NCBI RefSeq assembly: GCF_007859075.1
Contig: NZ_VOAK01000011.1
Location: 248,001-312,000 of the forward strand
Length of the DNA stretch: 64,000 nt
Origin: Gemmobacter aquaticus
GTDB taxonomy: Bacteria > Pseudomonadota > Alphaproteobacteria > Rhodobacterales > Rhodobacteraceae
Reading direction: 5' to 3'
Below are positions 1 to 64,000 of the stretch, piece after piece (the stretch's first letter is position 1; each line of letters begins with the position of its first letter). The notes under the pieces were generated by a model, which was given only the letters and a program-made list of their open reading frames with translations, searched no databases and was not told where the DNA came from. The translations under genes and the position numbers were made by a program.

Positions 1-826
1 TGATCGCCGCGCCCGCATCGCTGGGGATGACATCGGCCAGCACCGGAGCCTCGGATTCATTGGCCACGGCCAGACCGAAGCTTTCCTGATGATAGCGGCT
101 CATGTCATAGCCGAGGGCGTTCAGCATGTCGCGCACGGCCTGCATGAAGGGCTCGGGCCCGCAGCAAAAGACCTCTCGGTCCAGATAATCGGGTGCCATC
201 AGACCCAGCATGATCTGATTGAGCCGCCCGCGATAGCCGGGCCAGGTGCGGAAGGGGTCAGGCTGGCCCACCGTGAAGCGCAACTGCAATCCCGGCACCC
301 GGTTGGCGAACTGCTCCAACCGTTCGCGGAACAGGATCTCGGACGGCCTCTTGGCGGAATGGACAAAGACGATGTCCGGCATTTCGCCCGAATCCCAGGC
401 CCAGGTCGTCATCGACATCATGGGCGTGATGCCCGTTCCGGCCGAGATGAAGAGGTATTTCCTGGCCTTGTGCTTGTGCGACGTGAAGATGCCATTGGGG
501 CCGTAAGCCTTGATCTTCATTCCCGGCTTCAGGTGATCCAACATCCAGCGCGTGCCGATCGATCCCGTCTGCGCCTTGGCCGTGATCGAGATCGACAGCG
601 GGCGCGAGGGGCTGGACGAGATGGTGTAGGTGCGCTGCACGTTGCCGCCCGGAACCGGAAGATCCAGCGTCAAGAACTGGCCAGGCTGATAGTCGAACCA
701 CGCGCCCGAAGGCGCGCGGAAGGTGAAGGTGGCGGTGTCGGTGGTTTCCGGCACGATCATGGCACATTCCAGCAACTCGCTGTCGTTCCATGGCTCAGCC
801 GACCAGTTGGCGCGTGTCTGTCCCAT
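1..826 (-). CDS. gbcB: Flavin/NAD(P)H reductase subunit of a Rieske monooxygenase (GbcB-like), 3' part outside the window
   Basis: About 275 codons are visible; the gene runs off the left edge. The start at 826 lies 3 bases after the stop of the oxygenase gene, so the two are co-transcribed. Visible parts are an FNR-type FAD domain with the FAD motif RTYTISSSP near residue 65, then a nucleotide-binding domain with SAGTGITPMM near residue 128 and FCCGPEPFMQAV near residue 220. In this family a C-terminal plant-type [2Fe-2S] ferredoxin domain follows; it would lie beyond the edge and cannot be confirmed. Such reductases pass electrons from NAD(P)H through FAD and the iron-sulfur centre to the partner oxygenase. 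The assignment to glycine betaine demethylation rests mainly on the neighbour; carnitine, stachydrine or another quaternary amine remains possible. Confidence 0.85.
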   Translation of the reverse strand, partial: MGQTRANWSAEPWNDSELLECAMIVPETTDTATFTFRAPSGAWFDYQPGQFLTLDLPVPGGNVQRTYTISSSPSRPLSISITAKAQTGSIGTRWMLDHLKPGMKIKAYGPNGIFTSHKHKARKYLFISAGTGITPMMSMTTWAWDSGEMPDIVFVHSAKRPSEILFRERLEQFANRVPGLQLRFTVGQPDPFRTWPGYRGRLNQIMLGLMAPDYLDREVFCCGPEPFMQAVRDMLNALGYDMSRYHQESFGLAVANESEAPVLADVIPSDAGAAI

Positions 827-829
827 GGC

Positions 830-2068
830 TTACTCCGCAGCGACGGCGGGCTGGGGTGCCAGCCGGTCTGTCATCGTTCCGCAATACCAGTCGACGAACT
901 GGATCACGCCCTCTTCCTGAATGGTCGAATAGGGGCCGGGCTCATAGGCGGGCGAGAGGATGCCCTTCTGGTTCTCTTCAACGACCTGACGATCCTCGTC
1001 ATTGGTGTTCATCCAGACCTCGGTCAGGTTCGGGATGTCATAGTCAACGCCCTCGACCGCATCCTTGTGCACCAGCCATTTCGTGGTCACCTCGGTTTCG
1101 GTCGGGCTGATCGGCAGGATGCGGAAGACGATCGCGTGATCGGCGAGGAAGTGGTTCCAGGTGTTCGGGTAATGGAAGAACAGCAGGCTTCCCGCATCGC
1201 TGAAGGGCATCTGTCCCATGCGGCGCGCCACGGCTGCCTTTGTGGACATCGTATAGCTTTCGGCGTTGTTCAGCAGCGGGATGCGCGCCAGCCGCCATTG
1301 CATGCGGGGATGATTGGTAAAGCGTGACGGCAGACCTGCGGCCTCGCAGCGCTGCCAATGCGCCAGAATGTCAGGGCTGGCGGCGTCGGGGCCTTCCATC
1401 GCAGTCATGCGCGGGTTGTCGGAATAGGTCCGGCACAGCGAGGGGTGCGAGCCACCGCAGTGATAGCATTCGCGGTTGTTCTCGATCACCAGCTTCCAGT
1501 TGCCCTTCTCGATGATGGTCGAGGAATGGGCGACCTTGGCATCCTTGAGGCCCGAGGGCGCGAGATAGGTCATCAGCTTGGGCGCAAGTTCGCTGATCGG
1601 CGGCGGCACTTCTGCAAGGCAGATGAAGACCATGCCGCCCAGATCGACGCAGTGCACCTTTTTCAGCCCATGCGCGGCCAGATCGAAGCTGTCCTGCATG
1701 TCGCGGGCATAGACGAGCTTGCCATCCAGATCGTAGGTCCACTGGTGATAGGGGCACACGAGCTTGGGCGTACTGCCTGTTTCCTTGGCGCACAGGCGCT
1801 GGCCGCGGTGACGGCAGACGTTGTGGAAAGCGCGGATCATGCCATCGGCAGCGCGGGTAATGACCACCGGATAGGCGCCCACCTGCAGCGTGGCAAAGTT
1901 CCCGGTTTTCGGGATTTCGCAGGACGGAATGGCAAACAGCCATTCGCGGTAGAACACATGCTCCAGATCCATCTGGAACACACCGTCATCGCAATAAAGG
2001 TCGCGGTCGAGCGAATAATTCTGACGGCGCGCGCCAAGGCGCGCCAGCATGTCGGGCTGGCTGAGCAT
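830..2068 (-). CDS. gbcA: Rieske oxygenase alpha subunit, glycine betaine monooxygenase type
   Basis: A 412-residue ring-hydroxylating-type oxygenase. The N-terminal Rieske domain has C85-x-H87 (NVCRHRG) and C105-x2-H108 (VCPYHQW). The C-terminal catalytic domain has the mononuclear-iron motif around residues 197-209 (ENNRECYHCGGSHP; H203 and H208 likely ligands). Length and sequence style match GbcA, which removes one methyl of glycine betaine as formaldehyde to give dimethylglycine; related enzymes demethylate stachydrine or carnitine, so the exact substrate is inferred. The ATG at 2068 has GAGG a few bases upstream; a longer reading frame exists but would run through the riboswitch. A cobalamin riboswitch occupies the 5' leader (2178-2345), which implies B12-responsive expression of this operon. 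Confidence 0.85.
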   Translation of the reverse strand: MLSQPDMLARLGARRQNYSLDRDLYCDDGVFQMDLEHVFYREWLFAIPSCEIPKTGNFATLQVGAYPVVITRAADGMIRAFHNVCRHRGQRLCAKETGSTPKLVCPYHQWTYDLDGKLVYARDMQDSFDLAAHGLKKVHCVDLGGMVFICLAEVPPPISELAPKLMTYLAPSGLKDAKVAHSSTIIEKGNWKLVIENNRECYHCGGSHPSLCRTYSDNPRMTAMEGPDAASPDILAHWQRCEAAGLPSRFTNHPRMQWRLARIPLLNNAESYTMSTKAAVARRMGQMPFSDAGSLLFFHYPNTWNHFLADHAIVFRILPISPTETEVTTKWLVHKDAVEGVDYDIPNLTEVWMNTNDEDRQVVEENQKGILSPAYEPGPYSTIQEEGVIQFVDWYCGTMTDRLAPQPAVAAE

Positions 2069-2177
2069 CTGATCCTCGCTGACCCTGCGCCTCCCCGCGC
2101 CGGGCGTTCCTGTTGGTCGGCAGGCAGCGACCGGGGGACCGCCTCCACGCGGGTCCGGCCACGGGCCCTGCCGTGGT

Positions 2178-2345
2178 TGATGTCGGGCTGGTTTCCGGGC
2201 TGGGGAAGCGGCCTGGCAGGCCACCTGAGGCACCTTCCCGGGTTGCCCCAGTGGCTTTTGCCGCAGTCTTCCGTCACCGTTGCGGGGGCAGCGCCGGTCT
2301 TGCACCGGCTTCCCAATTCTCCGCCTGATGGGCGGCACCTGACGC
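2178..2345 (-). promoter_or_regulatory. Cobalamin (B12) riboswitch upstream of the gbcA-gbcB operon
   Basis: Read on the minus strand, the leader carries the hallmark blocks of the cobalamin aptamer in order: AGGTGCC, then GGGAAGCCGGTGCAAGACC, then GGCGCTGCCCCCGCAACGG, then GCCACTGGGGCAACCC, GGGAAGGTGCCT (pairs with the opening AGGTGCC), and a B12-box-like block GCCCGGAAACCAGCCCGACA at 2181-2200. It ends about 110 bases before the gbcA start. Downstream are GC-rich hairpins (CCACGG..CCGTGG at about 2159-2176, and a second one) without a U-run, so control at the level of translation or a Rho-dependent step is more likely than an intrinsic terminator. Cobalamin binding normally lowers expression of the downstream genes. 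Confidence 0.9.
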
Positions 2346-2422
2346 CCTGACCGTAAGACGAAAGCGACATGCGTGATGTGCGTTTTGCGACATTGCGGGC
2401 AGCAAATGCGGTGCGGGCGAAA

Positions 2423-3019
2423 TCAGCGGCGCGGGAAGGGGCGTGACAGGCTGGCGGCACCCTCGGCGCCGAAACGCCATGGCCAGTCGGTCGCGCGCGA
2501 GATGCCGATGCGCGGCCCGACAAGCAGGGGCAGGCGCTGGCCAGTGACGATCTGGAAGTCCTCTGCGCCAAACGGCCGCCCGTCATCTGCGCCAGTGATC
2601 CCCATAGCCTGAGCAAGCCGCCCCGGACCAGCTGCGATCCTTGGCCCGGTCTGGCCCCGGCGGCTTTCCATCAGCGCCTGCCCTTCGACCGGGGCGAGCG
2701 CCCGCAAAAGAACCGCCTCGCCACGCTGGCAGACCACGTTCAGGCACCAGTGGATGCCGTAGCTTCGATAGACATAGGCGTAGCCGGCGGGGCCGAACAT
2801 CGTGGCGTTGCGTGGCCGTGGGCCTGAAAAGCTGTGCGAGGCGGGATCATCGCGGCCATAGGCCTCGGTTTCGGTGATGATGCCCGTGCAGGGGCCGATC
2901 CGTAGCTGTGCGCCGATCAACTCTGGTGCGACGGCAAGGGCTGGCCTGTCAAAGTAGTCCGCCTGCAATGGCGGCTCTCTGGTCAGATCAGCGTCGCGAT
3001 CAGCGTGGCCCAAAGGCAT
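2423..3019 (-). CDS. mpg: 3-methyladenine DNA glycosylase (AAG/Mpg family)
   Basis: A 198-residue protein if started at the ATG at 3019. It excises alkylated purines (3-methyladenine, hypoxanthine) to start base-excision repair. The family core is clear: LIGAQLRIG near the N-terminus, the catalytic-glutamate segment ITETEAYGRDDPASHSF, then MFGPAGYAYVYRSYGIHWCLN and VLLRALAPVEG. The start is uncertain: the chosen ATG has GGAGG directly abutting it, the frame stays open upstream to 3166, and a TTG just before LQADYFDRP is also possible. The domain itself begins about 25 residues after the chosen start. Its stop lies about 78 bases before the riboswitch, and it is on the same strand as gbcAB. 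Confidence 0.88.
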   Translation of the reverse strand: MPLGHADRDADLTREPPLQADYFDRPALAVAPELIGAQLRIGPCTGIITETEAYGRDDPASHSFSGPRPRNATMFGPAGYAYVYRSYGIHWCLNVVCQRGEAVLLRALAPVEGQALMESRRGQTGPRIAAGPGRLAQAMGITGADDGRPFGAEDFQIVTGQRLPLLVGPRIGISRATDWPWRFGAEGAASLSRPFPRR

Positions 3020-3063
3020 CCTCCGAGCAGTATGGCCGGGAGGATCCACCATCCGGCCATCAT
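2983..3063 (-). CDS. Candidate 26-residue hydrophobic peptide overlapping the start of mpg
   Basis: An ATG at 3063 opens a 26-codon frame ending in TGA at 2983-2985. The peptide starts MMAGWWILPAILLGG and is almost entirely hydrophobic, so it would form a single membrane-spanning helix. It overlaps the glycosylase start in another frame. No strong ribosome binding site is visible (CTGG only), so translation is unproven. It may be chance, although hydrophobic composition without charged residues is unusual for a random frame here. Confidence 0.22.
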   Translation of the reverse strand: MMAGWWILPAILLGGCLWATLIATLI

Positions 3064-3588
3064 CCAGACTGTTGTCGTAACATGTGCAATGTTTCTGGAC
3101 ATCGGTAGGGGCCAAAGTTTGGGACTTTGATTCAGAGTCCGCTCGATTGTCCGATTTCGTCAACAATGCATCGTCGCTTCCGGCGATTTTATGCCGCTTG
3201 AGAAAGAAAGATCTTCAATGGGTTACCGGAAGTTTCTCACCCATTTTGCAGCTGCGAAAGGTCGGCGGGGGCATTGTGTGCATTTTGAAGGTTTAAAATA
3301 ATGCTGTACCGTGTGGTGCCTGCGGGTGCGCTTGCATAGATATAGTGGCACTTTTTCCATTTTGGAAACGAATGCCCCGACTCTCGTCCTGCAACCTACC
3401 TTCGGTGCTGCGGTGCGGCATGGGGTGGGGTGCATGTGCGACCTGTGCGGGGTGATGCAGGATTGCCGCGGTGCAACTGCCCGTAAATCGGGCGTCGCGC
3501 GGATATGGGCCGAATCGACGGCGATGCACGGGGCTGGACGCCGGCCTGCCGCGCAGGGATGATGCCAAGATAACGAACGGGGGGCAGC
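3064..3588. other. Intergenic region, AT-richer than its surroundings, no convincing gene
   Basis: Between mpg and the SDR gene. The part from about 3110 to 3370 is clearly less GC-rich than the rest of the window. It contains a perfect 6-bp inverted repeat TTTCCA-TTT-TGGAAA at 3354-3368, just downstream of a TATAGT box (3341-3346), which could be an operator at a promoter for the SDR gene. A 36-codon frame at 3191-3301 (starts MPLEKERSSMGYRKF) exists but has no clear ribosome binding site and no recognised relatives. I assign no gene. Confidence 0.4.
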
Positions 3589-4359
3589 ATGTTGGCAGGC
3601 GCGACATTTCCGGATCTGCGGGGCAGGTCTGTTCTGATCACCGGGGGCGGATCGGGGATCGGCGCCGCCCTGACCGAGGGTTTTTTACGGCAGGGCGCCC
3701 GGGTGGCCTTTGTGCAGCGCCGCGATGGCGCGGCCTTTTGCGATGCGATGCAAGAGGCAACCGGCGTGCGCCCGCTGTTCCTGCGCTGCGATATCACCCA
3801 GACCGGGGCGCTGCGCGATGCGGTGGCCGAAGCGGCGCGCCTTCATGGCCCGATTGGCATTCTGGTGAACAATGCCGCCAATGACGAACGCCATGCCAGC
3901 CTCGATGTGACCGAGGCCTATTGGGATCAGGCTATGGCCGTGAACCTGCGCAGCTACTTTTTTGCGGCGCAGGCCGTGATCCCCGGCATGCGCGCCGCCG
4001 GGGGTGGGGCGATCGTCAATTTCTCGTCGATCAGCTATATGATGGGGCAGGCGGGTTATGCGGCCTATACGACGGCCAACTCTGGCATCAACGGCCTGAC
4101 CCGCAGTCTTGCACGTGAGTTCGGGCCTGACCGGATCCGCGTGAATGCGCTCGCACCGGGCTGGGTGCTGACACAGCGGCAAAAGGATCTCTGGGCCACG
4201 CCCGAGGCGCTGGCTGGCCATCTGGCGCGCCAGTGCCTGCCCGATCCGCTGATGCCCGAGGATGTGGTGGGCGGCTGCCTGTTTCTTGCCTCTGACATCT
4301 CGCGCGCGATGACCGGGCAGGCGCTGGTGATAGATGGTGGCGTGGTCGTGACCGGCTGA
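3589..4359 (+). CDS. SDR family oxidoreductase with Asn in place of the catalytic Lys
   Basis: A 256-residue short-chain dehydrogenase. The NAD(P)-binding motif TGGGSGIG is at residues 18-25, the NNA motif is at 94-97 (VNNAAND), and the active-site serine is at about 147. The catalytic tyrosine is Y160, but the expected YxxxK reads YTTAN: position 164 is Asn (codon AAC). Overall it resembles the Caulobacter D-xylose 1-dehydrogenase group (NDERH, VTEAYWD, GGGAIVNFSSIS, PGWVLTQRQ), so a sugar 1-dehydrogenase role is a reasonable guess. Loss of the lysine may change activity. GGGGGGCAGC precedes the ATG. The stop is 20 bases before the LexA box of imuA. Confidence 0.85.
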   Translation: MLAGATFPDLRGRSVLITGGGSGIGAALTEGFLRQGARVAFVQRRDGAAFCDAMQEATGVRPLFLRCDITQTGALRDAVAEAARLHGPIGILVNNAANDERHASLDVTEAYWDQAMAVNLRSYFFAAQAVIPGMRAAGGGAIVNFSSISYMMGQAGYAAYTTANSGINGLTRSLAREFGPDRIRVNALAPGWVLTQRQKDLWATPEALAGHLARQCLPDPLMPEDVVGGCLFLASDISRAMTGQALVIDGGVVVTG

Positions 4360-4378
4360 GTCCTTTGCCACGGCGAAT

Positions 4379-4393
4379 GTTCGCGCTATGTTC
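4379..4393 (+). promoter_or_regulatory. LexA (SOS) box of the imuA-imuB-dnaE2 cassette
   Basis: GTTC-GCGCTAT-GTTC is a perfect match to the alphaproteobacterial LexA site GTTC-N7-GTTC. It ends 5 bases before the imuA start codon, so bound LexA would block the promoter or transcript start. This is the expected position for DNA-damage induction of the cassette. Confidence 0.88.
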
Positions 4394-4398
4394 CGATC

Positions 4399-4980
4399 AT
4401 GGCCAGTGCGATCGACCCCGCGATTCCCACCCTGCGCCCTGCCCGTGTGCATGAGGTGACCGGGCCGGGGGCTGTGGTCTTTGCGCTATGTCAGGCGGCG
4501 GGGCTGAAGGGTCCTGTCCTGTGGCTGACCCCTGATCACTGGCCCGAAGCGCTGTTTCCCACCGGGGTGGCCCGCCTGCTGCCGCCTGGGCGGCTGATCA
4601 CCGCGACCGCACCCTCCGAGGTGGAACTGCTGTGGGCGGTGGAAGAGGGGCTGCGCTCGGGCGCGGTCGGGCTGGTCGTGGCGCGGCTGGACCGGCCCCT
4701 TGGTTTGACGGCGGGGCGGCGGCTGCAACTGGCCGCCGAGTCGGGCCGGGTAACCGGGCTGATGATCGTGCGTGAGGGTGCGGGCAGCCCGGCTGCGGAA
4801 ACGCGCTGGACCTGCACGCCCGAGGCGGCAGAGGACTCGACTCGGATGCGTTGGTCGCGTATCAAGAACAAAAAGGGAACATGTGGGGAATGGCAGGTGA
4901 GTCTGCATGGGACGTCGCATTCTGTCACTGTGGTTTCCGCGACTGGCCAGCGAGCGGTCGCTGCGCGAGAGGGGGGCTGA
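4399..4980 (+). CDS. imuA: ImuA, RecA-like accessory protein of the SOS mutasome
   Basis: A 193-residue protein with degenerate RecA/SulA-like character (VVFALCQAAGLKGPVLWLTPDHWPE; SEVELLWAVEEGLRSGAVGLVV). ImuA works with ImuB and DnaE2 in damage-induced translesion synthesis, and in related bacteria it is needed for DnaE2-dependent mutagenesis. The 3' end overlaps imuB by 74 bases in another frame. The C-terminal segment (GEWQVSLHGTSHSVTVVS) still looks like genuine ImuA, so the overlap seems real rather than a frameshift. A LexA box lies immediately upstream. Confidence 0.85.
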   Translation: MASAIDPAIPTLRPARVHEVTGPGAVVFALCQAAGLKGPVLWLTPDHWPEALFPTGVARLLPPGRLITATAPSEVELLWAVEEGLRSGAVGLVVARLDRPLGLTAGRRLQLAAESGRVTGLMIVREGAGSPAAETRWTCTPEAAEDSTRMRWSRIKNKKGTCGEWQVSLHGTSHSVTVVSATGQRAVAAREGG

Positions 4981-6406
4981 GGGGCCCTTCGCGCTGGTGC
5001 TGCGCGCGGGCAACCGGGACCATCTGCATTGCCTGAACCCGGCGGCCGAGGCGCGGGGGCTGCAACGTGGGCTGGCGTTGGCCGATGCGCGGGCCTTTTG
5101 CCCTGATCTGGTGACCCGGCCGGCCGATCTGGCAGCCGAGGCGGGGTTTCTACGCGCGCTCTGCCGCTGGATGGAACGCTATGCACCCTTTGTGGCCCGC
5201 GAAGGCGCAGATGGGCTGGTGGCCGACATCACCGGGGTGGCGCATCTCTTTGGCGGCGAGGCTGCGCTGCGCGCCGATCTGACGGCACGGCTGGCGCGGG
5301 CGGGGCTGACGGTGACGGCTGGTATCGCGGGCACCCGTGGTGCGGCGCATGCGCTGGCCCGCCATGGCGGCGGGATCGCCGCAGCAGGGGCCGAGGGGGC
5401 GGCCTTGCGTCCGCTTCCCGTATCGGCGCTGCGGCTGGACCATGATACGGTCGAGGGCTTGGGCCGGCTTGGGCTGAAGCGCATCGGCGATCTGATGGGC
5501 CTGCCACGCGGTCCGGTTGCGCGGCGCTTTGGGCAGGGGGTATTCCTGCGGCTGGATCAGGCGCTTGGCGCCTCGGCCGAGCCCCTGTCGCCTGACCGGG
5601 CCGAGCCGCATTTCGGCGTGCGCATGGCCCTGCCCGAGCCGATCGGGCTGCTGCGCGATGTCGAGGCGGGGCTGCTGCGCCTGCTGGTCCGGCTGTGCGC
5701 GGCGCTGGCCCGGCATGAGGCAGGCGCGCGCCGCCTGCGACTGGAGATGCGGCGGGTCGACAGTTCCGACGCAGTGGTCGAGATCGGGCTGGCCCGGCCG
5801 ATGCGTGATCCGCAGCGTATTCTCGCCCTGTTCCGCAAGGGCATCGACGAGGTGGATTCGGGCTTCGGGATCGAGCGGCTGCGCCTGACCGCCCCGCTGG
5901 TCGAGCCGCTGCCGCCTGAACAATATGGCCGGCCCCGTCCCGCCGGGGATGAACCTCTGGCTGATCTGGTCACCCGGCTGGGCAACCGGCTGGGCTTTGG
6001 CCGCATCCGTGTCTTTCACCCCGAAGACAGCCATATCCCCGAGCGCAGCTTTTCCAGCCGCCCTTTCGCCAGCCTGTCGGCGGCAACGGCACAGCCGGGC
6101 GCCCCATGGCCCGTGGGGGCAGAGCGTCCGGTCACGATTTTTGCGCCCGAGCCCGTCTTTCCCGCGCCCGAGATTGCGGAAGGGCCGGTCACCCCGCCTG
6201 CGCGCTTTGTCTGGCGCCGGATGCAGATGGCGACCGCCCGCGCCACGGGGCCAGAGCGTATCGCACCCGAATGGTGGAGCGATGATCCGGCCTGGCGCGG
6301 CGGCCTGCGCGACTACTGGAAGGTAGAGACGCGGCAGGGGCGGCGGTTGTGGATGTTCCACACGCCACAGGCGCCGGGCTGGCATGTGCAGGGGGAATTT
6401 GCATGA
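4907..6406 (+). CDS. imuB: ImuB, catalytically inactive Y-family polymerase homologue
   Basis: A 499-residue DinB/UmuC-fold protein. The N-terminus reads RRILSLWFPRLASERS where active Y-family polymerases carry the metal-binding Asp residues, and the second catalytic motif (normally S-x-D-E) reads VADITGVAHLFGG. Both catalytic motifs are therefore lost, as is typical of ImuB. ImuB acts as a hub that links DnaE2, ImuA and the beta clamp. The thumb and little-finger regions are recognisable (VEGLGRLGLKRIGDLMGLPRG). AGGTGA precedes the ATG at 4907. The stop overlaps the dnaE2 start as ATGA. Confidence 0.92.
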   Translation: MGRRILSLWFPRLASERSLRERGAEGPFALVLRAGNRDHLHCLNPAAEARGLQRGLALADARAFCPDLVTRPADLAAEAGFLRALCRWMERYAPFVAREGADGLVADITGVAHLFGGEAALRADLTARLARAGLTVTAGIAGTRGAAHALARHGGGIAAAGAEGAALRPLPVSALRLDHDTVEGLGRLGLKRIGDLMGLPRGPVARRFGQGVFLRLDQALGASAEPLSPDRAEPHFGVRMALPEPIGLLRDVEAGLLRLLVRLCAALARHEAGARRLRLEMRRVDSSDAVVEIGLARPMRDPQRILALFRKGIDEVDSGFGIERLRLTAPLVEPLPPEQYGRPRPAGDEPLADLVTRLGNRLGFGRIRVFHPEDSHIPERSFSSRPFASLSAATAQPGAPWPVGAERPVTIFAPEPVFPAPEIAEGPVTPPARFVWRRMQMATARATGPERIAPEWWSDDPAWRGGLRDYWKVETRQGRRLWMFHTPQAPGWHVQGEFA

Positions 6407-9400
6407 AACCGGGCTATGCCGAGCTTTGCGTCACCTCGAACTTCACCTTCCTGACCGGGGCCTCGCACCCGGAAGAACTGGTGGCGCGCGCGGCCGAACT
6501 GGGGCTTGCCGCCATCGCCATTACCGACCGGAACTCACTGGCCGGGGTGGTCCGGGCGCATGTGGCATTGCGTGAACTGGCCCGCGCGCAGGCCGAGAAT
6601 GCGGCGACCGGAGGAGCAGAGGTGCGTGGACAAAAGCGGCAGGACCCCTCCAGCCGCCAGATCTCGGGCGGGGTGCGGCTGCCTGTGCCCGAGGCGCCCC
6701 TGCCACGGCTGATCATCGGCGCGCGACTCGTGCTGCGCGACACGCCAGTCGAATGGCTGGCCCTGCCCACGGATCGCCCGGCCTATGCCCGGCTGTCGCG
6801 GCTGATCACGCTTGGCCGGCGGCGCGCGGCCAAGGGCGATTGCGAGTTGCGACTGGCCGATCTGCTTGAGGGGGGCGAGGGGCTGGTCTTCATCGCCCTG
6901 CCGCCCGACCCGCTGGTGGGTCAGGTCAAGGGCGACCCCGGAGCCATATCCCGCATGGCGCGGACCTTTCCGGGGCGGCTCTATCTTGGGGCAGTGCCGC
7001 GCTATGACGGGCAAGACCAGCACCGTCTGGCCGCATTGGCGCAGATGGCCGACCGGGCGGGCCTGCCCATGGTCGCGGCGGGCGATGTGCTGATGCACCG
7101 GGCCGCCCGCCGGGCGCTGGCCGATGTGCTGACCTGCCTGCGTGAAGGCTGCACCCTGGCTGAACTGGGCCGCCGCGCCCTGCCCAATGCCGAGCGCCGC
7201 CTGAAGACGGCGGCCGAGATGACCCGGCTCTTCCGCCATTACCCCGAGGCGGTGGCCCGCACGCTGGAGGTGGCGGCGCGGTGCCGGTTCAGTCTGGACG
7301 AGCTGAGCTATGAATACCCCGATGAGGCGGGCGATGGTGGTGCCGAACCCGCCCAAGCCCGGCTGGAGCGACTGGTGGCCGAGGGGCTGGAAGACCCCGC
7401 ACGCTATCCAGACGGGGTGGATGGGGCGATCCGGGCACGGGCGGCGCATGAGCTCGATCTGATCCGCCGCATGAACTATGCACCCTATTTTCTGACGGTG
7501 CATGATCTGGTGGTCTTTGCCCGCGGGCGCGGCATCCTGTGTCAGGGGCGCGGTTCGGCGGCCAATTCGCTGGTCTGCTATACGCTGGGTGTGACCGAGG
7601 TGCCGCCCGGAACCACGCTGATGGTGTTTGAGCGTTTCATCTCGGAAGAACGCGGCGAGCCGCCCGACATCGATGTGGATTTTGAGCATGAGCGGCGCGA
7701 GGAGGTGATCCAGCACATCTATGACCGCTATGGCCGCGACCGGGCCGGGCTCACGGCGACGGTGATCCATTTCCGCGGCCGGGCGGCGGTGCGCGAGGTG
7801 GGCAAGGTCATGGGTCTTAGTCAGGATGTGCTGGCTGCCATTGCGGGGCAAAGCTGGGGCTGGTCGTCCAGCCCGCCCGATCCGGGACGGTTGCGCGAAC
7901 TGGGGCTTGATCCCGCCGACCGGCGGCTGGCGCTGACCCTGCGGCTGATCGCCGAGATCATCGGCTTTCCGCGGCATCTGTCGCAGCATGTGGGTGGCTT
8001 TGTCATCACCCGTGGCCGTCTGGACGAGCTTTGCCCGATCGAAAACGCCACGATGGAGGGGCGCACGGTCATTGAATGGGACAAGGATGATATCGATGCG
8101 CTGGGCATCCTGAAGGTGGATGTGCTGGCGCTTGGCATGCTGACCTGCCTGCGCAAGGCGTTCGACCTGCTGGCCGCGCATGAACGCCGGCAGGTCAGCC
8201 TGTCCGCCATGCGCGATGAGGACCCGCGCGTCTATGACATGCTCTGCCGGGCCGATGCGGTGGGGGTCTTTCAGGTGGAAAGCCGGGCACAGATGAATTT
8301 TCTGCCCCGGATGCGGCCACGCTGCTTTTACGATCTGGTGATCGAGGTGGCGATCGTGCGCCCCGGCCCGATTCAGGGCGGGATGGTCCATCCCTTCATC
8401 CGCCGCCGCAACGGGCAAGAGGCGGTGGAATGGCCGTCCGAGGCCTTGCGTGGCGTGCTGGGGCGCACGCTTGGGGTGCCCTTGTTTCAGGAGCAGGCCC
8501 TGCAGATCGCAGTGGTGGCCGCGGGCTTTTCTCCGGGCGAGGCGGACCGGTTGCGCCGCAGCCTTGCCACCTTCCGACGTATGGGCACCATCGGCGGCTT
8601 CCGCGACAGGTTCATCGACGGGATGCTGGCCAATGGCTATGACGCCGATTTCGCAGCCCGCTGCTTTGCCCAGATCGAGGGGTTTGGCGAATACGGCTTT
8701 CCCGAAAGCCATGCCGCGAGCTTTGCCATTCTGGTCTATGCCTCGGCCTGGATGAAGTGCCACTACCCGGCGGTCTTTGCCTGCGCGCTGCTCAACAGCC
8801 AGCCCATGGGGTTTTATGCCCCCGCGCAGATCGTGCGCGACGCGCGCGAGCATGGGGTGGAGGTGCGGCCCGTCTCGGTCAACCACTCGTTCTGGGACAA
8901 CACGCTGGAGCGGCGGGGGGACGGGGCGCTGGCACTTCGGCTTGGTTTCCGGCAGGTCAAGGGCATCGGGGCCGAGGATGGGGCCTGGATTGCCGCGGCG
9001 CGGGGCAACGGCTGGCCTGACGTCGAAAGCCTGTGGCGCCGGGGCGGCATCCGCGCCGAGGTGCTGGAACGGCTGGCCGAGGCGGATGCCTTTTCCTGCA
9101 TGGGGCTGGGTCGCCGCGCGGCCCTGTGGGAGGTGCGGGCCCTGCGCGCGCCCCGTCCGCTGCCGCTGTTCGAGCCTGCCGATGGCGAGGGGCTGGCAGA
9201 ACCCGCCGTCGCCCTGCCCGCCATGTCGCAGGGAGAGCAGGTGGTCGAGGACTATCTGTCCACCCGGCTCAGCCTGCGGGCCCATCCGCTGGCCTTGATG
9301 CGTGCAGGCTTGCCGGGCGTTCTGCCGCATGACCGGCTGGGGGCTGCGCGCGGACGTGTCACGGTCTGCGGGCTGGTCATCACCCGGCAGAGGCCTGGAA

Positions 9401-9753
9401 CGGCCTCGGGCGTGATCTTCCTGACACTGGAGGATGAGACCGGCGTTTCAAACATCGTGGTCTGGCCCAAGGTCTATGAACGCTTCCGCCGCGCGGTGAT
9501 CGGCGGGCGGCTGCTGCGCGTCACGGGCCAGATCCAGCGCGAGGGCGAGGTGATCCACCTGATCGCCTGGCAGATCGAGGATATGTCGGAACGGCTGTCT
9601 GACCTTGGCGCCCCGCCGGGGGGCGGCCTTGACCCGGCCCGCGGTCGCGCCGATGAGGCCCGCCCGCCGATCATCGCGCGCGGCACCCCGACCCGCGCGC
9701 GGCACCCGCGCGATCAGGCAAAGGTGCTGTTTCCAAGCCGGGACTTTCACTAG
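6403..9753 (+). CDS. dnaE2: Error-prone DNA polymerase DnaE2 (ImuC)
   Basis: A 1116-residue C-family polymerase. The N-terminal PHP domain starts YAELCVTSNFTFLTGASHPEE; the PHP metal-binding histidines of DnaE1 are partly replaced, as is usual in DnaE2. The palm carries PDIDVDFEHERR, with the catalytic aspartates near residue 425. The C-terminal OB-fold (VTVCGLVITRQRPG..) ends in a basic Arg-rich tail. It is the translesion polymerase of the SOS mutasome. The ATG at 6403 has GGGGGA upstream and overlaps the imuB stop by 4 bases, so translation is probably coupled. An insertion of about 30 residues near residues 60-95 (Gln/Arg-rich) sits in the PHP domain. Confidence 0.95.
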   Translation: MKPGYAELCVTSNFTFLTGASHPEELVARAAELGLAAIAITDRNSLAGVVRAHVALRELARAQAENAATGGAEVRGQKRQDPSSRQISGGVRLPVPEAPLPRLIIGARLVLRDTPVEWLALPTDRPAYARLSRLITLGRRRAAKGDCELRLADLLEGGEGLVFIALPPDPLVGQVKGDPGAISRMARTFPGRLYLGAVPRYDGQDQHRLAALAQMADRAGLPMVAAGDVLMHRAARRALADVLTCLREGCTLAELGRRALPNAERRLKTAAEMTRLFRHYPEAVARTLEVAARCRFSLDELSYEYPDEAGDGGAEPAQARLERLVAEGLEDPARYPDGVDGAIRARAAHELDLIRRMNYAPYFLTVHDLVVFARGRGILCQGRGSAANSLVCYTLGVTEVPPGTTLMVFERFISEERGEPPDIDVDFEHERREEVIQHIYDRYGRDRAGLTATVIHFRGRAAVREVGKVMGLSQDVLAAIAGQSWGWSSSPPDPGRLRELGLDPADRRLALTLRLIAEIIGFPRHLSQHVGGFVITRGRLDELCPIENATMEGRTVIEWDKDDIDALGILKVDVLALGMLTCLRKAFDLLAAHERRQVSLSAMRDEDPRVYDMLCRADAVGVFQVESRAQMNFLPRMRPRCFYDLVIEVAIVRPGPIQGGMVHPFIRRRNGQEAVEWPSEALRGVLGRTLGVPLFQEQALQIAVVAAGFSPGEADRLRRSLATFRRMGTIGGFRDRFIDGMLANGYDADFAARCFAQIEGFGEYGFPESHAASFAILVYASAWMKCHYPAVFACALLNSQPMGFYAPAQIVRDAREHGVEVRPVSVNHSFWDNTLERRGDGALALRLGFRQVKGIGAEDGAWIAAARGNGWPDVESLWRRGGIRAEVLERLAEADAFSCMGLGRRAALWEVRALRAPRPLPLFEPADGEGLAEPAVALPAMSQGEQVVEDYLSTRLSLRAHPLALMRAGLPGVLPHDRLGAARGRVTVCGLVITRQRPGTASGVIFLTLEDETGVSNIVVWPKVYERFRRAVIGGRLLRVTGQIQREGEVIHLIAWQIEDMSERLSDLGAPPGGGLDPARGRADEARPPIIARGTPTRARHPRDQAKVLFPSRDFH

Positions 9754-9844
9754 GCGGCCATTGGGTGGCAAGGCGTTGCTCACAGTTTCGCGTGCAAGCC
9801 GCGCGGGGGGTGCAGCCCACGCGGGATGCGCTTATATAGGGCGC

Positions 9845-10447
9845 ATGAACCGTCGCACCGCGCTTGCCGCCCCGTTCGCCCTGTTTGCGCTTGCGCTGCC
9901 CGCGCAGGCCGAGAAACTGTCGCTTGCCACCATCTCCAACTATCTGAACAGTCTGACCACCGCCGAGGCGGACTTCCGTCAGATCAACAGCGATGGATCA
10001 GTGTCGAAGGGCAAGCTGTTCATCAAGCGACCGAACCGTGTGCGCTTTGAATATGCCCCGCCCGACCGCAACCTTGTGCTGGCAAGTGGCGGGCAGGTCG
10101 CGGTCTTCGATGGCAAGTCGAACCAGCCACCCGAGCAGTATCCGCTGAAGCGCACGCCGCTGAACCTGATCCTGGGCCAGAATATCGACCTTGGCAAAGC
10201 GCGCATGGTGGTGGGCCATGCCGAGGTCGCCGGAACCACCCGCGTGATCGCGCAGGATCCGCAGAACCCCGAATACGGCACGATCGAGATGGTGTTCTCG
10301 GCCAAACCAGTGGCGCTGCGTCAATGGATCATCACCGACAATGCCGGTGGCCAGACCGTGGTGGAACTGGGTCCACTTGTGACCGGGCTGGATTATCCGC
10401 CGTCAACCTTCAACATCGAGGTCGAACTCGGTCGTCGCAAGAACTAA
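9845..10447 (+). CDS. lolA: LolA-family outer-membrane lipoprotein carrier
   Basis: A 200-residue periplasmic protein with a signal peptide (MNRRTALAAPFALFALALPAQA, cleaved before EKLS). The mature part is a LolA-type beta-barrel: Q-rich segment ADFRQINSDGSVSKGKLFIKRPNRVRFEY, VLASGGQVAVFDGKSNQ, and a C-terminal PSTFNIEV. It shuttles lipoproteins from LolCDE to LolB across the periplasm. A TATATAGG box occurs just before the ATG. A strong hairpin follows the gene and separates it from the convergent transglycosylase. Confidence 0.88.
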   Translation: MNRRTALAAPFALFALALPAQAEKLSLATISNYLNSLTTAEADFRQINSDGSVSKGKLFIKRPNRVRFEYAPPDRNLVLASGGQVAVFDGKSNQPPEQYPLKRTPLNLILGQNIDLGKARMVVGHAEVAGTTRVIAQDPQNPEYGTIEMVFSAKPVALRQWIITDNAGGQTVVELGPLVTGLDYPPSTFNIEVELGRRKN

Positions 10448-10459
10448 CGACGAAACGCG

Positions 10460-10485
10460 AAACGGGGGGCAGGGCCCCCCCGTTT
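10460..10485. terminator. Convergent hairpin terminator between lolA and the SLT lipoprotein gene
   Basis: AAACGGGGGGC-AGG-GCCCCCCCGTTT forms an almost perfect stem with A-tract and T-tract flanks. It is suited to terminate from both sides and lies between two convergent genes. Confidence 0.75.
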
Positions 10486-10500
10486 GGGTATCGGTTCCGG

Positions 10501-11088
10501 TCAGTTCATGCCGCATTGCGACAGTTGCGCCGAATAGGTCACGGAGCGGCTCTGCACGCGATCGGCCACGTCGACCAGCCAGCTCTTTTCGTTGTAGCTG
10601 CCCCGCGCATAGCCGCTGCGCCCTTCGTGATAGGCGAGGTATTGCGCGCGGGCGTCCCATTTCGGCACACCCAGGGCCTGCGAGGTGCCATCCATGTACC
10701 AGCCCATGAAATCGGTCGCGTCATCGATCCGGTCCCGCTGGGCGCGGCGATTGCCTGTCTCGTCCTGATACTCTTCCCAGGTGCCATCCAGCGCCTGGCT
10801 GTATCCATATGCCGTGCTTTGCCGACCCATCGGAATGATGCCCAGCACATAGCGATGCGGGGTCTTGGCGTTGCCGATGAACTTGCTTTCCTGATGGATG
10901 GTCGCCATCTGCACCGGCACCGGAACGCCCCACCGGCTTTCGGTCTTCTTCATCGCGCGGAAATACTCCGGCCGTTCACGAAGGATCGCGCAGGCATCGT
11001 CAAGGTTGTGCGGCGCCGAAAACTTTCCACCGCCGCCACAGGACGCCAGCAACAAAAGTAGGATCGACGCACGGAGAAGTCTGCTCAT
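10501..11088 (-). CDS. Lytic transglycosylase SLT-domain lipoprotein
   Basis: A 195-residue lipoprotein. The signal peptide and lipobox read MSRLLRASILLLLLASC followed by GGGG. The SLT lysozyme-like domain has the catalytic-glutamate segment MATIHQESKFIGN and the later AYGYSQALDGTWEEY, with YLAYHEGRSGY near the C-terminus. It should cleave peptidoglycan strands at the outer membrane. GAGGGGCAG precedes the ATG at 11088; the frame is open further upstream but the lipoprotein start is clear. Confidence 0.88.
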   Translation of the reverse strand: MSRLLRASILLLLLASCGGGGKFSAPHNLDDACAILRERPEYFRAMKKTESRWGVPVPVQMATIHQESKFIGNAKTPHRYVLGIIPMGRQSTAYGYSQALDGTWEEYQDETGNRRAQRDRIDDATDFMGWYMDGTSQALGVPKWDARAQYLAYHEGRSGYARGSYNEKSWLVDVADRVQSRSVTYSAQLSQCGMN

Positions 11089-11308
11089 CTGCCCCTCGCG
11101 TGTCTTGTTATTGGCGCGAAGAATAGGGCAATTCCCGGTCAAGGGAAATGGGGATGGAATCAGAAATCCGCGATCTGGGCACGGATCGCCTTGCCGCGAT
11201 GGTTCGCATCTGCTGGACAAGCGCCACAGTTTGTTTCCCACGAATCGCCGTGCGGCTGATGGACGCAAAGCCACGAAAGGTTTACTTCTTTTGACAGGGG
11301 ATGTGTGA

Positions 11309-11635
11309 ATGCTGAAAACGCAGGCCAAATATCATCTCGGTCAGGTGCTGCGGCATCGGAAGCACCCTTTCCGGGGGGTGGTTTTTGACGTGGACGCCAT
11401 GTTCTCGAATACCGAGGAGTGGTACGACGCCATCCCCGAGGACAGCCGACCCGATCGGGACCAGCCGTACTATCACCTGCTGGCCGAAAACGACCAAAGC
11501 TATTACGTCGCCTACGTCTCGGAACAGAACCTCGTGCCGGATGATACGGGTGAACCGGTAGACCATCCCGACCTGCCCGACCTGTTTGGCGATTTCGAGG
11601 ATGGCCGCTATCCGCTGCAGTTCAACCTGAACTGA
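11309..11635 (+). CDS. hspQ: Heat shock protein HspQ (YccV-like)
   Basis: A 108-residue protein with the complete HspQ/YccV domain: KYHLGQVLRHRKHPFRGVVFDVD, then EEWYDAIPED, QPYYHLLAEND and YVAYVSEQNLVPDDTGEPVDHP. HspQ is a hemimethylated-DNA-binding protein and a specificity factor for Lon protease in enterobacteria; the role in alphaproteobacteria is less defined. The 220-base upstream gap (11089-11308) carries no other gene. I could not identify a convincing heat-shock promoter there. Convergent with the next gene, 5 bases apart. Confidence 0.92.
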   Translation: MLKTQAKYHLGQVLRHRKHPFRGVVFDVDAMFSNTEEWYDAIPEDSRPDRDQPYYHLLAENDQSYYVAYVSEQNLVPDDTGEPVDHPDLPDLFGDFEDGRYPLQFNLN

Positions 11636-11640
11636 GCCCC

Positions 11641-13212
11641 CTAATATCCAAGGGCGCAGCCGTCCTTGCGCGGGTCTGAGCCCGCCTCAAGCACTCCCGA
11701 GGGATGCAGAATGATCGCCTGTGCCCCGCCCAGAGGTTCATCCGACAGCCGCAGCCGATGGCCAAGTGCTGCCAGCTGATCGCGCACACCCGCATCATAC
11801 CCGGTCTCGATGCGCAGCCCGTCTGCATCGGCAAAGCAGCGGGGGGCGTCGATTGCGGTCTGCAGATCCATGCCGAAGTCACGCAGGTTGGTCACCAGCC
11901 GGGCATGGCCACAGGGCTGGAACGAGCCGCCCATGACGCCAAAGGGCATGGTGACCCGCCCGCCCTCGGCCAGCATGCCGGGAATGATCGTGTGCATCGG
12001 ACGCTTGCAGCCGCCTGCCTCGTTCGGGTGGCCGGGAACAAGCGAGAAGCCTGCCCCCCGGTTCTGGAAGTTGATTCCGAACCGCGCCGAGGCGAGACCC
12101 GCGCCGAAACCCCAGAAGATTGAATAGATCAGCGAGACGGCCATCCGGTCGCGGTCGACCACGGTGATATAGACGGTGTCGCGATGCACCGCCTCGGCCG
12201 TGCGGGACGGATCGGGCAGGGCGCGTCGTGGGTCGATCAGGGCGGCAAGCCGGCTCGCCGTTTCGGGCGCAAGCATGTGATCCATCCGTGCCGCCGGATC
12301 GGCAATAAAGCGGTCGCGCGCGTCATATGCGAGTTTCGCGGCCTCGGCCTCCAGATGCGCGCGCTCGGCACCCAGCGGGTCAAGGCGGCCAAGGTCGAAA
12401 TGCCCAAGGATGTTGAGTAGCAGCAGTGCCGTTGCGCCCTGACCGTTCGGTGGATGTTCCAGCAGATCGACCCCGCGGTATCCCGTCGAAATCGGCGCGG
12501 TCCAGTCGGCGGATGTGGCGGTCAGGTCATCATGGGTGTGGCACCCGCCGAGGGCGCGCAGCGACGCGATGATGTCCTCGGCCACCTCGCCGCCATAGAA
12601 CCCTTCGCGTCCCTCGCGCGCGATTCGGCGCAGCACCTCCGCCTGGCCCGGAGCGCGGAAGATCTGTCCCACCTGCGGTGCCGCGCCATCAAACAGATAG
12701 TAACGCCGCGCATCACCACGCAGGTCGTGCCCGTCGGTTGCCCAGTCAAAGGCCACGCGTGGTGCGACGGGCACCCCCTCGTCGGCGTAATGGATTGCCG
12801 GTGCCAGCACATCGGCGAGCGGAAGGCGGCCATGGGCATCATGCAGCTTGCAAAAGGCATCGACCGCACCGGGCAGGGTGACGGTCTCAATCCCATGGGT
12901 GGGCATGCGCGCATGACCTTTGGCGCGCAATTCATCAGCCCGCAAGGCGGCAGGGGCGCGGCCCGACCCGTTCAACCCGACCACCTCCTCAGAGCCTGCG
13001 GGTTTCAGCAGAACAAAACAGTCGCCGCCAATGCCGGTCATCTGCGGCTCACAGATCCCCAGCAAGACCGCCCCGGCGATGGCGGCATCCACCGCATTGC
13101 CACCCCGCTTCAGCGTTTCGATGGCGACCTGCGCTGCCAGAGGGTGTGAGGTGGCACAGGCCCCGTTGCTGGCAAAAACCGCAGATCGTCCGGGCTTCTG
13201 GAAGTCGCGCAT
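11641..13212 (-). CDS. Gamma-glutamyltransferase-like (Ntn-hydrolase) family protein
   Basis: A 523-residue protein of the gamma-glutamyltranspeptidase family. The N-terminal GGNAVDAAIAG and MTGIGGDCFVLL blocks and the late FGVMGGSFQPCGH block are typical. The autocatalytic Thr is probably T346 in HRDTVYITVVDRDR, where the pro-enzyme would cleave into large and small subunits. There is no signal peptide, so this is a cytoplasmic member. Such members are often annotated as glutathione hydrolase-like, and the true substrate (gamma-glutamyl, cephalosporin-acyl-like or another amide) is unknown. It stands alone, convergent with hspQ. Confidence 0.88.
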   Translation of the reverse strand: MRDFQKPGRSAVFASNGACATSHPLAAQVAIETLKRGGNAVDAAIAGAVLLGICEPQMTGIGGDCFVLLKPAGSEEVVGLNGSGRAPAALRADELRAKGHARMPTHGIETVTLPGAVDAFCKLHDAHGRLPLADVLAPAIHYADEGVPVAPRVAFDWATDGHDLRGDARRYYLFDGAAPQVGQIFRAPGQAEVLRRIAREGREGFYGGEVAEDIIASLRALGGCHTHDDLTATSADWTAPISTGYRGVDLLEHPPNGQGATALLLLNILGHFDLGRLDPLGAERAHLEAEAAKLAYDARDRFIADPAARMDHMLAPETASRLAALIDPRRALPDPSRTAEAVHRDTVYITVVDRDRMAVSLIYSIFWGFGAGLASARFGINFQNRGAGFSLVPGHPNEAGGCKRPMHTIIPGMLAEGGRVTMPFGVMGGSFQPCGHARLVTNLRDFGMDLQTAIDAPRCFADADGLRIETGYDAGVRDQLAALGHRLRLSDEPLGGAQAIILHPSGVLEAGSDPRKDGCALGY

Positions 13213-13301
13213 GTCTCTGGGCCTCGCTGGCAGGGCGGTGCTTTCCCGCTTTGGGCCAACCCTATGTTCCGCCCGTCAGCTTGGGAAGGGGCCGCGCCAG
13301 G

Positions 13302-13736
13302 TCAGTTCAGGTCGATGCGAAAGCGCAATTCGTTGCACATGCCCTGTCGTCGATAGTGCAGGCCGCTGGTCAACTGCCGGATCAGAAACCAACCAAATCC
13401 GCCCTCGGGTGGCTCTCCCTCCGACCAGTCGGGCAGCGCCCCTGTGGGAGGTCGCCCATCCGGCATGGGGCAGCCCGAATCGCAGACGCAACATTCAATC
13501 CCCGCGGGCTGGACGGTTACCGAAACGCGGATGCGCCCTGCGTTCAGCACATAGGCATGTTCGACCACGTTGTTCAGTACTTCGGCCAGAACCAGTTGCA
13601 AACGCGCGGAAAGATCTGGGGCTAGCCGCAGGACCGGCCCACTTGCCATGACCTGTTCAAGGGCACATCTGATGGCTGCGGCATCGCTTGATAACTCGAC
13701 GCACAGCCCCTCGCAGAAGCCGCTGTCACCCTGCAT
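13302..13736 (-). CDS. RsbW-like anti-sigma factor / serine kinase (HATPase domain)
   Basis: A 144-residue ATP-binding protein of the GHKL fold: N-box LAEVLNNVVEHAYV, a G1-like CVCDSGCPMPDG, and GGFGWFLIRQLTSGLHYRR. It is the usual partner of a STAS anti-anti-sigma protein in partner switching, binding a sigma factor or phosphorylating the STAS serine. Its start overlaps the end of the STAS gene by 11 bases, so the two are translated together. No sigma factor or PP2C phosphatase is encoded nearby, so the output is unknown. Confidence 0.85.
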   Translation of the reverse strand: MQGDSGFCEGLCVELSSDAAAIRCALEQVMASGPVLRLAPDLSARLQLVLAEVLNNVVEHAYVLNAGRIRVSVTVQPAGIECCVCDSGCPMPDGRPPTGALPDWSEGEPPEGGFGWFLIRQLTSGLHYRRQGMCNELRFRIDLN

Positions 13737-14061
13737 TCCGCTGTCCGTGTGGAATGTCTGTATGAATGGTGAAGACGCTGTCCATCCGGGTCAGGCGAAA
13801 GACCTTGTCCACATTGGGGGTCAGGCCTGCCAGCTCCAGCTTGCGGTTCGGCCCGATCAGCTTCATCACCGCGACCACCGCACCAAGGCCCGAGCTGTCG
13901 AGGAACCCGACCCGGGACAGATCAAGCACGACCGGCCCCCGTCCGACGCTGGCCAGGGGGCGCAGCGTTTCCTTGAACTGAATGGCGCTTGCGGCGTCGA
14001 TGCGCGGCTCAAGCACCGTGACCACCAGGCAATCCGCCGTTTCCTGCACTGAAACTTCCAT
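13726..14061 (-). CDS. STAS-domain anti-sigma factor antagonist
   Basis: A 111-residue single STAS domain (SpoIIAA/RsbV type). The phosphorylatable serine motif FLDSSGLGAVVA is at residues 53-63. Start at ATG 14061 after a GGAGCAGG-type ribosome binding site; a longer frame upstream is not needed for the domain. With the adjacent RsbW-like kinase it forms a partner-switch pair. Divergent from the msrC gene, with a 99-base gap likely holding both promoters. Confidence 0.88.
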   Translation of the reverse strand: MEVSVQETADCLVVTVLEPRIDAASAIQFKETLRPLASVGRGPVVLDLSRVGFLDSSGLGAVVAVMKLIGPNRKLELAGLTPNVDKVFRLTRMDSVFTIHTDIPHGQRNAG

Positions 14062-14160
14062 GACCTGCTCCTTCCCGCTGACAGCTTTGCAGGCTAAGGG
14101 CAGTCCGTTAGCATTTGGTAAGCGGCAACCCACGCCCGCCGCGCAGCAAAGGACCTGCCA

Positions 14161-14619
14161 ATGACCGTCGACTATTCAGATCTCGCCGCCCGGATCGATG
14201 CGCTCTGCCATGGCGAGACGGACGCCGTTGCGCTGATGGCGACCGTGGTGTGTGAGCTGCACCACGCCCATCCCATGTCGGACTGGACCGGATTCTACCG
14301 TGTGGTTGGGCCGGAACTGTTGAAGATCGGGCCTTATCAGGGCGGGCACGGCTGTTTGGTGATCCCGTTCTCGCGCGGGGTTTGCGGTGCGGCTGCGCGC
14401 ACGGGCGAAGTGCAGCTGGTGCCGGATGTCGAAGCCTTTGCGGATCACATCGCCTGCTCCTCGACCACCCGGTCGGAACTGGTGCTGCCGGTCTGGAACG
14501 GCGCGGGCACGCTTTTGGGGGTCCTTGACCTCGACAGCAATACCGAAGCCGCCTTTACCGAGACCGATGTGCGCGAGCTTGCGGCGATTCTGGCACGGGT
14601 CTTTCACGACGCGCGCTAG
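14161..14619 (+). CDS. msrC: Free methionine-(R)-sulfoxide reductase (GAF domain, fRMsr)
   Basis: A 152-residue stand-alone GAF domain. The three cysteines used by fRMsr enzymes are all present: C65 (GGHGCLVIPF), C75 (RGVCG) and C99 (HIACSS). The enzyme reduces free Met-R-sulfoxide with thioredoxin. It lies 72 bases upstream of a homocysteine S-methyltransferase gene on the same strand, which fits a small methionine-maintenance group. Confidence 0.92.
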   Translation: MTVDYSDLAARIDALCHGETDAVALMATVVCELHHAHPMSDWTGFYRVVGPELLKIGPYQGGHGCLVIPFSRGVCGAAARTGEVQLVPDVEAFADHIACSSTTRSELVLPVWNGAGTLLGVLDLDSNTEAAFTETDVRELAAILARVFHDAR

Positions 14620-14691
14620 GCGCTGTTCACTTCGGCCACCTGCGCCCTTACATCGGGCATAGGGTAACAGGCCCGCATTCGGGGGTACGAA

Positions 14692-15588
14692 ATGGCACGG
14701 ATTACGCTGCTGGACGGCGGCATGGGACAGGAACTCGTCAACCGGTCGGGCGACGAGCCGACGAACCTGTGGGCCACGCGGGTCATGATCGATCACCCGG
14801 ATCTGGTCCGGGCGGTGCATGACGACTATTTCGCCGCCGGTGCCACGATTGCGACCACGAACACCTATGCGATCCACCATGATCGTCTGAGCCGCTTTGG
14901 CCTTGATGACCGATTTTCCGAGCTGCATCACGCGGCAATTGCGGCGGCCGTTCAGGCGCGCGCGGCCCATGGATCGGGGCGTGTCGCAGGGTCCATCGGC
15001 CCGCTGGTCGCCAGCTACCGTGACGACGTGGTGCTGCCTGTCGATGAGGCCGCGCCAAAGGTGGCAGAGATCGCGCAGCTTCTGGCCCCTGAGGTTGATT
15101 TCATCCTGCTGGAAACGCTCTCCACCCTCGCGCAGGCCGAAGGTGCGCTGAAGGGGGCCGTCACGGCGGGGCGGCCGGTCTGGCTTTCGGTCTCGGTGCA
15201 TGATCGCAAGGGGCACCTGCTGCGATCGGGCGAACCGCTTGAAGACCTGCGCCCGCTGGTCGAGGCCTATCAGCCCGCCGCCGTGCTGGCCAACTGTTCG
15301 GTGCCCGAGGCGATGGGCGATGCGCTGGCGGTTCTGAGCGGCTTCGGGCGACCCTATGGGGCCTATGCCAATGGGTTCACCCATATCTCCGACGGATTTC
15401 TGGAGGATGCGGCGACTGTGCGCGAACTGACGCACCGCCATGACCTGACGCCCGAGAAATACGCAGATTTCGCCATGGGCTGGGTTGCGCAAGGGGCCAG
15501 CATCGTCGGCGGCTGTTGCGAGGTCGGTCCTGCCCATATCGCCGAGTTGGCGCGCCGCCTGCGCGCCGAAGGACACGAGATCGTCTGA
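14692..15588 (+). CDS. Homocysteine S-methyltransferase family protein (B12-independent)
   Basis: A 298-residue TIM-barrel methyltransferase of the Hcy-binding family (LLDGGMGQEL at the N-terminus). Zinc ligands are C202 (ANCSVPE) and C275/C276 (VGGCCEVGP). Family members transfer a methyl from S-methylmethionine, SAM or betaine to homocysteine to give methionine; the sequence alone does not tell the donor. There is no cobalamin-binding module. The stop overlaps the next start as TGATG. Confidence 0.87.
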   Translation: MARITLLDGGMGQELVNRSGDEPTNLWATRVMIDHPDLVRAVHDDYFAAGATIATTNTYAIHHDRLSRFGLDDRFSELHHAAIAAAVQARAAHGSGRVAGSIGPLVASYRDDVVLPVDEAAPKVAEIAQLLAPEVDFILLETLSTLAQAEGALKGAVTAGRPVWLSVSVHDRKGHLLRSGEPLEDLRPLVEAYQPAAVLANCSVPEAMGDALAVLSGFGRPYGAYANGFTHISDGFLEDAATVRELTHRHDLTPEKYADFAMGWVAQGASIVGGCCEVGPAHIAELARRLRAEGHEIV

Positions 15589-16241
15589 TGCCCGACTACG
15601 CCTATAATCCGCCTGACGTGCCGCTTGCGATCCTGCATCATGACAGCGCGCTTCTGGTGGTGAACAAGCCTGCGGGCCTGTTGTCGGTGCCGGGCAAGGA
15701 TCCGGGCAAGGAAGATTGCCTGATCGACCGCCTGCGCCGTGTGTTCCCCGAGGTTCTGCTGGTGCATCGGCTGGATTGCGACACCTCGGGCGTGATGGTC
15801 TTTGCGCTGACCAAGGCCGCGCAGGGAAACCTTGGCCAGCAGTTCGAAAAACGGCAGACGAAAAAGGTCTATGTGGCGCGCCTCTCGGGGCTTCTTGAGC
15901 CGAAGGAGGGCACCGTCGATTTGCCGCTATGCGTCGATTGGCCCAACCGTCCGCGCCAGCATGTCAATCACGAACAGGGCAAGCCTGCCCAGACCGACTG
16001 GCGTGTGATCCGGCATGACGGGAAGACGACGCGGGTGCGTCTGATGCCCTTGACCGGGCGCAGCCATCAGTTGCGGGTGCATATGCTCTCGCTCGGCCAT
16101 CCCATTCTGGGCGATCCGATCTATGCCGAGGGGCCCGCGCGCACCGACTATCCGCGCATGATGCTGCATGCCGAAAGCCTGCGCCTTCGGCATCCGGAAC
16201 TGGGCAAGACCATGACCTTTTCCGCCCCGGTTCCGTTCTGA
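15588..16241 (+). CDS. rluA: RluA-family RNA pseudouridine synthase
   Basis: A 217-residue enzyme with the RluA length (about 219 in E. coli) and no S4 domain. The catalytic Asp is D63 in LLVHRLDCDTSGVM; other motifs are LLVVNKPAGLLSVPG, KVYVARLSG and GRSHQLRVHML. It should make pseudouridine in 23S rRNA (position 746) and some tRNAs. The start ATG overlaps the stop of the methyltransferase gene (TGATG), so translation is coupled. Confidence 0.92.
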   Translation: MPDYAYNPPDVPLAILHHDSALLVVNKPAGLLSVPGKDPGKEDCLIDRLRRVFPEVLLVHRLDCDTSGVMVFALTKAAQGNLGQQFEKRQTKKVYVARLSGLLEPKEGTVDLPLCVDWPNRPRQHVNHEQGKPAQTDWRVIRHDGKTTRVRLMPLTGRSHQLRVHMLSLGHPILGDPIYAEGPARTDYPRMMLHAESLRLRHPELGKTMTFSAPVPF

Positions 16242-16248
16242 TGCCAGC

Positions 16249-16659
16249 CTAACGGCGCAGCCGCAGCGCGAGGATCAGGCCGCCCGCAAAGGCCGCCGCC
16301 AGCGCGCCCACCGGATTGCGCCCCACAACACCCGGCACGGCCGAAAGCGCGGCCATCGCCTCGGCGCGTGCACGGTTGGCCTCGGCCTCAAGCCGGGCAA
16401 GCTCGGCGCTTCGGCGGGTGGGGGCGCGGGCAACCAGTATCAGGATCAGCGCGACCCCGAGGAACACCCCGGCAAGGATCAGTGCCGCCGTCAGGGGCGA
16501 CCAGTGATCGGCCAGTGCGATGAACGCGGCAGCCGTCAGAAACCCTGCCGCCACCAGCGCAAACACTGCACCAACTGCCAAAAGCACCGCACGACGTGCT
16601 GCGTTTGAGGCACTGCGCGCCGCCTCGCCGGCCATCACACCCAAGATCAGCCGCAGCAT
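16249..16659 (-). CDS. Phage-holin-family (holin-X/YqjE-like) membrane protein
   Basis: A 136-residue inner-membrane protein. Two central transmembrane helices (VLLAVGAVFALVAAGFLTAAA and LTAALILAGVFLGVALILIL) are followed by an Ala/Arg/Glu-rich amphipathic stretch and a short hydrophobic C-terminal segment. It is the YqjE-type partner of a YqjD-like protein. Its start overlaps the stop of the upstream gene (TGATG). Role unknown; YqjD homologues associate with ribosomes in stationary phase, and no lytic role is implied. Confidence 0.75.
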   Translation of the reverse strand: MLRLILGVMAGEAARSASNAARRAVLLAVGAVFALVAAGFLTAAAFIALADHWSPLTAALILAGVFLGVALILILVARAPTRRSAELARLEAEANRARAEAMAALSAVPGVVGRNPVGALAAAFAGGLILALRLRR

Positions 16660-16991
16660 CAGCGGCGCCCGAAGATCAGGCCGAAGATCAGGCCGGCCAC
16701 CGCCGCGATGCCGATGGCGGTCAGCGGATTGGCACGGACGCAGGCGCGCGCCTCTTCTGCCTGCGCATCGAGGCGTGCGCGGGCAGCCGCGGCCGCCGCT
16801 TCGGCTTCGGTTTTCAGATGCTCTGCCTCGGCACCCACCTTTTCGGCAAAGGCGGCGCTGCGGTTGCCAGCCTCATGGGCCAGCGCCTCAACAATGCCGG
16901 ACAACTCTCGGCGCAGTTCGGCGATCTGTGCGGCCAGATCCGGGGCGGCGGCCTCGGGCGTCTCTTCGGTGGTTCGGGGTTGGCGGGCCAT
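16659..16991 (-). CDS. YqjD/ElaB-like DUF883 membrane-anchored protein
   Basis: A 110-residue protein with a long Ala/Glu-rich coiled-coil N-terminal part (residues 15-85) and a C-terminal membrane anchor RANPLTAIGIAAVAGLIFGL ending in GRR. This is the layout of the YqjD/ElaB/YgaM family of C-tail-anchored ribosome-associated proteins. It is the first gene of a two-gene unit with the holin-like protein. Confidence 0.82.
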   Translation of the reverse strand: MARQPRTTEETPEAAAPDLAAQIAELRRELSGIVEALAHEAGNRSAAFAEKVGAEAEHLKTEAEAAAAAARARLDAQAEEARACVRANPLTAIGIAAVAGLIFGLIFGRR

Positions 16992-17020
16992 CGGGCAGGC
17001 TCCTTTCTTCCTAGGCAGGT

Positions 17021-18967
17021 TCAGGCGGGTTTGCGGGATGCGGCGCGGCGACTGCGTGCCGGGCGCGCGAGCGTTTGCTGGGGCAGGGCGCGGGGCTCTG
17101 CATCCGAAAGCGCCTCGGTCAGCGCCGCGTCAAGGTCGGTCACGACGAAATCGGCACCCATTGCCTCGGCCTCCTGAACTTTTGCAGGATCAACGACGGG
17201 CAAGGTCTTGCTGCCGTCGTCTTCGGCCAGCGCTTCGGGCGCCTGCCAGATCACGACCCCCACCCTAAGATGCGGCATGGCGCGTTTCAGCCGGCGCACA
17301 TGCAGAAGCGAGGTGCGCGAAGGTGAGGGGTCAAGAAAGCTGATCACCGCGCAGGTGCGGTTTGCGAGGTCAAGTGCTGCGATCCGCGAAGGCGCAAGGT
17401 CGGTATGCGGATGGCTCGCCACATCGGCGCCATCGGCGGACAGCGCCTGCCCAAGCATGGCGGCGGCCACATCATCAAGCCCGGACCGGCCACCGATACA
17501 GAGCACGCGCCGCCCTTGACCCGCGGCCTCATCGACGTTTTCGTCGTCCTCCAACTCATCCTCGACCACCGCCTGCAGGTCGGCCACCATTGCGAGGGCT
17601 GTCGTGGCCAGGCGCTCTTCTTGTGCGGTCGTCAGGACACCGCGCGACCAGTCGGACTGCGCAAGCAGCAGGGCGGGCAGGCCGGTGTCGCGATAGTAGT
17701 CGGCAAGCCAGGCCTCTTCCAGCGCCTCTTCGGCGCGGAAGGTGCTTTCGATCGTGTCGCCTGCCAGCCAGCGTTGGTAAAGTCGGGCATGGGGAGCCAG
17801 CACCGGCTCATCCCCGAAGAGGATGTCGAACAGCTCAAACTGCGGAATGTGGCGGCCCAGCACCACAAGGCAGACGGTCAGCGGGGTCGAGAGCACCAGC
17901 CCGAGCGGCCCCCAGATCCATGTCCAGAAGATGGCTGCCACGATGATCGCCAGCGGCGATACCCCGGTGCGAGAGCCATAGAGCCAAGGCTCCACCACGT
18001 TGGAGGTGATCAGTTCAACCGCCACGAAAAGGGCCGCTGTCCACAGAAGCGCCGACCATTCCGGACTGACGGCAAAGGCCAGAAACATCGGGAAGACCGC
18101 CGACAGAAGTGACCCGATATAGGGCACAAAGCGCAGAACCAGTGTCAGCATTCCCCACAGGGGCGCGTTGGGCACTCCGATCAACCACAGGCCGATGCCG
18201 ATGGGAATGGCGTAGATCACGTTCACCAGAAGCTGGATCAGCAGATAATTCCCGACCCGCGCGCCCGCGTCCTCAAGGACCTGCGTGGTGCGGTGCAGGT
18301 CGCTTGCCCCGGTCAGCCGGATGAAGCGGTCCCGCAGTTCCTCGCGCTCCAGCAGCATGAAGATGACCACCACGACCACAAGGCCCGTGGTTGCGATGGG
18401 GCTGACCAAGGGCATGACCAGACCGACCAGCGCGTCGAGCGGGCTCATCCGCTCCACCACCTCGACCTTCATCGGGGCTCCGGACGGTTGCGCCGCATCC
18501 TCTGACGGGAATACCTGTCCAATCTCGGCGCTGATGGCGCCTGCCATGTCGACAAGACGCGCGACTAGGCCGCTGTCCCCGCCCTGTTCGCGCAGGTCAT
18601 CCAGCTTTGTGAGGATGTTTTCCTGAAATTTCGGCAGTTCTGTTGCCAGAGAAGACAATTGTCCCGCAACGATCAGCGAAAAGGCCGCAATTGCGCTGAA
18701 GGCCAGAAAGGCAGTGATCAGCACCGAAGCCGTCATCGGCACGCCATGCCGCCGGAACCGCGTGACCAGTGGCGACAGCGCGAATGTCAGCAGCATGGCG
18801 ATCGCAAGCGGCAGGAAGACCTCTTGCCCCAGATAGAGCACGCCAGCGACGCCCGCTATGGCGGCAAGACGCGGCAGCGTGATGCGTCGAGACTGCGGCC
18901 CGGCGAGGTCGGATGCCAGAACGGGCAGGGCGGTGGTCGCAAGGCGCTGGTTCGGGGATACGGGCAT
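17021..18967 (-). CDS. AI-2E (PerM) family transporter with an extended C-terminal cytoplasmic region
   Basis: A 648-residue protein. Residues from about 35 to 375 form the AI-2E/PerM membrane domain with paired helices (LYLGQEVFLPLAIAMLLTFA; SVLITAFLAFSAIAAFSLIV; TTGLVVVVVIFMLLEREELR; PLGLVLSTPLTVCLVVLGRH). Most family members end near residue 350-380. Here about 270 further residues follow: a helical linker, an acidic stretch EDELEDDENVDE, and a Rossmann-like alpha/beta region (about 486-615) with RRVLCIGGRSGLDD, CAVISFLDPSP and VGVVIWQAP, then a basic tail RSRRAASRKPA. Substrate unknown; the family name should not be read as evidence for AI-2 export. Confidence 0.85.
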   Translation of the reverse strand: MPVSPNQRLATTALPVLASDLAGPQSRRITLPRLAAIAGVAGVLYLGQEVFLPLAIAMLLTFALSPLVTRFRRHGVPMTASVLITAFLAFSAIAAFSLIVAGQLSSLATELPKFQENILTKLDDLREQGGDSGLVARLVDMAGAISAEIGQVFPSEDAAQPSGAPMKVEVVERMSPLDALVGLVMPLVSPIATTGLVVVVVIFMLLEREELRDRFIRLTGASDLHRTTQVLEDAGARVGNYLLIQLLVNVIYAIPIGIGLWLIGVPNAPLWGMLTLVLRFVPYIGSLLSAVFPMFLAFAVSPEWSALLWTAALFVAVELITSNVVEPWLYGSRTGVSPLAIIVAAIFWTWIWGPLGLVLSTPLTVCLVVLGRHIPQFELFDILFGDEPVLAPHARLYQRWLAGDTIESTFRAEEALEEAWLADYYRDTGLPALLLAQSDWSRGVLTTAQEERLATTALAMVADLQAVVEDELEDDENVDEAAGQGRRVLCIGGRSGLDDVAAAMLGQALSADGADVASHPHTDLAPSRIAALDLANRTCAVISFLDPSPSRTSLLHVRRLKRAMPHLRVGVVIWQAPEALAEDDGSKTLPVVDPAKVQEAEAMGADFVVTDLDAALTEALSDAEPRALPQQTLARPARSRRAASRKPA

Positions 18968-19061
18968 GCCTTCAACCTGAACTGGGCCGGGGCAAGCCGG
19001 TTCAACGCCCCCGAAGTCTTGGTACGCCGGGGCCGGGGTTCCGGCCTCAGGCGCTGTCGTG

Positions 19062-21440
19062 TCAGGCCCCGTAGGGCAGCCAGATCGTCTTCACCTGTGT
19101 GGCGCGGCGCAGATATTCGACTCCTTGCCCTTGCATGGGGTCCAGCCAGTCACGAATGTGCCCAGAATCTGCCCAGACAGGCTTGAGGTTCCCGGCCGAG
19201 GCGGTCTCCATCATGGCAGCCCCCTCGGCGCTGCCGCAATACCAAAGTGCCGCCACATCGTCATGTTCGGCCAAGGTCTTGCCAAGCGCGTCCCGTTCGC
19301 CAGTCAAAAGGTTCACGACGCCTGCCGGAATGTCCGAGGTCTCAAACACCTGATAGAGCCGCGCCGCGATCAGCGGATGGCTCTGGCTCGCCACGGCGAC
19401 GACCCGGTTGCCCATGGCGATGGTGGGCAGGATCAGTGACATCAGCGACAGAAGCGGGGCCTCGTCCGGGGCGATCAGGCCCATGGTGCCGAAGGGTTCG
19501 TTCACCGTCATCGTCACATGTCTGGTCTTGGTCGCGGTCACGCGGCCGTCGAACTTGTCGGCCTGTGCTGCGTACCAGAAGGCGCGACGGATCGTGGCGT
19601 CTACCTCAAGCGCGGGTTTCGGGCTGGCGCCGGTGGCAAACAGGGCTGCGGCGAACTCATCTGCCCGCTGTGACAGGTTCTCGGCCAGAAAATAGAGAAC
19701 CTGCGCGCGGTTATGCGCGGTCACCCCACCCCAGCCAGATGCCTTGCCGGCAGCCTCGACCGCGTTGCGCACATCCTTGCGGTTGGCAAGTGCCGCCTGA
19801 CCGATCGCGATGCCGCCCTTGCCATGCACGGTGTAGCTTTGCCCGCCGTCGGCGCGGGCCTGCTTGCCCCCGATATAGAGCTTGGCGGTCAGGTCGATGC
19901 CGGGGCGATCCGCGCGGCCGGGCTGTGGTGCGACCTCGGTCGCCGCAGTGGGGGCAGGGCGCGGCTTGCCCGGCTTGGCGACAGCAGACGCAAGGTATTC
20001 CGCCATACCTGCGCGCCCGCCTTCACGCCCGAAGCCGCTTTCGCGATAGCCGCCAAACGGGGCGCCTGCGTCGAAGATATTGGTTGCGTTGATCCAGACG
20101 ACCCCCGCCTTGACCTGCGAGGCGACCTCGATCGCCCGATTGAGGTTTTCCGACCAGACCGAGGCGGCAAGGCCATAGCGCGAGTCGTTGGCCAGCGTGA
20201 TTGCCTCATCGGGGGTGCGGAAGGTCAGCGTCGTGGCGACCGGCCCGAAGATTTCTGTCTGGCTGACGGTGTGGGCGGGGGCTGTGCCGATGAAGAAGCC
20301 CGGCGCACTGAAGGCGCCTTTCGCGGGCAGGGCAACCGGCGCGCGGTGCAGAACCGCCCCTTCGGCCACACCCTGCGCAAGCAGCGCATCGATCCGCGCC
20401 AGTTGCTTGCGTGAGACGACCGCGCCCATGTCCATGGTTTTGTCGAGGGGATCACCCACCCGCAAGGTGGCCATCCGTGCGGTCAGCTTGGCAAAGAAGC
20501 GATCGGCCACGCCCTCCTGGACCAGAAGGCGCGAGCCTGCGCAGCAAACCTCGCCCTGATTGAACCAGATCGCATCGACCACGCCTTCGACCGCGGCATC
20601 GAGATCGGCGTCCTCAAGCACGATGAAGGGGGACTTGCCGCCCAGCTCAAGGCTGAGCTTCTTGCCCGATCCCGCGATCTGGCGACGGATGACGCGACCG
20701 ACCTCGGTCGATCCGGTGAAGGCCACCTTGTTGACCTCGGGGTGGCCCGCCACGGCGGCGCCGGTCGCACCGTCCCCCTGCACGATGTTCACCACGCCCG
20801 GCGGCAGGCCCACCTCGGCGCAGATCCCGGCAAAGGCATGGGCAGTCAACGGCGTCAGGTCGGCAGGCTTGAGCACCACCGTATTGCCTGCGGCAAGTGC
20901 CGGGGCCACCTTCCACGCCAGCATCAACAGCGGGAAGTTCCACGGGATGATCTGCCCGCAAACACCGAGCGGCGCATGGCCCGGAAACTCGGTCTCGACC
21001 AGTTCGGCCCAGCCGGCATGGTGGTAGAAGTGCCGCGCGACCAGTGGCACGTCGATATCGCGCGTCTCGCGGATCGTCTTGCCATTGTCGAGGGTTTCCA
21101 GCACCGACAGGAAACGCTCGCGCTTCTGGATGTGGCGGGCAATGGCGTAAAGGTACTTGGCGCGCGCGTGCCCCGGCAATGCCGCCCATTTGGGAAAGGC
21201 CGCGCGGGCGGCGCGGGCTGCGGCATCCACCTCGGCCGCGGAGCCGATGGCAACGCGGGTGAGCACCTCGTCGGTCGCCGGGTTCAGCACCTCAACAGTG
21301 TGACCTGCTGGCGCAACAAAGGCGCCGTTGATGTAATGGCCGATAGCGCCTTGCGCGGCGATCCAGGCGCGGGCCTCGGTGCTGGCTTCGGGGGCAGGGC
21401 CGTATTCCATGGTTTTCATCAGATCCTTGATGCGGGACAT
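19062..21440 (-). CDS. ALDH16-type aldehyde dehydrogenase with two ALDH domains
   Basis: A 792-residue protein, much longer than ordinary aldehyde dehydrogenases (about 500). The first domain is complete: PWNFP near 166, NAD-binding FTGSTEVG at 241-248, general base E265 (LELGGKSP) and nucleophile C299 in NQGEVCCAGSR. From about residue 520 a second, shorter ALDH-like domain follows (LYIGGKQARADGG.., EPFGTMGLIAPDEAPLLSL) without an active-site Cys. This is the ALDH16 architecture, in which bacterial members keep activity in domain 1. It lies directly downstream of deoC (11-base gap), so its likely substrate is acetaldehyde released by DeoC. Confidence 0.92.
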   Translation of the reverse strand: MSRIKDLMKTMEYGPAPEASTEARAWIAAQGAIGHYINGAFVAPAGHTVEVLNPATDEVLTRVAIGSAAEVDAAARAARAAFPKWAALPGHARAKYLYAIARHIQKRERFLSVLETLDNGKTIRETRDIDVPLVARHFYHHAGWAELVETEFPGHAPLGVCGQIIPWNFPLLMLAWKVAPALAAGNTVVLKPADLTPLTAHAFAGICAEVGLPPGVVNIVQGDGATGAAVAGHPEVNKVAFTGSTEVGRVIRRQIAGSGKKLSLELGGKSPFIVLEDADLDAAVEGVVDAIWFNQGEVCCAGSRLLVQEGVADRFFAKLTARMATLRVGDPLDKTMDMGAVVSRKQLARIDALLAQGVAEGAVLHRAPVALPAKGAFSAPGFFIGTAPAHTVSQTEIFGPVATTLTFRTPDEAITLANDSRYGLAASVWSENLNRAIEVASQVKAGVVWINATNIFDAGAPFGGYRESGFGREGGRAGMAEYLASAVAKPGKPRPAPTAATEVAPQPGRADRPGIDLTAKLYIGGKQARADGGQSYTVHGKGGIAIGQAALANRKDVRNAVEAAGKASGWGGVTAHNRAQVLYFLAENLSQRADEFAAALFATGASPKPALEVDATIRRAFWYAAQADKFDGRVTATKTRHVTMTVNEPFGTMGLIAPDEAPLLSLMSLILPTIAMGNRVVAVASQSHPLIAARLYQVFETSDIPAGVVNLLTGERDALGKTLAEHDDVAALWYCGSAEGAAMMETASAGNLKPVWADSGHIRDWLDPMQGQGVEYLRRATQVKTIWLPYGA

Positions 21441-21451
21441 GCCGGTTCTCC

Positions 21452-22411
21452 TCAGGCCAGCGCGTGGCGGTTGGCGGCCGAGTAGCGGCCCGTGACGTGG
21501 TGCTCCAGCTGCCGCTCGATATCGCCCAGCATGGATGAGGCCCCGATGCGGAAGAGGTCAGGCATCATCCAGCGCGTTCCCGCCTCTTCCTTCATCAGGA
21601 TCAGCCAGTTCATCGCATCCTTGGCCGTTTTCAGCCCGCCTGCGGGTTTGAAGCCAACCCATTGCCCGGTCAGATCGCGAAAATCGCGCAGCGCCCGCAC
21701 CATGGTCAGCGAGACGGGAAGGGTGGCGTTGACCTCTTCCTTACCGGTCGAGGTCTTGATGAAATCGGCGCCTGCCTGCATCGCGACCATCGAGGCGCAA
21801 TAGACATTGGTCAGCGTCTTCAGATCGCCCGTCGCGAGGATCGCTTTCATATGGGCAGGCCCGCAGGCCTCGCGCATCTGGGCGATCTCGTCATAAAGCG
21901 CGGCCCAGTTGCCGGTCAGCGCATGTTCGCGGGTGATGACGATGTCAATCTCGGCGGCCCCCTGATCGACAGCATAGCGGATCTCGGCCAGGCGCAGCGG
22001 CAGGGGCGTCAGGCCGGCCGGAAAGCCGGTCGCGACCGAGGCGACAGGAATACCCGAGCCTTCAAGCGCCTTGACGGCGTGGGGCACCATGGTCGGATAG
22101 ACGCAGACCGCCCCGACGGTGATCCCCTCAAGCCCGAGCGCTGCGGCAAGGTCGGGGCGCAGGGGCGCGCGCGCCTTGGCACAGAGCCGTTGAACCCGGC
22201 CCGCCGTGTCATCCCCCGCCAGCGTGGTCAGGTCGATGCAGGTGATCGCGCGGGCCAGCCACGCCGCCTGCCAATCCTTCTTGACGGTGCGGCGGGTGGT
22301 CAGCGTCGCCGCCCGCCGTTCCGCCGCGGGGGTGTTGATGCTGACCTTTTCGAACCATTCAGGGGTAAAACTTGTGCCCTGAACCCGTGGGAAACTATCA
22401 TTTTCGATCAT
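21452..22411 (-). CDS. deoC: Deoxyribose-phosphate aldolase
   Basis: A 319-residue DeoC. The Schiff-base lysine is in DFIKTSTGK, and the second catalytic lysine is in VGFKPAGGLKT; ATFPV-type and EIDIVITREHALTGNW blocks fit. It splits 2-deoxyribose-5-phosphate into acetaldehyde and glyceraldehyde-3-phosphate. It has an N-terminal extension of about 60 residues relative to the short E. coli form, as in many alphaproteobacteria and animals. The ATG directly follows the stop of the regulator gene (TGA-ATG), and an aldehyde dehydrogenase gene follows. Confidence 0.95.
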   Translation of the reverse strand: MIENDSFPRVQGTSFTPEWFEKVSINTPAAERRAATLTTRRTVKKDWQAAWLARAITCIDLTTLAGDDTAGRVQRLCAKARAPLRPDLAAALGLEGITVGAVCVYPTMVPHAVKALEGSGIPVASVATGFPAGLTPLPLRLAEIRYAVDQGAAEIDIVITREHALTGNWAALYDEIAQMREACGPAHMKAILATGDLKTLTNVYCASMVAMQAGADFIKTSTGKEEVNATLPVSLTMVRALRDFRDLTGQWVGFKPAGGLKTAKDAMNWLILMKEEAGTRWMMPDLFRIGASSMLGDIERQLEHHVTGRYSAANRHALA

Positions 22412-23392
22412 TCATGGCTCCAGCAGGCTGCGGGCGGTTGTATCGTCGGTCACAAGGACAGAGATCAGGCGGGCGGTCAGGGCGGCGCGGGCGACGGCGT
22501 GCTTTTCCGGACCTGCGACAAGGGCCAGCGTGACGGGCGAACCGGCAAGGTGCTCCAACGGCAGGCCAAGCGTACGCGCATCAAGGTCTGGGTCGGCAAT
22601 GCGGCCGTCTGCCGTTACGAAGCGGCCAAGGATATCCCCTACCGCCCCTTTGGCGCGCAGCGAGGCAAGCTCGGCGGGCGTCAGGTAGCCCTGCGCGCAG
22701 AGGATCGAGCGGTCGGTCACCCCGCCCATTGAAAAGGCCAGAAGTGGTGCAGCCTTGGCGCGGGCGAGGGCGCGGGCGATGACCGGGTCGGCCTCTAGTG
22801 CGGCACGTGTCGAGGCTTGGCCGAGGATCGCAGGCACGGGCAACAGCGCGGCGCTGCCCGGCGCGGTCTGGGCCATCGCCTCTGCCACTGCGGCCGAGCG
22901 TGTGTCGGCAAGTTGCAACGCGGCGGCACCATTGATCTGCACCACCTCAAGCCCCGGTGCCCAGCCATGCGGCAGGGCACGGACCAGCGCGGCCATGCTG
23001 CGCCCCCAGCTGACACCTATCATCGAGGGTTTCGCGGCAAGCGCCGTCAGCCAGGATGCCGCCGCGCGGGCGATGCCATCGTTCAAAAGGTCGGGGTCCG
23101 TCACGCCGCCCATCGGCACCACAATCGCCTCACGCAGACCCCAGCGGGTTTGCAAGGCGCTTTCCAGCCCGGCGGCGCGATTGGACCTGGGCGCGATCTC
23201 GATCCGCACCACGCCTTCGGCGCGCGCCTCTGTCAGCAGGCGGCCCACCTGCCAGCGCGTCAGCCCAAGGTCGGTCGCGATCTCGGCCTGGGTGCGCCCG
23301 ATGTCATAGTAAAGCTTCGCCACCTGAACCATCAGGTGATCGCGGCTGTCATCCGCCGGCAGGCGTGAGGCATAGGCGCTGCGGTCGTTCAT
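22412..23392 (-). CDS. SorC/DeoR-family sugar-binding transcriptional regulator of the deo operon
   Basis: A 326-residue regulator with an N-terminal helix-turn-helix (VAKLYYDIGRTQAEIATDLGLTRWQVGRLLTEARAEGVV, about residues 24-62) and a C-terminal sugar-phosphate-binding domain (IGVSWGRSM, VVQINGAA). In B. subtilis the related DeoR senses deoxyribose-5-phosphate and represses the dra operon. Here it is the first gene of its own operon, followed by deoC and ALDH16. A perfect 11-bp inverted repeat overlaps its start codon, which indicates autoregulation and control of the whole operon. Confidence 0.9.
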   Translation of the reverse strand: MNDRSAYASRLPADDSRDHLMVQVAKLYYDIGRTQAEIATDLGLTRWQVGRLLTEARAEGVVRIEIAPRSNRAAGLESALQTRWGLREAIVVPMGGVTDPDLLNDGIARAAASWLTALAAKPSMIGVSWGRSMAALVRALPHGWAPGLEVVQINGAAALQLADTRSAAVAEAMAQTAPGSAALLPVPAILGQASTRAALEADPVIARALARAKAAPLLAFSMGGVTDRSILCAQGYLTPAELASLRAKGAVGDILGRFVTADGRIADPDLDARTLGLPLEHLAGSPVTLALVAGPEKHAVARAALTARLISVLVTDDTTARSLLEP

Positions 23393-23426
23393 GCAGCATA
23401 TGTAGCATTAACCTGCATATGCTGCA
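23392..23426. promoter_or_regulatory. Palindromic operator at the deo regulator start codon
   Basis: TGCAGCATATG at 23392-23402 and CATATGCTGCA at 23416-23426 are perfect inverted arms of 11 bases separated by 13 bases, with centres 24 bases (just over two helical turns) apart. The left arm begins at the last base of the complementary start codon. The site sits in the divergent gap with the antiporter gene and could influence both promoters. It is the expected type of site for the adjacent SorC/DeoR-family protein. Confidence 0.7.
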
Positions 23427-23536
23427 ATTGAGTCGTTTTCTGCGGCCGACAGCCAAGGTGATGGCTTTCTGCCGATGGGTGCACAATCCGGTTATCCCGG
23501 CTTTCCCCTGCCGCACGGCGGGCTTATCCTGACGGC

Positions 23537-26140
23537 ATGGAAATCGTTCTGCTTGTCTCGGCACTTGCCATCCTGTTCATCGTGATCGCCCTGGCCGAGC
23601 CTGTGGCAGACCGTCTGCGCCTTCCGTACTCGGTGGTCCTCGCCGTTCTTGGCGCCACATTGGGTGCAGCCTCGGTCGGTCTGTCCACCACCTATGGCGA
23701 CCAGCTGTCGACCGAAGTTCAGGCCCTGCTGGCGCTGCCGATCAAATCCAGCGTGTTCCTGTACATCTTCCTGCCGACACTGGTGTTTCAGGTGGCACTC
23801 GGGCTTGATTTGCGGCGGATGCTGGACGACTGGGTGCCGATCCTTGTCATGGCCGTTCTGGCGGTGATCGTGGCCACGGCCTTTGTGGGCATTGCCCTTG
23901 TGCCCTTCAGCCCGATGCCGGCGATTGCCTGCCTGCTCTTGGGCGCCATCGTCTCAACCACGGATCCATCGGCGGTGGTCTCGATCTTTCGCAGCCTGTC
24001 GGCGCCGCAACGGCTCGCGCGGATCGTCGAGGGGGAGAGCCTGCTGAATGACGCGGCCGCCATCGCGCTTTTCGGCTTCTTCCTGTCCTTCGTCATGGCA
24101 GGCGTCCCGAACCCCACGCTGCGCGATGCGCTGGTGGGGTTGCCGACGATCATCCTGATGGGGATCGCGATCGGCTGGATCATGGCGCGCGCCGCGCTGA
24201 CCTGCATGCGGTTGATGGACGCCTGGCCGATGGCGCAGCTGTCGTTCTCGATCGCGGTTCCCTATGCGACCTACGTTCTGGCCGACCACGTGTTTCATGC
24301 CTCGGGCGTTGTCGCGGTGGTCGTGGCGGGCATTACTCTGAACTGGGTGGGGCCGGGGCGATTGGCGCCGGCCGTCTGGACCAACCTGCGAGAGGTCTGG
24401 GATCTGCTCGCCCATTGGGCGGGCGCGCTGATCTTCGTTATGGCCTCGCTGCTCATTCCGCGGCTGCTGGCGGATGCGCGATGGACCGATTTCCTGCTGA
24501 TCCTTGTGGTTGTGGTCGCGGCCACCGCCGCACGCATGGTGATGCTGTGGGGCGTCTTGCCGCTTCTGTCGCATTTCAAGCTGTCCCCAAAGGTTGAGCG
24601 TCCGTATCGCATCACGATCCTCTGGGGGGGCTTGCGCGGCGCCGTCACGCTGGCGCTGGCGCTGGCGGTAACCGAAAACTGGCGCGTGCCCGCTGACATC
24701 CGGCGCGAGGTGGGTATTCTGGCCACGGGGTTCACGCTGTTCACACTGTTCGTTCAGGGCACCACGCTGCGCAGGGTCATCCGTCGTCTGGGCCTGACGC
24801 GGCTGTCGCCCTTGGATCTGGCGCTGTCGCGTCAGGTCGTGGCTGTGGCTCTGCAAAACGTGCGCGAAGAGGTGGCCGAACGGGTACGCGACCATGCGCT
24901 GACGCGCGAGATTGTGCGGTCTGAGGCGAAGTCCTTTGCGGGGCGGCTGGATCAGGCAGTGACGCAGGCCGAAGTTGACAGCGGCATCCGGCAGAAGGAT
25001 CGCATTCCCCTTGGCCTGATCGCCATGTCGGGATTTGAGCGCGACCTGATCCTCGACGCCTTCCACGAACAGGAACTTGCCCCGGCCGAGGCCGAGCAGA
25101 TGCTGACCAACGTCGACAACCTGATCGAAGCGACAAGGATCGGCGGCCGGGCGGGCTATATGGCGGCCGGACGGCGGGCGCTTGGGGCCGGGAGGCGGCT
25201 GCGCTTTGCGGTATGGTTGCACAACCGGCTGCGACTCTCGTGGCCGCTCGCGCCGATGACGGCCAGCCGGTTCGAGATCCTGCTCAACCAGCGCCGTGTG
25301 CTTGACGAGTTGCATGGCTTCATCGACGGCAAGATCCGCCGGATCCACGGTCGCCGCGTGGCCGAACTGCTGCACGAGGTTCTGAAGGTTCGGCAGGGGG
25401 ACAATGAAAAGGCGCTCGAGGCCCTGCGCTTGCAGTATCCGGGCTATGCCGAAGAGTTGGAGCGGCGGTTCATTCGTCGCCTGTCCTTGCGGCTGGAAGA
25501 GCGGGAATATGACACGCTTCTGAAGGATGGGCTGATCGGGAAAGAACTGCACGCGGCGCTGCGCCAATCGCTGACAGATGCGCGCAAGCGTGTGGTGCAG
25601 CGGCCGCCCTTGGATCTGACCGTGCAGAAGTCTGAGATGCTGCGCCAGTTGCCGGCGCTGGCTGGACTTGATGCCGCGCAGTTGCGGATGGTGCAGCGGC
25701 GGATCTCGACCGTCTATGTCCCGCCGGGCGAGGTGCTGATCCGCCTTGGCGATCCGGCGCGGCATGTGTTTTTCATCGCCTCGGGCGCGGTTGAGGTTGA
25801 ATTCGCAGGACAACGCCAGCGCCTTGGCCGTGGAGAGTTGTTCGGGCAACTGGGCATCCTGACGCGCCGCCCGCGCCGTGCGCAGGTCACCGCGCTGACC
25901 CATTGCACCTTGCTTCGGCTGGATGAGACGCGGTTTCTGGATCTGTTGGCGCGGAATGATACGCTGCGGCAGGCCGTGGCAGAAAGCACCAAGCGACGCG
26001 GCTTGCTGGACCCGATTGCCAGAACGGTCGTGGAGAGCCCCGACGCCGAGGCGCCGGTGCTTGACCTGACCCAGCAAGAACCGCTGGATCTGAGCCCGCC
26101 GGAAGACCCGCCAGGTGCAGCAAAACCTGTGACTCAATAG
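23537..26140 (+). CDS. Na+/H+ antiporter (CPA1/NhaP-SOS1 type) with C-terminal cyclic-nucleotide-binding domain
   Basis: An 867-residue protein. Residues 1 to about 420 are a CPA1 exchanger with about 12 helices, including the conserved ion-binding region STTDPSAVVSIF and EGESLLNDAAAIALFGF. A long, mostly helical cytosolic region follows (about 430-700). A cNMP-binding domain lies near 700-830 with FFIASGAVEVEF and a phosphate-cassette-like GELFGQLGILTRRPRRAQVTA. The layout resembles plant SOS1. The cassette has R-R-A-Q in the expected R-x-A position, so nucleotide binding is possible but not certain. Role: pH or sodium homeostasis with ligand gating. Confidence 0.9.
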   Translation: MEIVLLVSALAILFIVIALAEPVADRLRLPYSVVLAVLGATLGAASVGLSTTYGDQLSTEVQALLALPIKSSVFLYIFLPTLVFQVALGLDLRRMLDDWVPILVMAVLAVIVATAFVGIALVPFSPMPAIACLLLGAIVSTTDPSAVVSIFRSLSAPQRLARIVEGESLLNDAAAIALFGFFLSFVMAGVPNPTLRDALVGLPTIILMGIAIGWIMARAALTCMRLMDAWPMAQLSFSIAVPYATYVLADHVFHASGVVAVVVAGITLNWVGPGRLAPAVWTNLREVWDLLAHWAGALIFVMASLLIPRLLADARWTDFLLILVVVVAATAARMVMLWGVLPLLSHFKLSPKVERPYRITILWGGLRGAVTLALALAVTENWRVPADIRREVGILATGFTLFTLFVQGTTLRRVIRRLGLTRLSPLDLALSRQVVAVALQNVREEVAERVRDHALTREIVRSEAKSFAGRLDQAVTQAEVDSGIRQKDRIPLGLIAMSGFERDLILDAFHEQELAPAEAEQMLTNVDNLIEATRIGGRAGYMAAGRRALGAGRRLRFAVWLHNRLRLSWPLAPMTASRFEILLNQRRVLDELHGFIDGKIRRIHGRRVAELLHEVLKVRQGDNEKALEALRLQYPGYAEELERRFIRRLSLRLEEREYDTLLKDGLIGKELHAALRQSLTDARKRVVQRPPLDLTVQKSEMLRQLPALAGLDAAQLRMVQRRISTVYVPPGEVLIRLGDPARHVFFIASGAVEVEFAGQRQRLGRGELFGQLGILTRRPRRAQVTALTHCTLLRLDETRFLDLLARNDTLRQAVAESTKRRGLLDPIARTVVESPDAEAPVLDLTQQEPLDLSPPEDPPGAAKPVTQ

Positions 26141-26141
26141 A

Positions 26142-26167
26142 AAATGCCGGGCATTGGCCCGGCATTT
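26142..26167. terminator. Bidirectional terminator between the antiporter gene and carB
   Basis: AAATGCCGGGC-ATTG-GCCCGGCATTT is a perfect 11-bp stem with A/T ends, between two convergent genes. Confidence 0.82.
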
Positions 26168-26190
26168 CAGATTGTGGATGGTGCCCGCGC

Positions 26191-29100
26191 TCAGCCCTGC
26201 AGGGTGCGCACGCCGTAGCCTTCGCTTCGGGCCTTCATGGCCGCGACGGCGGCAATGCTGGCCGCGGCAGTGGTGAAGTAGGGGATCTTGTCCATCAGCG
26301 CGACGCGCCGGATGTCACGGCTGTCGGCAAGGGCCTGCGTGCCTTCTGTCGTGTTCATGACCAGCGCGATCTCGTTGTTCTTCAGGCTGTCGACGATGTT
26401 CGGGCGCCCCTCATAGACCTTGTTCACGAGGGTTGCCTTGATCCCTTCCGAGCCAAGCCAGCTTGCGGTGCCCCGCGTCGCCACGATCTCGAAGCCAAGC
26501 GCGATCAGGCCGCGTGCGGCCTCGGCCATGGCCTCGGACTTGTCCATGTCCTTGACCGACAGGAACACACGGCCGGAATCCGGCAGGATCATGCCCGCGC
26601 CCATCTGCGCCTTGAGGAAGGCCAGCGCAAAGCTGCGGTCCCAGCCCATGACTTCGCCTGTCGAGCGCATCTCGGGCCCGAGCAGCGGGTCAACGCCGGG
26701 GAAGCGGGCAAAGGGCAGCACCGCCTCTTTCACGCTGAACCAGGGCGTGATCGGGTTTGCCAGAGTCATCGGATCGGCCAGCGGCAACACGCTGTCAGGC
26801 CCCACGCCCGCGTCATAGGGTGCGCGCTCGGGGAAGTTCGACAGCTTCTCGCCGGCCATCAGGCGGGCCGCGATCGAGGCAATCGCGCTGTCGGTCGCCT
26901 TGGCAACGAACGGCACGGTGCGCGAGGCGCGGGGGTTCACCTCAAGGACATAGATCACCCCGTCCTTGATGGCGAATTGCACGTTCATCAGGCCTACAAC
27001 GTTCAGAGCGCGGGCCATCAGCACGGTCTGGCGCTTCAACTCCTCGACGATCTCGGTCGAGAGCGAGTGTGGCGGCAGACAGCAGGCCGAGTCGCCCGAA
27101 TGGACGCCCGCCTCTTCGATATGCTCCATGATCCCCGCGACATGCACGGCATGACCATCGCAGAGCGCGTCGACATCGACCTCGATTGCGCCCGAAAGGT
27201 AGCTGTCCAGCAGCACCGGGTTATCGCCCGAGACCTGCACGGCGGTCGCGATGTAGCGGTCAAGATGTTCATCCGAACGCACGATTTCCATCGCACGACC
27301 GCCCAGAACGAAGGAGGGGCGGATCACCAGCGGATAGCCCACGTTCTTGGCGACGGCGAAAGCCTCATCTCGCGAGCGTGCGGTGCCGTTGACGGGCTGC
27401 TTCAGGCCAAGCTCTTTCAGCAGCTTCTGGAACCGCTCGCGGTCTTCGGCCAGATCGATCGCATCGGGCGTGGTGCCAAGGATCGGGATGCCTTCCTCGT
27501 GCAGCGCGTTCGCAAGCTTGAGTGGCGTCTGGCCGCCGAACTGGACGATCACGCCATGCAGGGTGCCATTCTCTTGCTCGACCCGCAGGATCTCCAGCAC
27601 ATGCTCAAGCGTCAGCGGCTCGAAATACAGACGGTCCGACGTGTCATAGTCGGTCGAAACCGTTTCCGGGTTGCAGTTGACCATGATGGTCTCATAGCCT
27701 TGCGCGGTCAGCGCAAAGCAGGCGTGGCAGCAGCAGTAGTCAAACTCGATCCCTTGGCCGATCCGGTTCGGACCACCGCCAAGGATCACCACCTTTTTCG
27801 CATTGGACGGCCGGCTTTCGCATTCCACGTCGCCCATCGCAGGCGCCTCGTAGGTGGAATACATGTAGGGCGTCTGTGCCTCGAACTCGGCGGCGCAGGT
27901 GTCGATACGCTTGAAGACGGCTTTCACACCCAGATTGCGGCGGGCGCGGCGAACCTGCGCCTCATCCCGGCCGGTCAGCTTGGCAAGACGCGCGTCCGTG
28001 AAGCCCATCATCTTCAGCGCGCGCAGGCCATCCTCGGTGACAGGCAGGCCCTCGGCGCGGATCTTGGCCTCGGTCTCGATGATCTCGCGGATGCGCGACA
28101 GGAACCACGGGTCAAAGCTGGTCGCCTGCTGGATCTCGTCATTGCTCAGCCCATGGCGCATCGCCTGGGCGATCACGCGCAGCCGGTCAGGCGTCTGCTG
28201 GCCAAGCGCCTTGAAGAGCGACGCCTTGTCGGGGGCACCCGGAATGGCGATTTCGTCAAAGCCGGAAAGACCGGTCTCAAGGCTCGCCAGCGCTTTTTGC
28301 AGCGATTCATGGATGGTGCGGCCGATGGCCATGACCTCGCCCACCGATTTCATCGCGGTGGTCAGGTGCGGCTCGCTGCCGGGGAACTTCTCGAACGCAA
28401 AGCGCGGGATCTTGGTCACGACATAGTCGATCGAGGGTTCAAACGACGCGGGCGTGACCTTGGTGATGTCGTTGTCCAATTCATCGAGCGTATAGCCCAC
28501 GGCGAGCTTTGCCGCGATCTTGGCAATCGGGAAGCCGGTCGCTTTCGACGCCAGCGCCGAAGACCGCGACACACGCGGGTTCATCTCGATCACGACCATC
28601 CGGCCGTCCTTGGGGTTGATCGCCCATTGAACGTTCGACCCACCGGTTTCGACCCCGATTTCGCGCAGCACGGCGATCGAGCCGTTGCGCATGATCTGGT
28701 ATTCCTTGTCGGTCAGCGTCAGCGCCGGGGCCACGGTGATGGAATCGCCCGTGTGGACGCCCATCGGATCGATGTTCTCGATCGAGCAGACGATGATGGC
28801 GTTGTCCTTGCGGTCGCGCACCACCTCCATCTCATACTCTTTCCAGCCGAGAAGCGATTCATCGACCAGAACCTGCGCGACGGGCGAAGCTTCAAGCCCC
28901 GACTTCACGATGGCCTCATAGTCGTCGCGGTTGTAGGCCACGCCGCCCCCGGTGCCGCCGAGCGTAAAGGCCGGGCGAATGATCGCGGGCAGGCCCACAT
29001 ATTCCAGCGCCTTCATCGCCTCGGAGATGCCGGCAGCGATGTCGAACTTGCCGTTCACCTTCGGGGCGGCGATGATGGTTGCTTTCGGGTTTTCAAGGCC

Positions 29101-29517
29101 CAGACGGTCCATCGCTTCGCGGAAGAGCTTGCGATCTTCTGCCATTTCGATGGCCGCGCGATTGGCGCCGATCAGCTTGACGTTGTACTTTTCCAACACG
29201 CCCATATCATCAAGTGCGAGCGTCGTGTTGAGACCGGTCTGCCCGCCCATCGTCGGCAGGATGGCGTCAGGGCGTTCCTTCTCGATGATCTTGGCGACAA
29301 CCTCGGGCGTGATCGGCTCGATATAGGTTGCGTCCGCCAGCCCCGGGTCGGTCATGATGGTTGCGGGGTTCGAGTTGACGAGGATCACCCGATACCCTTC
29401 CTCGCGCAGTGCCTTGCAGGCCTGTGCGCCGGAATAGTCGAACTCGCAGGCCTGCCCAATGACAATGGGGCCTGCACCGATGATCATGATGGAGGAGATA
29501 TCGGTTCTTTTCGGCAT
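26191..29517 (-). CDS. carB: Carbamoyl-phosphate synthase large subunit
   Basis: A 1108-residue synthetase with two ATP-grasp halves ([20 protein letters not shown] near the start; [20 protein letters not shown] at about residue 570) and a C-terminal MGS-like allosteric domain (about 970-1108, [14 protein letters not shown].., [12 protein letters not shown]). It makes carbamoyl phosphate for arginine and pyrimidines from bicarbonate, ATP and ammonia supplied by CarA, which is not in the window. It stands alone on the minus strand, divergent from pabB. Confidence 0.97.
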
Positions 29518-29601
29518 GTCGGACCCCGTGTGTGTCTTTTCCCCGCGCTTCGGCTGAAGGGCGGCAATCTGGATTCTCTGGCGAAGCGCAAATTGTCGGG
29601 G

Positions 29602-29629
29602 GTTATAGTCAGCCGGGGGCGCGGCGCAA
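29602..29629 (-). promoter_or_regulatory. Putative sigma-70 promoter of carB
   Basis: On the minus strand TTGCGC (29624-29629) and TATAAC (29602-29607) are separated by 16 bases, about 85 bases before the carB start. This is the best promoter-like pair in the divergent carB/pabB gap. Sequence match only. Confidence 0.4.
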
Positions 29630-29749
29630 GGGCGAATGCGTGCGGTCTGGCCAATCGGATGCCGCCCGGCGGACAGGGGCGGTCGCTGCCGGGCTGGTCG
29701 GGCGCGGCTGCGGATGCTAGATCGCTGCCAAAGGATGGAGATTGCGCGC

Positions 29750-30874
29750 GTGATCCTTCTGGAACATGGACCCGGTGCCCGCCCGGTGGCCTTCCGCGAA
29801 CCCCACGCGGTCGTCGTGGCATGGACGCCAGAGGAGGTAGCCCCGGCGCTGGCGCGGCTGGACGAGGCGCGGGCGACTGGGCGTTGGGTTGCGGGCTATC
29901 TGTCCTATGAGGCGGGCTATGCGCTTGAGCCCCGCTTGTTGTCGCTTTTGCCCGAAGGGCGCGTCCACCCGTTGCTGTCCTTCGGCGTCTACGACCGTCC
30001 CGAGCCTGCGCAGGCTGACCTGCAAAAGCCGGTGGATGAGGTTCAGCTTGGCCCCTTCGTGCCGCTGGTGACGCAGCAGGACTATGGAGCGGCCTTTGAC
30101 AAGGTGGCGGCCTATATCCGTGCCGGCGACTGCTATCAGATCAACCTGACCTTCCCGATGCAGGCAAGTTTCACCGGCACGCCTGCGGGCCTTCTGGCGG
30201 CACTTCGGGCGCGTCAGTCGGTGGGCTTTGGCGCGCTGGTCGATCTGGGCGCAGGGCCCGCGCTCGTCTCGCGCTCGCCGGAGCTCTTCTTCTCGGTCAC
30301 CCAGGGCGGGCGGATCGAGGCGCGACCGATGAAGGGCACCGCCCCGCGCGGCGCCGATCCCGAGGAAGATGCGGCACTTGCTGCCGAGCTTTACCACAGC
30401 GAGAAGGCGCGCGCCGAGAACCTGATGATCGTCGATCTGCTGCGGAACGACATCTCGCGACTGGCCGAGGTGGGCTCGGTGCGGGTGCCGGAACTGTTCG
30501 CGGTCGATACCTTTGCCACGGTGCATCAGATGTCGTCGCGTGTCGTCGGGCAACTGACCGATCCGCCTGCGCTTTCGCGATTGATGCCTGCGCTCTTTCC
30601 CTGCGGATCAATCACCGGGGCGCCCAAGATCCGCGCGATGGAGATCATCCGCGAGGTCGAACCACACCCGCGCGGCGCCTATTGCGGGGCGATCGGATGG
30701 ATGGCACCCGATGGGGCGGCGGCCTTCAATGTCGCGATCCGCACCATATCGGTCTTTGAGGGCCGGGTCGTGCTGAATGTCGGCGGCGGCGTTGTTTACG
30801 ATTCGACCGCTGAAGGCGAATGGGAGGAAGCACATTGGAAAGCCCGCTACGCCACAGCCCTGAGCCGGATCTGA
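29750..30874 (+). CDS. pabB: Aminodeoxychorismate synthase component I
   Basis: About 374 residues of a chorismate-utilising enzyme: [60 protein letters not shown]-type [17 protein letters not shown], and [11 protein letters not shown]. With a glutaminase (PabA) it converts chorismate to 4-amino-4-deoxychorismate for folate. Start choice: the GTG at 29750 has GGAG nine bases upstream, whereas the in-frame ATG at 29735 has AAGG directly abutting it; both are possible. The 3' end overlaps pabC. Confidence 0.93.
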
Positions 30875-31449
30875 AGCTGATCGAGACCTTGCTCTGGGAT
30901 GGCATGAGCTATCCCCGGTTGGGCGGACATCTGGCGCGGCTGACGCGATCTGCGGAAGAGCTGGGGTTTCGCTGCGACCCTGAGGCCGCGCAGGCTGTGT
31001 TGCCAAAGCCTGCGGGACCCGCCCGTGTGCGCCTGACGCTTGATGGGGCTGGGCAGATCGAGGTGACTGAGGCGCCGCTGCCCCCCGCCGCCGCCGTGTG
31101 GCGCGTCAGGCTGGCAGATGCGCGGCTGGACAGTGCCGACCCATGGCTGCGCCACAAGACCACGCGACGCGCGCTCTATGACGGGGTGCGCGCGACGCTT
31201 CCCGACGCGGTGGACGAGGCTCTGTTCCTGAACGAACGGGATGAGGTTTGTGAGGGCACGATCACCAATCTCTTCTTCGACCGGGGGCAGGGGCTGCGAA
31301 CCCCGCCACTGGGTTGCGGCCTGTTGCCAGGCGTGTTGCGGGCCGAACTGTCCTGCCCGGAAGAGGTGCTTCTGGCCAAGGATCTGGGGCTGGTGCAGCT
31401 TTGGGTTGGTAACGCACTGCGCGGGCTGATCCCTGCACGACTGACGTAG
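30835..31449 (+). CDS. pabC: Aminotransferase class IV, probable aminodeoxychorismate lyase
   Basis: About 204 residues of a class IV PLP enzyme, shorter than E. coli PabC (269). The PLP lysine is in WLRHKTTRRALYDG; other blocks are DEALFLNERDEVCEGTITNLFF and CGLLPGVLR. It releases pyruvate from aminodeoxychorismate to give 4-aminobenzoate. The TTG at 30835 follows a strong GGGAGGAAG; an ATG at 30820 is the alternative. It overlaps pabB by about 40 bases, so the two are translationally coupled. Confidence 0.87.
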   Translation: MESPLRHSPEPDLKLIETLLWDGMSYPRLGGHLARLTRSAEELGFRCDPEAAQAVLPKPAGPARVRLTLDGAGQIEVTEAPLPPAAAVWRVRLADARLDSADPWLRHKTTRRALYDGVRATLPDAVDEALFLNERDEVCEGTITNLFFDRGQGLRTPPLGCGLLPGVLRAELSCPEEVLLAKDLGLVQLWVGNALRGLIPARLT

Positions 31450-31520
31450 AAGGGGGCTTCCGCCCCCCTGCGGGGCCTGTGGCCCCTCTCCCCCCGAGGG
31501 TATTTCGGCCAAGAGGAATT
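31449..31520. repeat. Dispersed palindromic intergenic element, copy 1 (also acts as terminator of pabC)
   Basis: AGGGGGCTTCCGCCCCCCT hairpin, then GGGGCC-TGT-GGCCCC hairpin, then CCCCCCGAGGGTATTTCGG and AAGAGGAA. The same order of blocks occurs at 43231-43300, inverted at 43316-43386, and at 63530-63601. All copies are intergenic. The first hairpin could end transcription after pabC. Confidence 0.7.
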
Positions 31521-31548
31521 TCGGCCGACCGGAATACTGGGCGCGGGG

Positions 31549-31577
31549 TTGACTTGGCCCGTTGCCCGGTGTGTATC
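31549..31577 (+). promoter_or_regulatory. Putative sigma-70 promoter of aspS
   Basis: TTGACT (31549-31554) and TGTATC (31572-31577) are spaced by 17 bases, about 40 bases before the aspS start. The -35 element is a strong match; the -10 is weaker. Confidence 0.5.
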
Positions 31578-31615
31578 GGCGCATCAGGATGAAAGCCTCG
31601 GAAAAGGGGAGCGTG

Positions 31616-33400
31616 ATGCACGCCTATCGCAGCCATACTTGTGCGCAACTCAACAAGGACCACGTCGGCCAGGATGTCCGGCTGGCAGGTTGGGTGCATC
31701 GCGTACGAGATCACGGGGGCGTGCTGTTCATCGATCTGCGCGACCACTATGGCGTGACGCAGGTACTGGCCGACAGCGACAGCCCGGCCTTTGCCGAGAT
31801 CGAGAAGCTGCGCGCCGAATGGGTGGTGTCGATCGACGGGGTCGTGAAGGCCCGTGATGCAAGCCTTGTGAACCCCAAGCTCGCGACGGGCGAGATTGAG
31901 GTCTATATCAAGGGCGTGCGCGTTCTGGGTGCCGTCGATGGCGACCTGCCGCTGCCGGTGTTCGGCGATCAGGAGTACCCCGAGGAGACGCGCCTGACCT
32001 ATCGCTTCCTCGACCTGCGTCGTGAAAAGCTGCACAACAACATGATGCTGCGCTCGAACGTCGTGCGCTCGATCCGCAACCGGATGTGGGATCAGGGCTT
32101 CAACGAGTTCCAGACGCCGATCATCACCGCATCAAGCCCCGAAGGCGCGCGCGACTTCCTCGTGCCGTCGCGCCTGCATCCGGGCAAGTTCTATGCGCTG
32201 CCGCAGGCGCCCCAGCAGTTCAAGCAGCTGATCATGGTTGCGGGTTTCGACCGCTACTTCCAGATCGCGCCCTGCTTCCGTGACGAAGACCCGCGCGCCG
32301 ACCGCTCTCCCACCGACTTCTACCAGCTTGATATCGAGATGTCGTTTGTCGAGCAGGAGGACGTGTTCGGCGCCGTCCAGCCGGTGATCCAGGGCCTGTT
32401 CGAGGAATTCCGCCCCGATTGCAAGGTGCCCGCCGAATGGCCGCGCATTGCCTATCGGGATTCGATGCTGTGGTATGGATCGGACAAGCCTGACCTGCGC
32501 AACCCGATCAAGATGCAGGTGGTGTCAGAGCACTTCCGGGGGTCGGGCTTTGCAGTGTTCGCAAAGCTCTTGGAGAACGAAGGCACCGAGATCCGCGCCA
32601 TTCCCGCGCCGACCGGTGGCAGCCGCAAGTTCTGCGACCGCATGAACGCCTATGCCCAGAAAGAGGGTCTGCCCGGCATGGGCTATATCTTCTGGCGTGA
32701 GGCCGAAGCCGGGGGCGGCATGGAAGCCGCTGGACCTCTGGCCAAGAACATCGGACCGGAGCGGACCGAGGCGATCCGTCAGCAGCTTGGCCTTGGTCTT
32801 GGCGATGCGGCCTTCTTCCTTGGTGGCAAGCCCGAGCAGTTCGAGGGGTTTGCCGGCCGCGCGCGCAACGAAATCGGGCGCGAGCTGGGCTTGGCCGAGA
32901 CGGATACCTTCCGCTTTGCATGGATCGTCGACTTCCCGATGTATGAGAAGACCGACGACGGCAAGATCGACTTCAGCCACAACCCCTTCTCGATGCCGCA
33001 GGGCGGGATGGAGGCGCTGATGGGCGATCCGCTGTCGGTGCACGCCTATCAGTATGACCTTGCCTGCAACGGCTATGAGCTGATCTCGGGCGGGATCCGC
33101 AACCACAAGCCGGAAATCATGTACAAGGCGTTCGAGCTGGCGGGCTATCCCAACAGCGAGGTGGACAAGCGCTTCGGCGGCATGGTCAAGGCGTTCAAAT
33201 ACGGCGCCCCGCCGCATGGTGGCTGCGCCATGGGCATCGACCGCGCCGTGATGCTGCTGGCCGATGAGATGAACATCCGCGAGGTCATCATGTTCCCGAT
33301 GAACCAGCGCGCCGAGGATCTGCTGATGAACGCACCCTCGGAGCCGACCAACGAACAGCTGCGCGAGCTGCGCCTGCGCGTGGTGCCGAAAGAGGCGTAA
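31616..33400 (+). CDS. aspS: Aspartyl-tRNA synthetase
   Basis: A 594-residue bacterial-type class II synthetase: anticodon-binding OB-fold at the N-terminus ([23 protein letters not shown]), class II motif 2 [19 protein letters not shown], the bacterial GAD insertion (about 290-420), and motif 3 [15 protein letters not shown]. It charges tRNA-Asp; alphaproteobacteria usually lack AsnRS, in which case it would also mischarge tRNA-Asn for GatCAB, but that is not tested here. The ATG at 31616 has GGGGA upstream. A strong terminator follows. Confidence 0.97.
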
Positions 33401-33428
33401 GGCGCCCCTTCGCATCGCCGGACAAGGG

Positions 33429-33461
33429 CCCGCTCCGCCATCAGGTGGGGCGGGTTTTTTC
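33429..33461 (+). terminator. Rho-independent terminator of aspS
   Basis: CCCGCTCCGCC-ATCA-GGTGGGGCGGG followed by TTTTTT is a classic intrinsic terminator, 28 bases after the aspS stop. Confidence 0.88.
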
Positions 33462-33471
33462 TTGGAGTGTC

Positions 33472-33981
33472 ATGATGTCTGCTGATCTTTATTCCGCCTC
33501 GGTCCCGGTATTCTCGCACTATCTGGGCCAGCTGGCGAACCTGGTCGAACGCACCGCCGGGCGCGAACAGGTGCTTGCCGCGCGCCTTGCACCCGACATG
33601 TTCACTGCCGCGCAGCAGGTGGCGACGGCGGTGGGCTTTGCGCTGCGCGTGGCCTATCCGCTGGCCGGGCGCGAGGTGCCGCCCTCGGCCGATCTTGGGC
33701 TGGACCGGATCGGGCTGGGCCGGCGGATTGCGGCGGCGCGCACTTCGCTTGCAGCACTTGACCGATCAGAGTTCGCCGGCGCGGCGTCGCGGCGCATCCG
33801 TCACCGCGCGGGCTTTGCCGAACTTGACCAGTCAGGAGACGACTATCTGCATCTGTTTGGCATGCCGAACTTCATGTTCCATGTATCTATGACCTTTGCG
33901 GTGCTGCGCGCCGAGGGGCTGGAAATCGGCAAGGCAGAATTCGACGGGCTGCATGATTATCCGCACGGCTTTCGTTTCTGA
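33472..33981 (+). CDS. DUF1993 family protein
   Basis: A 169-residue cytoplasmic protein of the DUF1993 family, which is related to the DinB/YfiT four-helix fold: SVPVFSHYLGQLANLVERT, then LAPDMFTAAQQVATAVGFALR, and a C-terminal YLHLFGMPNFMFHVSMTFAVLR. The function of the family is not established. GGAG precedes the tandem ATG ATG (33472/33475). It is a single gene between the aspS terminator and the DUF1800 gene. Confidence 0.82.
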   Translation: MMSADLYSASVPVFSHYLGQLANLVERTAGREQVLAARLAPDMFTAAQQVATAVGFALRVAYPLAGREVPPSADLGLDRIGLGRRIAAARTSLAALDRSEFAGAASRRIRHRAGFAELDQSGDDYLHLFGMPNFMFHVSMTFAVLRAEGLEIGKAEFDGLHDYPHGFRF

Positions 33982-34083
33982 CCACGCAGGCAGCGGAATG
34001 CCGCCACAATTTTCCGTATGTCATCGCGCGCGGGGCTGTATCGTAACGCGCGGATGGCTATCTTGACCTGTAAGCACTGACTG

Positions 34084-35472
34084 ATGGACGATATGCCAGA
34101 CCCGACAGCCATACTCGCAACCCGTTTCGGTTTTGGCCTGCCTGATGCCACTGCGCAGTCCGGCGGTGTTGCCGGCATGCTCGACGCTCTGTCCGGCGAG
34201 GACGCGGGTGCCGCACTTTGGCCGGGTCCTCGCTTGGGCGGCGTTCTGCAGGTCACGGAATCCTACAGAATGGCGCGCCGCAACTACAGGCTTAACAACA
34301 CGCCCGAGGCGCGACATGCCAAGGACGAATGGAATGCCCGTTTCAACGCCGATGCCGACGCTTACCTGCGGCGCACGCTGGCGCGGGCGATTGACAGCCC
34401 CGACGGGTTTCGCGAGCGGTTGGTATGGTTCTGGCAGGACCACTTCACCACCACGCCGCGCCGAGTGGAAGAGACGCTGATTTCGGCCAGCCGCACCGAC
34501 CATGCGATCCGTCCGCATGTGGCGGGCCGCTTCGCCGATTTGTTGCGCGCGGCAATCCTGCATCCTTCGATGCTGCTCTATCTCGATCAGGTGTTTTCGG
34601 TGGGCCCTGACTCTGACGTGGCGCAGACCAAGTCAATTGGATTGAACGAAAATCTCGCGCGAGAGTTGATGGAACTTCATACGCTCGGCGTCTCGGGCGG
34701 GTACACGCAGGGCGATGTTCGGCAGCTGGCCGAGTTGCTCACGGGGCTCGTGCTTACCGGTCGGGGACGCACAGGATTTCTGCAGCGCCGGGCCGAGCCA
34801 GGTGCAGAACAGGTGCTGGGCCGCAGCTATGACGGTGAGGGGATCGATCCGATCCATGCGGTGCTGAATGATCTGGCGCGGCATCCCGATACTGCGCGGC
34901 ACCTGTCGCGCAAACTTGCGATCCACTTCCTGTCGGATACACCGGATGAGGCTGTGATTGACCGGATGGCCGCTGCCTATCTTGCCAATGATACGGCCCT
35001 TTTGCCGGTCTACGCCGAGATGCTTGGTGATCCTGCGGCCCTGTCGACGACCTTTGGCAAGGTTCGCCCCCCGATGGAAATCATCGCTGCAGGGATGCGC
35101 GCCATCGGCATGCGCGGGTCGGATGTTATGGCGCTGGAGCCTCGCCTTCTGCGCCGCCATGTCCGCGTCCCATTGATCGCAATGGGGCAGGGCTGGGAAG
35201 ACGCGAACGGCCCCGATGGCTGGCCCGAAGATGCCGAAACCTGGATGACCGCGCAGCGCGTGGCCGCGCGGATCAGTTGGGCCATGCAGGCACCGACAGC
35301 GCTATGGGCCGCACGGGGGGGGAAGCAGCGTCTGCCTGATCCGCGACGGGTGCTGGTCCGCTCTTTGGGGCCCGTCGCAAGTCCCGTTTTGCAGCAGGCT
35401 GTCACGCGGGCAGAAACCGCGCGCGACGGGGTGGGGATCGTGATCGCCTCGCCTGAATTCAACCGGAGATAG
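34084..35472 (+). CDS. DUF1800 family protein
   Basis: A 462-residue protein of the DUF1800 family: RERLVWFWQDHFTTTPRR, RAAILHPSMLLYLD, NENLARELMELHTLG and LARHPDTARHLSRKLAIHF are the conserved blocks. DUF1800 genes almost always pair with DUF1501 genes, as here (7-base gap). The biochemical role is unknown. No clear signal peptide is seen. An alternative start is the ATG at 34093. Confidence 0.88.
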   Translation: MDDMPDPTAILATRFGFGLPDATAQSGGVAGMLDALSGEDAGAALWPGPRLGGVLQVTESYRMARRNYRLNNTPEARHAKDEWNARFNADADAYLRRTLARAIDSPDGFRERLVWFWQDHFTTTPRRVEETLISASRTDHAIRPHVAGRFADLLRAAILHPSMLLYLDQVFSVGPDSDVAQTKSIGLNENLARELMELHTLGVSGGYTQGDVRQLAELLTGLVLTGRGRTGFLQRRAEPGAEQVLGRSYDGEGIDPIHAVLNDLARHPDTARHLSRKLAIHFLSDTPDEAVIDRMAAAYLANDTALLPVYAEMLGDPAALSTTFGKVRPPMEIIAAGMRAIGMRGSDVMALEPRLLRRHVRVPLIAMGQGWEDANGPDGWPEDAETWMTAQRVAARISWAMQAPTALWAARGGKQRLPDPRRVLVRSLGPVASPVLQQAVTRAETARDGVGIVIASPEFNRR

Positions 35473-35479
35473 GAAGCCC

Positions 35480-36754
35480 ATGGCTGACATGAACCGCAGA
35501 GTCTTCCTGCACCGGGGCACCGCCGCGCTGATCGGCTGCTCTGCCGCAGCCAGCCCATGGCTGACAACCGTAACGCTGGCTCAAGGGGCCGAGGTACTTG
35601 GGGATCAGCGTCTGGTTGTGGTGATCCTGCGTGGGGCGATGGACGGGCTTGATGTCGTCCGCCCCGAGGGGGACGCGCTCTACCGCAGCTATCGGCCCAA
35701 TCTGCTGGGTGAGCCGGGCCTGCCACTGGATGGGTTCTTCACCCTTCATCCGAGGCTCGGCGGGCTGATGCCGCTGTGGCAGGCGGGGGAGCTGGCCTTT
35801 GTTCATGCGACATCGACCCCTTATCGCGACAAGCGTAGCCATTTCGACGGGCAGGATATTCTTGAGGCCGGGACCGGCCTTGATGTGCTGCAACCCGAGG
35901 TGCGTGACGGCTGGCTGAACCGCATGTTGCAGACGGTGCCCGGCCTGTCGTCGGAAACCGCCTATGCGGTCGGGCGCGATGCACTGCCGCTGCTGCATGG
36001 CGCGGCAGGGGTGCGCAGCTGGATTCCCGATCAGAAGCTTGCGATTTCGGCGCAGGGTCGCCGCCTGTTGGAAGAGGTCTATGCCCAGGACCCGCTGTTC
36101 CATGCGGCCGCGATGCAAGCGATGGATCTGGCGCAAAGCCAGGCGTTCGAGGCCGAGATCCATCGTCAGGTCGAAGCGGACATCGCCATGCAAGAGCAGG
36201 ATGCAGGCATGCAGGCCGAAGGGCAGATGTCCGATGCGCCCGCCCGGACCAAGCGGGAAAGCGAGAGTGAGGATCTGGCCGCCTTCGCCGCCGGGCGTTT
36301 GCGAGGAAACACCCGCATCGCCGCCTTCTCGTTGTCGGGCTGGGATTCGCATCGCAATCAGGCGCAGGTCATCGGCGGCAGCCTGCAGGCATTGGAGCAA
36401 CTGATCCTGCGACTTCGGCAGGATCTGGGCGATGTCTGGTCCAACACCACCGTGCTTGCCATGACCGAATTTGGCCGCACCGCGCGCGAAAATGGCAACA
36501 AGGGCACCGATCATGGCACGGGTGGTGCCATGCTGATGGCCGGAGGGGCGATCCGGGGCGGAAAAGTCCATGGCCGCTGGCCGGGCCTCGATGAGGCCGC
36601 GCTTTATGACCGTCGCGACCTGATGCCGACAACCGATGTTCGGTCATGGGCGGCATGGACGATGCGCGGTCTTTACGGGCTTGATCGGTCGGTGCTTGAA
36701 CAGGCGGTCTTTCCGGGGCTTCAGATGGGTGACAATCCGGGACTCTTGCGATGA
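35480..36754 (+). CDS. DUF1501 family protein, Tat-exported
   Basis: A 424-residue protein with a twin-arginine signal (MNRRVFLHRGTAALIGCSAAA). The mature part is the DUF1501 domain, which has a sulfatase/alkaline-phosphatase-like fold: VVVILRGAMDGLDVV, a middle RDKRSHFDGQDILEAGTG, and late WSNTTVLAMTEFGRTARENGNKGTDHGTGGAML. An acidic, Gln/Met/Glu-rich insertion lies around residues 225-270. It should act in the periplasm with the DUF1800 partner. The stop overlaps the GNAT gene start (ATGA). Confidence 0.9.
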   Translation: MADMNRRVFLHRGTAALIGCSAAASPWLTTVTLAQGAEVLGDQRLVVVILRGAMDGLDVVRPEGDALYRSYRPNLLGEPGLPLDGFFTLHPRLGGLMPLWQAGELAFVHATSTPYRDKRSHFDGQDILEAGTGLDVLQPEVRDGWLNRMLQTVPGLSSETAYAVGRDALPLLHGAAGVRSWIPDQKLAISAQGRRLLEEVYAQDPLFHAAAMQAMDLAQSQAFEAEIHRQVEADIAMQEQDAGMQAEGQMSDAPARTKRESESEDLAAFAAGRLRGNTRIAAFSLSGWDSHRNQAQVIGGSLQALEQLILRLRQDLGDVWSNTTVLAMTEFGRTARENGNKGTDHGTGGAMLMAGGAIRGGKVHGRWPGLDEAALYDRRDLMPTTDVRSWAAWTMRGLYGLDRSVLEQAVFPGLQMGDNPGLLR

Positions 36755-37470
36755 GCGCCACCCCGCGCCAGCTTGGGCCCGAGGTGCAGGGCTTTGTGCC
36801 CCCGCCGCATCCGGCAGGGCTGCACCAGAGCGGGGCATATGTGGCGCTTGAACCGCTGTCGGCTGATCTGCATGCCGCAGACCTGCACCGCGCCTTTTCG
36901 GTGGATGACGCGCTTTGGGACTACCTCGGCTATGGCCCCTTTGCTGGTGCCGCAGCCTATCACCGTTGGGTGAAGGAGCGCGAGACTAGCCTGGACCCGG
37001 TGTTTTTCGCCCTGAGGGACCGGGTCACAGGGCATGCCTGCGGGGTCGCCTCATTCCTCAGGATCGATCAGGCCAATGGTGTGCTGGAGACCGGCCATAT
37101 TTGCCTGTCGCCTGAATTGCAACGCAGTCGCGCGGCGACCGAGGCGATGTTCCTGATGCTTGATTGGTCCTTCTCGGCGGGCTACCGGCGGCATGAATGG
37201 AAATGTGATGCGCTGAATGCCCCCTCGCGCAATGCCGCTGCACGGCTGGGCTATACTTTCGAGGGGATCTTCCGCCAGCACATGATCGTAAAAGGTCGCA
37301 ACCGCGATACCGCCTGGTTTTCGGTCATCGACAGTGAATGGCAAGTGCTGCGCCCTGCCTTTGTCGCCTGGCTCGACGCCCGCAATTTTACCGATGACGG
37401 CCGCCAGATCCAACGTCTGTCAGATCTGGTCGCCGCCGCCCGCGAGGGCACCGATATCTCTTTGTTGTAG
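36751..37470 (+). CDS. GNAT family N-acetyltransferase (RimJ/RimL type)
   Basis: A 239-residue acetyltransferase. The acetyl-CoA binding region is LSPELQRSRAATEAMFLML and the following RRHEWKCDALNAPSRNAAARLGYTFEGIFRQH is typical of the RimJ/RimL-like subgroup acting on protein N-termini or small molecules. The substrate is not deducible. Its start overlaps the DUF1501 stop by 4 bases, so it belongs to the same operon. Confidence 0.88.
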   Translation: MSATPRQLGPEVQGFVPPPHPAGLHQSGAYVALEPLSADLHAADLHRAFSVDDALWDYLGYGPFAGAAAYHRWVKERETSLDPVFFALRDRVTGHACGVASFLRIDQANGVLETGHICLSPELQRSRAATEAMFLMLDWSFSAGYRRHEWKCDALNAPSRNAAARLGYTFEGIFRQHMIVKGRNRDTAWFSVIDSEWQVLRPAFVAWLDARNFTDDGRQIQRLSDLVAAAREGTDISLL

Positions 37471-37482
37471 CTGGAGCCTGTG

Positions 37483-37830
37483 ATGATCCTGCGCCCGATG
37501 CTGACCGCCGCTGCCGTGACTGTGATCCCCATTGCCGCCCTGGCCCAATCACCCGTGGCCGAGGTGACGACGCAGACCTACGCATGCGAGCGCGGCGCGC
37601 AGGTCAGCGCGACCTATATCAACGTGGGCGACCAGAGCTTTGCTGTCGTGACATTCGAGGGGCGGCAGATCGGATTTGCGATCGACACCAGCGCATCGGG
37701 CGCGCGCTACGTCAGCGTCGATCCGGCGCAACCCTTCGTCTGGTGGACCAAGGGCGACACGGCGATGCTGATGCATGGGACCGGCGATGCCGAGATGATG
37801 GTCTACGCTTCTTGCGCCGTCGCGTCCTGA
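37483..37830 (+). CDS. MliC-family lysozyme inhibitor, periplasmic
   Basis: A 115-residue exported protein: signal peptide to about residue 20 (LTAAAVTVIPIAALAQ), then an MliC-type domain with YACERGAQVSATYINVGD, FAVVTFEGRQIGF, SASGARYVS and FVWWTKGDTAMLMHG. The two Cys (in YACERG and YASC) can form the usual disulfide. There is no lipobox, so it is soluble rather than membrane-bound. MliC proteins inhibit c-type lysozyme. GGAG lies upstream; a GTG at 37480 is an alternative start. Confidence 0.82.
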   Translation: MILRPMLTAAAVTVIPIAALAQSPVAEVTTQTYACERGAQVSATYINVGDQSFAVVTFEGRQIGFAIDTSASGARYVSVDPAQPFVWWTKGDTAMLMHGTGDAEMMVYASCAVAS

Positions 37831-37961
37831 TCGGACAAACGGTCGCGGTACCGCACCGCGAGGCTTGCGCGACCGACAGCTCCACCGCATAAGCGCCTTG
37901 GTGCGGCTGCGGGATTGGCCCCCTGTGGTGCGGGCACCTTGGTTCTGGAATGGAGAGCAGG

Positions 37962-38366
37962 ATGATCGGACGTTTGAACCATGTCGCCATCGCGGTGCCG
38001 GATCTGGCGGCGGCGGTGGCGCAATACCGTGACACATTGGGCGCCGAGGTGCGCGCGCCGCAGGATGAGCCCGATCACGGTGTGACAGTCGTTTTCATCG
38101 ATCTGCCGAATACCAAGATCGAACTGCTTTATCCGTTGGGCGAGAATTCTCCCATCGCCGGCTTTCTGGAAAAGAACCCCGCCGGAGGTATTCATCACAT
38201 CTGCTACGAGGTCGAGGATATCCTTGCCGCGCGGGACCGCCTGAAGGCGTCTGGCGCGCGGGTTCTGGGTTCGGGTGAGCCGAAGATCGGCGCCCATGGC
38301 AAGCCTGTGCTGTTTCTGCACCCCAAGGATTTCAACGGCTGTCTGGTCGAACTGGAGCAAGTCTGA
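37962..38366 (+). CDS. mce: Methylmalonyl-CoA epimerase
   Basis: A 134-residue glyoxalase-fold protein with the epimerase signature: RLNHVAIAVPDLAAAVAQYRD, IDLPNTKIELLYPLGENSPIAGFLEKNPAGGIHHICYEVEDI, and LFLHPKDFNGCLVELEQ. It interconverts (R)- and (S)-methylmalonyl-CoA before the B12-dependent mutase in propionate and ethylmalonyl-CoA metabolism. GGAGAGCAGG precedes the ATG. It is followed by a DUF1467 gene 3 bases on, a common pairing in Rhodobacteraceae. Confidence 0.93.
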   Translation: MIGRLNHVAIAVPDLAAAVAQYRDTLGAEVRAPQDEPDHGVTVVFIDLPNTKIELLYPLGENSPIAGFLEKNPAGGIHHICYEVEDILAARDRLKASGARVLGSGEPKIGAHGKPVLFLHPKDFNGCLVELEQV

Positions 38367-38369
38367 CAC

Positions 38370-38654
38370 ATGACCATCACCGCCGCGCTGATCGTCTTTG
38401 CCATCACCTGGTTCATGGTGTTCTTCGTCGTGCTGCCCATCCGCTTCACCTCGCAGTCCGAGGCGGGCGAAGTTGTGCCCGGCACGCCGCAATCGGCACC
38501 GGCCGATTATCTGGTGAAGAAAAAGGCCCTGATCACGACGGCGATCACGGTGGTCCTGTGGGGGCTGATCGTCTGGTTCATCACCAGCGGTCTCGTCTCC
38601 ATCGCGGACCTGGAGCGGTGGACCCCCGGCGCACCGCCGGGGGCCAATCCCTGA
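38370..38654 (+). CDS. DUF1467 family membrane protein
   Basis: A 94-residue protein with two transmembrane helices (ITAALIVFAITWFMVFFVVLP and LITTAITVVLWGLIVWFIT) and a short cytoplasmic loop containing YLVKKKA. This is the DUF1467 pattern. Its function is unknown; it regularly follows mce, as here. Confidence 0.88.
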   Translation: MTITAALIVFAITWFMVFFVVLPIRFTSQSEAGEVVPGTPQSAPADYLVKKKALITTAITVVLWGLIVWFITSGLVSIADLERWTPGAPPGANP

Positions 38655-38671
38655 TCCGCCGGGAGCGGCTC

Positions 38672-39373
38672 TCAGGCGGGTTGGCGGTTGCCTGACAGGC
38701 GGTGGAACATGTGGGTAAAGGTGGCCACGCCCAGAACCGGCACGACAAGGTTCAGGATCGGGACCGAAAGCGGCGCGGCCATCAGGGCGCCCGCAAGCCA
38801 GATCTGCGCCGCATGGCGCGCCCGCAGGGCCTTGGCACCCTGACGCCCCAGCCGTCGCATGGCGACCAGCCCGAAGTATTCCCGCCCCAGAAGCAGCCCG
38901 TTCACCGCCCAGAACACCAGCGGAATGAACGGCCCGGCAAAGAAATAGAGGATCAGCGCAAAGAGGTTGGCAACGATCACCAACCCAAGGAAGTTCAGCG
39001 CATCTACAAGGTTATCTGCAAGGCCGGGTGGCTGGGCCGGGGGCAGGTGGGGGTAATGGGCATCTTCGACGGCCTCTGCGACACTGTCCAGAAAGAAGCC
39101 CGAGAACAGCACCGCCACAGGCACCATCAGAAAGACCGAGAGCCCGATAACGATCGGGATCGAGCCGACCGAGAGGATCGTGTCGATCCCCGCCACATCG
39201 CCAACCCATGGCAATGTCAGGCTTTCCGGCGCAAACCACTGGATCAGGACGACGATCCCCGCATAAAGACCGACCAGCAGCGCCAGCGACAACAGAAGCC
39301 CCAGCCCCACGACGCGCAGGAAACGCGGATCGCTGAGCTGTCCGAGCGCTTTCATGAAATCCTGAAAGATCAT
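38672..39373 (-). CDS. EI24/CysZ-like membrane protein
   Basis: A 233-residue integral membrane protein with about six hydrophobic segments (LGLLLSLALLVGLYAGIVVLI; PIVIGLSVFLMVPVAVLFSGFF; LVIVANLFALILYFFAGPFI) and FWAVNGLLLGREYFGLVAMRRLGR, the EI24/CysZ family pattern. CysZ is a sulfate transporter in enterobacteria; whether this member transports sulfate is not known. It sits 4 bases downstream of the nitroreductase gene, likely co-transcribed. Confidence 0.85.
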   Translation of the reverse strand: MIFQDFMKALGQLSDPRFLRVVGLGLLLSLALLVGLYAGIVVLIQWFAPESLTLPWVGDVAGIDTILSVGSIPIVIGLSVFLMVPVAVLFSGFFLDSVAEAVEDAHYPHLPPAQPPGLADNLVDALNFLGLVIVANLFALILYFFAGPFIPLVFWAVNGLLLGREYFGLVAMRRLGRQGAKALRARHAAQIWLAGALMAAPLSVPILNLVVPVLGVATFTHMFHRLSGNRQPA

Positions 39374-39377
39374 CGTG

Positions 39378-39956
39378 TCACTCGGCCAGCCACTGGGTCA
39401 GTGCGCCCAGATCCGGGCGCGGGCGGTCGGCCACTGGGGTTGTCGGTGTTCCGATATGGATGATTCCTGCCACAGTTTCATGTGCTGCAAGCCCATAGGC
39501 ACGCTCGACAAAGGTACGGTCATGGTTGGGCCAGCCCGACAGCCAGCAGGCGCCCCAGCCTGCCGCAATCGCCGCATTGACCAGCGACAGGCAGACGCAA
39601 CCGGCGGATAGCAACTGTTCGGACGCCGGGATCTTCGGGTTCTCCTTGGGCGAGGCGACCACGACCACCGCAAGATGACCCTGATCATACTGCCCACGCC
39701 CCTTGGCGATCATCTCGGCATCACCGCCACGCTCGACCGCGCGCGCCTCGGCCAGATCGGCCATGCGGACCATGGCCGGACGGGACAGCACGATCAGCCG
39801 CCAGGGCTCCAGCTTGCCGTGATCGGGCACACGCACCGCTGCCTGCAACAGGGGGGCAAGCTCTTCTGCCGATGGCACCGGTAACGACATGAGCTTGGGC
39901 GGCGTCGAGCGGCGGGTCGACAGAAACTCGAGGGCAGCGGGATTGGGTGTGGGCAT
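39378..39956 (-). CDS. Nitroreductase family protein (YdjA-like)
   Basis: A 192-residue FMN enzyme: the N-terminal STRRSTPPKLM FMN-contact segment, AAVRVPDHGKLEPWRLIVL, and the C-terminal AGWGACWLSGWPNHDRTF. It is close in style to the YdjA-type minimal nitroreductases; substrate unknown. GGAAAG precedes the ATG at 39956, which I prefer over an upstream ATG. Confidence 0.88.
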   Translation of the reverse strand: MPTPNPAALEFLSTRRSTPPKLMSLPVPSAEELAPLLQAAVRVPDHGKLEPWRLIVLSRPAMVRMADLAEARAVERGGDAEMIAKGRGQYDQGHLAVVVVASPKENPKIPASEQLLSAGCVCLSLVNAAIAAGWGACWLSGWPNHDRTFVERAYGLAAHETVAGIIHIGTPTTPVADRPRPDLGALTQWLAE

Positions 39957-40133
39957 GGTTCTTTCCGGGGTAAGGCAGCCCGCAAGATAGGTGTCCATGC
40001 GCGGAACCGAAAGGGCAACGCGCCTCGCAAGGGGCGAAAATCAGCGCCCAGAAGATTGCGGCGGTTGCAAGGGGCTTCCCCGACAGTTCCCAAGCCGGTA
40101 TCACGTCAACACCCTTGGACGGAGCGACACGAC

Positions 40134-40589
40134 ATGACCCCGATCTCTCGCCGCGCGACGCTGGCCATGCTCTTTGCGGTGCCGCTGGCTGCCTGCGGCG
40201 GAAAAAAGAGCCGCAAAGCCGCGACGCCCACCGGTCCGGCCGAGATCAATGCGCTTATCGCCAAGTACGCGGATGTCTATGACGTTCCGGAAGAGTTGAT
40301 CCATCGGGTTGTGAAACGAGAGAGCAACTATAACCCGGCTGCACGCAACGGGCCCTACTATGGGCTGATGCAGATCCTGCCACAGACGGCATCCACCATG
40401 GGCTACCGCGGGTCTGCGTCGGGGTTGCTGGATGCTGACACCAACCTGAAATATGGCGTAAAATATCTGCGCGGCGCTTATCTGGTGGCACGTGGCCATC
40501 ATGACCGGACGATCCACTGGTATTCCCGTGGGTACTACTACGAGGCAAAGCGCATGGGTCTTCTGGAAGAAACAGGTCTGCGCAGCTAA
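40134..40589 (+). CDS. Small lytic transglycosylase SLT-domain lipoprotein
   Basis: A 151-residue lipoprotein with signal and lipobox ATLAMLFAVPLAAC, then a compact SLT domain: catalytic E in HRVVKRESNYNPAARNGPYYGLMQI, LPQTASTMGY, LKYGVKYL and HWYSRGYYYEAKR. It should act on peptidoglycan. It is followed 3 bases later by a DUF167 gene. The 177-base gap upstream (39957-40133) contains nothing I can assign except likely divergent promoters. Confidence 0.88.
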   Translation: MTPISRRATLAMLFAVPLAACGGKKSRKAATPTGPAEINALIAKYADVYDVPEELIHRVVKRESNYNPAARNGPYYGLMQILPQTASTMGYRGSASGLLDADTNLKYGVKYLRGAYLVARGHHDRTIHWYSRGYYYEAKRMGLLEETGLRS

Positions 40590-40592
40590 GCG

Positions 40593-40856
40593 ATGGCACG
40601 CCCGCGTGGCCCAGATCTGACGGCGCGCGCGATCCCGGGGGCAGAGTTTGCCTTGCGGGTGACTCCGCGCGCATCGCGCAACCAGTTGACGGAAGAGGAT
40701 GGTCAGTTGCGGGCGCAAGTCACAGCCGTGCCCGAGGATGGACGCGCCAACAAGGCGGTGTCCGAGTTGCTGGCCGAGGCTTTGGGGGTGGCGAAAACCC
40801 GCCTGACGCTGGTCCGCGGCGCCACATCCCGCGAAAAGGTGTTCAGACTCGACTAA
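40593..40856 (+). CDS. DUF167 (YggU) family protein
   Basis: An 87-residue protein with the DUF167 core: RVTPRASRNQL, then EDGRANKAVSELLAEALGVAKTRLTLVRGATSREKVF. The family is widespread and of unknown biochemical role. It is cytoplasmic and directly downstream of the transglycosylase gene. Confidence 0.88.
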   Translation: MARPRGPDLTARAIPGAEFALRVTPRASRNQLTEEDGQLRAQVTAVPEDGRANKAVSELLAEALGVAKTRLTLVRGATSREKVFRLD

Positions 40857-40883
40857 TCGCGGCGGAACTCTGCCCTCGGGCGC

Positions 40884-40911
40884 TTGTATCTGCGGCGGGG
40901 GCGGGTAAAAT
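40884..40911 (+). promoter_or_regulatory. Putative sigma-70 promoter of gcrA
   Basis: TTGTAT (40884-40889) and TAAAAT (40906-40911) are spaced by 16 bases, 56 bases before the gcrA start. I saw no GANTC methylation site in the short upstream region. Sequence match only. Confidence 0.45.
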
Positions 40912-40967
40912 GCGGCCTTCCCCGGCAGGCCAGTGCCATGATCGGGTTTCGTGAACCGGAGTGAAGC

Positions 40968-41609
40968 ATGTCCTGGACCGATGAGCGCGTCGAGACGCTC
41001 AAGAAAATGTGGGCCGAAGGTCAAAGCGCCAGCCAGATCGCCAAGGAACTTGGCGGCGTCACGCGCAATGCCGTGATCGGCAAGGTGCATCGGCTTGGCC
41101 TGTCGAACCGGGTTGGCGGCAATGGCGACAAACCCGAGGAAGAGGCGGTGGCCGAGGCGCCCGCCGCTCGGGTAGAGCCCGTGCGCGCTGCGGCTCCCGA
41201 GGCACCCGCCGCTCCGGCGGCGCCTGTCCAGCCGGTGCGTGCGCCGGCCGAGCCGCGCGCGGCCGAGCGCCCGCAGCCTGCGGCTCCGGTTTCGAATGGT
41301 GGGAACAACGTGACCCCGCTGCCGCTGCGCAAGGCGATCGTTCCGGCAGGTCAGCCCCTGCCGCCGCAGCCTTCGATCAACGAGATCAGCCCCGAGACGT
41401 TGGCATCGGCCCGCGAGGTGGAAAAGCGCGCCCGGAAGCTGACGCTGATGGAACTGACCGAGCGGACCTGTAAATGGCCGGTGGGTGACCCCGCGACCGA
41501 GGATTTCTGGTTCTGCGGTCTGCCCTCGCAGCCGGGCAAGCCTTATTGCGATGCCCATGTCGGCGTGGCCTTCCAGCCGATGAGCGCACGCCGCGACCGG
41601 CGCCGCTGA
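40968..41609 (+). CDS. gcrA: GcrA cell cycle regulator
   Basis: A 213-residue GcrA. The N-terminal DNA-binding domain is MSWTDERVETLKKMWAEGQS followed by ASQIAKELGGVTRNAVIGKVHRLGL; the middle is a low-complexity Ala/Pro linker (residues 50-110); the C-terminal domain has ERTCKWPVGDP, FWFCG and KPYCDAHVGVAFQP. In Caulobacter GcrA binds sigma-70 and methylated GANTC promoters to drive S-phase genes. It is a hallmark of alphaproteobacteria and supports the taxonomic placement. Confidence 0.95.
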   Translation: MSWTDERVETLKKMWAEGQSASQIAKELGGVTRNAVIGKVHRLGLSNRVGGNGDKPEEEAVAEAPAARVEPVRAAAPEAPAAPAAPVQPVRAPAEPRAAERPQPAAPVSNGGNNVTPLPLRKAIVPAGQPLPPQPSINEISPETLASAREVEKRARKLTLMELTERTCKWPVGDPATEDFWFCGLPSQPGKPYCDAHVGVAFQPMSARRDRRR

Positions 41610-41630
41610 TCATCAACCCTGCGCATCCCG

Positions 41631-41656
41631 ACGCCCGCCCCTTTGGCGGGCGTTTC
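41631..41656 (+). terminator. Terminator of gcrA
   Basis: ACGCCCGCC-CCTTT-GGCGGGCGT followed by TTCC forms a 9-bp stem 21 bases after the gcrA stop; the T-tract is short. Confidence 0.65.
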
Positions 41657-41673
41657 CATTTCCGGAGGTAACG

Positions 41674-42090
41674 ATGCCCGCATCCCCCGAGAAGGTCGCC
41701 CGCATCATCGACGACATGTCGAACTTTGGCCGCGTTCTGGGCCTCAGGATCACGGTGGCGGATGACGACCGGGTTGAGGCCGAGCTGGAGGTGACGACGG
41801 CGCTTCTCAACCGCAACGGCATGATCCATGGCGGGGCAATCATGGCTTTCGCCGATACGCTGGGTGGCACCGGAACTTTCCTGAACCTCGCCGATGGCGA
41901 GGGGACGGTAACGGTAGAAAGCAAGACCAACTTCTTTCGCGCCGTCGCCGAAGGCCAGATGCTGCGCGCCGTCTGCCTGCCGCTGCATCGCGGGCGGCGG
42001 ACGCAGGTCTGGCAGACCACGCTGACCGGACCCGACGGTAAGCTGGTTGCGCAGGTCACGCAGACCCAGATGGTGCTCACCAAGGACTGA
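41674..42090 (+). CDS. PaaI-family hotdog thioesterase
   Basis: A 138-residue hotdog-fold protein with the PaaI pattern: LLNRNGMIHGGAIMAFADTLGG (the catalytic-region HGG and Asp), then VTVESKTNFFRAV and GRRTQVWQTTLTGPDGKLVAQVTQTQMVL. It should hydrolyse an acyl-CoA thioester; the substrate is unknown. Single gene bracketed by terminators. Confidence 0.9.
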   Translation: MPASPEKVARIIDDMSNFGRVLGLRITVADDDRVEAELEVTTALLNRNGMIHGGAIMAFADTLGGTGTFLNLADGEGTVTVESKTNFFRAVAEGQMLRAVCLPLHRGRRTQVWQTTLTGPDGKLVAQVTQTQMVLTKD

Positions 42091-42103
42091 ACGCCGGTCA
42101 TGC

Positions 42104-42131
42104 AAAAGGCCCGCCTTTCAGCGGGCCTTTT
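42104..42131. terminator. Bidirectional terminator between the thioesterase gene and glpX
   Basis: AAAAGGCCCGC-CTTTCA-GCGGGCCTTTT is a perfect 11-bp stem with A and T ends, between convergent genes. Confidence 0.85.
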
Positions 42132-42149
42132 CGGTATCGGAAAGCCAGA

Positions 42150-43115
42150 TCACTTGACAGGCGAGCGATAGGTCATGCGACGGACAGAGCCCGTCTTCGA
42201 CCGCATCAGCAGCGTTTCGGTGGTCACCCAGCCGGGTTCGCGCTTGATCCCCGCCAGAAGCGATCCGCTGGTGACGCCGGTGGCCGCAAAGATCACCTCA
42301 CCACGCACCAGATCATCACGAGTGTACACGCGGTCAAAGTTGTTGATGCCAGCCTTGCGGGCGCGGGCCTTTTCGTCATCGTTGCGGAACAGCAGTTTGC
42401 CGAAGAACTGACCGCCCATGCATTTCAGCGCGGCCGCGGCTAGCACGCCCTCGGGCGCACCGCCCGATCCCATGTACATGTCGATGCCGGTCACCTCGGG
42501 CTCTGCGCAATGCATGACACCCGCCACGTCGCCGTCAGTGATCAGGCGGATCGAGGCGCCGGTCGAGCGGATTTCCTTGATCATCTCCTCGTGCCGCGGA
42601 CGTTCGAGGACGCAGACGGTGATGTTCTCGGTCGAGACGCCCTTGGCCGCTGCCAAAGCCGAGACACGCTCGGACGGCGACATGGTCATGGTGACAGTTC
42701 CGGGCTTGTAGCCGGGGCCGATGGCGAGTTTCTCCATATAGACGTCGGGCGCGTGCAGGAGCGTGCCGCGCGGGGCCATGGCGATCACGGTCAGTGCGTT
42801 CGGCATGTCCTTGGCGGTCAGTGTGGTGCCTTCCAGCGGGTCGAGCGCGATGTCCACGGCAGGGCCTTTGCCGGTGCCGACCTCTTCACCGATGAAGAGC
42901 ATCGGGGCCTCGTCCCGCTCGCCTTCGCCGATCACCACGACGCCCGCGATGTCGAGAAGATTCAGCTGGTCGCGCATCGCATTAACAGCCGCCTGATCGG
43001 CAGCCTTTTCGTCGCCGCGCCCGATCAGCGCCGCCGAGGCAAGTGCCGCGGCTTCGGAAACACGGGCAAGGCCCAATGAAAGCAGGCGGTCATGGAATTG
43101 GTTGGCGTCGGCCAT
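42150..43115 (-). CDS. glpX: Class II fructose-1,6-bisphosphatase
   Basis: A 321-residue GlpX: VVVIGEGERDEAPMLFIGEEVG and DIALDPLEGTTLTAKDMPNAL carry the metal-binding residues; ITDGDVAGVMHCAEP and YMGSGGAPEGVLAAAALKCMGGQ follow. It dephosphorylates fructose-1,6-bisphosphate in gluconeogenesis. The ATG at 43115 has AGGGGA upstream; longer in-frame starts lack domain support. It lies downstream of hom on the same strand, a common order in alphaproteobacteria, but a 300-base gap with repeats separates them. Confidence 0.95.
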   Translation of the reverse strand: MADANQFHDRLLSLGLARVSEAAALASAALIGRGDEKAADQAAVNAMRDQLNLLDIAGVVVIGEGERDEAPMLFIGEEVGTGKGPAVDIALDPLEGTTLTAKDMPNALTVIAMAPRGTLLHAPDVYMEKLAIGPGYKPGTVTMTMSPSERVSALAAAKGVSTENITVCVLERPRHEEMIKEIRSTGASIRLITDGDVAGVMHCAEPEVTGIDMYMGSGGAPEGVLAAAALKCMGGQFFGKLLFRNDDEKARARKAGINNFDRVYTRDDLVRGEVIFAATGVTSGSLLAGIKREPGWVTTETLLMRSKTGSVRRMTYRSPVK

Positions 43116-43230
43116 GTCTGTCCCCTGTGGAAAAAGGCTTTGCCCTGTCCTAGCCGTGGGAGGCAGGGCGGGCAAGTTCGGTTTCGCTAACAGTCCGAAA
43201 CCGAACCGGTTTGGATCGATCCTGCCCATG

Positions 43231-43300
43231 AGAGGGGGCTTTCCGCCCCCTCTTGGCCTGCGGCCAATTCACCCCCTGAGGATATTTTGAAAAGGAAAGA
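43231..43300. repeat. Dispersed palindromic intergenic element, copy 2a
   Basis: Hairpin AGGGGGCTTTCCGCCCCCT, then a short GGCC-TGC-GGCC hairpin, then CCCCCTGAGGATATTTTGAA and AAGGAAAGA. It forms an inverted pair with copy 2b, so the two copies can fold back on each other through CCTGAGGATATTT/AAATATCCTCGG. Confidence 0.75.
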
Positions 43301-43315
43301 GCGCATCCGACACCC

Positions 43316-43386
43316 CGTTCTTTCCTTTCGCAAATATCCTCGGGGGAATGTCCCGCAGGGACATCGGGGGCAGACAGCCCCCGTTC
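43316..43386. repeat. Dispersed palindromic intergenic element, copy 2b (inverted relative to 2a)
   Basis: CCGTTCTTTCCTTTCGC, AAATATCCTCGGGGG, then hairpin ATGTCCC-GCA-GGGACAT, then GGGGGC-AGACA-GCCCCC. The blocks are those of copy 2a in reverse complement. It lies just after the hom stop and can act as its terminator. Confidence 0.75.
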
Positions 43387-43415
43387 CATGCCGTCACATG
43401 CAGGCATTGCGCCCG

Positions 43416-44711
43416 TCAGATCTCTTCGATGCGGATCGCGACAGGGGTATCGACCAGAACGCCCGTATTGCCAAATCGCGTCATCGCATGGTCGATGTCG
43501 GCAGGGGCGGCCTTGTGGGTCACGAAGATCACGATCGCATCGTCATCTTCTTCGCCCGGCTGGTTGATCTGGCGCATCTGGTCGATCGAGATACCGGCCT
43601 CGCCCAGGCAGGTCGCAATCTTTGCAAGCGCTCCGGGTTTGTCGAGCAGTGTCATGCGCAGGTAATAGGGAGCGGGCGTCGCCGAGCGGGCAGGGGTCGC
43701 CTCGGCCAGAGTGGATGCGGGCTGGCCGAACGTCGGCAACCGCAGCCCGCGCGCGATATCAAGCACGTCGGCCATGACGGCCGAGGCAGTCGGCCCCTCG
43801 CCGGCGCCGGGTCCGCGCAGAACGATCTGGCCCACGCTGTCGCCTTCGAGCATCACCATGTTGGTTCCGCCCTGCAACTGACCGAACGGGCTGTCAGCGG
43901 GCACAAGGCAGGGCGTCATGCGCTGTTCCAGCCCACGGCCCGAGATCTGAGCTACACCCAAAAGCTTGATGTGATACCCCATCTCGTCAGCGAGGTTGAT
44001 ATCCTCGATCGAGACATTGCCGATGCCTTCCAGCTCGACATGGTTGAAGGCGACCTTGGTGCCGAAGGCGATGGAGGCCAGAAGCGACAACTTGTGGCCC
44101 GCGTCGATCCCGCCCACGTCGAGCGTGGGGTCAGCCTCGAGATAACCAAGCTGGCGCGCCTCTTCGAAGACAGTCTCATAGGGCAGGCCCGCGTTCTGCA
44201 TCCGGGTGAGGATGTAGTTGCAGGTGCCGTTCATCACGCCCATGACGCGTTTGATGCGGTTGCCCGCCAGCCCTTCGGTCAGGGCCTTGATGACCGGGAT
44301 GCCCCCTGCAACTGCGGCCTCGAACCGGATCACCCGGCCTGCGGCCTCGGCCATCTCGGCCAGCGCCTGACCGTGATGGGCAAGCAGGGCCTTGTTGGCG
44401 GTGACAACATCCTTGCCGGCAGCAAGTGCGGCTTCAGTCGCGGCCTTCGCCGCCCCTTCGTGCCCGCCCATCACCTCGACAAACACATCCACGTCATCGC
44501 GACGCGCCAGAGCAACGGGATCAACTTCCCAAGCATAGCCCGAAAGATCGGCATCGCGGTTCTTCGTACGGTCGCGCGCCGAGACCGCGGTAATGGTGAC
44601 GGGCCGACCGGTTCGCGCGGTGATCAGATCCGCATGACGCTGGACGATCTTGACCACTCCGATGCCGACGGTCCCCAGACCGGCGAGACCGAGACGCAGG
44701 GGCTGAACCAT
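43416..44711 (-). CDS. hom: Homoserine dehydrogenase
   Basis: A 431-residue enzyme: NAD(P)-binding LRLGLAGLGTVGIGVV at the N-terminus, catalytic region VMNGTCNYILTRM and LGYLEADPTLDVGGIDAGHKLSLLASIAFGT, and a C-terminal ACT domain (YYLRMTLLDKPGALAKIATCLGEAGISIDQM). It reduces aspartate semialdehyde to homoserine for threonine and methionine; the ACT domain implies threonine feedback. GGAG precedes the ATG at 44711. Confidence 0.96.
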   Translation of the reverse strand: MVQPLRLGLAGLGTVGIGVVKIVQRHADLITARTGRPVTITAVSARDRTKNRDADLSGYAWEVDPVALARRDDVDVFVEVMGGHEGAAKAATEAALAAGKDVVTANKALLAHHGQALAEMAEAAGRVIRFEAAVAGGIPVIKALTEGLAGNRIKRVMGVMNGTCNYILTRMQNAGLPYETVFEEARQLGYLEADPTLDVGGIDAGHKLSLLASIAFGTKVAFNHVELEGIGNVSIEDINLADEMGYHIKLLGVAQISGRGLEQRMTPCLVPADSPFGQLQGGTNMVMLEGDSVGQIVLRGPGAGEGPTASAVMADVLDIARGLRLPTFGQPASTLAEATPARSATPAPYYLRMTLLDKPGALAKIATCLGEAGISIDQMRQINQPGEEDDDAIVIFVTHKAAPADIDHAMTRFGNTGVLVDTPVAIRIEEI

Positions 44712-44780
44712 GATGTGCTCCGTTCGATATGCCGGCTGTCTGTTAGCCCGTTCGACGCCGCCGTGCAACGCGGCTCAGCG

Positions 44781-45086
44781 TCAGGGCGTGGCAATCGGTG
44801 CGCGTGTTGCAGGATCGGCAACTGGCACGCGCAATGCTTCGGCCCGCGCGCGCAAGGCGTCGGCGCGGGGGACCAGCCCATCTGGATCGACAGACTGCAT
44901 CGATCCGGGGGCGGGCGCGAGGCTGATCAGTGCATCAATCGGCGCAATGGTCGGCTCGGGGCCCGGGGCGGGCGTGGGCGCGTTGACCTTTGGAACGTCG
45001 CCGCAGGCCGCCAGAGCAAGGCAGAACAGCAAGGCGGTGGCGGGTGGCATCGGGGTCTTCAAGCGTGATCTGCCCATGTGATCCAT
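44781..45086 (-). CDS. Small putative lipoprotein
   Basis: About 101 residues; signal and lipobox PPATALLFCLALAAC, then a Pro/Ala-rich mature part with no recognised domain. Starts at 45086 or 45077, or even the ATG at 45050 which gives a shorter signal peptide; no strong ribosome binding site decides. It ends 69 bases before hom on the same strand. Function unknown. Confidence 0.6.
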   Translation of the reverse strand: MDHMGRSRLKTPMPPATALLFCLALAACGDVPKVNAPTPAPGPEPTIAPIDALISLAPAPGSMQSVDPDGLVPRADALRARAEALRVPVADPATRAPIATP

Positions 45087-45174
45087 GATCGCGCGACCAT
45101 ATCTGGCGGCGCTTGCGGCGACAAGCGCGCCATGGCCTGCTTGAAGCGGGCGGGGCTTTGGCTATGGTGGCCGC

Positions 45175-45768
45175 ATGGCAAGAAAGACCGGCTCGCATTC
45201 CGATATCACCGGCCCGAAGATCCGCGCGGCGGCCGAGCGGCTGTTCGCACGCCATGGCTATGCAGCGGTCTCGATGCGGCAGATCGCGGCCGAGGTGGGC
45301 GTGCAGGCCGGGGCGCTCTATCTCTATACGCCCGACAAGCAGAGCCTTCTTGCCGGTCTGATGCGCGACCATCTTGAGGCGCTTATCGCCAGCTGGAAGA
45401 CACAAACCCCCGCCAGCCATCCACATGATCGGTTGCGTCAGTTCGTGCGTTTCCACATCGGCTATCACATCGACCGGCCCGACGCGGTTTTCATCGCCTA
45501 TATGGAGCTGCGCAATCTGGAACCCGATCGCTTTGCAGAGATCGAGGCCCTGCGCCGCAGCTATGAAGCCGAACTTGAGGCGATCCTGCGCGACGGTCAG
45601 GCGGCGGGCGTATTCGAGCTTGCGGACCCTCGGCTCGCCAGCATGGCGCTGATCGCGATGCTGACAGGGGTGACCAACTGGTACCGGGAAGGCGGGCGCC
45701 TGTCGCGCGCCGAGGTTGAAGAGCTTTACGCCGACATGGCGTTGAAATCGGTGGGCCGGGTGGCCTGA
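45175..45768 (+). CDS. TetR/AcrR family transcriptional regulator
   Basis: A 197-residue regulator with an N-terminal TetR helix-turn-helix (IRAAAERLFARHGYAAVSMRQIAAEVGVQAGALYLYTPDKQSL, about residues 15-57) and an all-helical ligand domain. The ligand pocket contains FIAYMELRNLEPDRF and a C-terminal ALIAMLTGVTNWYREGG, a pattern seen in regulators of fatty acid or aromatic acyl-CoA catabolism. Targets are not evident; the flanking genes are in the opposite orientation. Confidence 0.88.
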   Translation: MARKTGSHSDITGPKIRAAAERLFARHGYAAVSMRQIAAEVGVQAGALYLYTPDKQSLLAGLMRDHLEALIASWKTQTPASHPHDRLRQFVRFHIGYHIDRPDAVFIAYMELRNLEPDRFAEIEALRRSYEAELEAILRDGQAAGVFELADPRLASMALIAMLTGVTNWYREGGRLSRAEVEELYADMALKSVGRVA

Positions 45769-45786
45769 AGCCACCCGGCCGCGCCG

Positions 45787-46698
45787 TCAATGTGCGGGCT
45801 TGATGAAGGTGCCGTTGCGCAGATCGGCCATGGCCTGACGGATCTCGGCCTGCGTGTTCATCACGATCGGGCCGTGCCAAGCCACGGGTTCCTGAATCGG
45901 CGCGCCCGAGATCAGCAGGAAGCGGATGCCTTGCGGCCCCGCGGTCACCGTCACCTCGTCACCCGCGCCGAAACGCACCAGCGTCCGGTTGCCCGACAGG
46001 TCGCGGATATTGACCTCTTCGCCCTTCACCTCTTTTTCCAGCAGCACGCCCTGCGGCTTGCCTGCGTCGCGGAAGTTGCCTGCCCCTTCGAACACATAGG
46101 CAAAGGCGCGGCGGCGCGTGTCGATGCGGAAGGTCTTGCGCCGCCCCGCCGGGACGAAAATGTCGAGGTATTGCGGCTCTGCCGCGATGCCGTCGACCGG
46201 ACCGCGTTTGCCCCAGAACTCACCCACGATGACCTTGACGATGGTGCCGTCATCATCCTGGATCAGCGGGATATCGGCTGACGTGACGTCCTGATAGCGC
46301 GGCGCGGTCATCTTCAGTTGCGAGGGCAGATTGGCCCAGAGCTGAAAGCCGTGCATCCGGCCCTGCGCGTCGCCGCGCGGCATTTCCTGGTGCAGGATGC
46401 CTGAGCCTGCGGTCATCCACTGGACATCGCCACCCGACAGGATGCCACGATTACCAAGGCTGTCGCCATGCTCGACCGAGCCCGATAGCACATAGGTGAT
46501 CGTCTCGATCCCGCGATGCGGATGCCACGGAAAGCCGCGCTGATAGTGGCGCGGATCATCGTTGCGGAAATCGTCAAACATGAGGAACGGGTCAAAGGCC
46601 TCGGGCTCGGTAAAGCCGAAGGCGCGGTGCAGATGGACGCCTGCGCCCTCCATCGTGGGTTGGGCGCGCGATTCCGACAGGACAGGGCGGATGGACAT
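45787..46698 (-). CDS. Pirin family protein
   Basis: A 303-residue bicupin: N-terminal FDPFLMFDDFRNDDPRHYQRGFPWHPHRGIETITYVLSG holds the metal-binding His pattern, followed by HGDSLGNRGILSGGDVQWMTAGSGILHQE. Pirins bind iron and some act as quercetinases or redox sensors. It has GAGG upstream of the ATG at 46698. Single gene, convergent with the TetR gene. Confidence 0.92.
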   Translation of the reverse strand: MSIRPVLSESRAQPTMEGAGVHLHRAFGFTEPEAFDPFLMFDDFRNDDPRHYQRGFPWHPHRGIETITYVLSGSVEHGDSLGNRGILSGGDVQWMTAGSGILHQEMPRGDAQGRMHGFQLWANLPSQLKMTAPRYQDVTSADIPLIQDDDGTIVKVIVGEFWGKRGPVDGIAAEPQYLDIFVPAGRRKTFRIDTRRRAFAYVFEGAGNFRDAGKPQGVLLEKEVKGEEVNIRDLSGNRTLVRFGAGDEVTVTAGPQGIRFLLISGAPIQEPVAWHGPIVMNTQAEIRQAMADLRNGTFIKPAH

Positions 46699-46806
46699 GG
46701 GATGATCCTCTGGCTGAGGCAGGGTGTCCCTGCGTTTGACCAGAGTTAGGCCCTGCAAGTCTGTGCGGCAATTCCCGCGTTCCGCAGGGCCATTGTGCGC
46801 AGGCGA

Positions 46807-47400
46807 TCAGTTACAGTTTTGGGGATCGGTGAAGTTGACCGCCTCAAACCGTGGGCGAACGGGCACGAACTCACGGAAGGTCATCGCCTCGATCCCGTTA
46901 TCGAAAAGCGGCGCGAAGTCGTATTCCGATTCGACAATGATCTGTGTTCCGCCATCGGCAGTTTCGGGGATTCGATCCGCCACCAGTTGCAGCGTGGCCG
47001 TGGTGTAGGCGGGCAACGGCACCGGGTCCATGGAGCAGGACCAGCGCACTTCAAATCGGTTCCGCGCTTCGACCCAGATCACGCTGGTTACGCGCAGGCG
47101 CGGCTCATCGCCCTCGCTGATCATGTATTCCATCAGGTTCTGCATCCCGCGCACGTCAGACGCGGCAAGGGGCACTGCCTGCCAGCGCGAGGCGATGTCG
47201 GCGACGGTGTAGCTGGCCTTCTGCAACTTGTTCGAGACCTTATAGCCGTCCCAGAAGACATAAAGCCCGAAAGCCGCCCACAGCAGAAGCGGCAGCAAGA
47301 GCACGCTTTCGATGACCGCGTTACCTCCCTCACGTCGCACAAAGCGGCGTGCAGGGCGGAATACGCTGGAAATCGGGCGGGCCGGGCTCATGGCGTTCAA
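46807..47400 (-). CDS. TadE-like pseudopilin / pilus assembly protein
   Basis: A 197-residue protein with a short basic N-terminal segment, then a single TM helix (GGNAVIESVLLLPLLLWAAFGLYVFW) that carries the TadE-like GxxxVE motif (GNAVIE). The rest is extracytoplasmic, with two Cys (WSCSMDP and the C-terminal QNCN). It is the last of three Tad-related genes, 5 bases after the second. Confidence 0.78.
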   Translation of the reverse strand: MNAMSPARPISSVFRPARRFVRREGGNAVIESVLLLPLLLWAAFGLYVFWDGYKVSNKLQKASYTVADIASRWQAVPLAASDVRGMQNLMEYMISEGDEPRLRVTSVIWVEARNRFEVRWSCSMDPVPLPAYTTATLQLVADRIPETADGGTQIIVESEYDFAPLFDNGIEAMTFREFVPVRPRFEAVNFTDPQNCN

Positions 47401-47405
47401 AGCGA

Positions 47406-47951
47406 TCAGGGTTCGTTCAGGAAGGCAGAGACCGCAGCAAGCCGGTAACCGCCCTTTCCGTCAAGCGGCAATGCGGCCGCCACGCCGATCGACGGGAAGA
47501 GCGCATCGGCAATCAGGCAACCACGCATGATCATAAGGACCTTGCGCTCGGTCGGGTTGGGGTCAAGCGCGGTCACGGGTTCCACCTCGTCAGAGCGGTT
47601 GATGCAGACCGTCTCGGTCGCCGGCATCGTCCAGTTGGTCGTAGCGACACGTTCCAGGCTGAGCTTCAGGGTGGTCATGCAGTTGGGCACAATGCTGGCG
47701 TTCTGACAGATCATCGCCTTGATATTCGCGGGCGAGGGATCTTCGAGGTTGCCGAGCCGGATCTCCCGCGCGGTGATGTCAATCGCGCGGTCGAGAAGGG
47801 TCAGGCGGGTCATGTAGAGACCGATCTCGAATGCCGCCATGAAGACATAGAGAAACATTGGCAGCATCAGCACAAGGCCAACCGCAGCGCCGCCCTCTTC
47901 GCGCCGCAGAAGGCGCGCAAGGGGCGCCATTCTGTTGCGAAGCGTCGTCAC
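47406..47951 (-). CDS. TadE-like pilus assembly protein
   Basis: A 181-residue protein: RREEGGAAVGLVLMLPMFLYVFMAAFEIGLYMTR is a TadE-like N-terminal helix, although the Glu of the usual GxxxxE prepilin site is replaced (AAVGL). Extracytoplasmic part with five Cys. Its start overlaps the stop of the vWA gene as ATGA. Role in Tad-type secretion or adhesion is inferred from family. Confidence 0.75.
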   Translation of the reverse strand: MTTLRNRMAPLARLLRREEGGAAVGLVLMLPMFLYVFMAAFEIGLYMTRLTLLDRAIDITAREIRLGNLEDPSPANIKAMICQNASIVPNCMTTLKLSLERVATTNWTMPATETVCINRSDEVEPVTALDPNPTERKVLMIMRGCLIADALFPSIGVAAALPLDGKGGYRLAAVSAFLNEP

Positions 47952-49555
47952 AGTGTCAGCCTCAGGTAAGAGATCTGGTTGGCGATGGTCTGGAAGATCG
48001 AGCCGATGGTGGCAGGGTCACCTTCGAAGAAGTGGTTGGCATCGGTTGCGCAGTTGGCAAGGGGGACCGCGCCGGTTCCGGCTTGGAACGAGATGGAGAA
48101 GATCACAATACCCTTTGCCTTGGCGGCCGAGCAGGCTTGGCTCAAACGCGTGTTTTTCGTTGTATCAACAACTGCCTCTCGCATGTTCCCGAGAACAGTG
48201 TTGAACGCGTTGTTGCTAGTCTGGCCCAAGGGTTGTGCGATGAATTTATACGCAGCCGACCGGAGCGTATAGGTCTTGAATACTTCCTGCCAGGTCAGGT
48301 TCGTCACCGACGAAGGTTTGGTGCTCCAGCCGCTACCTGCTGTGACGTTGAAATAGTCGTCCGTCCTATTGGCGCGATCATGATAGGCGTAAAGCGTTCC
48401 ATCGCTCTTGCGCCAGACGTTCGAGTTCCCGGTCCGATATGCGGGTTTGAGACGATATTCCGTGGTGTTCGCGCCATCGGACATGACGACCAAGACCTTG
48501 ATCGTTTCCTGAGGATCATAGTCGAGCGGTCGGGTATCAAATGTTGCGGCAACGTCGCCGGTGCCGACGAGCGCCGTCGTCACATTGCGCGTACCCGGAT
48601 CAAGAAATGCCGACCCCCACTTGACGCCAATCTCGACCGACGTATTGCCGCCCACATGCAGCGCATTGATCTTGTTCTTGAGCGCTGTCGCGTTGCCGCT
48701 TAGCACCAGCATCTGGTTTGCCGAACTGCGTGCGGTGATATTCGAGGCGCTCGAACTATCGGTATAGACGCAGTTGAATGTCGATGGAGTTGTCAGGCTG
48801 GTGTTTGTGTTGAACGGATCAAAATGGCCATTGTGATCCATCGCCAACGTCGTGGGCAGTGCAACCGATGCGTACGAGGACGCGGGAAATTCGACGCAAG
48901 AGTTGTAGGTCTGGGTTGGAATGCGCGGGGCGTTGTATTGCGCCATGACGTTCGCGCCCGCGTTCACTTGCGTCGAGAACGGCACGATGGAAATGGACGC
49001 CTTGCCAGCCTCGGAGTTCTGCAGGATCGTATCGACAAAGTTCCTTGCGGCGGGGCGGAGGGTGTTGATCTTGGTCCCGTCCATCGAGCCCGAGATATCG
49101 AGCACCAAGGAAACCTCGACGTTCGAGATCTTTTCCTCGGCAGCGCTGTCGGCGTTGACGTAGAATTCGTTGATCCCCATCAGCGACATGAAGAATGGGC
49201 GGGTGTCCGCCTTGGCATCGGCAAACACAGACCGGAAGTTCAGGCCCTGTTCGACGTTTACCGACATCAGGTATTCAGACAGGCCCGCTTTCTCGAAGTA
49301 GTCCTCGACCACATGTTCGGGGTCCAGCGTCTGCGAGCGTGCGGCGGCGGCCAGAACGCTGTTGTCCAGCGTCTGTTGCAGGCGAACCCGCGTGCGTTCG
49401 TGCCGCATCACATCGACGGCAAGCCCGCCGATGAGCAGCATGAGGAAAAATATCATCATCGTGAACGGCGTCAGGCTGCCGCTCTCGTCACGGGTGAAAT
49501 TCACCAGGCACGCCTTCCGGAACCGCATTCGCTGCGTCGTCATCGCGCTGCGCAT
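47948..49555 (-). CDS. TadG-like protein with von Willebrand factor A domain
   Basis: About 535 residues. The N-terminus has the TadG/Flp-like segment DESGSLTPFTMMIFFLMLLIGGLAVDVMRHE. A vWA domain follows with a complete MIDAS motif LVLDISGSMDG (about residue 150), later KVLVVMSDGANTTEYR, and a C-terminal KGIVIFSISFQAG. The start at 49555 is chosen because GAGGG lies 5 bases upstream; ATGs at 49567 and 49543 are alternatives. It is likely anchored in the inner membrane with an exported domain. It leads the three-gene unit; no Tad ATPase, secretin or prepilin peptidase gene lies nearby. Confidence 0.85.
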   Translation of the reverse strand: MRSAMTTQRMRFRKACLVNFTRDESGSLTPFTMMIFFLMLLIGGLAVDVMRHERTRVRLQQTLDNSVLAAAARSQTLDPEHVVEDYFEKAGLSEYLMSVNVEQGLNFRSVFADAKADTRPFFMSLMGINEFYVNADSAAEEKISNVEVSLVLDISGSMDGTKINTLRPAARNFVDTILQNSEAGKASISIVPFSTQVNAGANVMAQYNAPRIPTQTYNSCVEFPASSYASVALPTTLAMDHNGHFDPFNTNTSLTTPSTFNCVYTDSSSASNITARSSANQMLVLSGNATALKNKINALHVGGNTSVEIGVKWGSAFLDPGTRNVTTALVGTGDVAATFDTRPLDYDPQETIKVLVVMSDGANTTEYRLKPAYRTGNSNVWRKSDGTLYAYHDRANRTDDYFNVTAGSGWSTKPSSVTNLTWQEVFKTYTLRSAAYKFIAQPLGQTSNNAFNTVLGNMREAVVDTTKNTRLSQACSAAKAKGIVIFSISFQAGTGAVPLANCATDANHFFEGDPATIGSIFQTIANQISYLRLTL

Positions 49556-50004
49556 TGTCGCCCTCATCCCGAACCAAGACCCAACAAGAACTAAAAACTC
49601 TATCGCCCCCGAGAACCAAGCGGCATGCATTGATGCCCACTCTGCGGTGCGCCGACACATAACCCGTCGGAGCCCAGCTTGATCCAACGGTCATCTAGCT
49701 TTGGACTTCGGGCGGAAATAAGGCGAACCAACTTGTGTTGACAGGAAAATCCGACTCGGGCGTTGACGCTGCAGGTTGAATCCGGGTGATTGTGTGCCGT
49801 AGTGAAACAGATCGACGCGTTCGCGCCACGGTTGCGCCCAGATCCCGCCACACTTCGCCATCGCTGAGCGGGTTTTCACACCCCATTTACGAATCACTGG
49901 CAGTTTGGCGCAGGCGTTGAAGACCGGTGACCTGCGCGGCATTTCGCGTCTAGACTGGCTTGCAGCCGCAGTTTGCGGGCAGCACCAATCGTGGGAGGAC
50001 GATC
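49556..50004. other. Intergenic region without assignable gene
   Basis: About 450 bases between divergent tadG-like and glutamate dehydrogenase genes. Short open frames (for example the one at 49691-49942 on the minus strand) have no recognisable protein and no ribosome binding site. It should hold the two divergent promoters. Composition is less GC-rich than the genes. A degraded gene is possible but I cannot identify one. Confidence 0.4.
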
Positions 50005-51435
50005 ATGCTGATGCAGAACGAGCCGAGCTTTCGGGAATCCGTCGATCTGATGTTCGACAGGGCGGTCAAGTTCATGGACCTTGGCCCGGGCCTTCGGGAA
50101 AAGATCAAGGTCTGCAACTCGACCTACACTGTGCGCTTCGGCGTGCGCTTGCGTGGCAAGATCGAGACCTTCGTGGGGTACAGATCCGTCCATTCAGAGC
50201 ATATGGAGCCCGTCAAGGGCGGTATCCGCTATGCCACATCGGTCAATCAGGATGAGGTAGAGGCGCTGGCGGCGCTGATGACCTATAAGTGCGCGCTGGT
50301 CGAGACGCCCTTCGGCGGGTCGAAGGGCGGTCTGTGCATCGACCCCCGCGCCTGGGACGAGCATGAACTTGAACAGATAACCCGCCGCTTTGCCTATGAA
50401 CTTATCAAACGCGACCTGATCAACCCGGCGCAGAACGTGCCCGCCCCCGACATGGGCACAGGTGAGCGCGAGATGGCCTGGATCGCCGACCAATATGCGC
50501 GGATGAACACGACTGACATCAACGCCAAGGCCTGCGTCACGGGCAAGCCACCCCATGCGGGGGGCATTCAGGGTCGGGTTGAGGCGACGGGTCGTGGCGT
50601 GCAGTTCGCGCTGCGCGAGTTCTTCCGCCACCCCGAAGACAAGGCCGCCGCGCGGCTGAGCGGCGATCTGGATGGCAAGCGCGTCATCGTGCAGGGTCTT
50701 GGCAACGTGGGATACCACGCCGCCAAATTCCTGAGCGAAGAGGACGGCGCCCTGATCATCGGCATCATCGAGCGTGACGGCGCAATCGTCAGCGATGCGG
50801 GGCTGGAGATCGAGGCGGTGAAGCACTGGATCGCGCAGACGGGTGGGGTCAAGGGTTTCCCCGGCGCGACCTATATCGAAGATGGCGCCAGTGTGCTTGA
50901 GCAGCCCTGCGACATCCTGATCCCCGCAGCGATGGAAGGGGTAATCAACCGCGGTAATGCCGAGCGCATCCAGGCCCCGTTGATCATCGAGGCGGCCAAT
51001 GGCCCCGTCACCTTTGGCGCCGACGAGATCCTGCGCAAGAAGGGTACGCTGATCATTCCCGACATGTATGCCAACGCAGGCGGTGTGACGGTCAGTTATT
51101 TCGAATGGGTCAAGAACCTAAGCCACATCAGATTTGGCCGGATGCAACGCCGGGCCGAAGAGGCACGATCGCGCCTGATGGTGGAAGAGCTTGAGCGGCT
51201 AAGCGCCGACAAGGGGCTAGGATGGACGCTGTCGCCCGATTTCAAGGAAAAGTTCCTGACCGGTTCGGACGAACTGGCCCTTGTCCGCTCGGGCCTCGAT
51301 GACACGATGCGCACGGCCTATCAGTCGATGAGGGACGTCTGGCATGGCCGCCCCGAAGTCGGCGACCTGCGTGTAGCCGCCTATATCGTCGCCATTGACC
51401 GGGTTGCAAAAACCTACAAGTCCAAAGGCCTCTAG
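50005..51435 (+). CDS. Glu/Leu/Phe/Val-type dehydrogenase (glutamate dehydrogenase)
   Basis: A 476-residue dehydrogenase: substrate-binding EPVKGGIRYATSVNQDEVEALAALMTYKCALVETPFGGSKGG with the catalytic lysine, PAPDMGTGEREMAWI, NAD(P)-binding VIVQGLGNVGYHAAKFL, and C-terminal ANAGGVTVSYFEWVKNL. It deaminates glutamate reversibly to 2-oxoglutarate. GGGAGGAC lies upstream of the ATG at 50005. Confidence 0.93.
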   Translation: MLMQNEPSFRESVDLMFDRAVKFMDLGPGLREKIKVCNSTYTVRFGVRLRGKIETFVGYRSVHSEHMEPVKGGIRYATSVNQDEVEALAALMTYKCALVETPFGGSKGGLCIDPRAWDEHELEQITRRFAYELIKRDLINPAQNVPAPDMGTGEREMAWIADQYARMNTTDINAKACVTGKPPHAGGIQGRVEATGRGVQFALREFFRHPEDKAAARLSGDLDGKRVIVQGLGNVGYHAAKFLSEEDGALIIGIIERDGAIVSDAGLEIEAVKHWIAQTGGVKGFPGATYIEDGASVLEQPCDILIPAAMEGVINRGNAERIQAPLIIEAANGPVTFGADEILRKKGTLIIPDMYANAGGVTVSYFEWVKNLSHIRFGRMQRRAEEARSRLMVEELERLSADKGLGWTLSPDFKEKFLTGSDELALVRSGLDDTMRTAYQSMRDVWHGRPEVGDLRVAAYIVAIDRVAKTYKSKGL

Positions 51436-51512
51436 GCGCAGCGGTGCGTTGACTTCCGGTCGGCGCAGGGGGTATCCCCGCGCCGACCGACAACTGAACG
51501 CAGAGCAGACCC

Positions 51513-51929
51513 ATGACCGCCTCGCTTTCCGGGCTATTCCGCAGCCTGTTTCCGGCAATCGTCGCCCTGTTCGGTCTCGCCGTGCTCGGCGGGGCAGGGA
51601 TGTATATGGCGCAGACGGGCGATGTGTTGGTGGCGCTCGTTCTGGTCTTTGCGGGGCTTGCGCTTGTGGTTGCGTTGTTCGGGCTGGTTGCTGTGCAGAT
51701 CGAGAACAATGTGCTTCTTGAGCGTATCGCCTACGCGCTGGAAGAGGGGTTGATCGCAGGTGACATGCCGGACGCGCTCGACGCGCCCGCGCAGGTGATG
51801 CCGCAAGCCCGCCAGCCGCAGGTGCCTGTTGCGCCCGCCCGGCCTGTCGCGCCGGCTGCTCCGGCACCACGTGGCCGGGTTGAACCCGTCGTGACCATGC
51901 GTGCATCAGGTGTTGCGCAGCCCCGCTGA
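51513..51929 (+). CDS. Small membrane protein of unknown function
   Basis: A 138-residue protein with two N-terminal transmembrane helices (FPAIVALFGLAVLGGAGMYM and VLVALVLVFAGLALVVALFGLVAV), an amphipathic helix (LERIAYALEEGLI) and a Pro/Ala/Val-rich C-terminal tail. I recognise no domain. It lies between the dehydrogenase and the amidohydrolase genes on the same strand. Confidence 0.65.
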   Translation: MTASLSGLFRSLFPAIVALFGLAVLGGAGMYMAQTGDVLVALVLVFAGLALVVALFGLVAVQIENNVLLERIAYALEEGLIAGDMPDALDAPAQVMPQARQPQVPVAPARPVAPAAPAPRGRVEPVVTMRASGVAQPR

Positions 51930-51969
51930 ACGGCCGAACGGGCGTAAATCGACGAAAGGAGACGCGCCC

Positions 51970-53115
51970 ATGACAACCGGACAGGATGAAATCACACAAC
52001 TGGTCGCCTTCCGCCGTGCGTTGCACCGCATCCCCGAGCTTTCGGGCAATGAGGCGCGGACGGCCAGGGAGGTAGAGGCCTTCACGCAGGCGTCCCGCCC
52101 GGATCAGGTGATCCGGGCGCTTGGTGGCCACGGGCTTGCGCTGATCTATGCGGGGTCAGAGCCCGGACCAACCGTCATGATCCGCGCCGAACTCGACGCC
52201 CTTCCGATTGCCGAGACGGGACCGGTAGAATGGCGATCGGCCGTTCCGGGTAAGGGGCATCTTTGCGGCCATGACGGGCATATGGCGATCCTTGCGGGGC
52301 TTGCGCTTCGTCTTGGGTGGCAGCGCCCGTCCCGAGGCCGGGTGGTGCTAATGTTCCAACCCGCCGAAGAGGATGGATCGGGCGCTGCGGCGGTCATCGC
52401 GGATGCGCGTTTCCCTTCGATCAAGCCGGATTTCGCCTTTTCGCTGCACAACTTGCCGGGTCTGCCGTTGGGGCATGCGGTGATTGAGCCGGGGCCGGCC
52501 AACTGTGCATCGGTCGGGATGCGGCTGGCGTTTGCCGGGCGCACCGCCCACGCAGCCGAGCCGCACAAGGCCGTCAGCCCTGCGATGACCATCGCCCGAC
52601 TGGTGCCCGCGCTCTCCGCGCTTGGAACTGGTGGCGCGCTGGACGAGAGCTTCCGTCTGGTCACCATCACCCACCTGTCGATGGGCGAGCCCGCCTTTGG
52701 CATAACGCCGGGGGCAGGCGAGGTCTGGGCGACGCTGCGCTGTTTGACGGATGATGGCATGTCTGCGCTGAAATCGGCTGCGCTGGCATTGGCCGAGGCT
52801 GAAGCGCAGGCGGCCGGCCTGAAGCTCTCGGTCAGTTGGCACGACGATTTCGCGGCCAGCCGCAATGACCCTGAGGCCACGGCCCTGATGCGCGCGGCCC
52901 TGATGGCGGCGGGCCTACCGGTCATTCCGGGCGAGCCGATGCGCGCCTCTGAGGATTTTGGCCGCTTTGGTGCAACGGCCAGGTCGGCGATGTTCTGGCT
53001 GGGCGCGGGCGAGACGCATCCCGCGCTGCACGCGCCGGACTATGATTTCCCCGACAGCCTGATTGCGCCAGGTCTTGCGGCCTTTGAACGTGTCATTCGC
53101 GATCTGCTGGGCTGA
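51970..53115 (+). CDS. M20 family amidohydrolase / metallopeptidase
   Basis: A 381-residue enzyme of the M20 aminoacylase/hippurate hydrolase group: VMIRAELDALPIAE, metal-binding HLCGHDGHMAILAGLAL, FQPAEEDGSGAAAV, dimerisation domain with FAGRTAHAAEPHKAVSPA, and the C-terminal THPALHAPDYDFPD. It probably hydrolyses N-acyl amino acids or related amides. AAAGGAG precedes the ATG at 51970. Confidence 0.92.
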   Translation: MTTGQDEITQLVAFRRALHRIPELSGNEARTAREVEAFTQASRPDQVIRALGGHGLALIYAGSEPGPTVMIRAELDALPIAETGPVEWRSAVPGKGHLCGHDGHMAILAGLALRLGWQRPSRGRVVLMFQPAEEDGSGAAAVIADARFPSIKPDFAFSLHNLPGLPLGHAVIEPGPANCASVGMRLAFAGRTAHAAEPHKAVSPAMTIARLVPALSALGTGGALDESFRLVTITHLSMGEPAFGITPGAGEVWATLRCLTDDGMSALKSAALALAEAEAQAAGLKLSVSWHDDFAASRNDPEATALMRAALMAAGLPVIPGEPMRASEDFGRFGATARSAMFWLGAGETHPALHAPDYDFPDSLIAPGLAAFERVIRDLLG

Positions 53116-53238
53116 CCTTGCCGTTGCGCGCTTGCGCCGACCTGCGGTCGCCCCCATGAGGGGCGCTTAAGCCTGCCTCGATAATCGTGCCCCACGGCGC
53201 GCCTTGCGCCATGGGAACACAAGCCGAGGGTCCGAACG

Positions 53239-55524
53239 ATGAACATGGCGATTACCGATGGTCTGCAACTGATGCCGCCGCCCTTTGCGGATGGGCTGGG
53301 GAAGTGGTCGCGCGAGAACGGCACGCCGGGCACGACAAGCTATGCAGGCCAGCCCGATGCGGCGCTGGTGCCGTCGGATCAGGATTTCGGCGGCTGCCTC
53401 GAACTGCAGAAGACGGAAACCGTGCAACGTTTGCGCCACAAGGGCGAGACGCCGATCCGGCCGGGGCTTTACCTGCGTGTGACGGCGCGGGTCAAGGCGG
53501 TGGCGGGCAGCCTGCCGGATGTCCGCATTGCGGCCTATGCGGCGCGCGAAGACGGGTCCGCGGTCTCCGTTCCGCTGACCGCGCCCTCGGTGAGCCTGAC
53601 CTCTTATGGCGAGGTCGTCACGATCAGCGCCATCATCGGCTCGGGCAATCGGCAAGGCGTCGATCTGGTCTGGGGCGTCCAGCCCGCCTATGGCCATTTC
53701 GGGCTGGACCTGACCGGCCCGAATGGTGGCGTCGTGCGCATCGACGATATCGAGATCGAGGATGTCACCGAGGTCTTTCACCGCAAGATGCTCGATGTGG
53801 TGGATGTGCGCGACTATGGCGCGCTTGGCGACGGCACGACCGATGACCGCGCGGCCTTTGCCGCCGCAGACGCCGCAGCCAGTGGCCGAACGGTTCTGGT
53901 CTCGGCCGGAACCTATCGGCTTGCGTCGGATTTTACCTTCAGCAACGCGGTCAGGTTTGAGGGCGCGCTGGTGATGCCTGCCTCGGCGCGCCTGACCTGC
54001 ACCCGCAACTATGATCTGAACACCTATGCGGCGGCCTTCGGGTCCGAGCTGGAGGGGTTCCGGCGCGGCCTGCAGACGCTTTTCTACTTTACCGATCATG
54101 TGACCTTTGACCTGTCGGGCCGAAAGGTTGACCTGACCGCGCCGATCAACGTGGCCAACCTCTGCGGGCTCACGTCGCTCAGCAGCCGCCGGGTGCTGAC
54201 GAACGGCCAGATCGGGGCCGGAGATTCGGCAGCCTGGGACGATGCCGAGGTCACATCCGTTGCCACATATTCTGCGGCGCAGCCCTATACGCTGACAGGC
54301 GTTGTCAATGTGGCGAACATCCCTGTTGGTGCGCGCATCTCGGGCCCGGGCGTCGGCCGCGAGGTCTATGTGCGTGCCAAGAACACAGCGGCCGGCACGC
54401 TGACGCTGAGCCGCCCGCTGTGGGGCGCGGCGGGGACGCGCACCTTCACCTTTACCCGCTACCGCTATCTGCTGGATTTCTCAGGCTTCGATTCCCTGTC
54501 GCGGTTCGAGATCACGGATATCGAGTTCAACTGCGCGGGGCGGGCGAGTGGTATCCTCTTGCCGGATTCAGGGCTGACCTTCCGCATCGCCGATTGCGTT
54601 TTCTCTGGCCCGAAAGACCGGGCAATCACCTCGATCGGCACGGGGTGTCAGGGGTTAATCGTCGATCAGTGCCAGTTCCTGTCGAACGAGCAATCGAAGG
54701 CCGCGCAGAACCGCACTTCTGTCGCGCTGAATGTGAACGCCAATGACGCGAAGCTGCGCGATAACCGGATTGTACGCTTTGCCCATTTCGCCGTGTTGTC
54801 GGGTGGCGGCAACCTTGTCATCGGCAACCACTTCTTTCAGGGCGACGACCAGACCGACGGCTTGCGTCAGGCGGGCCTTGTCTTCACCAGCCCGAACTGC
54901 CGCTCGATCGTGTCGGACAACTACATCGACAACTGCTGGATCGAATGGTCGAACGAGCATGACCCCGAGCCGGGGTTCGGCAGCGGCTTTTCCTTCGGGG
55001 GGCTGTCGATGACCTCGAACACGTTCATGGCGTCCAATGTTGCGCCCTCGTTCCGCTGGCTGGTGATCAAGCCGCGCGGGCCGGGGCATTTCCTGAACGG
55101 GCTGTCCGTCACGGGCAATGTGTTCCGGGCGATCGACGGGGCCGTGGACCGGATCGAAAAGGTGGATACCTCGCAGGCCGGACTGGACCACGGCCGGGCG
55201 CGCAACGTGCTCTTTCAGTCCAACGTGTTCCATGGCGTGTCCCAGATCTGCGTGAACCCGGTGACGGTCACCCATGAGCAGCCGACAACGGCGGCGACGT
55301 GGACGGTTGATGCGTCAGACCTGTTGCCCTTTGGCGGCAAGGCAATCACGGTTGTTTCTGTTGTCCCGGCAGGTGCGCTTCGAAATGCGGGAAATGCTGT
55401 GGCGCATGCCGCGCCCTATGCCGAGGCGATGCAGGGTGCGGGTGACGCCCGCATCGCCCTGAAATGGCCCGAGGCCCTGCGCGGGGCGGTGGTCGTCACC
55501 TTGCGCAGCGATACACCGCAGTAA
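53239..55524 (+). CDS. Right-handed beta-helix (GH28-related/pectate-lyase superfamily) protein
   Basis: A 761-residue protein. Residues 1-180 form an N-terminal beta-rich module (LQLMPPPFADGLGKWSREN..; FGLDLTGPNGGVVRIDDIEIED). The pectate-lyase-3 type entry motif VVDVRDYGALGDGTTDDRAAF is at about 186-206, followed by beta-helix repeats rich in Asn and Asp turns (ISDNYIDNC-type, LRDNRIVRF, VIGNHFFQGDDQ). No signal peptide is present. Relatives are phage tail spikes and gene transfer agent head spikes, and this orphan may be such a spike; a polysaccharide lyase or hydrolase is the alternative. A strong terminator follows. Confidence 0.85.
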   Translation: MNMAITDGLQLMPPPFADGLGKWSRENGTPGTTSYAGQPDAALVPSDQDFGGCLELQKTETVQRLRHKGETPIRPGLYLRVTARVKAVAGSLPDVRIAAYAAREDGSAVSVPLTAPSVSLTSYGEVVTISAIIGSGNRQGVDLVWGVQPAYGHFGLDLTGPNGGVVRIDDIEIEDVTEVFHRKMLDVVDVRDYGALGDGTTDDRAAFAAADAAASGRTVLVSAGTYRLASDFTFSNAVRFEGALVMPASARLTCTRNYDLNTYAAAFGSELEGFRRGLQTLFYFTDHVTFDLSGRKVDLTAPINVANLCGLTSLSSRRVLTNGQIGAGDSAAWDDAEVTSVATYSAAQPYTLTGVVNVANIPVGARISGPGVGREVYVRAKNTAAGTLTLSRPLWGAAGTRTFTFTRYRYLLDFSGFDSLSRFEITDIEFNCAGRASGILLPDSGLTFRIADCVFSGPKDRAITSIGTGCQGLIVDQCQFLSNEQSKAAQNRTSVALNVNANDAKLRDNRIVRFAHFAVLSGGGNLVIGNHFFQGDDQTDGLRQAGLVFTSPNCRSIVSDNYIDNCWIEWSNEHDPEPGFGSGFSFGGLSMTSNTFMASNVAPSFRWLVIKPRGPGHFLNGLSVTGNVFRAIDGAVDRIEKVDTSQAGLDHGRARNVLFQSNVFHGVSQICVNPVTVTHEQPTTAATWTVDASDLLPFGGKAITVVSVVPAGALRNAGNAVAHAAPYAEAMQGAGDARIALKWPEALRGAVVVTLRSDTPQ

Positions 55525-55527
55525 TGA

Positions 55528-55550
55528 AAGGGGCGCCCGCGGGCGCCCTT
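55528..55550. terminator. Terminator between the beta-helix gene and the convergent split-barrel gene
   Basis: GGGCGCCC-GC-GGGCGCCC flanked by AA and TT, 4 bases after one stop and 2 bases before the other. It can serve both genes. Confidence 0.72.
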
Positions 55551-55551
55551 A

Positions 55552-56052
55552 TCACATCAGGTCAGCGGGGACCAATCGATAGGCACTGGCAAAGCCGCCG
55601 TTCAGCAGCGCAGCGATCGGGCGCAGGCGGACAAAGATGAAATCCGGAAAGTCGATGTAAAGCTGCGCCTTGGGGTGATCTGCCAGCCACTTTTGGCGCA
55701 GGGCCAGATGTTCGGGGGCATCGCGAGAAACCGGCTCCGCTGCAACGCGCAGCATCAGGCGCGGATGGGTCAGCGGATCGCCCTTTTCCCCCGGCTCGCC
55801 CACCATGACGGCGGCCAGCGGGTGGGTCTCCAGCGCCCGGCGGTGCAGCGCGAGGCCCGAAACCAGGGTCAGCGGGCAGCCATCGGGATCAAGCCCAAAG
55901 GCGATGCGGCTGATCCCAGGCGTACCGGTGTCGGGGTCTGTGAAGGACAGGGCCGCATGGCGGGCCGCGCCCAGCAGGTCGCGCGCAAGTCTGCGGGCCG
56001 CATCATCGGCAGGCTGGACGGGGTCGGGGCGGCGGTCGGTCAAGGCGGTCAC
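55552..56052 (-). CDS. FMN-binding split-barrel / HugZ-like protein
   Basis: About 166 residues of a pyridoxamine-phosphate-oxidase-fold protein: DDAARRLARDLLGAARHAAL, GTPGISRIAFGLDPDGCPLTLVS, HRRALETHPLAAVMVGEPGEKGDPLTHPRLMLR and a C-terminal YIDFPDFIFVRLRP. It is of the HugZ/HutZ-like pattern, which includes haem-degrading enzymes; the haem role here is only a possibility. The start is uncertain: GTG at 56052 is chosen; the frame is open to a TTG at 56094. Confidence 0.75.
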   Translation of the reverse strand: MTALTDRRPDPVQPADDAARRLARDLLGAARHAALSFTDPDTGTPGISRIAFGLDPDGCPLTLVSGLALHRRALETHPLAAVMVGEPGEKGDPLTHPRLMLRVAAEPVSRDAPEHLALRQKWLADHPKAQLYIDFPDFIFVRLRPIAALLNGGFASAYRLVPADLM

Positions 56053-56113
56053 CCATGTTGACAAGCGGCTATCGCGGGCGTTTGCTGGCTGCAATCATCG
56101 CTACAGGCGCATC

Positions 56114-57760
56114 ATGTCCGGCACAAGCCGATTGGCCGAAAAGGCCCACAGCCCATTCCTTCCCAAACTCGTGACCGTGCTGCGCGAAGGCTATGATGGA
56201 CGCGCCTTGCGGTCCGATGCCATCGCGGGACTGACCGTGGCCATCGTCGCATTGCCGCTCTCGATGGCCATTGCGATCGCAAGCGGTGTCGGGCCCGAGC
56301 GGGGGCTCTATTCGGCAATCGTGGGTGGATTTCTCGTCTCTGCCCTTGGCGGATCGCGCTTTCAGATCGGCGGCCCCGCGGGGGCCTTCATCGTGCTGGT
56401 TTCGGCTTGTGTGGCGCAGATCGGGCTGCAGGGGTTGATCCTCGCCACGATCCTTTCAGGTGCGATGCTGATCCTGGCCGGTCTGTCGCGACTGGGCACT
56501 TATATCCGGTTCATTCCCTATCCGGTGACGCTGGGGTTCACTGCAGGCATTGCCGTCATCATCTTTGCAAGCCAGATCCGCGATCTGTTCGGCCTGGCCC
56601 TTGCGGGACCCGAGCCCGGCGCCTTGCCCGAAAAGATCCTCGCGCTGTGGGAGGCGCGGTCAACCCTGAGTCCCGCCGCCGCTGGAGTGAGCCTTGGGAC
56701 CATTGCGCTGATCCTTGGTCTGCGCCGCTTTGTGCCCAAGGCGCCCGGCATGCTGATCGCGGTCGTGGCAATGAGCCTTCTGGCCGCCCTGGGCCTGCCG
56801 GTCGAAACCATCGGCAGCCGGTTTGGCGAGCTGCCCCGGATGCTTCCCGCGCCCGGCTTGCCCCCCTTGGGATGGGAGGCCGTTACGGCCGCGCTTCCCT
56901 GGGCCGTGAGTTTTACGCTTCTGGGCGCGATCGAGTCGCTGCTTTCGGCGGTCGTGGCCGATGGCATGACGGGCCGCCAGCATCGCGCCAACGCTGAACT
57001 GGTGGCGCAAGGCGTGGCGAACATCGGTGCCGGCGTCTTTGGTGGCTTCTGCGTGACCGGCACAATCGCGCGCACGGCAACCAATGTGCGGGCCGGTTCG
57101 CGCGGGCCGGTATCCGGCATGCTGCATGCCGTCTTTCTTGCGCTTGCCCTTCTGCTTGCAGCGCCGCTTGCCGCCTATATTCCGCTGGCGGCGCTCGCCG
57201 GTGTTCTGGCCATCGTTGCCTGGAACATGGCCGAACGGCATGAGATCGCGGCCCTCTTGCGCACCAGCCGGGCCGATGCGGTGGTGATGGTTGTGACCTT
57301 CCTTCTGGTGGTCTTCGAAGATCTGACAGCCGGCATCATCACAGGTTTTGCGCTGTCCGGGCTGGTCTTTGTCAAACGCATGTCCGATGCGGCGACGGTT
57401 GAGCCGCATGGTACGGCCTTTGACCAGCCGGGTCGCGATGACCGAGTGATCTACCGCCTTTCCGGGCCTTACTTCTTTGGCGCTGCCGCGCAGCTTGGGT
57501 CTGCGCTGGAACGGATTGCCGATCATCCAAAGGTGGTGATCGTCGATCTGACCGAGGTGCCGCTGGTCGATGCAACCGGCGTCCACAGCATCGACATGCT
57601 GGAGCGCAAGATCGTCAGGACCGGCGGGCGGCTCTGGTTCACCGGCGCCCGTCCACGGGTCGCGGCGGCTCTGCGCAAGGCCGGTCTGACAGAGCCGCGC
57701 ATCCGCTACTGGCCCGATATCGCCACGGCGGAAGCGGCCATGCAACAAGAGCGCAAGTGA
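56114..57760 (+). CDS. SulP family inorganic anion transporter with STAS domain
   Basis: A 548-residue transporter: the SulP core (AIAGLTVAIVALPLSMAIAIASGVGPERGLYSAIVGGFLVSALGGSRFQIGGPAGAFI), 12 or more helices, then a C-terminal STAS domain (VIVDLTEVPLVDATGVHSIDMLERK, about 455-545). SulP proteins move sulfate, bicarbonate or dicarboxylates; the substrate here is unknown. The start at 56114 is preferred over longer frames. Confidence 0.9.
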   Translation: MSGTSRLAEKAHSPFLPKLVTVLREGYDGRALRSDAIAGLTVAIVALPLSMAIAIASGVGPERGLYSAIVGGFLVSALGGSRFQIGGPAGAFIVLVSACVAQIGLQGLILATILSGAMLILAGLSRLGTYIRFIPYPVTLGFTAGIAVIIFASQIRDLFGLALAGPEPGALPEKILALWEARSTLSPAAAGVSLGTIALILGLRRFVPKAPGMLIAVVAMSLLAALGLPVETIGSRFGELPRMLPAPGLPPLGWEAVTAALPWAVSFTLLGAIESLLSAVVADGMTGRQHRANAELVAQGVANIGAGVFGGFCVTGTIARTATNVRAGSRGPVSGMLHAVFLALALLLAAPLAAYIPLAALAGVLAIVAWNMAERHEIAALLRTSRADAVVMVVTFLLVVFEDLTAGIITGFALSGLVFVKRMSDAATVEPHGTAFDQPGRDDRVIYRLSGPYFFGAAAQLGSALERIADHPKVVIVDLTEVPLVDATGVHSIDMLERKIVRTGGRLWFTGARPRVAAALRKAGLTEPRIRYWPDIATAEAAMQQERK

Positions 57761-57869
57761 TTCGCGCAGAAGCACGGCTCTCGCCCCGGTTGCCGAGTGT
57801 GCATTTCGGACAGTTTGGGAACGTTGCGTCACATCTCGCCTTCGGCAAGCTGTGCCTGACACCGCTAGC

Positions 57870-58012
57870 GCGTTGAAAACGCTTGCCTAACATTTCCGTG
57901 AGTTTTCAGAATTTACATCTTTCCACAATATTCAGTCAATGAATTTACAGAAAAAATCATGCAATAAAAGGACTTACATGGAATCGATGATATGGTTTAC
58001 AATGAATGTAAG
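57870..58012 (+). promoter_or_regulatory. AT-rich upstream region of acs with spaced TTTACA motifs
   Basis: This is the most AT-rich stretch of the window and is directly upstream of acs. TTTACA occurs at 57912-57917, 57944-57949 and 57996-58001 and CTTACA at 57973-57978, with spacings of 32, 29 and 23 bases; an inverted CTTACAT/ATGTAAG pair sits at 57973-57979 and 58006-58012. GCGTT-GAA-AACGC is at 57870-57882. This looks like a regulator-bound promoter region; no promoter elements are assigned with confidence. Confidence 0.5.
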
Positions 58013-58068
58013 GATGGAGGACGTGCCCGGCCCGGCGCGTGGACGACAAGCAAGAGGGGGGAGAGCCC

Positions 58069-60036
58069 ATGACCCAACAGCCGACCGAAATCGCACCCGA
58101 GGTGCGCGCGGTTCCCACCGGTTACGACAAGGCACATGCCGACATCGCCAAGTATCGTGCGATGTATTCCGAATCCATCGAGGACCCGGATGCCTTCTGG
58201 GGGCGCGAAGGGCAGCGGCTGGACTGGATCAAGCCCTATTCGCGCGTGAAGAACACCGACTTCACCTTTGGCAAGGTGTCGATCAAGTGGTTCGAGGACG
58301 GTGTGCTGAACGCCTCGGTCAACTGCATCGACCGCCATCTGAAAGACCGCTCGCTGCAGACTGCCATCATCTGGGAACCCGATGATCCGGCAACCCCCGC
58401 CCGCCACATCACCTACAAGGAACTGGCGGAAAAGGTGAACCGCATGGCGAACGTCCTGCTCTCGCAGGGTGTGATGCGGGGCGACCGGGTCGTGATCTAT
58501 CTTCCGATGATCCCTGAAGCGGCCTATGCGATGCTGGCCTGTGCGCGGATCGGTGCAATCCATTCCATCGTTTTCGCGGGCTTCTCGCCCGACGCACTGG
58601 CCAACCGCATCAATGACTGCGGCGCCAAGCTGGTGATCACCGCCGATACCGCGCCGCGCGGTGGCAAGCGCACGCCGCTGAAGTCGAACACCGATGCCGC
58701 CTTGCTGCATTGCTCGGACAAGGTGCGCTGCCTTGTGGTCAAGCACACCGGCGACCAGACCTCGTGGATCCAGGGGCGCGACGTCGATGTGCTGGCGTTG
58801 ATGGATATGGTCAGCCCCGAATGCCCGCCGCGCCCGATGGGGGCCGAGGATCCGCTGTTCATCCTTTATACTTCCGGCTCGACCGGCAAGCCCAAGGGCG
58901 TGGTGCACACGACCGGCGGTTATCTGGTCTATGCAGCGATGACCCATCAATACACCTTCGACTATCAGGAAGGTGACGTGTTCTGGTGCACCGCCGACGT
59001 GGGTTGGGTGACCGGGCACAGCTATATCATCTATGGCCCGCTGGCCAATGGCGCGACCACGCTGATGTTCGAGGGTGTGCCGACCTTCCCCGATGCCGGT
59101 CGCTTCTGGGAGGTTTGCGCCAAGCATGGCGTGACACAGTTCTACACGGCACCGACCGCCATCCGCTCGCTGATGGGGCAGGGGGCCGAGTGGGTCGAGA
59201 AGCACGATCTGTCGAAACTGCGCGTGCTTGGGTCGGTAGGTGAGCCGATCAACCCCGAAGCCTGGGTCTGGTATGACAAGCATGTCGGCAAGGGCAAATG
59301 CCCCATCGTTGACACCTTCTGGCAGACGGAAACGGGCGGCCACATGATCACGCCGCTGCCCTACGCCACGCCCACCAAGCCCGGCTCGGCCACGCTTCCC
59401 TTCTTTGGCGTGAAACCGGTCGTGCTGGACCCCGCCACTGCCAAGCGCCGCGACGAGGTGGAGACCGAGGGCGTGCTCTGCATTGCCGACAGCTGGCCGG
59501 GCCAGATGCGCACCCTTTGGGGCGATCATGACCGGTTCCAGGAAGCCTATTTCGCGCAGTACAAGGGCTATTACTTCACCGGTGACGGATGCCGCCGCGA
59601 TCAGGACGGCTATCTTTGGATCACCGGTCGCGTCGATGACGTGATCAACGTCTCGGGCCACCGCATGGGCACGGCCGAGGTGGAGTCGGCTCTGGTTGCC
59701 CATGCCGCCGTGGCCGAGGCTGCCGTGGTCGGCTTCCCGCATGACATCAAGGGGCAGGGCATCTATGCCTATGTCACGCTGATGAATGACATCGAGCCGT
59801 CCGAGGACCTGCGCAAGGATCTGGTCAAGTGGGTTCGTACCGAGATCGGTCCGATCGCTTCGCCCGACGTGATCCAGTGGGCGCCGGGTCTGCCCAAGAC
59901 CCGCTCGGGCAAGATCATGCGCCGCATCCTGCGCAAGATCGCCGAGAATGACTTTGGCAGCCTTGGCGATACGTCGACGCTGGCCGATCCGTCGGTCGTC
60001 GAGGATCTGATCGCCAACCGCGCAAGCAAGGGCTGA
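58069..60036 (+). CDS. acs: Acetyl-CoA synthetase (AMP-forming)
   Basis: A 655-residue Acs: adenylation motif [11 protein letters not shown] at 267-277, acetate-pocket [14 protein letters not shown] near 424-437, [33 protein letters not shown], and the acetylation-regulated Lys in [17 protein letters not shown]. It makes acetyl-CoA from acetate, ATP and CoA, releasing AMP and PPi. The Trp at the acyl pocket favours acetate over longer acids. The ATG at 58069 has GAGGGGGGAGAG upstream. It is followed 9 bases later by adk. Confidence 0.95.
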
Positions 60037-60045
60037 GGCAGAGCA

Positions 60046-60732
60046 ATGAACGTGGTTGAGGCTGTCACCACCCCTGCCGTGCTGATCCTGCTGGGCCCTC
60101 CGGGGGCCGGCAAGGGCACCCAGGCCCGCATGCTGGAAGAGGACTTCGGTCTTGTGCAGCTTTCGACCGGCGATCTGTTGCGCGCGGCAGTGGCCCAGGG
60201 CACCGAGGCGGGGCGCAAGGCCAAGGCGGTGATGGAGGCGGGGCAGCTTGTCTCCGACGACATCGTGCTTGCGATCCTCAAGGACCGGATGGCCCAGCCC
60301 GACGTGGCCCGCGGCGTCATCCTCGACGGGTTCCCCCGCACGGCGGCCCAGGCCGAGGCGCTGGATGCGCTGCTGGCCACCGCCGGACAGAAAGTGACCG
60401 CCGCCGTCAGCCTTGAGGTTGACGACGAGGCAATGGTGGGCCGGGTGTCCGGCCGCTACACCTGCGCCGGATGCGGTGAAGGATATCATGACGAGTTCAA
60501 GGTGCCGGCCGTTGCCGGCACCTGCGACAAATGCGGCGGCACCGAGTTCAAGCGGCGTGCCGACGACAATGCCGAAACCGTGCGCGAACGGCTGAAAGCC
60601 TATCACGCGCAGACGGCACCGCTGATCGCCTATTACGACGGCAAGGGCGTGCTGGAGCGGATCGATGCGATGGGGGAAATCCCTGCGATCCGTGACGCGC
60701 TCTCTGCCATCGTCAAACGCGTATCGGCCTGA
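60046..60732 (+). CDS. adk: Adenylate kinase, zinc-LID type
   Basis: A 228-residue kinase with P-loop LGPPGAGKGTQA at residues 16-27 and a LID carrying a Cys4 zinc-type site (CAGCGEGYHDEF and CDKCGG). It converts AMP and ATP to two ADP. Its place directly after acs makes biochemical sense, because acetate activation produces AMP. Alphaproteobacteria commonly keep another adk in the ribosomal-protein cluster, so this may be a second copy dedicated to acetate growth. Confidence 0.93.
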   Translation: MNVVEAVTTPAVLILLGPPGAGKGTQARMLEEDFGLVQLSTGDLLRAAVAQGTEAGRKAKAVMEAGQLVSDDIVLAILKDRMAQPDVARGVILDGFPRTAAQAEALDALLATAGQKVTAAVSLEVDDEAMVGRVSGRYTCAGCGEGYHDEFKVPAVAGTCDKCGGTEFKRRADDNAETVRERLKAYHAQTAPLIAYYDGKGVLERIDAMGEIPAIRDALSAIVKRVSA

Positions 60733-60739
60733 CGGAAGA

Positions 60740-60883
60740 CCACGTCCGGGAACGGAGGCCCGGTCGTGGAAACGAAGGAGGAGTTCCAGCCTGCGCAATT
60801 CCGCAGCACATCCCGGCCATGCCCGGATGTGAACGGAGAAGGCGTGCCCGGCAAGGAACCGTAAAACGCCGGCCGAAAGCCGG
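60740..60883 (+). promoter_or_regulatory. Array of four hairpins between adk and the MFS transporter gene
   Basis: In the 170-base gap four separate stem-loops can be drawn: CCACGTCCGGG/CCCGGTCGTGG (60740-60769), CTGCG/CGCAG (60791-60806), CACATCC/GGATGTG (60807-60831), and CCGGC/GCCGG (60869-60883). They are not followed by U-runs, so they are not ordinary terminators. The layout suggests an mRNA processing or stabilising region or an RNA control element before the transporter gene. Confidence 0.5.
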
Positions 60884-60902
60884 ATGAACAGGAGGAGGCC
60901 AC

Positions 60903-62690
60903 ATGGCTTACACAACCCCCGACGCGACCACGCGCTCGCGTCCGATGACGGCGGAAGAGAGAAAGGTCATCATGGCCTCCTCGGCCGGGACGATCTTCGA
61001 ATGGTATGACTTCTACCTCTATGGCTCGCTCGCCTCGATCATCGGCGCGCAGTTCTTCACGGCCTTCCCCGAAAGCACCCGCAACGTCTTTGCGCTTCTG
61101 GCTTTCGCGGCTGGCTTCCTTGTGCGCCCGTTCGGCGCGCTGGTGTTCGGTATGCTGGGTGACCTGATCGGCCGGAAGTACACCTTCCTTGCGACGATCC
61201 TGATCATGGGCTTCTCGACCTTCCTCGTGGGTCTGCTGCCCGGCTACCAGGCCTGGGGCATCGCGGCCCCGATCATCCTGATCGCGCTGCGCATGCTGCA
61301 GGGTCTGGCGCTTGGCGGTGAATATGGTGGCGCTGCGGTCTATGTGGCTGAGCACGCGCCTCCGGGCCAGCGCGGCTACTTCACCTCGTTCATCCAGACC
61401 ACGGCGACTGTGGGTCTGTTGCTGTCGCTGGTCGTGATCCTGATGGTCACCTCATACGTGAACAACAACTACGACACCGTGGCGCAGTTCAACCTCGACG
61501 GCACCCCGCTGCTGGATGCCAAGGGCGCACAGGTCATGCTCGAGCCGTTCAAGGCCTGGGGCTGGCGGATCCCGTTCCTGGGCTCGATCGGTCTGCTTCT
61601 GATCTCGCTCTACATCCGTCTGCAGATGAACGAATCGCCTGCCTTCAAGAAAATGAAGGAAGAAGGCGCCCAGTCCAAAGCCCCGCTGCGCGAAGCTTTC
61701 GGCAACTGGAAAAACGGCAAGATCGCCCTGATCGCGCTGTTCGGTCTGACCGCTGGCCAGGCTGTGGTGTGGTACTCGGGTCAGTTCTATGCCCTGTTCT
61801 TCATGCAGAACGTCGTGAAGGTTGATCAGTTCTCGGCCAACGTCTTTGTGGCATGGTCGCTCATCCTCGGCACCGGTGGCTTCCTGTTCTTCGGCTCGCT
61901 GTCGGACCGCATCGGCCGCAAGCCGATCATCCTCGGCGGCTGTCTGCTCGCTGCCCTGACCTACATGACCGTGTTCCCGATGCTGACCCGCGTTGCGAAC
62001 CCGGCCCTCTACAACGCGCAGCAAACCGAAGTCACCGTGACCGCTGATCCGGCCAACTGCTCGTTCCAGTTCAACCCGGTCGGTACCGCCAAGTTCAACA
62101 ACAGCTGCGACATCGTGAAGGCGCTGCTGTCGAAGTCCTCGGTCAACGTGAAGACCATCGCTGCCGGCCCTGGCACCATCGCCTCGGTCAAGGTGGGTGA
62201 CACGGAAATCCAGGCCTATGACGGCAACACCCTGACCGGTGACGAACTGAAGGCTGCCAAAGCCACCTTCGAAAAGTCGATGAACGATGCGCTGACCGCT
62301 GCGGGCTATCCGCTGGTCGCTGCCGACAACACCACGGTTGCAAAAGCGAACCACTTCTTCGACATCTTCAAGGCCCAGAACATCCAGATTGTTCTGATCC
62401 TGACCTACCTCATCATCCTGGTGACCATGGTCTACGGTCCGATCGCTGCGATGCTGGTTGAACTCTACCCGACCCGGATCCGCTACTCTGGCCTGTCGCT
62501 GCCCTACCACATCGGTAACGGCTGGTTCGGTGGCCTGCTGCCCGCGACCGCCTTCGCGATCTCGGCCCAGTCTGGCAACATCTATGCAGGTCTGTGGTAC
62601 GCGATCGTCGTCGCCCTGATGACGGTGGTGATCGGTGCGATCTTCGTGCCCGGTGGCACCCACAAGAAAGACATCTTCGCGGACGAATAA
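60903..62690 (+). CDS. MFS transporter, MHS (metabolite:H+ symporter) type, with large periplasmic insertion
   Basis: A 595-residue transporter. The first half has MHS-family features: FEWYDFYLYGSLASIIG, GMLGDLIGRKYTFL, ALGGEYGGAAVYVAEHAPPGQRGYF. Normal members have 12 helices and about 430-450 residues. Here an extra segment of about 127 residues (364-490), with two Cys (386 and 402) that could pair, sits between TM9 and TM10, and a smaller one (about 185-217) lies between TM5 and TM6. Substrate unknown; the acs-adk context suggests a short-chain acid such as acetate or propionate. AGGAGGAGG precedes the ATG. Confidence 0.9.
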   Translation: MAYTTPDATTRSRPMTAEERKVIMASSAGTIFEWYDFYLYGSLASIIGAQFFTAFPESTRNVFALLAFAAGFLVRPFGALVFGMLGDLIGRKYTFLATILIMGFSTFLVGLLPGYQAWGIAAPIILIALRMLQGLALGGEYGGAAVYVAEHAPPGQRGYFTSFIQTTATVGLLLSLVVILMVTSYVNNNYDTVAQFNLDGTPLLDAKGAQVMLEPFKAWGWRIPFLGSIGLLLISLYIRLQMNESPAFKKMKEEGAQSKAPLREAFGNWKNGKIALIALFGLTAGQAVVWYSGQFYALFFMQNVVKVDQFSANVFVAWSLILGTGGFLFFGSLSDRIGRKPIILGGCLLAALTYMTVFPMLTRVANPALYNAQQTEVTVTADPANCSFQFNPVGTAKFNNSCDIVKALLSKSSVNVKTIAAGPGTIASVKVGDTEIQAYDGNTLTGDELKAAKATFEKSMNDALTAAGYPLVAADNTTVAKANHFFDIFKAQNIQIVLILTYLIILVTMVYGPIAAMLVELYPTRIRYSGLSLPYHIGNGWFGGLLPATAFAISAQSGNIYAGLWYAIVVALMTVVIGAIFVPGGTHKKDIFADE

Positions 62691-62703
62691 TCCGCGCAGA
62701 TCA

Positions 62704-62735
62704 GGGCGGGCCGGTTTTCCGGCCCGCCCGCTTTT
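62704..62735 (+). terminator. Terminator of the acs-adk-MFS unit
   Basis: GGGCGGGCCGG-TTTT-CCGGCCCGCCC followed by GCTTTTC is a perfect 11-bp stem 13 bases after the transporter stop. Confidence 0.85.
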
Positions 62736-62799
62736 CATTCGTTAGTCCCTTTGCCCACGTGACAACTCCCGCCGCGCCCGCCTTGAGCACCGAGGCCCC

Positions 62800-63189
62800 A
62801 TGCCAGCCAAACCTGCCCCCATCGGCCGCCGAGTGCTGATCGTCGAGGATGACGATCACATCGCCATGGCCATCGAATGGGTACTGGGGCGGGAAGGGCT
62901 GACGCATGATCGTGTTGCGACCGGACGCGATGCCCTGCCGCGGATCCGCGCGACGCATCCTGATCTGGTTCTGCTCGATGTGATGTTGCCCGAAATGTCG
63001 GGCCACGACATTTGCCGCGACCTGAGGCGCGACCCGAGCCTTGCCGATGTGCGCGTTCTGATGATGACCGCGCGCGGCTCGGCCCAGGATCGGCGCCGCG
63101 CGATCGATGAAGGCGCCGACGCCTTTGTGACAAAGCCCTTCGACGTCAAGGACCTGCGGGCCGAGGTGATCCGCCTGCTCAGCCTTTAG
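62800..63189 (+). CDS. Response regulator receiver domain protein (CheY-like)
   Basis: A 129-residue single receiver domain: acidic pocket E16-D17-D18 (VLIVEDDDHI), phosphoacceptor D60 (LVLLDVMLPEMSG), T near 90 (LMMTARGS) and K112 (VTKPFD). No output domain. Partner kinase not in the window. It follows the transporter terminator and overlaps the next, oppositely oriented gene by 11 bases. Confidence 0.92.
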   Translation: MPAKPAPIGRRVLIVEDDDHIAMAIEWVLGREGLTHDRVATGRDALPRIRATHPDLVLLDVMLPEMSGHDICRDLRRDPSLADVRVLMMTARGSAQDRRRAIDEGADAFVTKPFDVKDLRAEVIRLLSL

Positions 63190-63463
63190 CGGCGCGCAGC
63201 TTCTCTACCAGGGTCCAGAGCACGAGGCCCACGCCCAGTAGGATCAGGTTGGCGATCACACCCGAGGCGACCTGCATCCAGAAAGGCGCGGCGACCGCCG
63301 TGGATGTCGTCAGCGGGATGATCGCTGCAATGAACACGACACCAGCGGCGAGGGGCAGGGCAATGCCGGTGACCGCACGCGTACGCGCGGCAGTGATGAT
63401 CAACCCGATGATCAGGCCAATCCGAAACACATCCCCCAATTGCGCCTGCAAAAGTTCGGTCAT
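63179..63463 (-). CDS. Small membrane protein of unknown function
   Basis: A 94-residue protein with about three transmembrane segments (VFRIGLIIGLIITAARTRAV; IALPLAAGVVFIAAIIPLTT; VIANLILLGVGLVLWTLVEKL). The start at 63463 follows CTGGAGGGGGG. The frame continues open upstream but without support. No family recognised. Confidence 0.68.
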   Translation of the reverse strand: MTELLQAQLGDVFRIGLIIGLIITAARTRAVTGIALPLAAGVVFIAAIIPLTTSTAVAAPFWMQVASGVIANLILLGVGLVLWTLVEKLRAAKG

Positions 63464-63529
63464 TCTACCCCCCTCCAGATAGGTCCGCAAAAGACCATAC
63501 CCGGCCCCCCGGCAAACCTCAAACCCCTG

Positions 63530-63601
63530 TTCTTTCCTTTGGAAAATATCCTCGGGGGGAAGGGGCCAGCGGCCCCGCGGGGGGCAGACAGCCCCCCGTC
63601 C
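63530..63601. repeat. Dispersed palindromic intergenic element, copy 3
   Basis: TTCTTTCCTTTGG, AAAATATCCTCGGGGGG, a short GGGGCC-AGC-GGCCCC hairpin, then GGGGGGC-AGACA-GCCCCCC. It has the same block order as copy 2b. It lies in the gap between the small membrane protein gene and dnaG. Confidence 0.75.
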
Positions 63602-63661
63602 TGCACAGGCGCCATGCGCAGCGCACTGGACTTCGCCCCCGCCTGCACCGATATAGAAAGC

Positions 63662-64000
63662 ATGTCCCTGCCACCCGGATTCCTCGACGAGCTTCGCAAT
63701 CGCGTCACGCTCTCCAGCGTTGTGGGGCGCAAGGTCGTCTGGGATATGCGCAAGTCGAACCAGGCCAAGGGCGACTTCTGGGCACCCTGTCCCTTCCATC
63801 AGGAAAAATCGGCCTCTTTCCACGTCGATGACCGCAAGGGCTTTTACTATTGCTTCGGCTGCCACGCGAAGGGCGATGCGCTGAGCTTTCTGAAAGAGTC
63901 CGAAAACCTGTCCTTCATGGAGGCGGTCGAAATGCTGGCGCGCGAGGCCGGCATGACCATGCCCGCGCGCGACCCGCAAGCCGCGCAAAAGGCTGATCGG
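63662..64000 (+). CDS. dnaG: DNA primase DnaG, 5' part
   Basis: The first 113 residues are visible before the window ends. They contain the complete CHC2-type zinc-binding region: APCPFHQEKSASFHVDDRKG and FYYCFGCHAKGDALSF, preceded by FLDELRNRVTLSSVVGRKVV. It makes RNA primers at the replication fork. The TOPRIM catalytic domain lies outside the window. Confidence 0.96.
   Translation, partial: MSLPPGFLDELRNRVTLSSVVGRKVVWDMRKSNQAKGDFWAPCPFHQEKSASFHVDDRKGFYYCFGCHAKGDALSFLKESENLSFMEAVEMLAREAGMTMPARDPQAAQKADR

Follow-up and report, generated by a model that had tools for sequence, protein, structure and literature searches.

Cobalamin riboswitches precede genes for the B12-independent forms of methionine synthase and ribonucleotide reductase, according to the sections of PMC2770081 and PMC3766115 cited here. 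In Ruegeria pomeroyi, betaine demethylation needs MtgC, a predicted cobalamin protein, and both MtgC and MtgD are required for methionine synthesis as well as for glycine betaine demethylation; these statements, the names MtgC, MtgE and DUF1638 for a set of corrinoid protein, homocysteine methyltransferase and DUF1638 protein, and the observation that bacteria with GbcAB but without MtgBCDE have MetH, are taken from the consulted portion of PMC12478193, in which the word riboswitch occurs only in a reference title. Demethylating Rieske enzymes constitute group Vb, in which an Asn replaces the aromatic residue of group Va, together with a Cys-X-X-Cys pair and His-His-Asp iron ligands (PMC7948474, in part).

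The operon studied here lies at the beginning of the window, the whole 64,000-nt stretch of DNA that was analysed (Table 1). By Pfam, its oxygenase consists of Rieske and Ring_hydroxyl_A domains and its reductase of Fer2 and NAD_binding_1 domains; the reductase begins 3 nt after the oxygenase gene, an order that recurs in 72 of the 80 named loci of the second survey (see below), including all 25 of those with a riboswitch. The identification as gbcA-gbcB in the preliminary description stands insofar as GbcA and GbcB are the best NCBIfam matches (517 and 372 bits), but both scores miss the respective cut-offs of 670 and 500 bits; all nine related oxygenases that were scanned fell below the GbcA cut-off as well, including the Sinorhizobium meliloti gene beside stc4/stc3, and the name gbcA is best regarded as provisional. 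The group Vb features N198, C201, C204, H203, H208 and D359, at positions mapped from the Cys pair, were found in 80 of 80 rows examined. By family, the oxygenase is a predicted quaternary-amine demethylase, and its candidate substrates are betaines, whether glycine betaine, proline betaine or some other. Membership of the operon in a B12-synthesis cluster was considered and rejected: the next gene past the reductase is LamB/YcsF-like and lies on the opposite strand, and no cob genes were seen by reading the 12.5 kb of locus L011; nor were B12-synthesis genes seen, again by reading, around the operon. In genome G071 (loci L046 and L146), the demethylase gene is broken by an in-frame stop after 144 codons. 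Further along the window (4399-9753, plus strand), three overlapping genes resemble, by reading, an imuA-imuB-dnaE2 mutagenesis cassette.

Table 1. Coordinates of the demethylase operon, its leader and related features at other loci.
Feature	Position	Strand	Evidence
Cobalamin riboswitch aptamer	2169..2357	(-)	RF00174, 97 bits; own model R1, 161.9 bits (R1 built from 17 survey 1 leaders, this leader included)
Spacer from aptamer to start codon, presumed expression platform, without terminator-like site	2069..2168	(-)	Sequence and pattern scan; putative function
Rieske quaternary-amine demethylase (predicted), oxygenase subunit (GbcA/Stc2 type, group Vb), 412 aa	830..2068	(-)	NCBIfam, Pfam and structure matches
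Reductase subunit (GbcB type), 357 aa, cut by window edge	1..826	(-)	NCBIfam GbcB; Pfam; complete in L011 7754-8827 (-)
Cobalamin riboswitches before nrdEF next to switched operon	L077 6010-6202; L153 3374-3557; G023:C22:384282-384481	(-)
OYE-like unswitched loci	L119, L120-L123, L126, L129, L131, L136, L140, L143, L148, L152, L167

The cobalamin aptamer that the preliminary description had recognised on the minus strand of the operon leader was recovered by the covariance model at full length (model positions 1-189 of 189; 97 bits against a gathering score of 31.5; E 6.1e-23), and this RF00174 element is the sole Rfam match above gathering score across the window (cmscan). The span originally given for it, 2069-2345, does contain aptamer, but takes in the 100-nt spacer and misses the first 12 nt of the 5' end. 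The 3' end of the aptamer is separated by these 100 nt from the oxygenase ATG (2068), and its 5' end lies 65 nt past the stop of a gene on the same strand that matches DNA-3-methyladenine glycosylase (2423-3166). In an alignment of 17 orthologous leaders, two-sided changes were seen in 24 of the 47 pairs of the RNAalifold structure, which was derived from this same alignment, and pairing holds in 95.4% of cells; neither value was matched by any of 500 shuffles. The presence of a real RF00174 element before the Rieske demethylase operon is confirmed; cobalamin binding and a change in expression are its predicted functions. It is one of five cobalamin riboswitches in the genome.

A pattern scan of the minus strand found no intrinsic terminator within the spacer (2069-2168); because no terminator is visible, the leader would probably act at the translation start or via Rho. 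When 26 leaders were folded singly, no consistent sequestration of the ribosome site emerged, and several lacked a clear ribosome site. An alignment of 13 of the 25 named-locus tails revealed two shared elements, GCGGGYGGCGGT directly behind the aptamer and, ahead of the ribosome site, a short C-G hairpin; the tail in the window is without the GCGGGYGGCGGT motif.

Of 199 genomes in the family (survey 1), 52 matched at E 1e-60 or better, and the orthologs, at E 1e-150 or better, amounted to 42 copies in 41 genomes. A riboswitch stands directly upstream of 17 of the 42 copies (hereafter switched), and an E-value scan with a flank of ~1.3 kb or more found none at the remaining 25; a cobalamin riboswitch is nevertheless carried elsewhere by 23 of the 24 genomes that have only an unswitched ortholog. 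The trait is clustered and changes at least seven times on a tree built from 41 intact orthologs plus three outgroup rows, with none of 500 shuffles yielding as low a number. MttB-family genes, found in 189 of the 199 genomes, are present in 17/17 switched vs 21/24 unswitched genomes (Fisher p 0.25, not significant); the corresponding figures for MtgC are 17/17 and 20/24 (Fisher p 0.13, not significant); in the MtgC search, 20 of 44 genomes, the window's genome not among them, showed an additional or sole match of MetH type (long frame, 32-37% identity). At least two MttB genes occur in 16/17 switched vs 11/24 unswitched genomes (p 0.002), and the median MttB gene number is 4 vs 1 (Mann-Whitney p 6e-5 without correction for shared descent, and with counts near or above 7 possibly being lower bounds). 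Three genomes (G041, G087, G197) have an ortholog without the switch and no MttB gene; their cobalamin riboswitches at other sites number 5, 2 and 3, respectively. The independent pairs of survey 1 point the same way and are not significant.

Survey 2, which overlaps survey 1, draws on 79 genomes and is restricted to the best 80 of 596 confirmed loci; a switch, detected with the model from the 17 survey 1 leaders, is located directly upstream of 25 of these 80, so that the leader recurs in relatives in both surveys, a check that the preliminary description had named. Decayed aptamers of ~32 bits by Rfam lie upstream of the demethylase gene at L099 (3761-3938, plus strand) and L149 (3688-3805, plus strand), and look as if the switch were under loss; of the 55 loci outside the switched set, 48 were scanned with Rfam, and no further upstream riboswitch emerged. 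Switched loci were found in, among other groups, Rhodobacter, Gemmobacter, Cypionkella, Ruegeria, Sulfitobacter, Phaeobacter and Loktanella, but also in Roseibium, Hoeflea, and MAGs labelled Mesorhizobium, Rhizobium and Rhodovibrionaceae. Among five plasmid relatives, those of Gemmobacter fulvus, Cereibacter azotoformans, Phaeobacter gallaeciensis and Ruegeria sp. TM1040 are switched and that of Paracoccus aestuarii is unswitched; a search limited to the five plasmids with the operon found no MttB gene on them. A SECIS_3 element (80.4 bits) was noticed at a Paracoccus locus (L105, 7062-7120, plus strand).

In survey 2, MttB genes occur in the genomes of 25/25 switched, 2/2 relic and 28/53 other loci; since 28 of these 53 unswitched loci sit in MttB genomes, MttB alone does not bring the switch. 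The switch is absent from all 25 named loci in MttB-free genomes (0/25). Paracoccus, which has 14 loci and no switch at any of them, accounts for 12 of the 25, and every one of the nine unswitched Rhizobium/Agrobacterium-clade loci is also among them; the switched Mesorhizobium and Rhizobium MAGs have 5 and 2 MttB genes. On 77 tree rows, a set that leaves out L146 (broken) and the relics L099 and L149, MttB and the switch are associated (Fisher p 4.7e-6), and a correlated-evolution test on the gene tree gave LR 13.4 (p 0.009); a refit gave LR 12.9, a value reached by none of 129 simulations under independence, after simulations of very different prevalence had been dropped. Independent pairs, six on the starred branches of survey 2, fell on average 1.9 times in the same direction and 0.0 times in the opposite one, which is not significant with so few pairs.

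The links seen in the gene neighborhoods of several switched operons are illustrations and do not amount to proof. Two Roseibium species, R. aquae and R. hamelinense, have the switched operon arranged divergently to genes resembling mtgC, DUF1638 and metF (the last two by reading); in Cereibacter azotoformans, it adjoins metH, cbiM and cbiQ. In G085, G023 and Marivivens niveibacter, it lies beside nrdEF for the class Ib, B12-independent ribonucleotide reductase (in G085 with 1190 bits vs a cut-off of 750, in the other two by similarity), and a second cobalamin riboswitch is found ~720 nt before nrdE, a gap that may hold nrdHI. Comparison of switched and unswitched loci in survey 2 showed no significant enrichment of mtgC, metH, DUF1638 or nrd genes nearby, and nrdEF lies near four unswitched Paracoccus operons as well. 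An OYE-like flavoprotein gene accompanies 14 unswitched loci vs 0/25 switched ones, all 14 of them in MttB genomes and 11 of them with a TetR-like gene (by reading); these are probably substrate-regulated catabolic clusters. A divergent LysR gene was found at 0/25 switched vs 4/55 unswitched loci, numbers too few to interpret.

The corrinoid-dependent genes that the preliminary description had pointed to are present in the window's genome, which encodes three MttB-family proteins, one of which (C1:1393139) matches 4YYC with 747.6 bits and the solved glycine betaine methyltransferase 9YCE with 417.6 bits. There are also three B12-binding proteins, one of them a stand-alone corrinoid protein whose gene forms a cluster with genes for a homocysteine methyltransferase and a DUF1638 protein. 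No other stand-alone corrinoid protein was found in the genome; this MtgC-like protein scores 201 and 177 bits for MtgC in NCBIfam, below the respective cut-offs of 370 and 310 bits. A MetE or core-MetE domain was not found in the genome by a search that was positive in 10 of 14 control genomes. A second gene of the homocysteine S-methyltransferase family lies in the window itself (14692-15588, plus strand; PF02574, 209 bits); its product might make methionine from a non-corrinoid donor.

We consider it probable that abundant cobalamin makes the switch lower the demethylase and that cobalamin scarcity releases it, and that the demethylase is a B12-independent alternative to the MttB/MtgB-MtgC route of the same genome, by which MtgC would be spared. 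In this scheme, plentiful cobalamin would cause the leader to lower expression of oxygenase and reductase, and scarcity would lift this effect; at low B12, O2 and reducing power would then be spent on demethylating a betaine-type compound, with formaldehyde as product, and the induced oxygenase would keep betaine use running. The scarce corrinoid protein MtgC, which would also serve a split methionine synthase, would be left for methionine. The earlier proposal that cobalamin chooses between an oxygenase and a corrinoid route gains support from the genomic pattern, as the switch was seen only in MttB genomes in both surveys and an mtgC-like gene stands back-to-back with the operon in the two Roseibium species. 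Since MtgC has a dual role in R. pomeroyi, and since it has a single stand-alone candidate in this genome, low cobalamin would set its two uses against each other; more tentatively, methionine synthase and betaine methyltransferases of these alphaproteobacteria may share MtgC and so compete for cobalamin, with the riboswitched Rieske demethylase as a corrinoid-sparing bypass that, as cobalamin falls, diverts betaine-type methyl groups away from the methyl-corrinoid/tetrahydrofolate route and into the oxygen/formaldehyde route.

The same regulatory logic could apply to a different shared substrate, either proline betaine (stachydrine) or another quaternary amine that is handled by a different MttB-family member; we regard this as a possibility of some substance, though not as the likelier case. 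The nearest solved structures to the oxygenase are 3N0Q (573 bits; a putative dioxygenase) and, at ~549-550 bits (549.6 for 3VCA), 3VCA and 4QUP, which we take to be stachydrine demethylase Stc2 and thus the closest enzyme of known function. A Sinorhizobium meliloti homolog that is 56.7% identical to the window enzyme adjoins genes annotated stc4 and stc3. The larger MttB complement of switched survey 1 genomes (median 4 vs 1, with counts above 7 possibly minimum values) fits such a different pairing, as do the varied substrates of the MttB family, with up to seven genes (PMC12478193, in the portion consulted). Stachydrine as the substrate is not assured, because 22 of 26 switched enzymes have Thr, and the other four Gly, at the position of the Stc2 substrate-contact residue Ala223 (PMC10952381, in part); in the window enzyme, the contact residue Trp353 is kept as Trp352 and Ala223 corresponds to Thr222. 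Furthermore, a single MttB gene is present in switched G105 (survey 1) and in L097, L103, L125 and L153 (survey 2).

A role of the operon in B12 supply appears unlikely: here, demethylation would yield glycine as a source of 5-aminolevulinate, along with one-carbon units for methylating the corrin, and would be turned off by the riboswitch once B12 suffices. Betaine feeding does raise B12 yield, and betaine is described as a methyl donor and as a stimulator of aminolevulinate precursors (PMC8123684 and PMC5282855, in part); the other four riboswitches of the window's genome precede, by reading, B12 or cobalt genes (DUF1636-like, BtuFCD-like transporter, cobalt transporter/precorrin methylase, and CobW/CobN genes). 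Yet B12 supply predicts no link to MttB, and the proposal is disfavoured because the switch is absent from the MttB-free genomes seen, namely the three of survey 1, which carry riboswitches elsewhere, and those of the 25 loci of survey 2. It is similarly improbable that the B12-dependent counterpart is methionine synthesis or a betaine-homocysteine methyltransferase step, with gbcAB induced at low B12 to meet C1 or redox needs: NCBIfam classes the MtgE-like protein as betaine--homocysteine S-methyltransferase (609 bits, cut-off 338) and metH adjoins the operon in Cereibacter azotoformans, G170 and G085, but such proteins outside SAR11 are argued to be MtgE subunits without betaine-binding residues (PMC12478193, in part), metH-like genes lie near unswitched operons too (G041, L096, L133), and absence of MetH does not track the switch (11/17 switched vs 11/24 unswitched, Fisher p 0.34).

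As to precedent, the preliminary description knew of no standard account of this pairing, and no report of a cobalamin riboswitch before gbcAB was found in searches of the open full-text literature. The main text of PMC3766115, as far as consulted, treats 15 Rhodobacterales genomes and has a class of 'isozymes of B12-dependent enzymes', and mentions no betaine, Rieske or dioxygenase; the pairing may possibly be listed without remark in its supplementary gene lists or in RegPrecise. If the more tentative reading, the corrinoid-sparing bypass, is true, the Rieske demethylase would join methionine synthase and ribonucleotide reductase as a third kind of B12-independent backup under a riboswitch, and would be, to our knowledge, the first in osmolyte catabolism. 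Glycine betaine is a major marine osmolyte; a cobalamin-switched oxygenase would tie the fate of its methyl groups, as methyl-tetrahydrofolate or formaldehyde, to B12 supply, and would explain why both routes are kept in many genomes.

Compared with the described systems, the window enzyme resembles Stc2 and GbcA of group Vb in its Rieske and catalytic domains, its Cys-X-X-Cys pair and the group Vb Asn (PMC7948474, in part); unlike in the Sinorhizobium stc locus, a cobalamin riboswitch takes the place of the annotated catabolic neighbours (stc4/stc3 and a LysR gene). The window's genome shares with Ruegeria pomeroyi, and its MtgBCDE and split methionine synthase, a set of MttB-family, MtgC-like, MtgE-like and DUF1638 genes; in contrast to the distribution outlined in the consulted portion of PMC12478193, a GbcAB-type oxygenase coexists here with MtgC-like genes and is placed under a cobalamin switch. 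As in the methionine synthase and ribonucleotide reductase cases (PMC2770081 and PMC3766115, in part), RF00174 stands before a gene that would do the job of a B12 enzyme without B12; the pairing fits this backup logic because the oxygenase needs no corrinoid and its counterpart does, and a candidate B12-dependent counterpart is encoded in the same genome, with MttB in 17/17 (survey 1) and 25/25 (survey 2) switched genomes. The difference from these isozymes is that the Rieske N-demethylase would constitute an alternative pathway, with formaldehyde rather than a methyl-corrinoid as its product.
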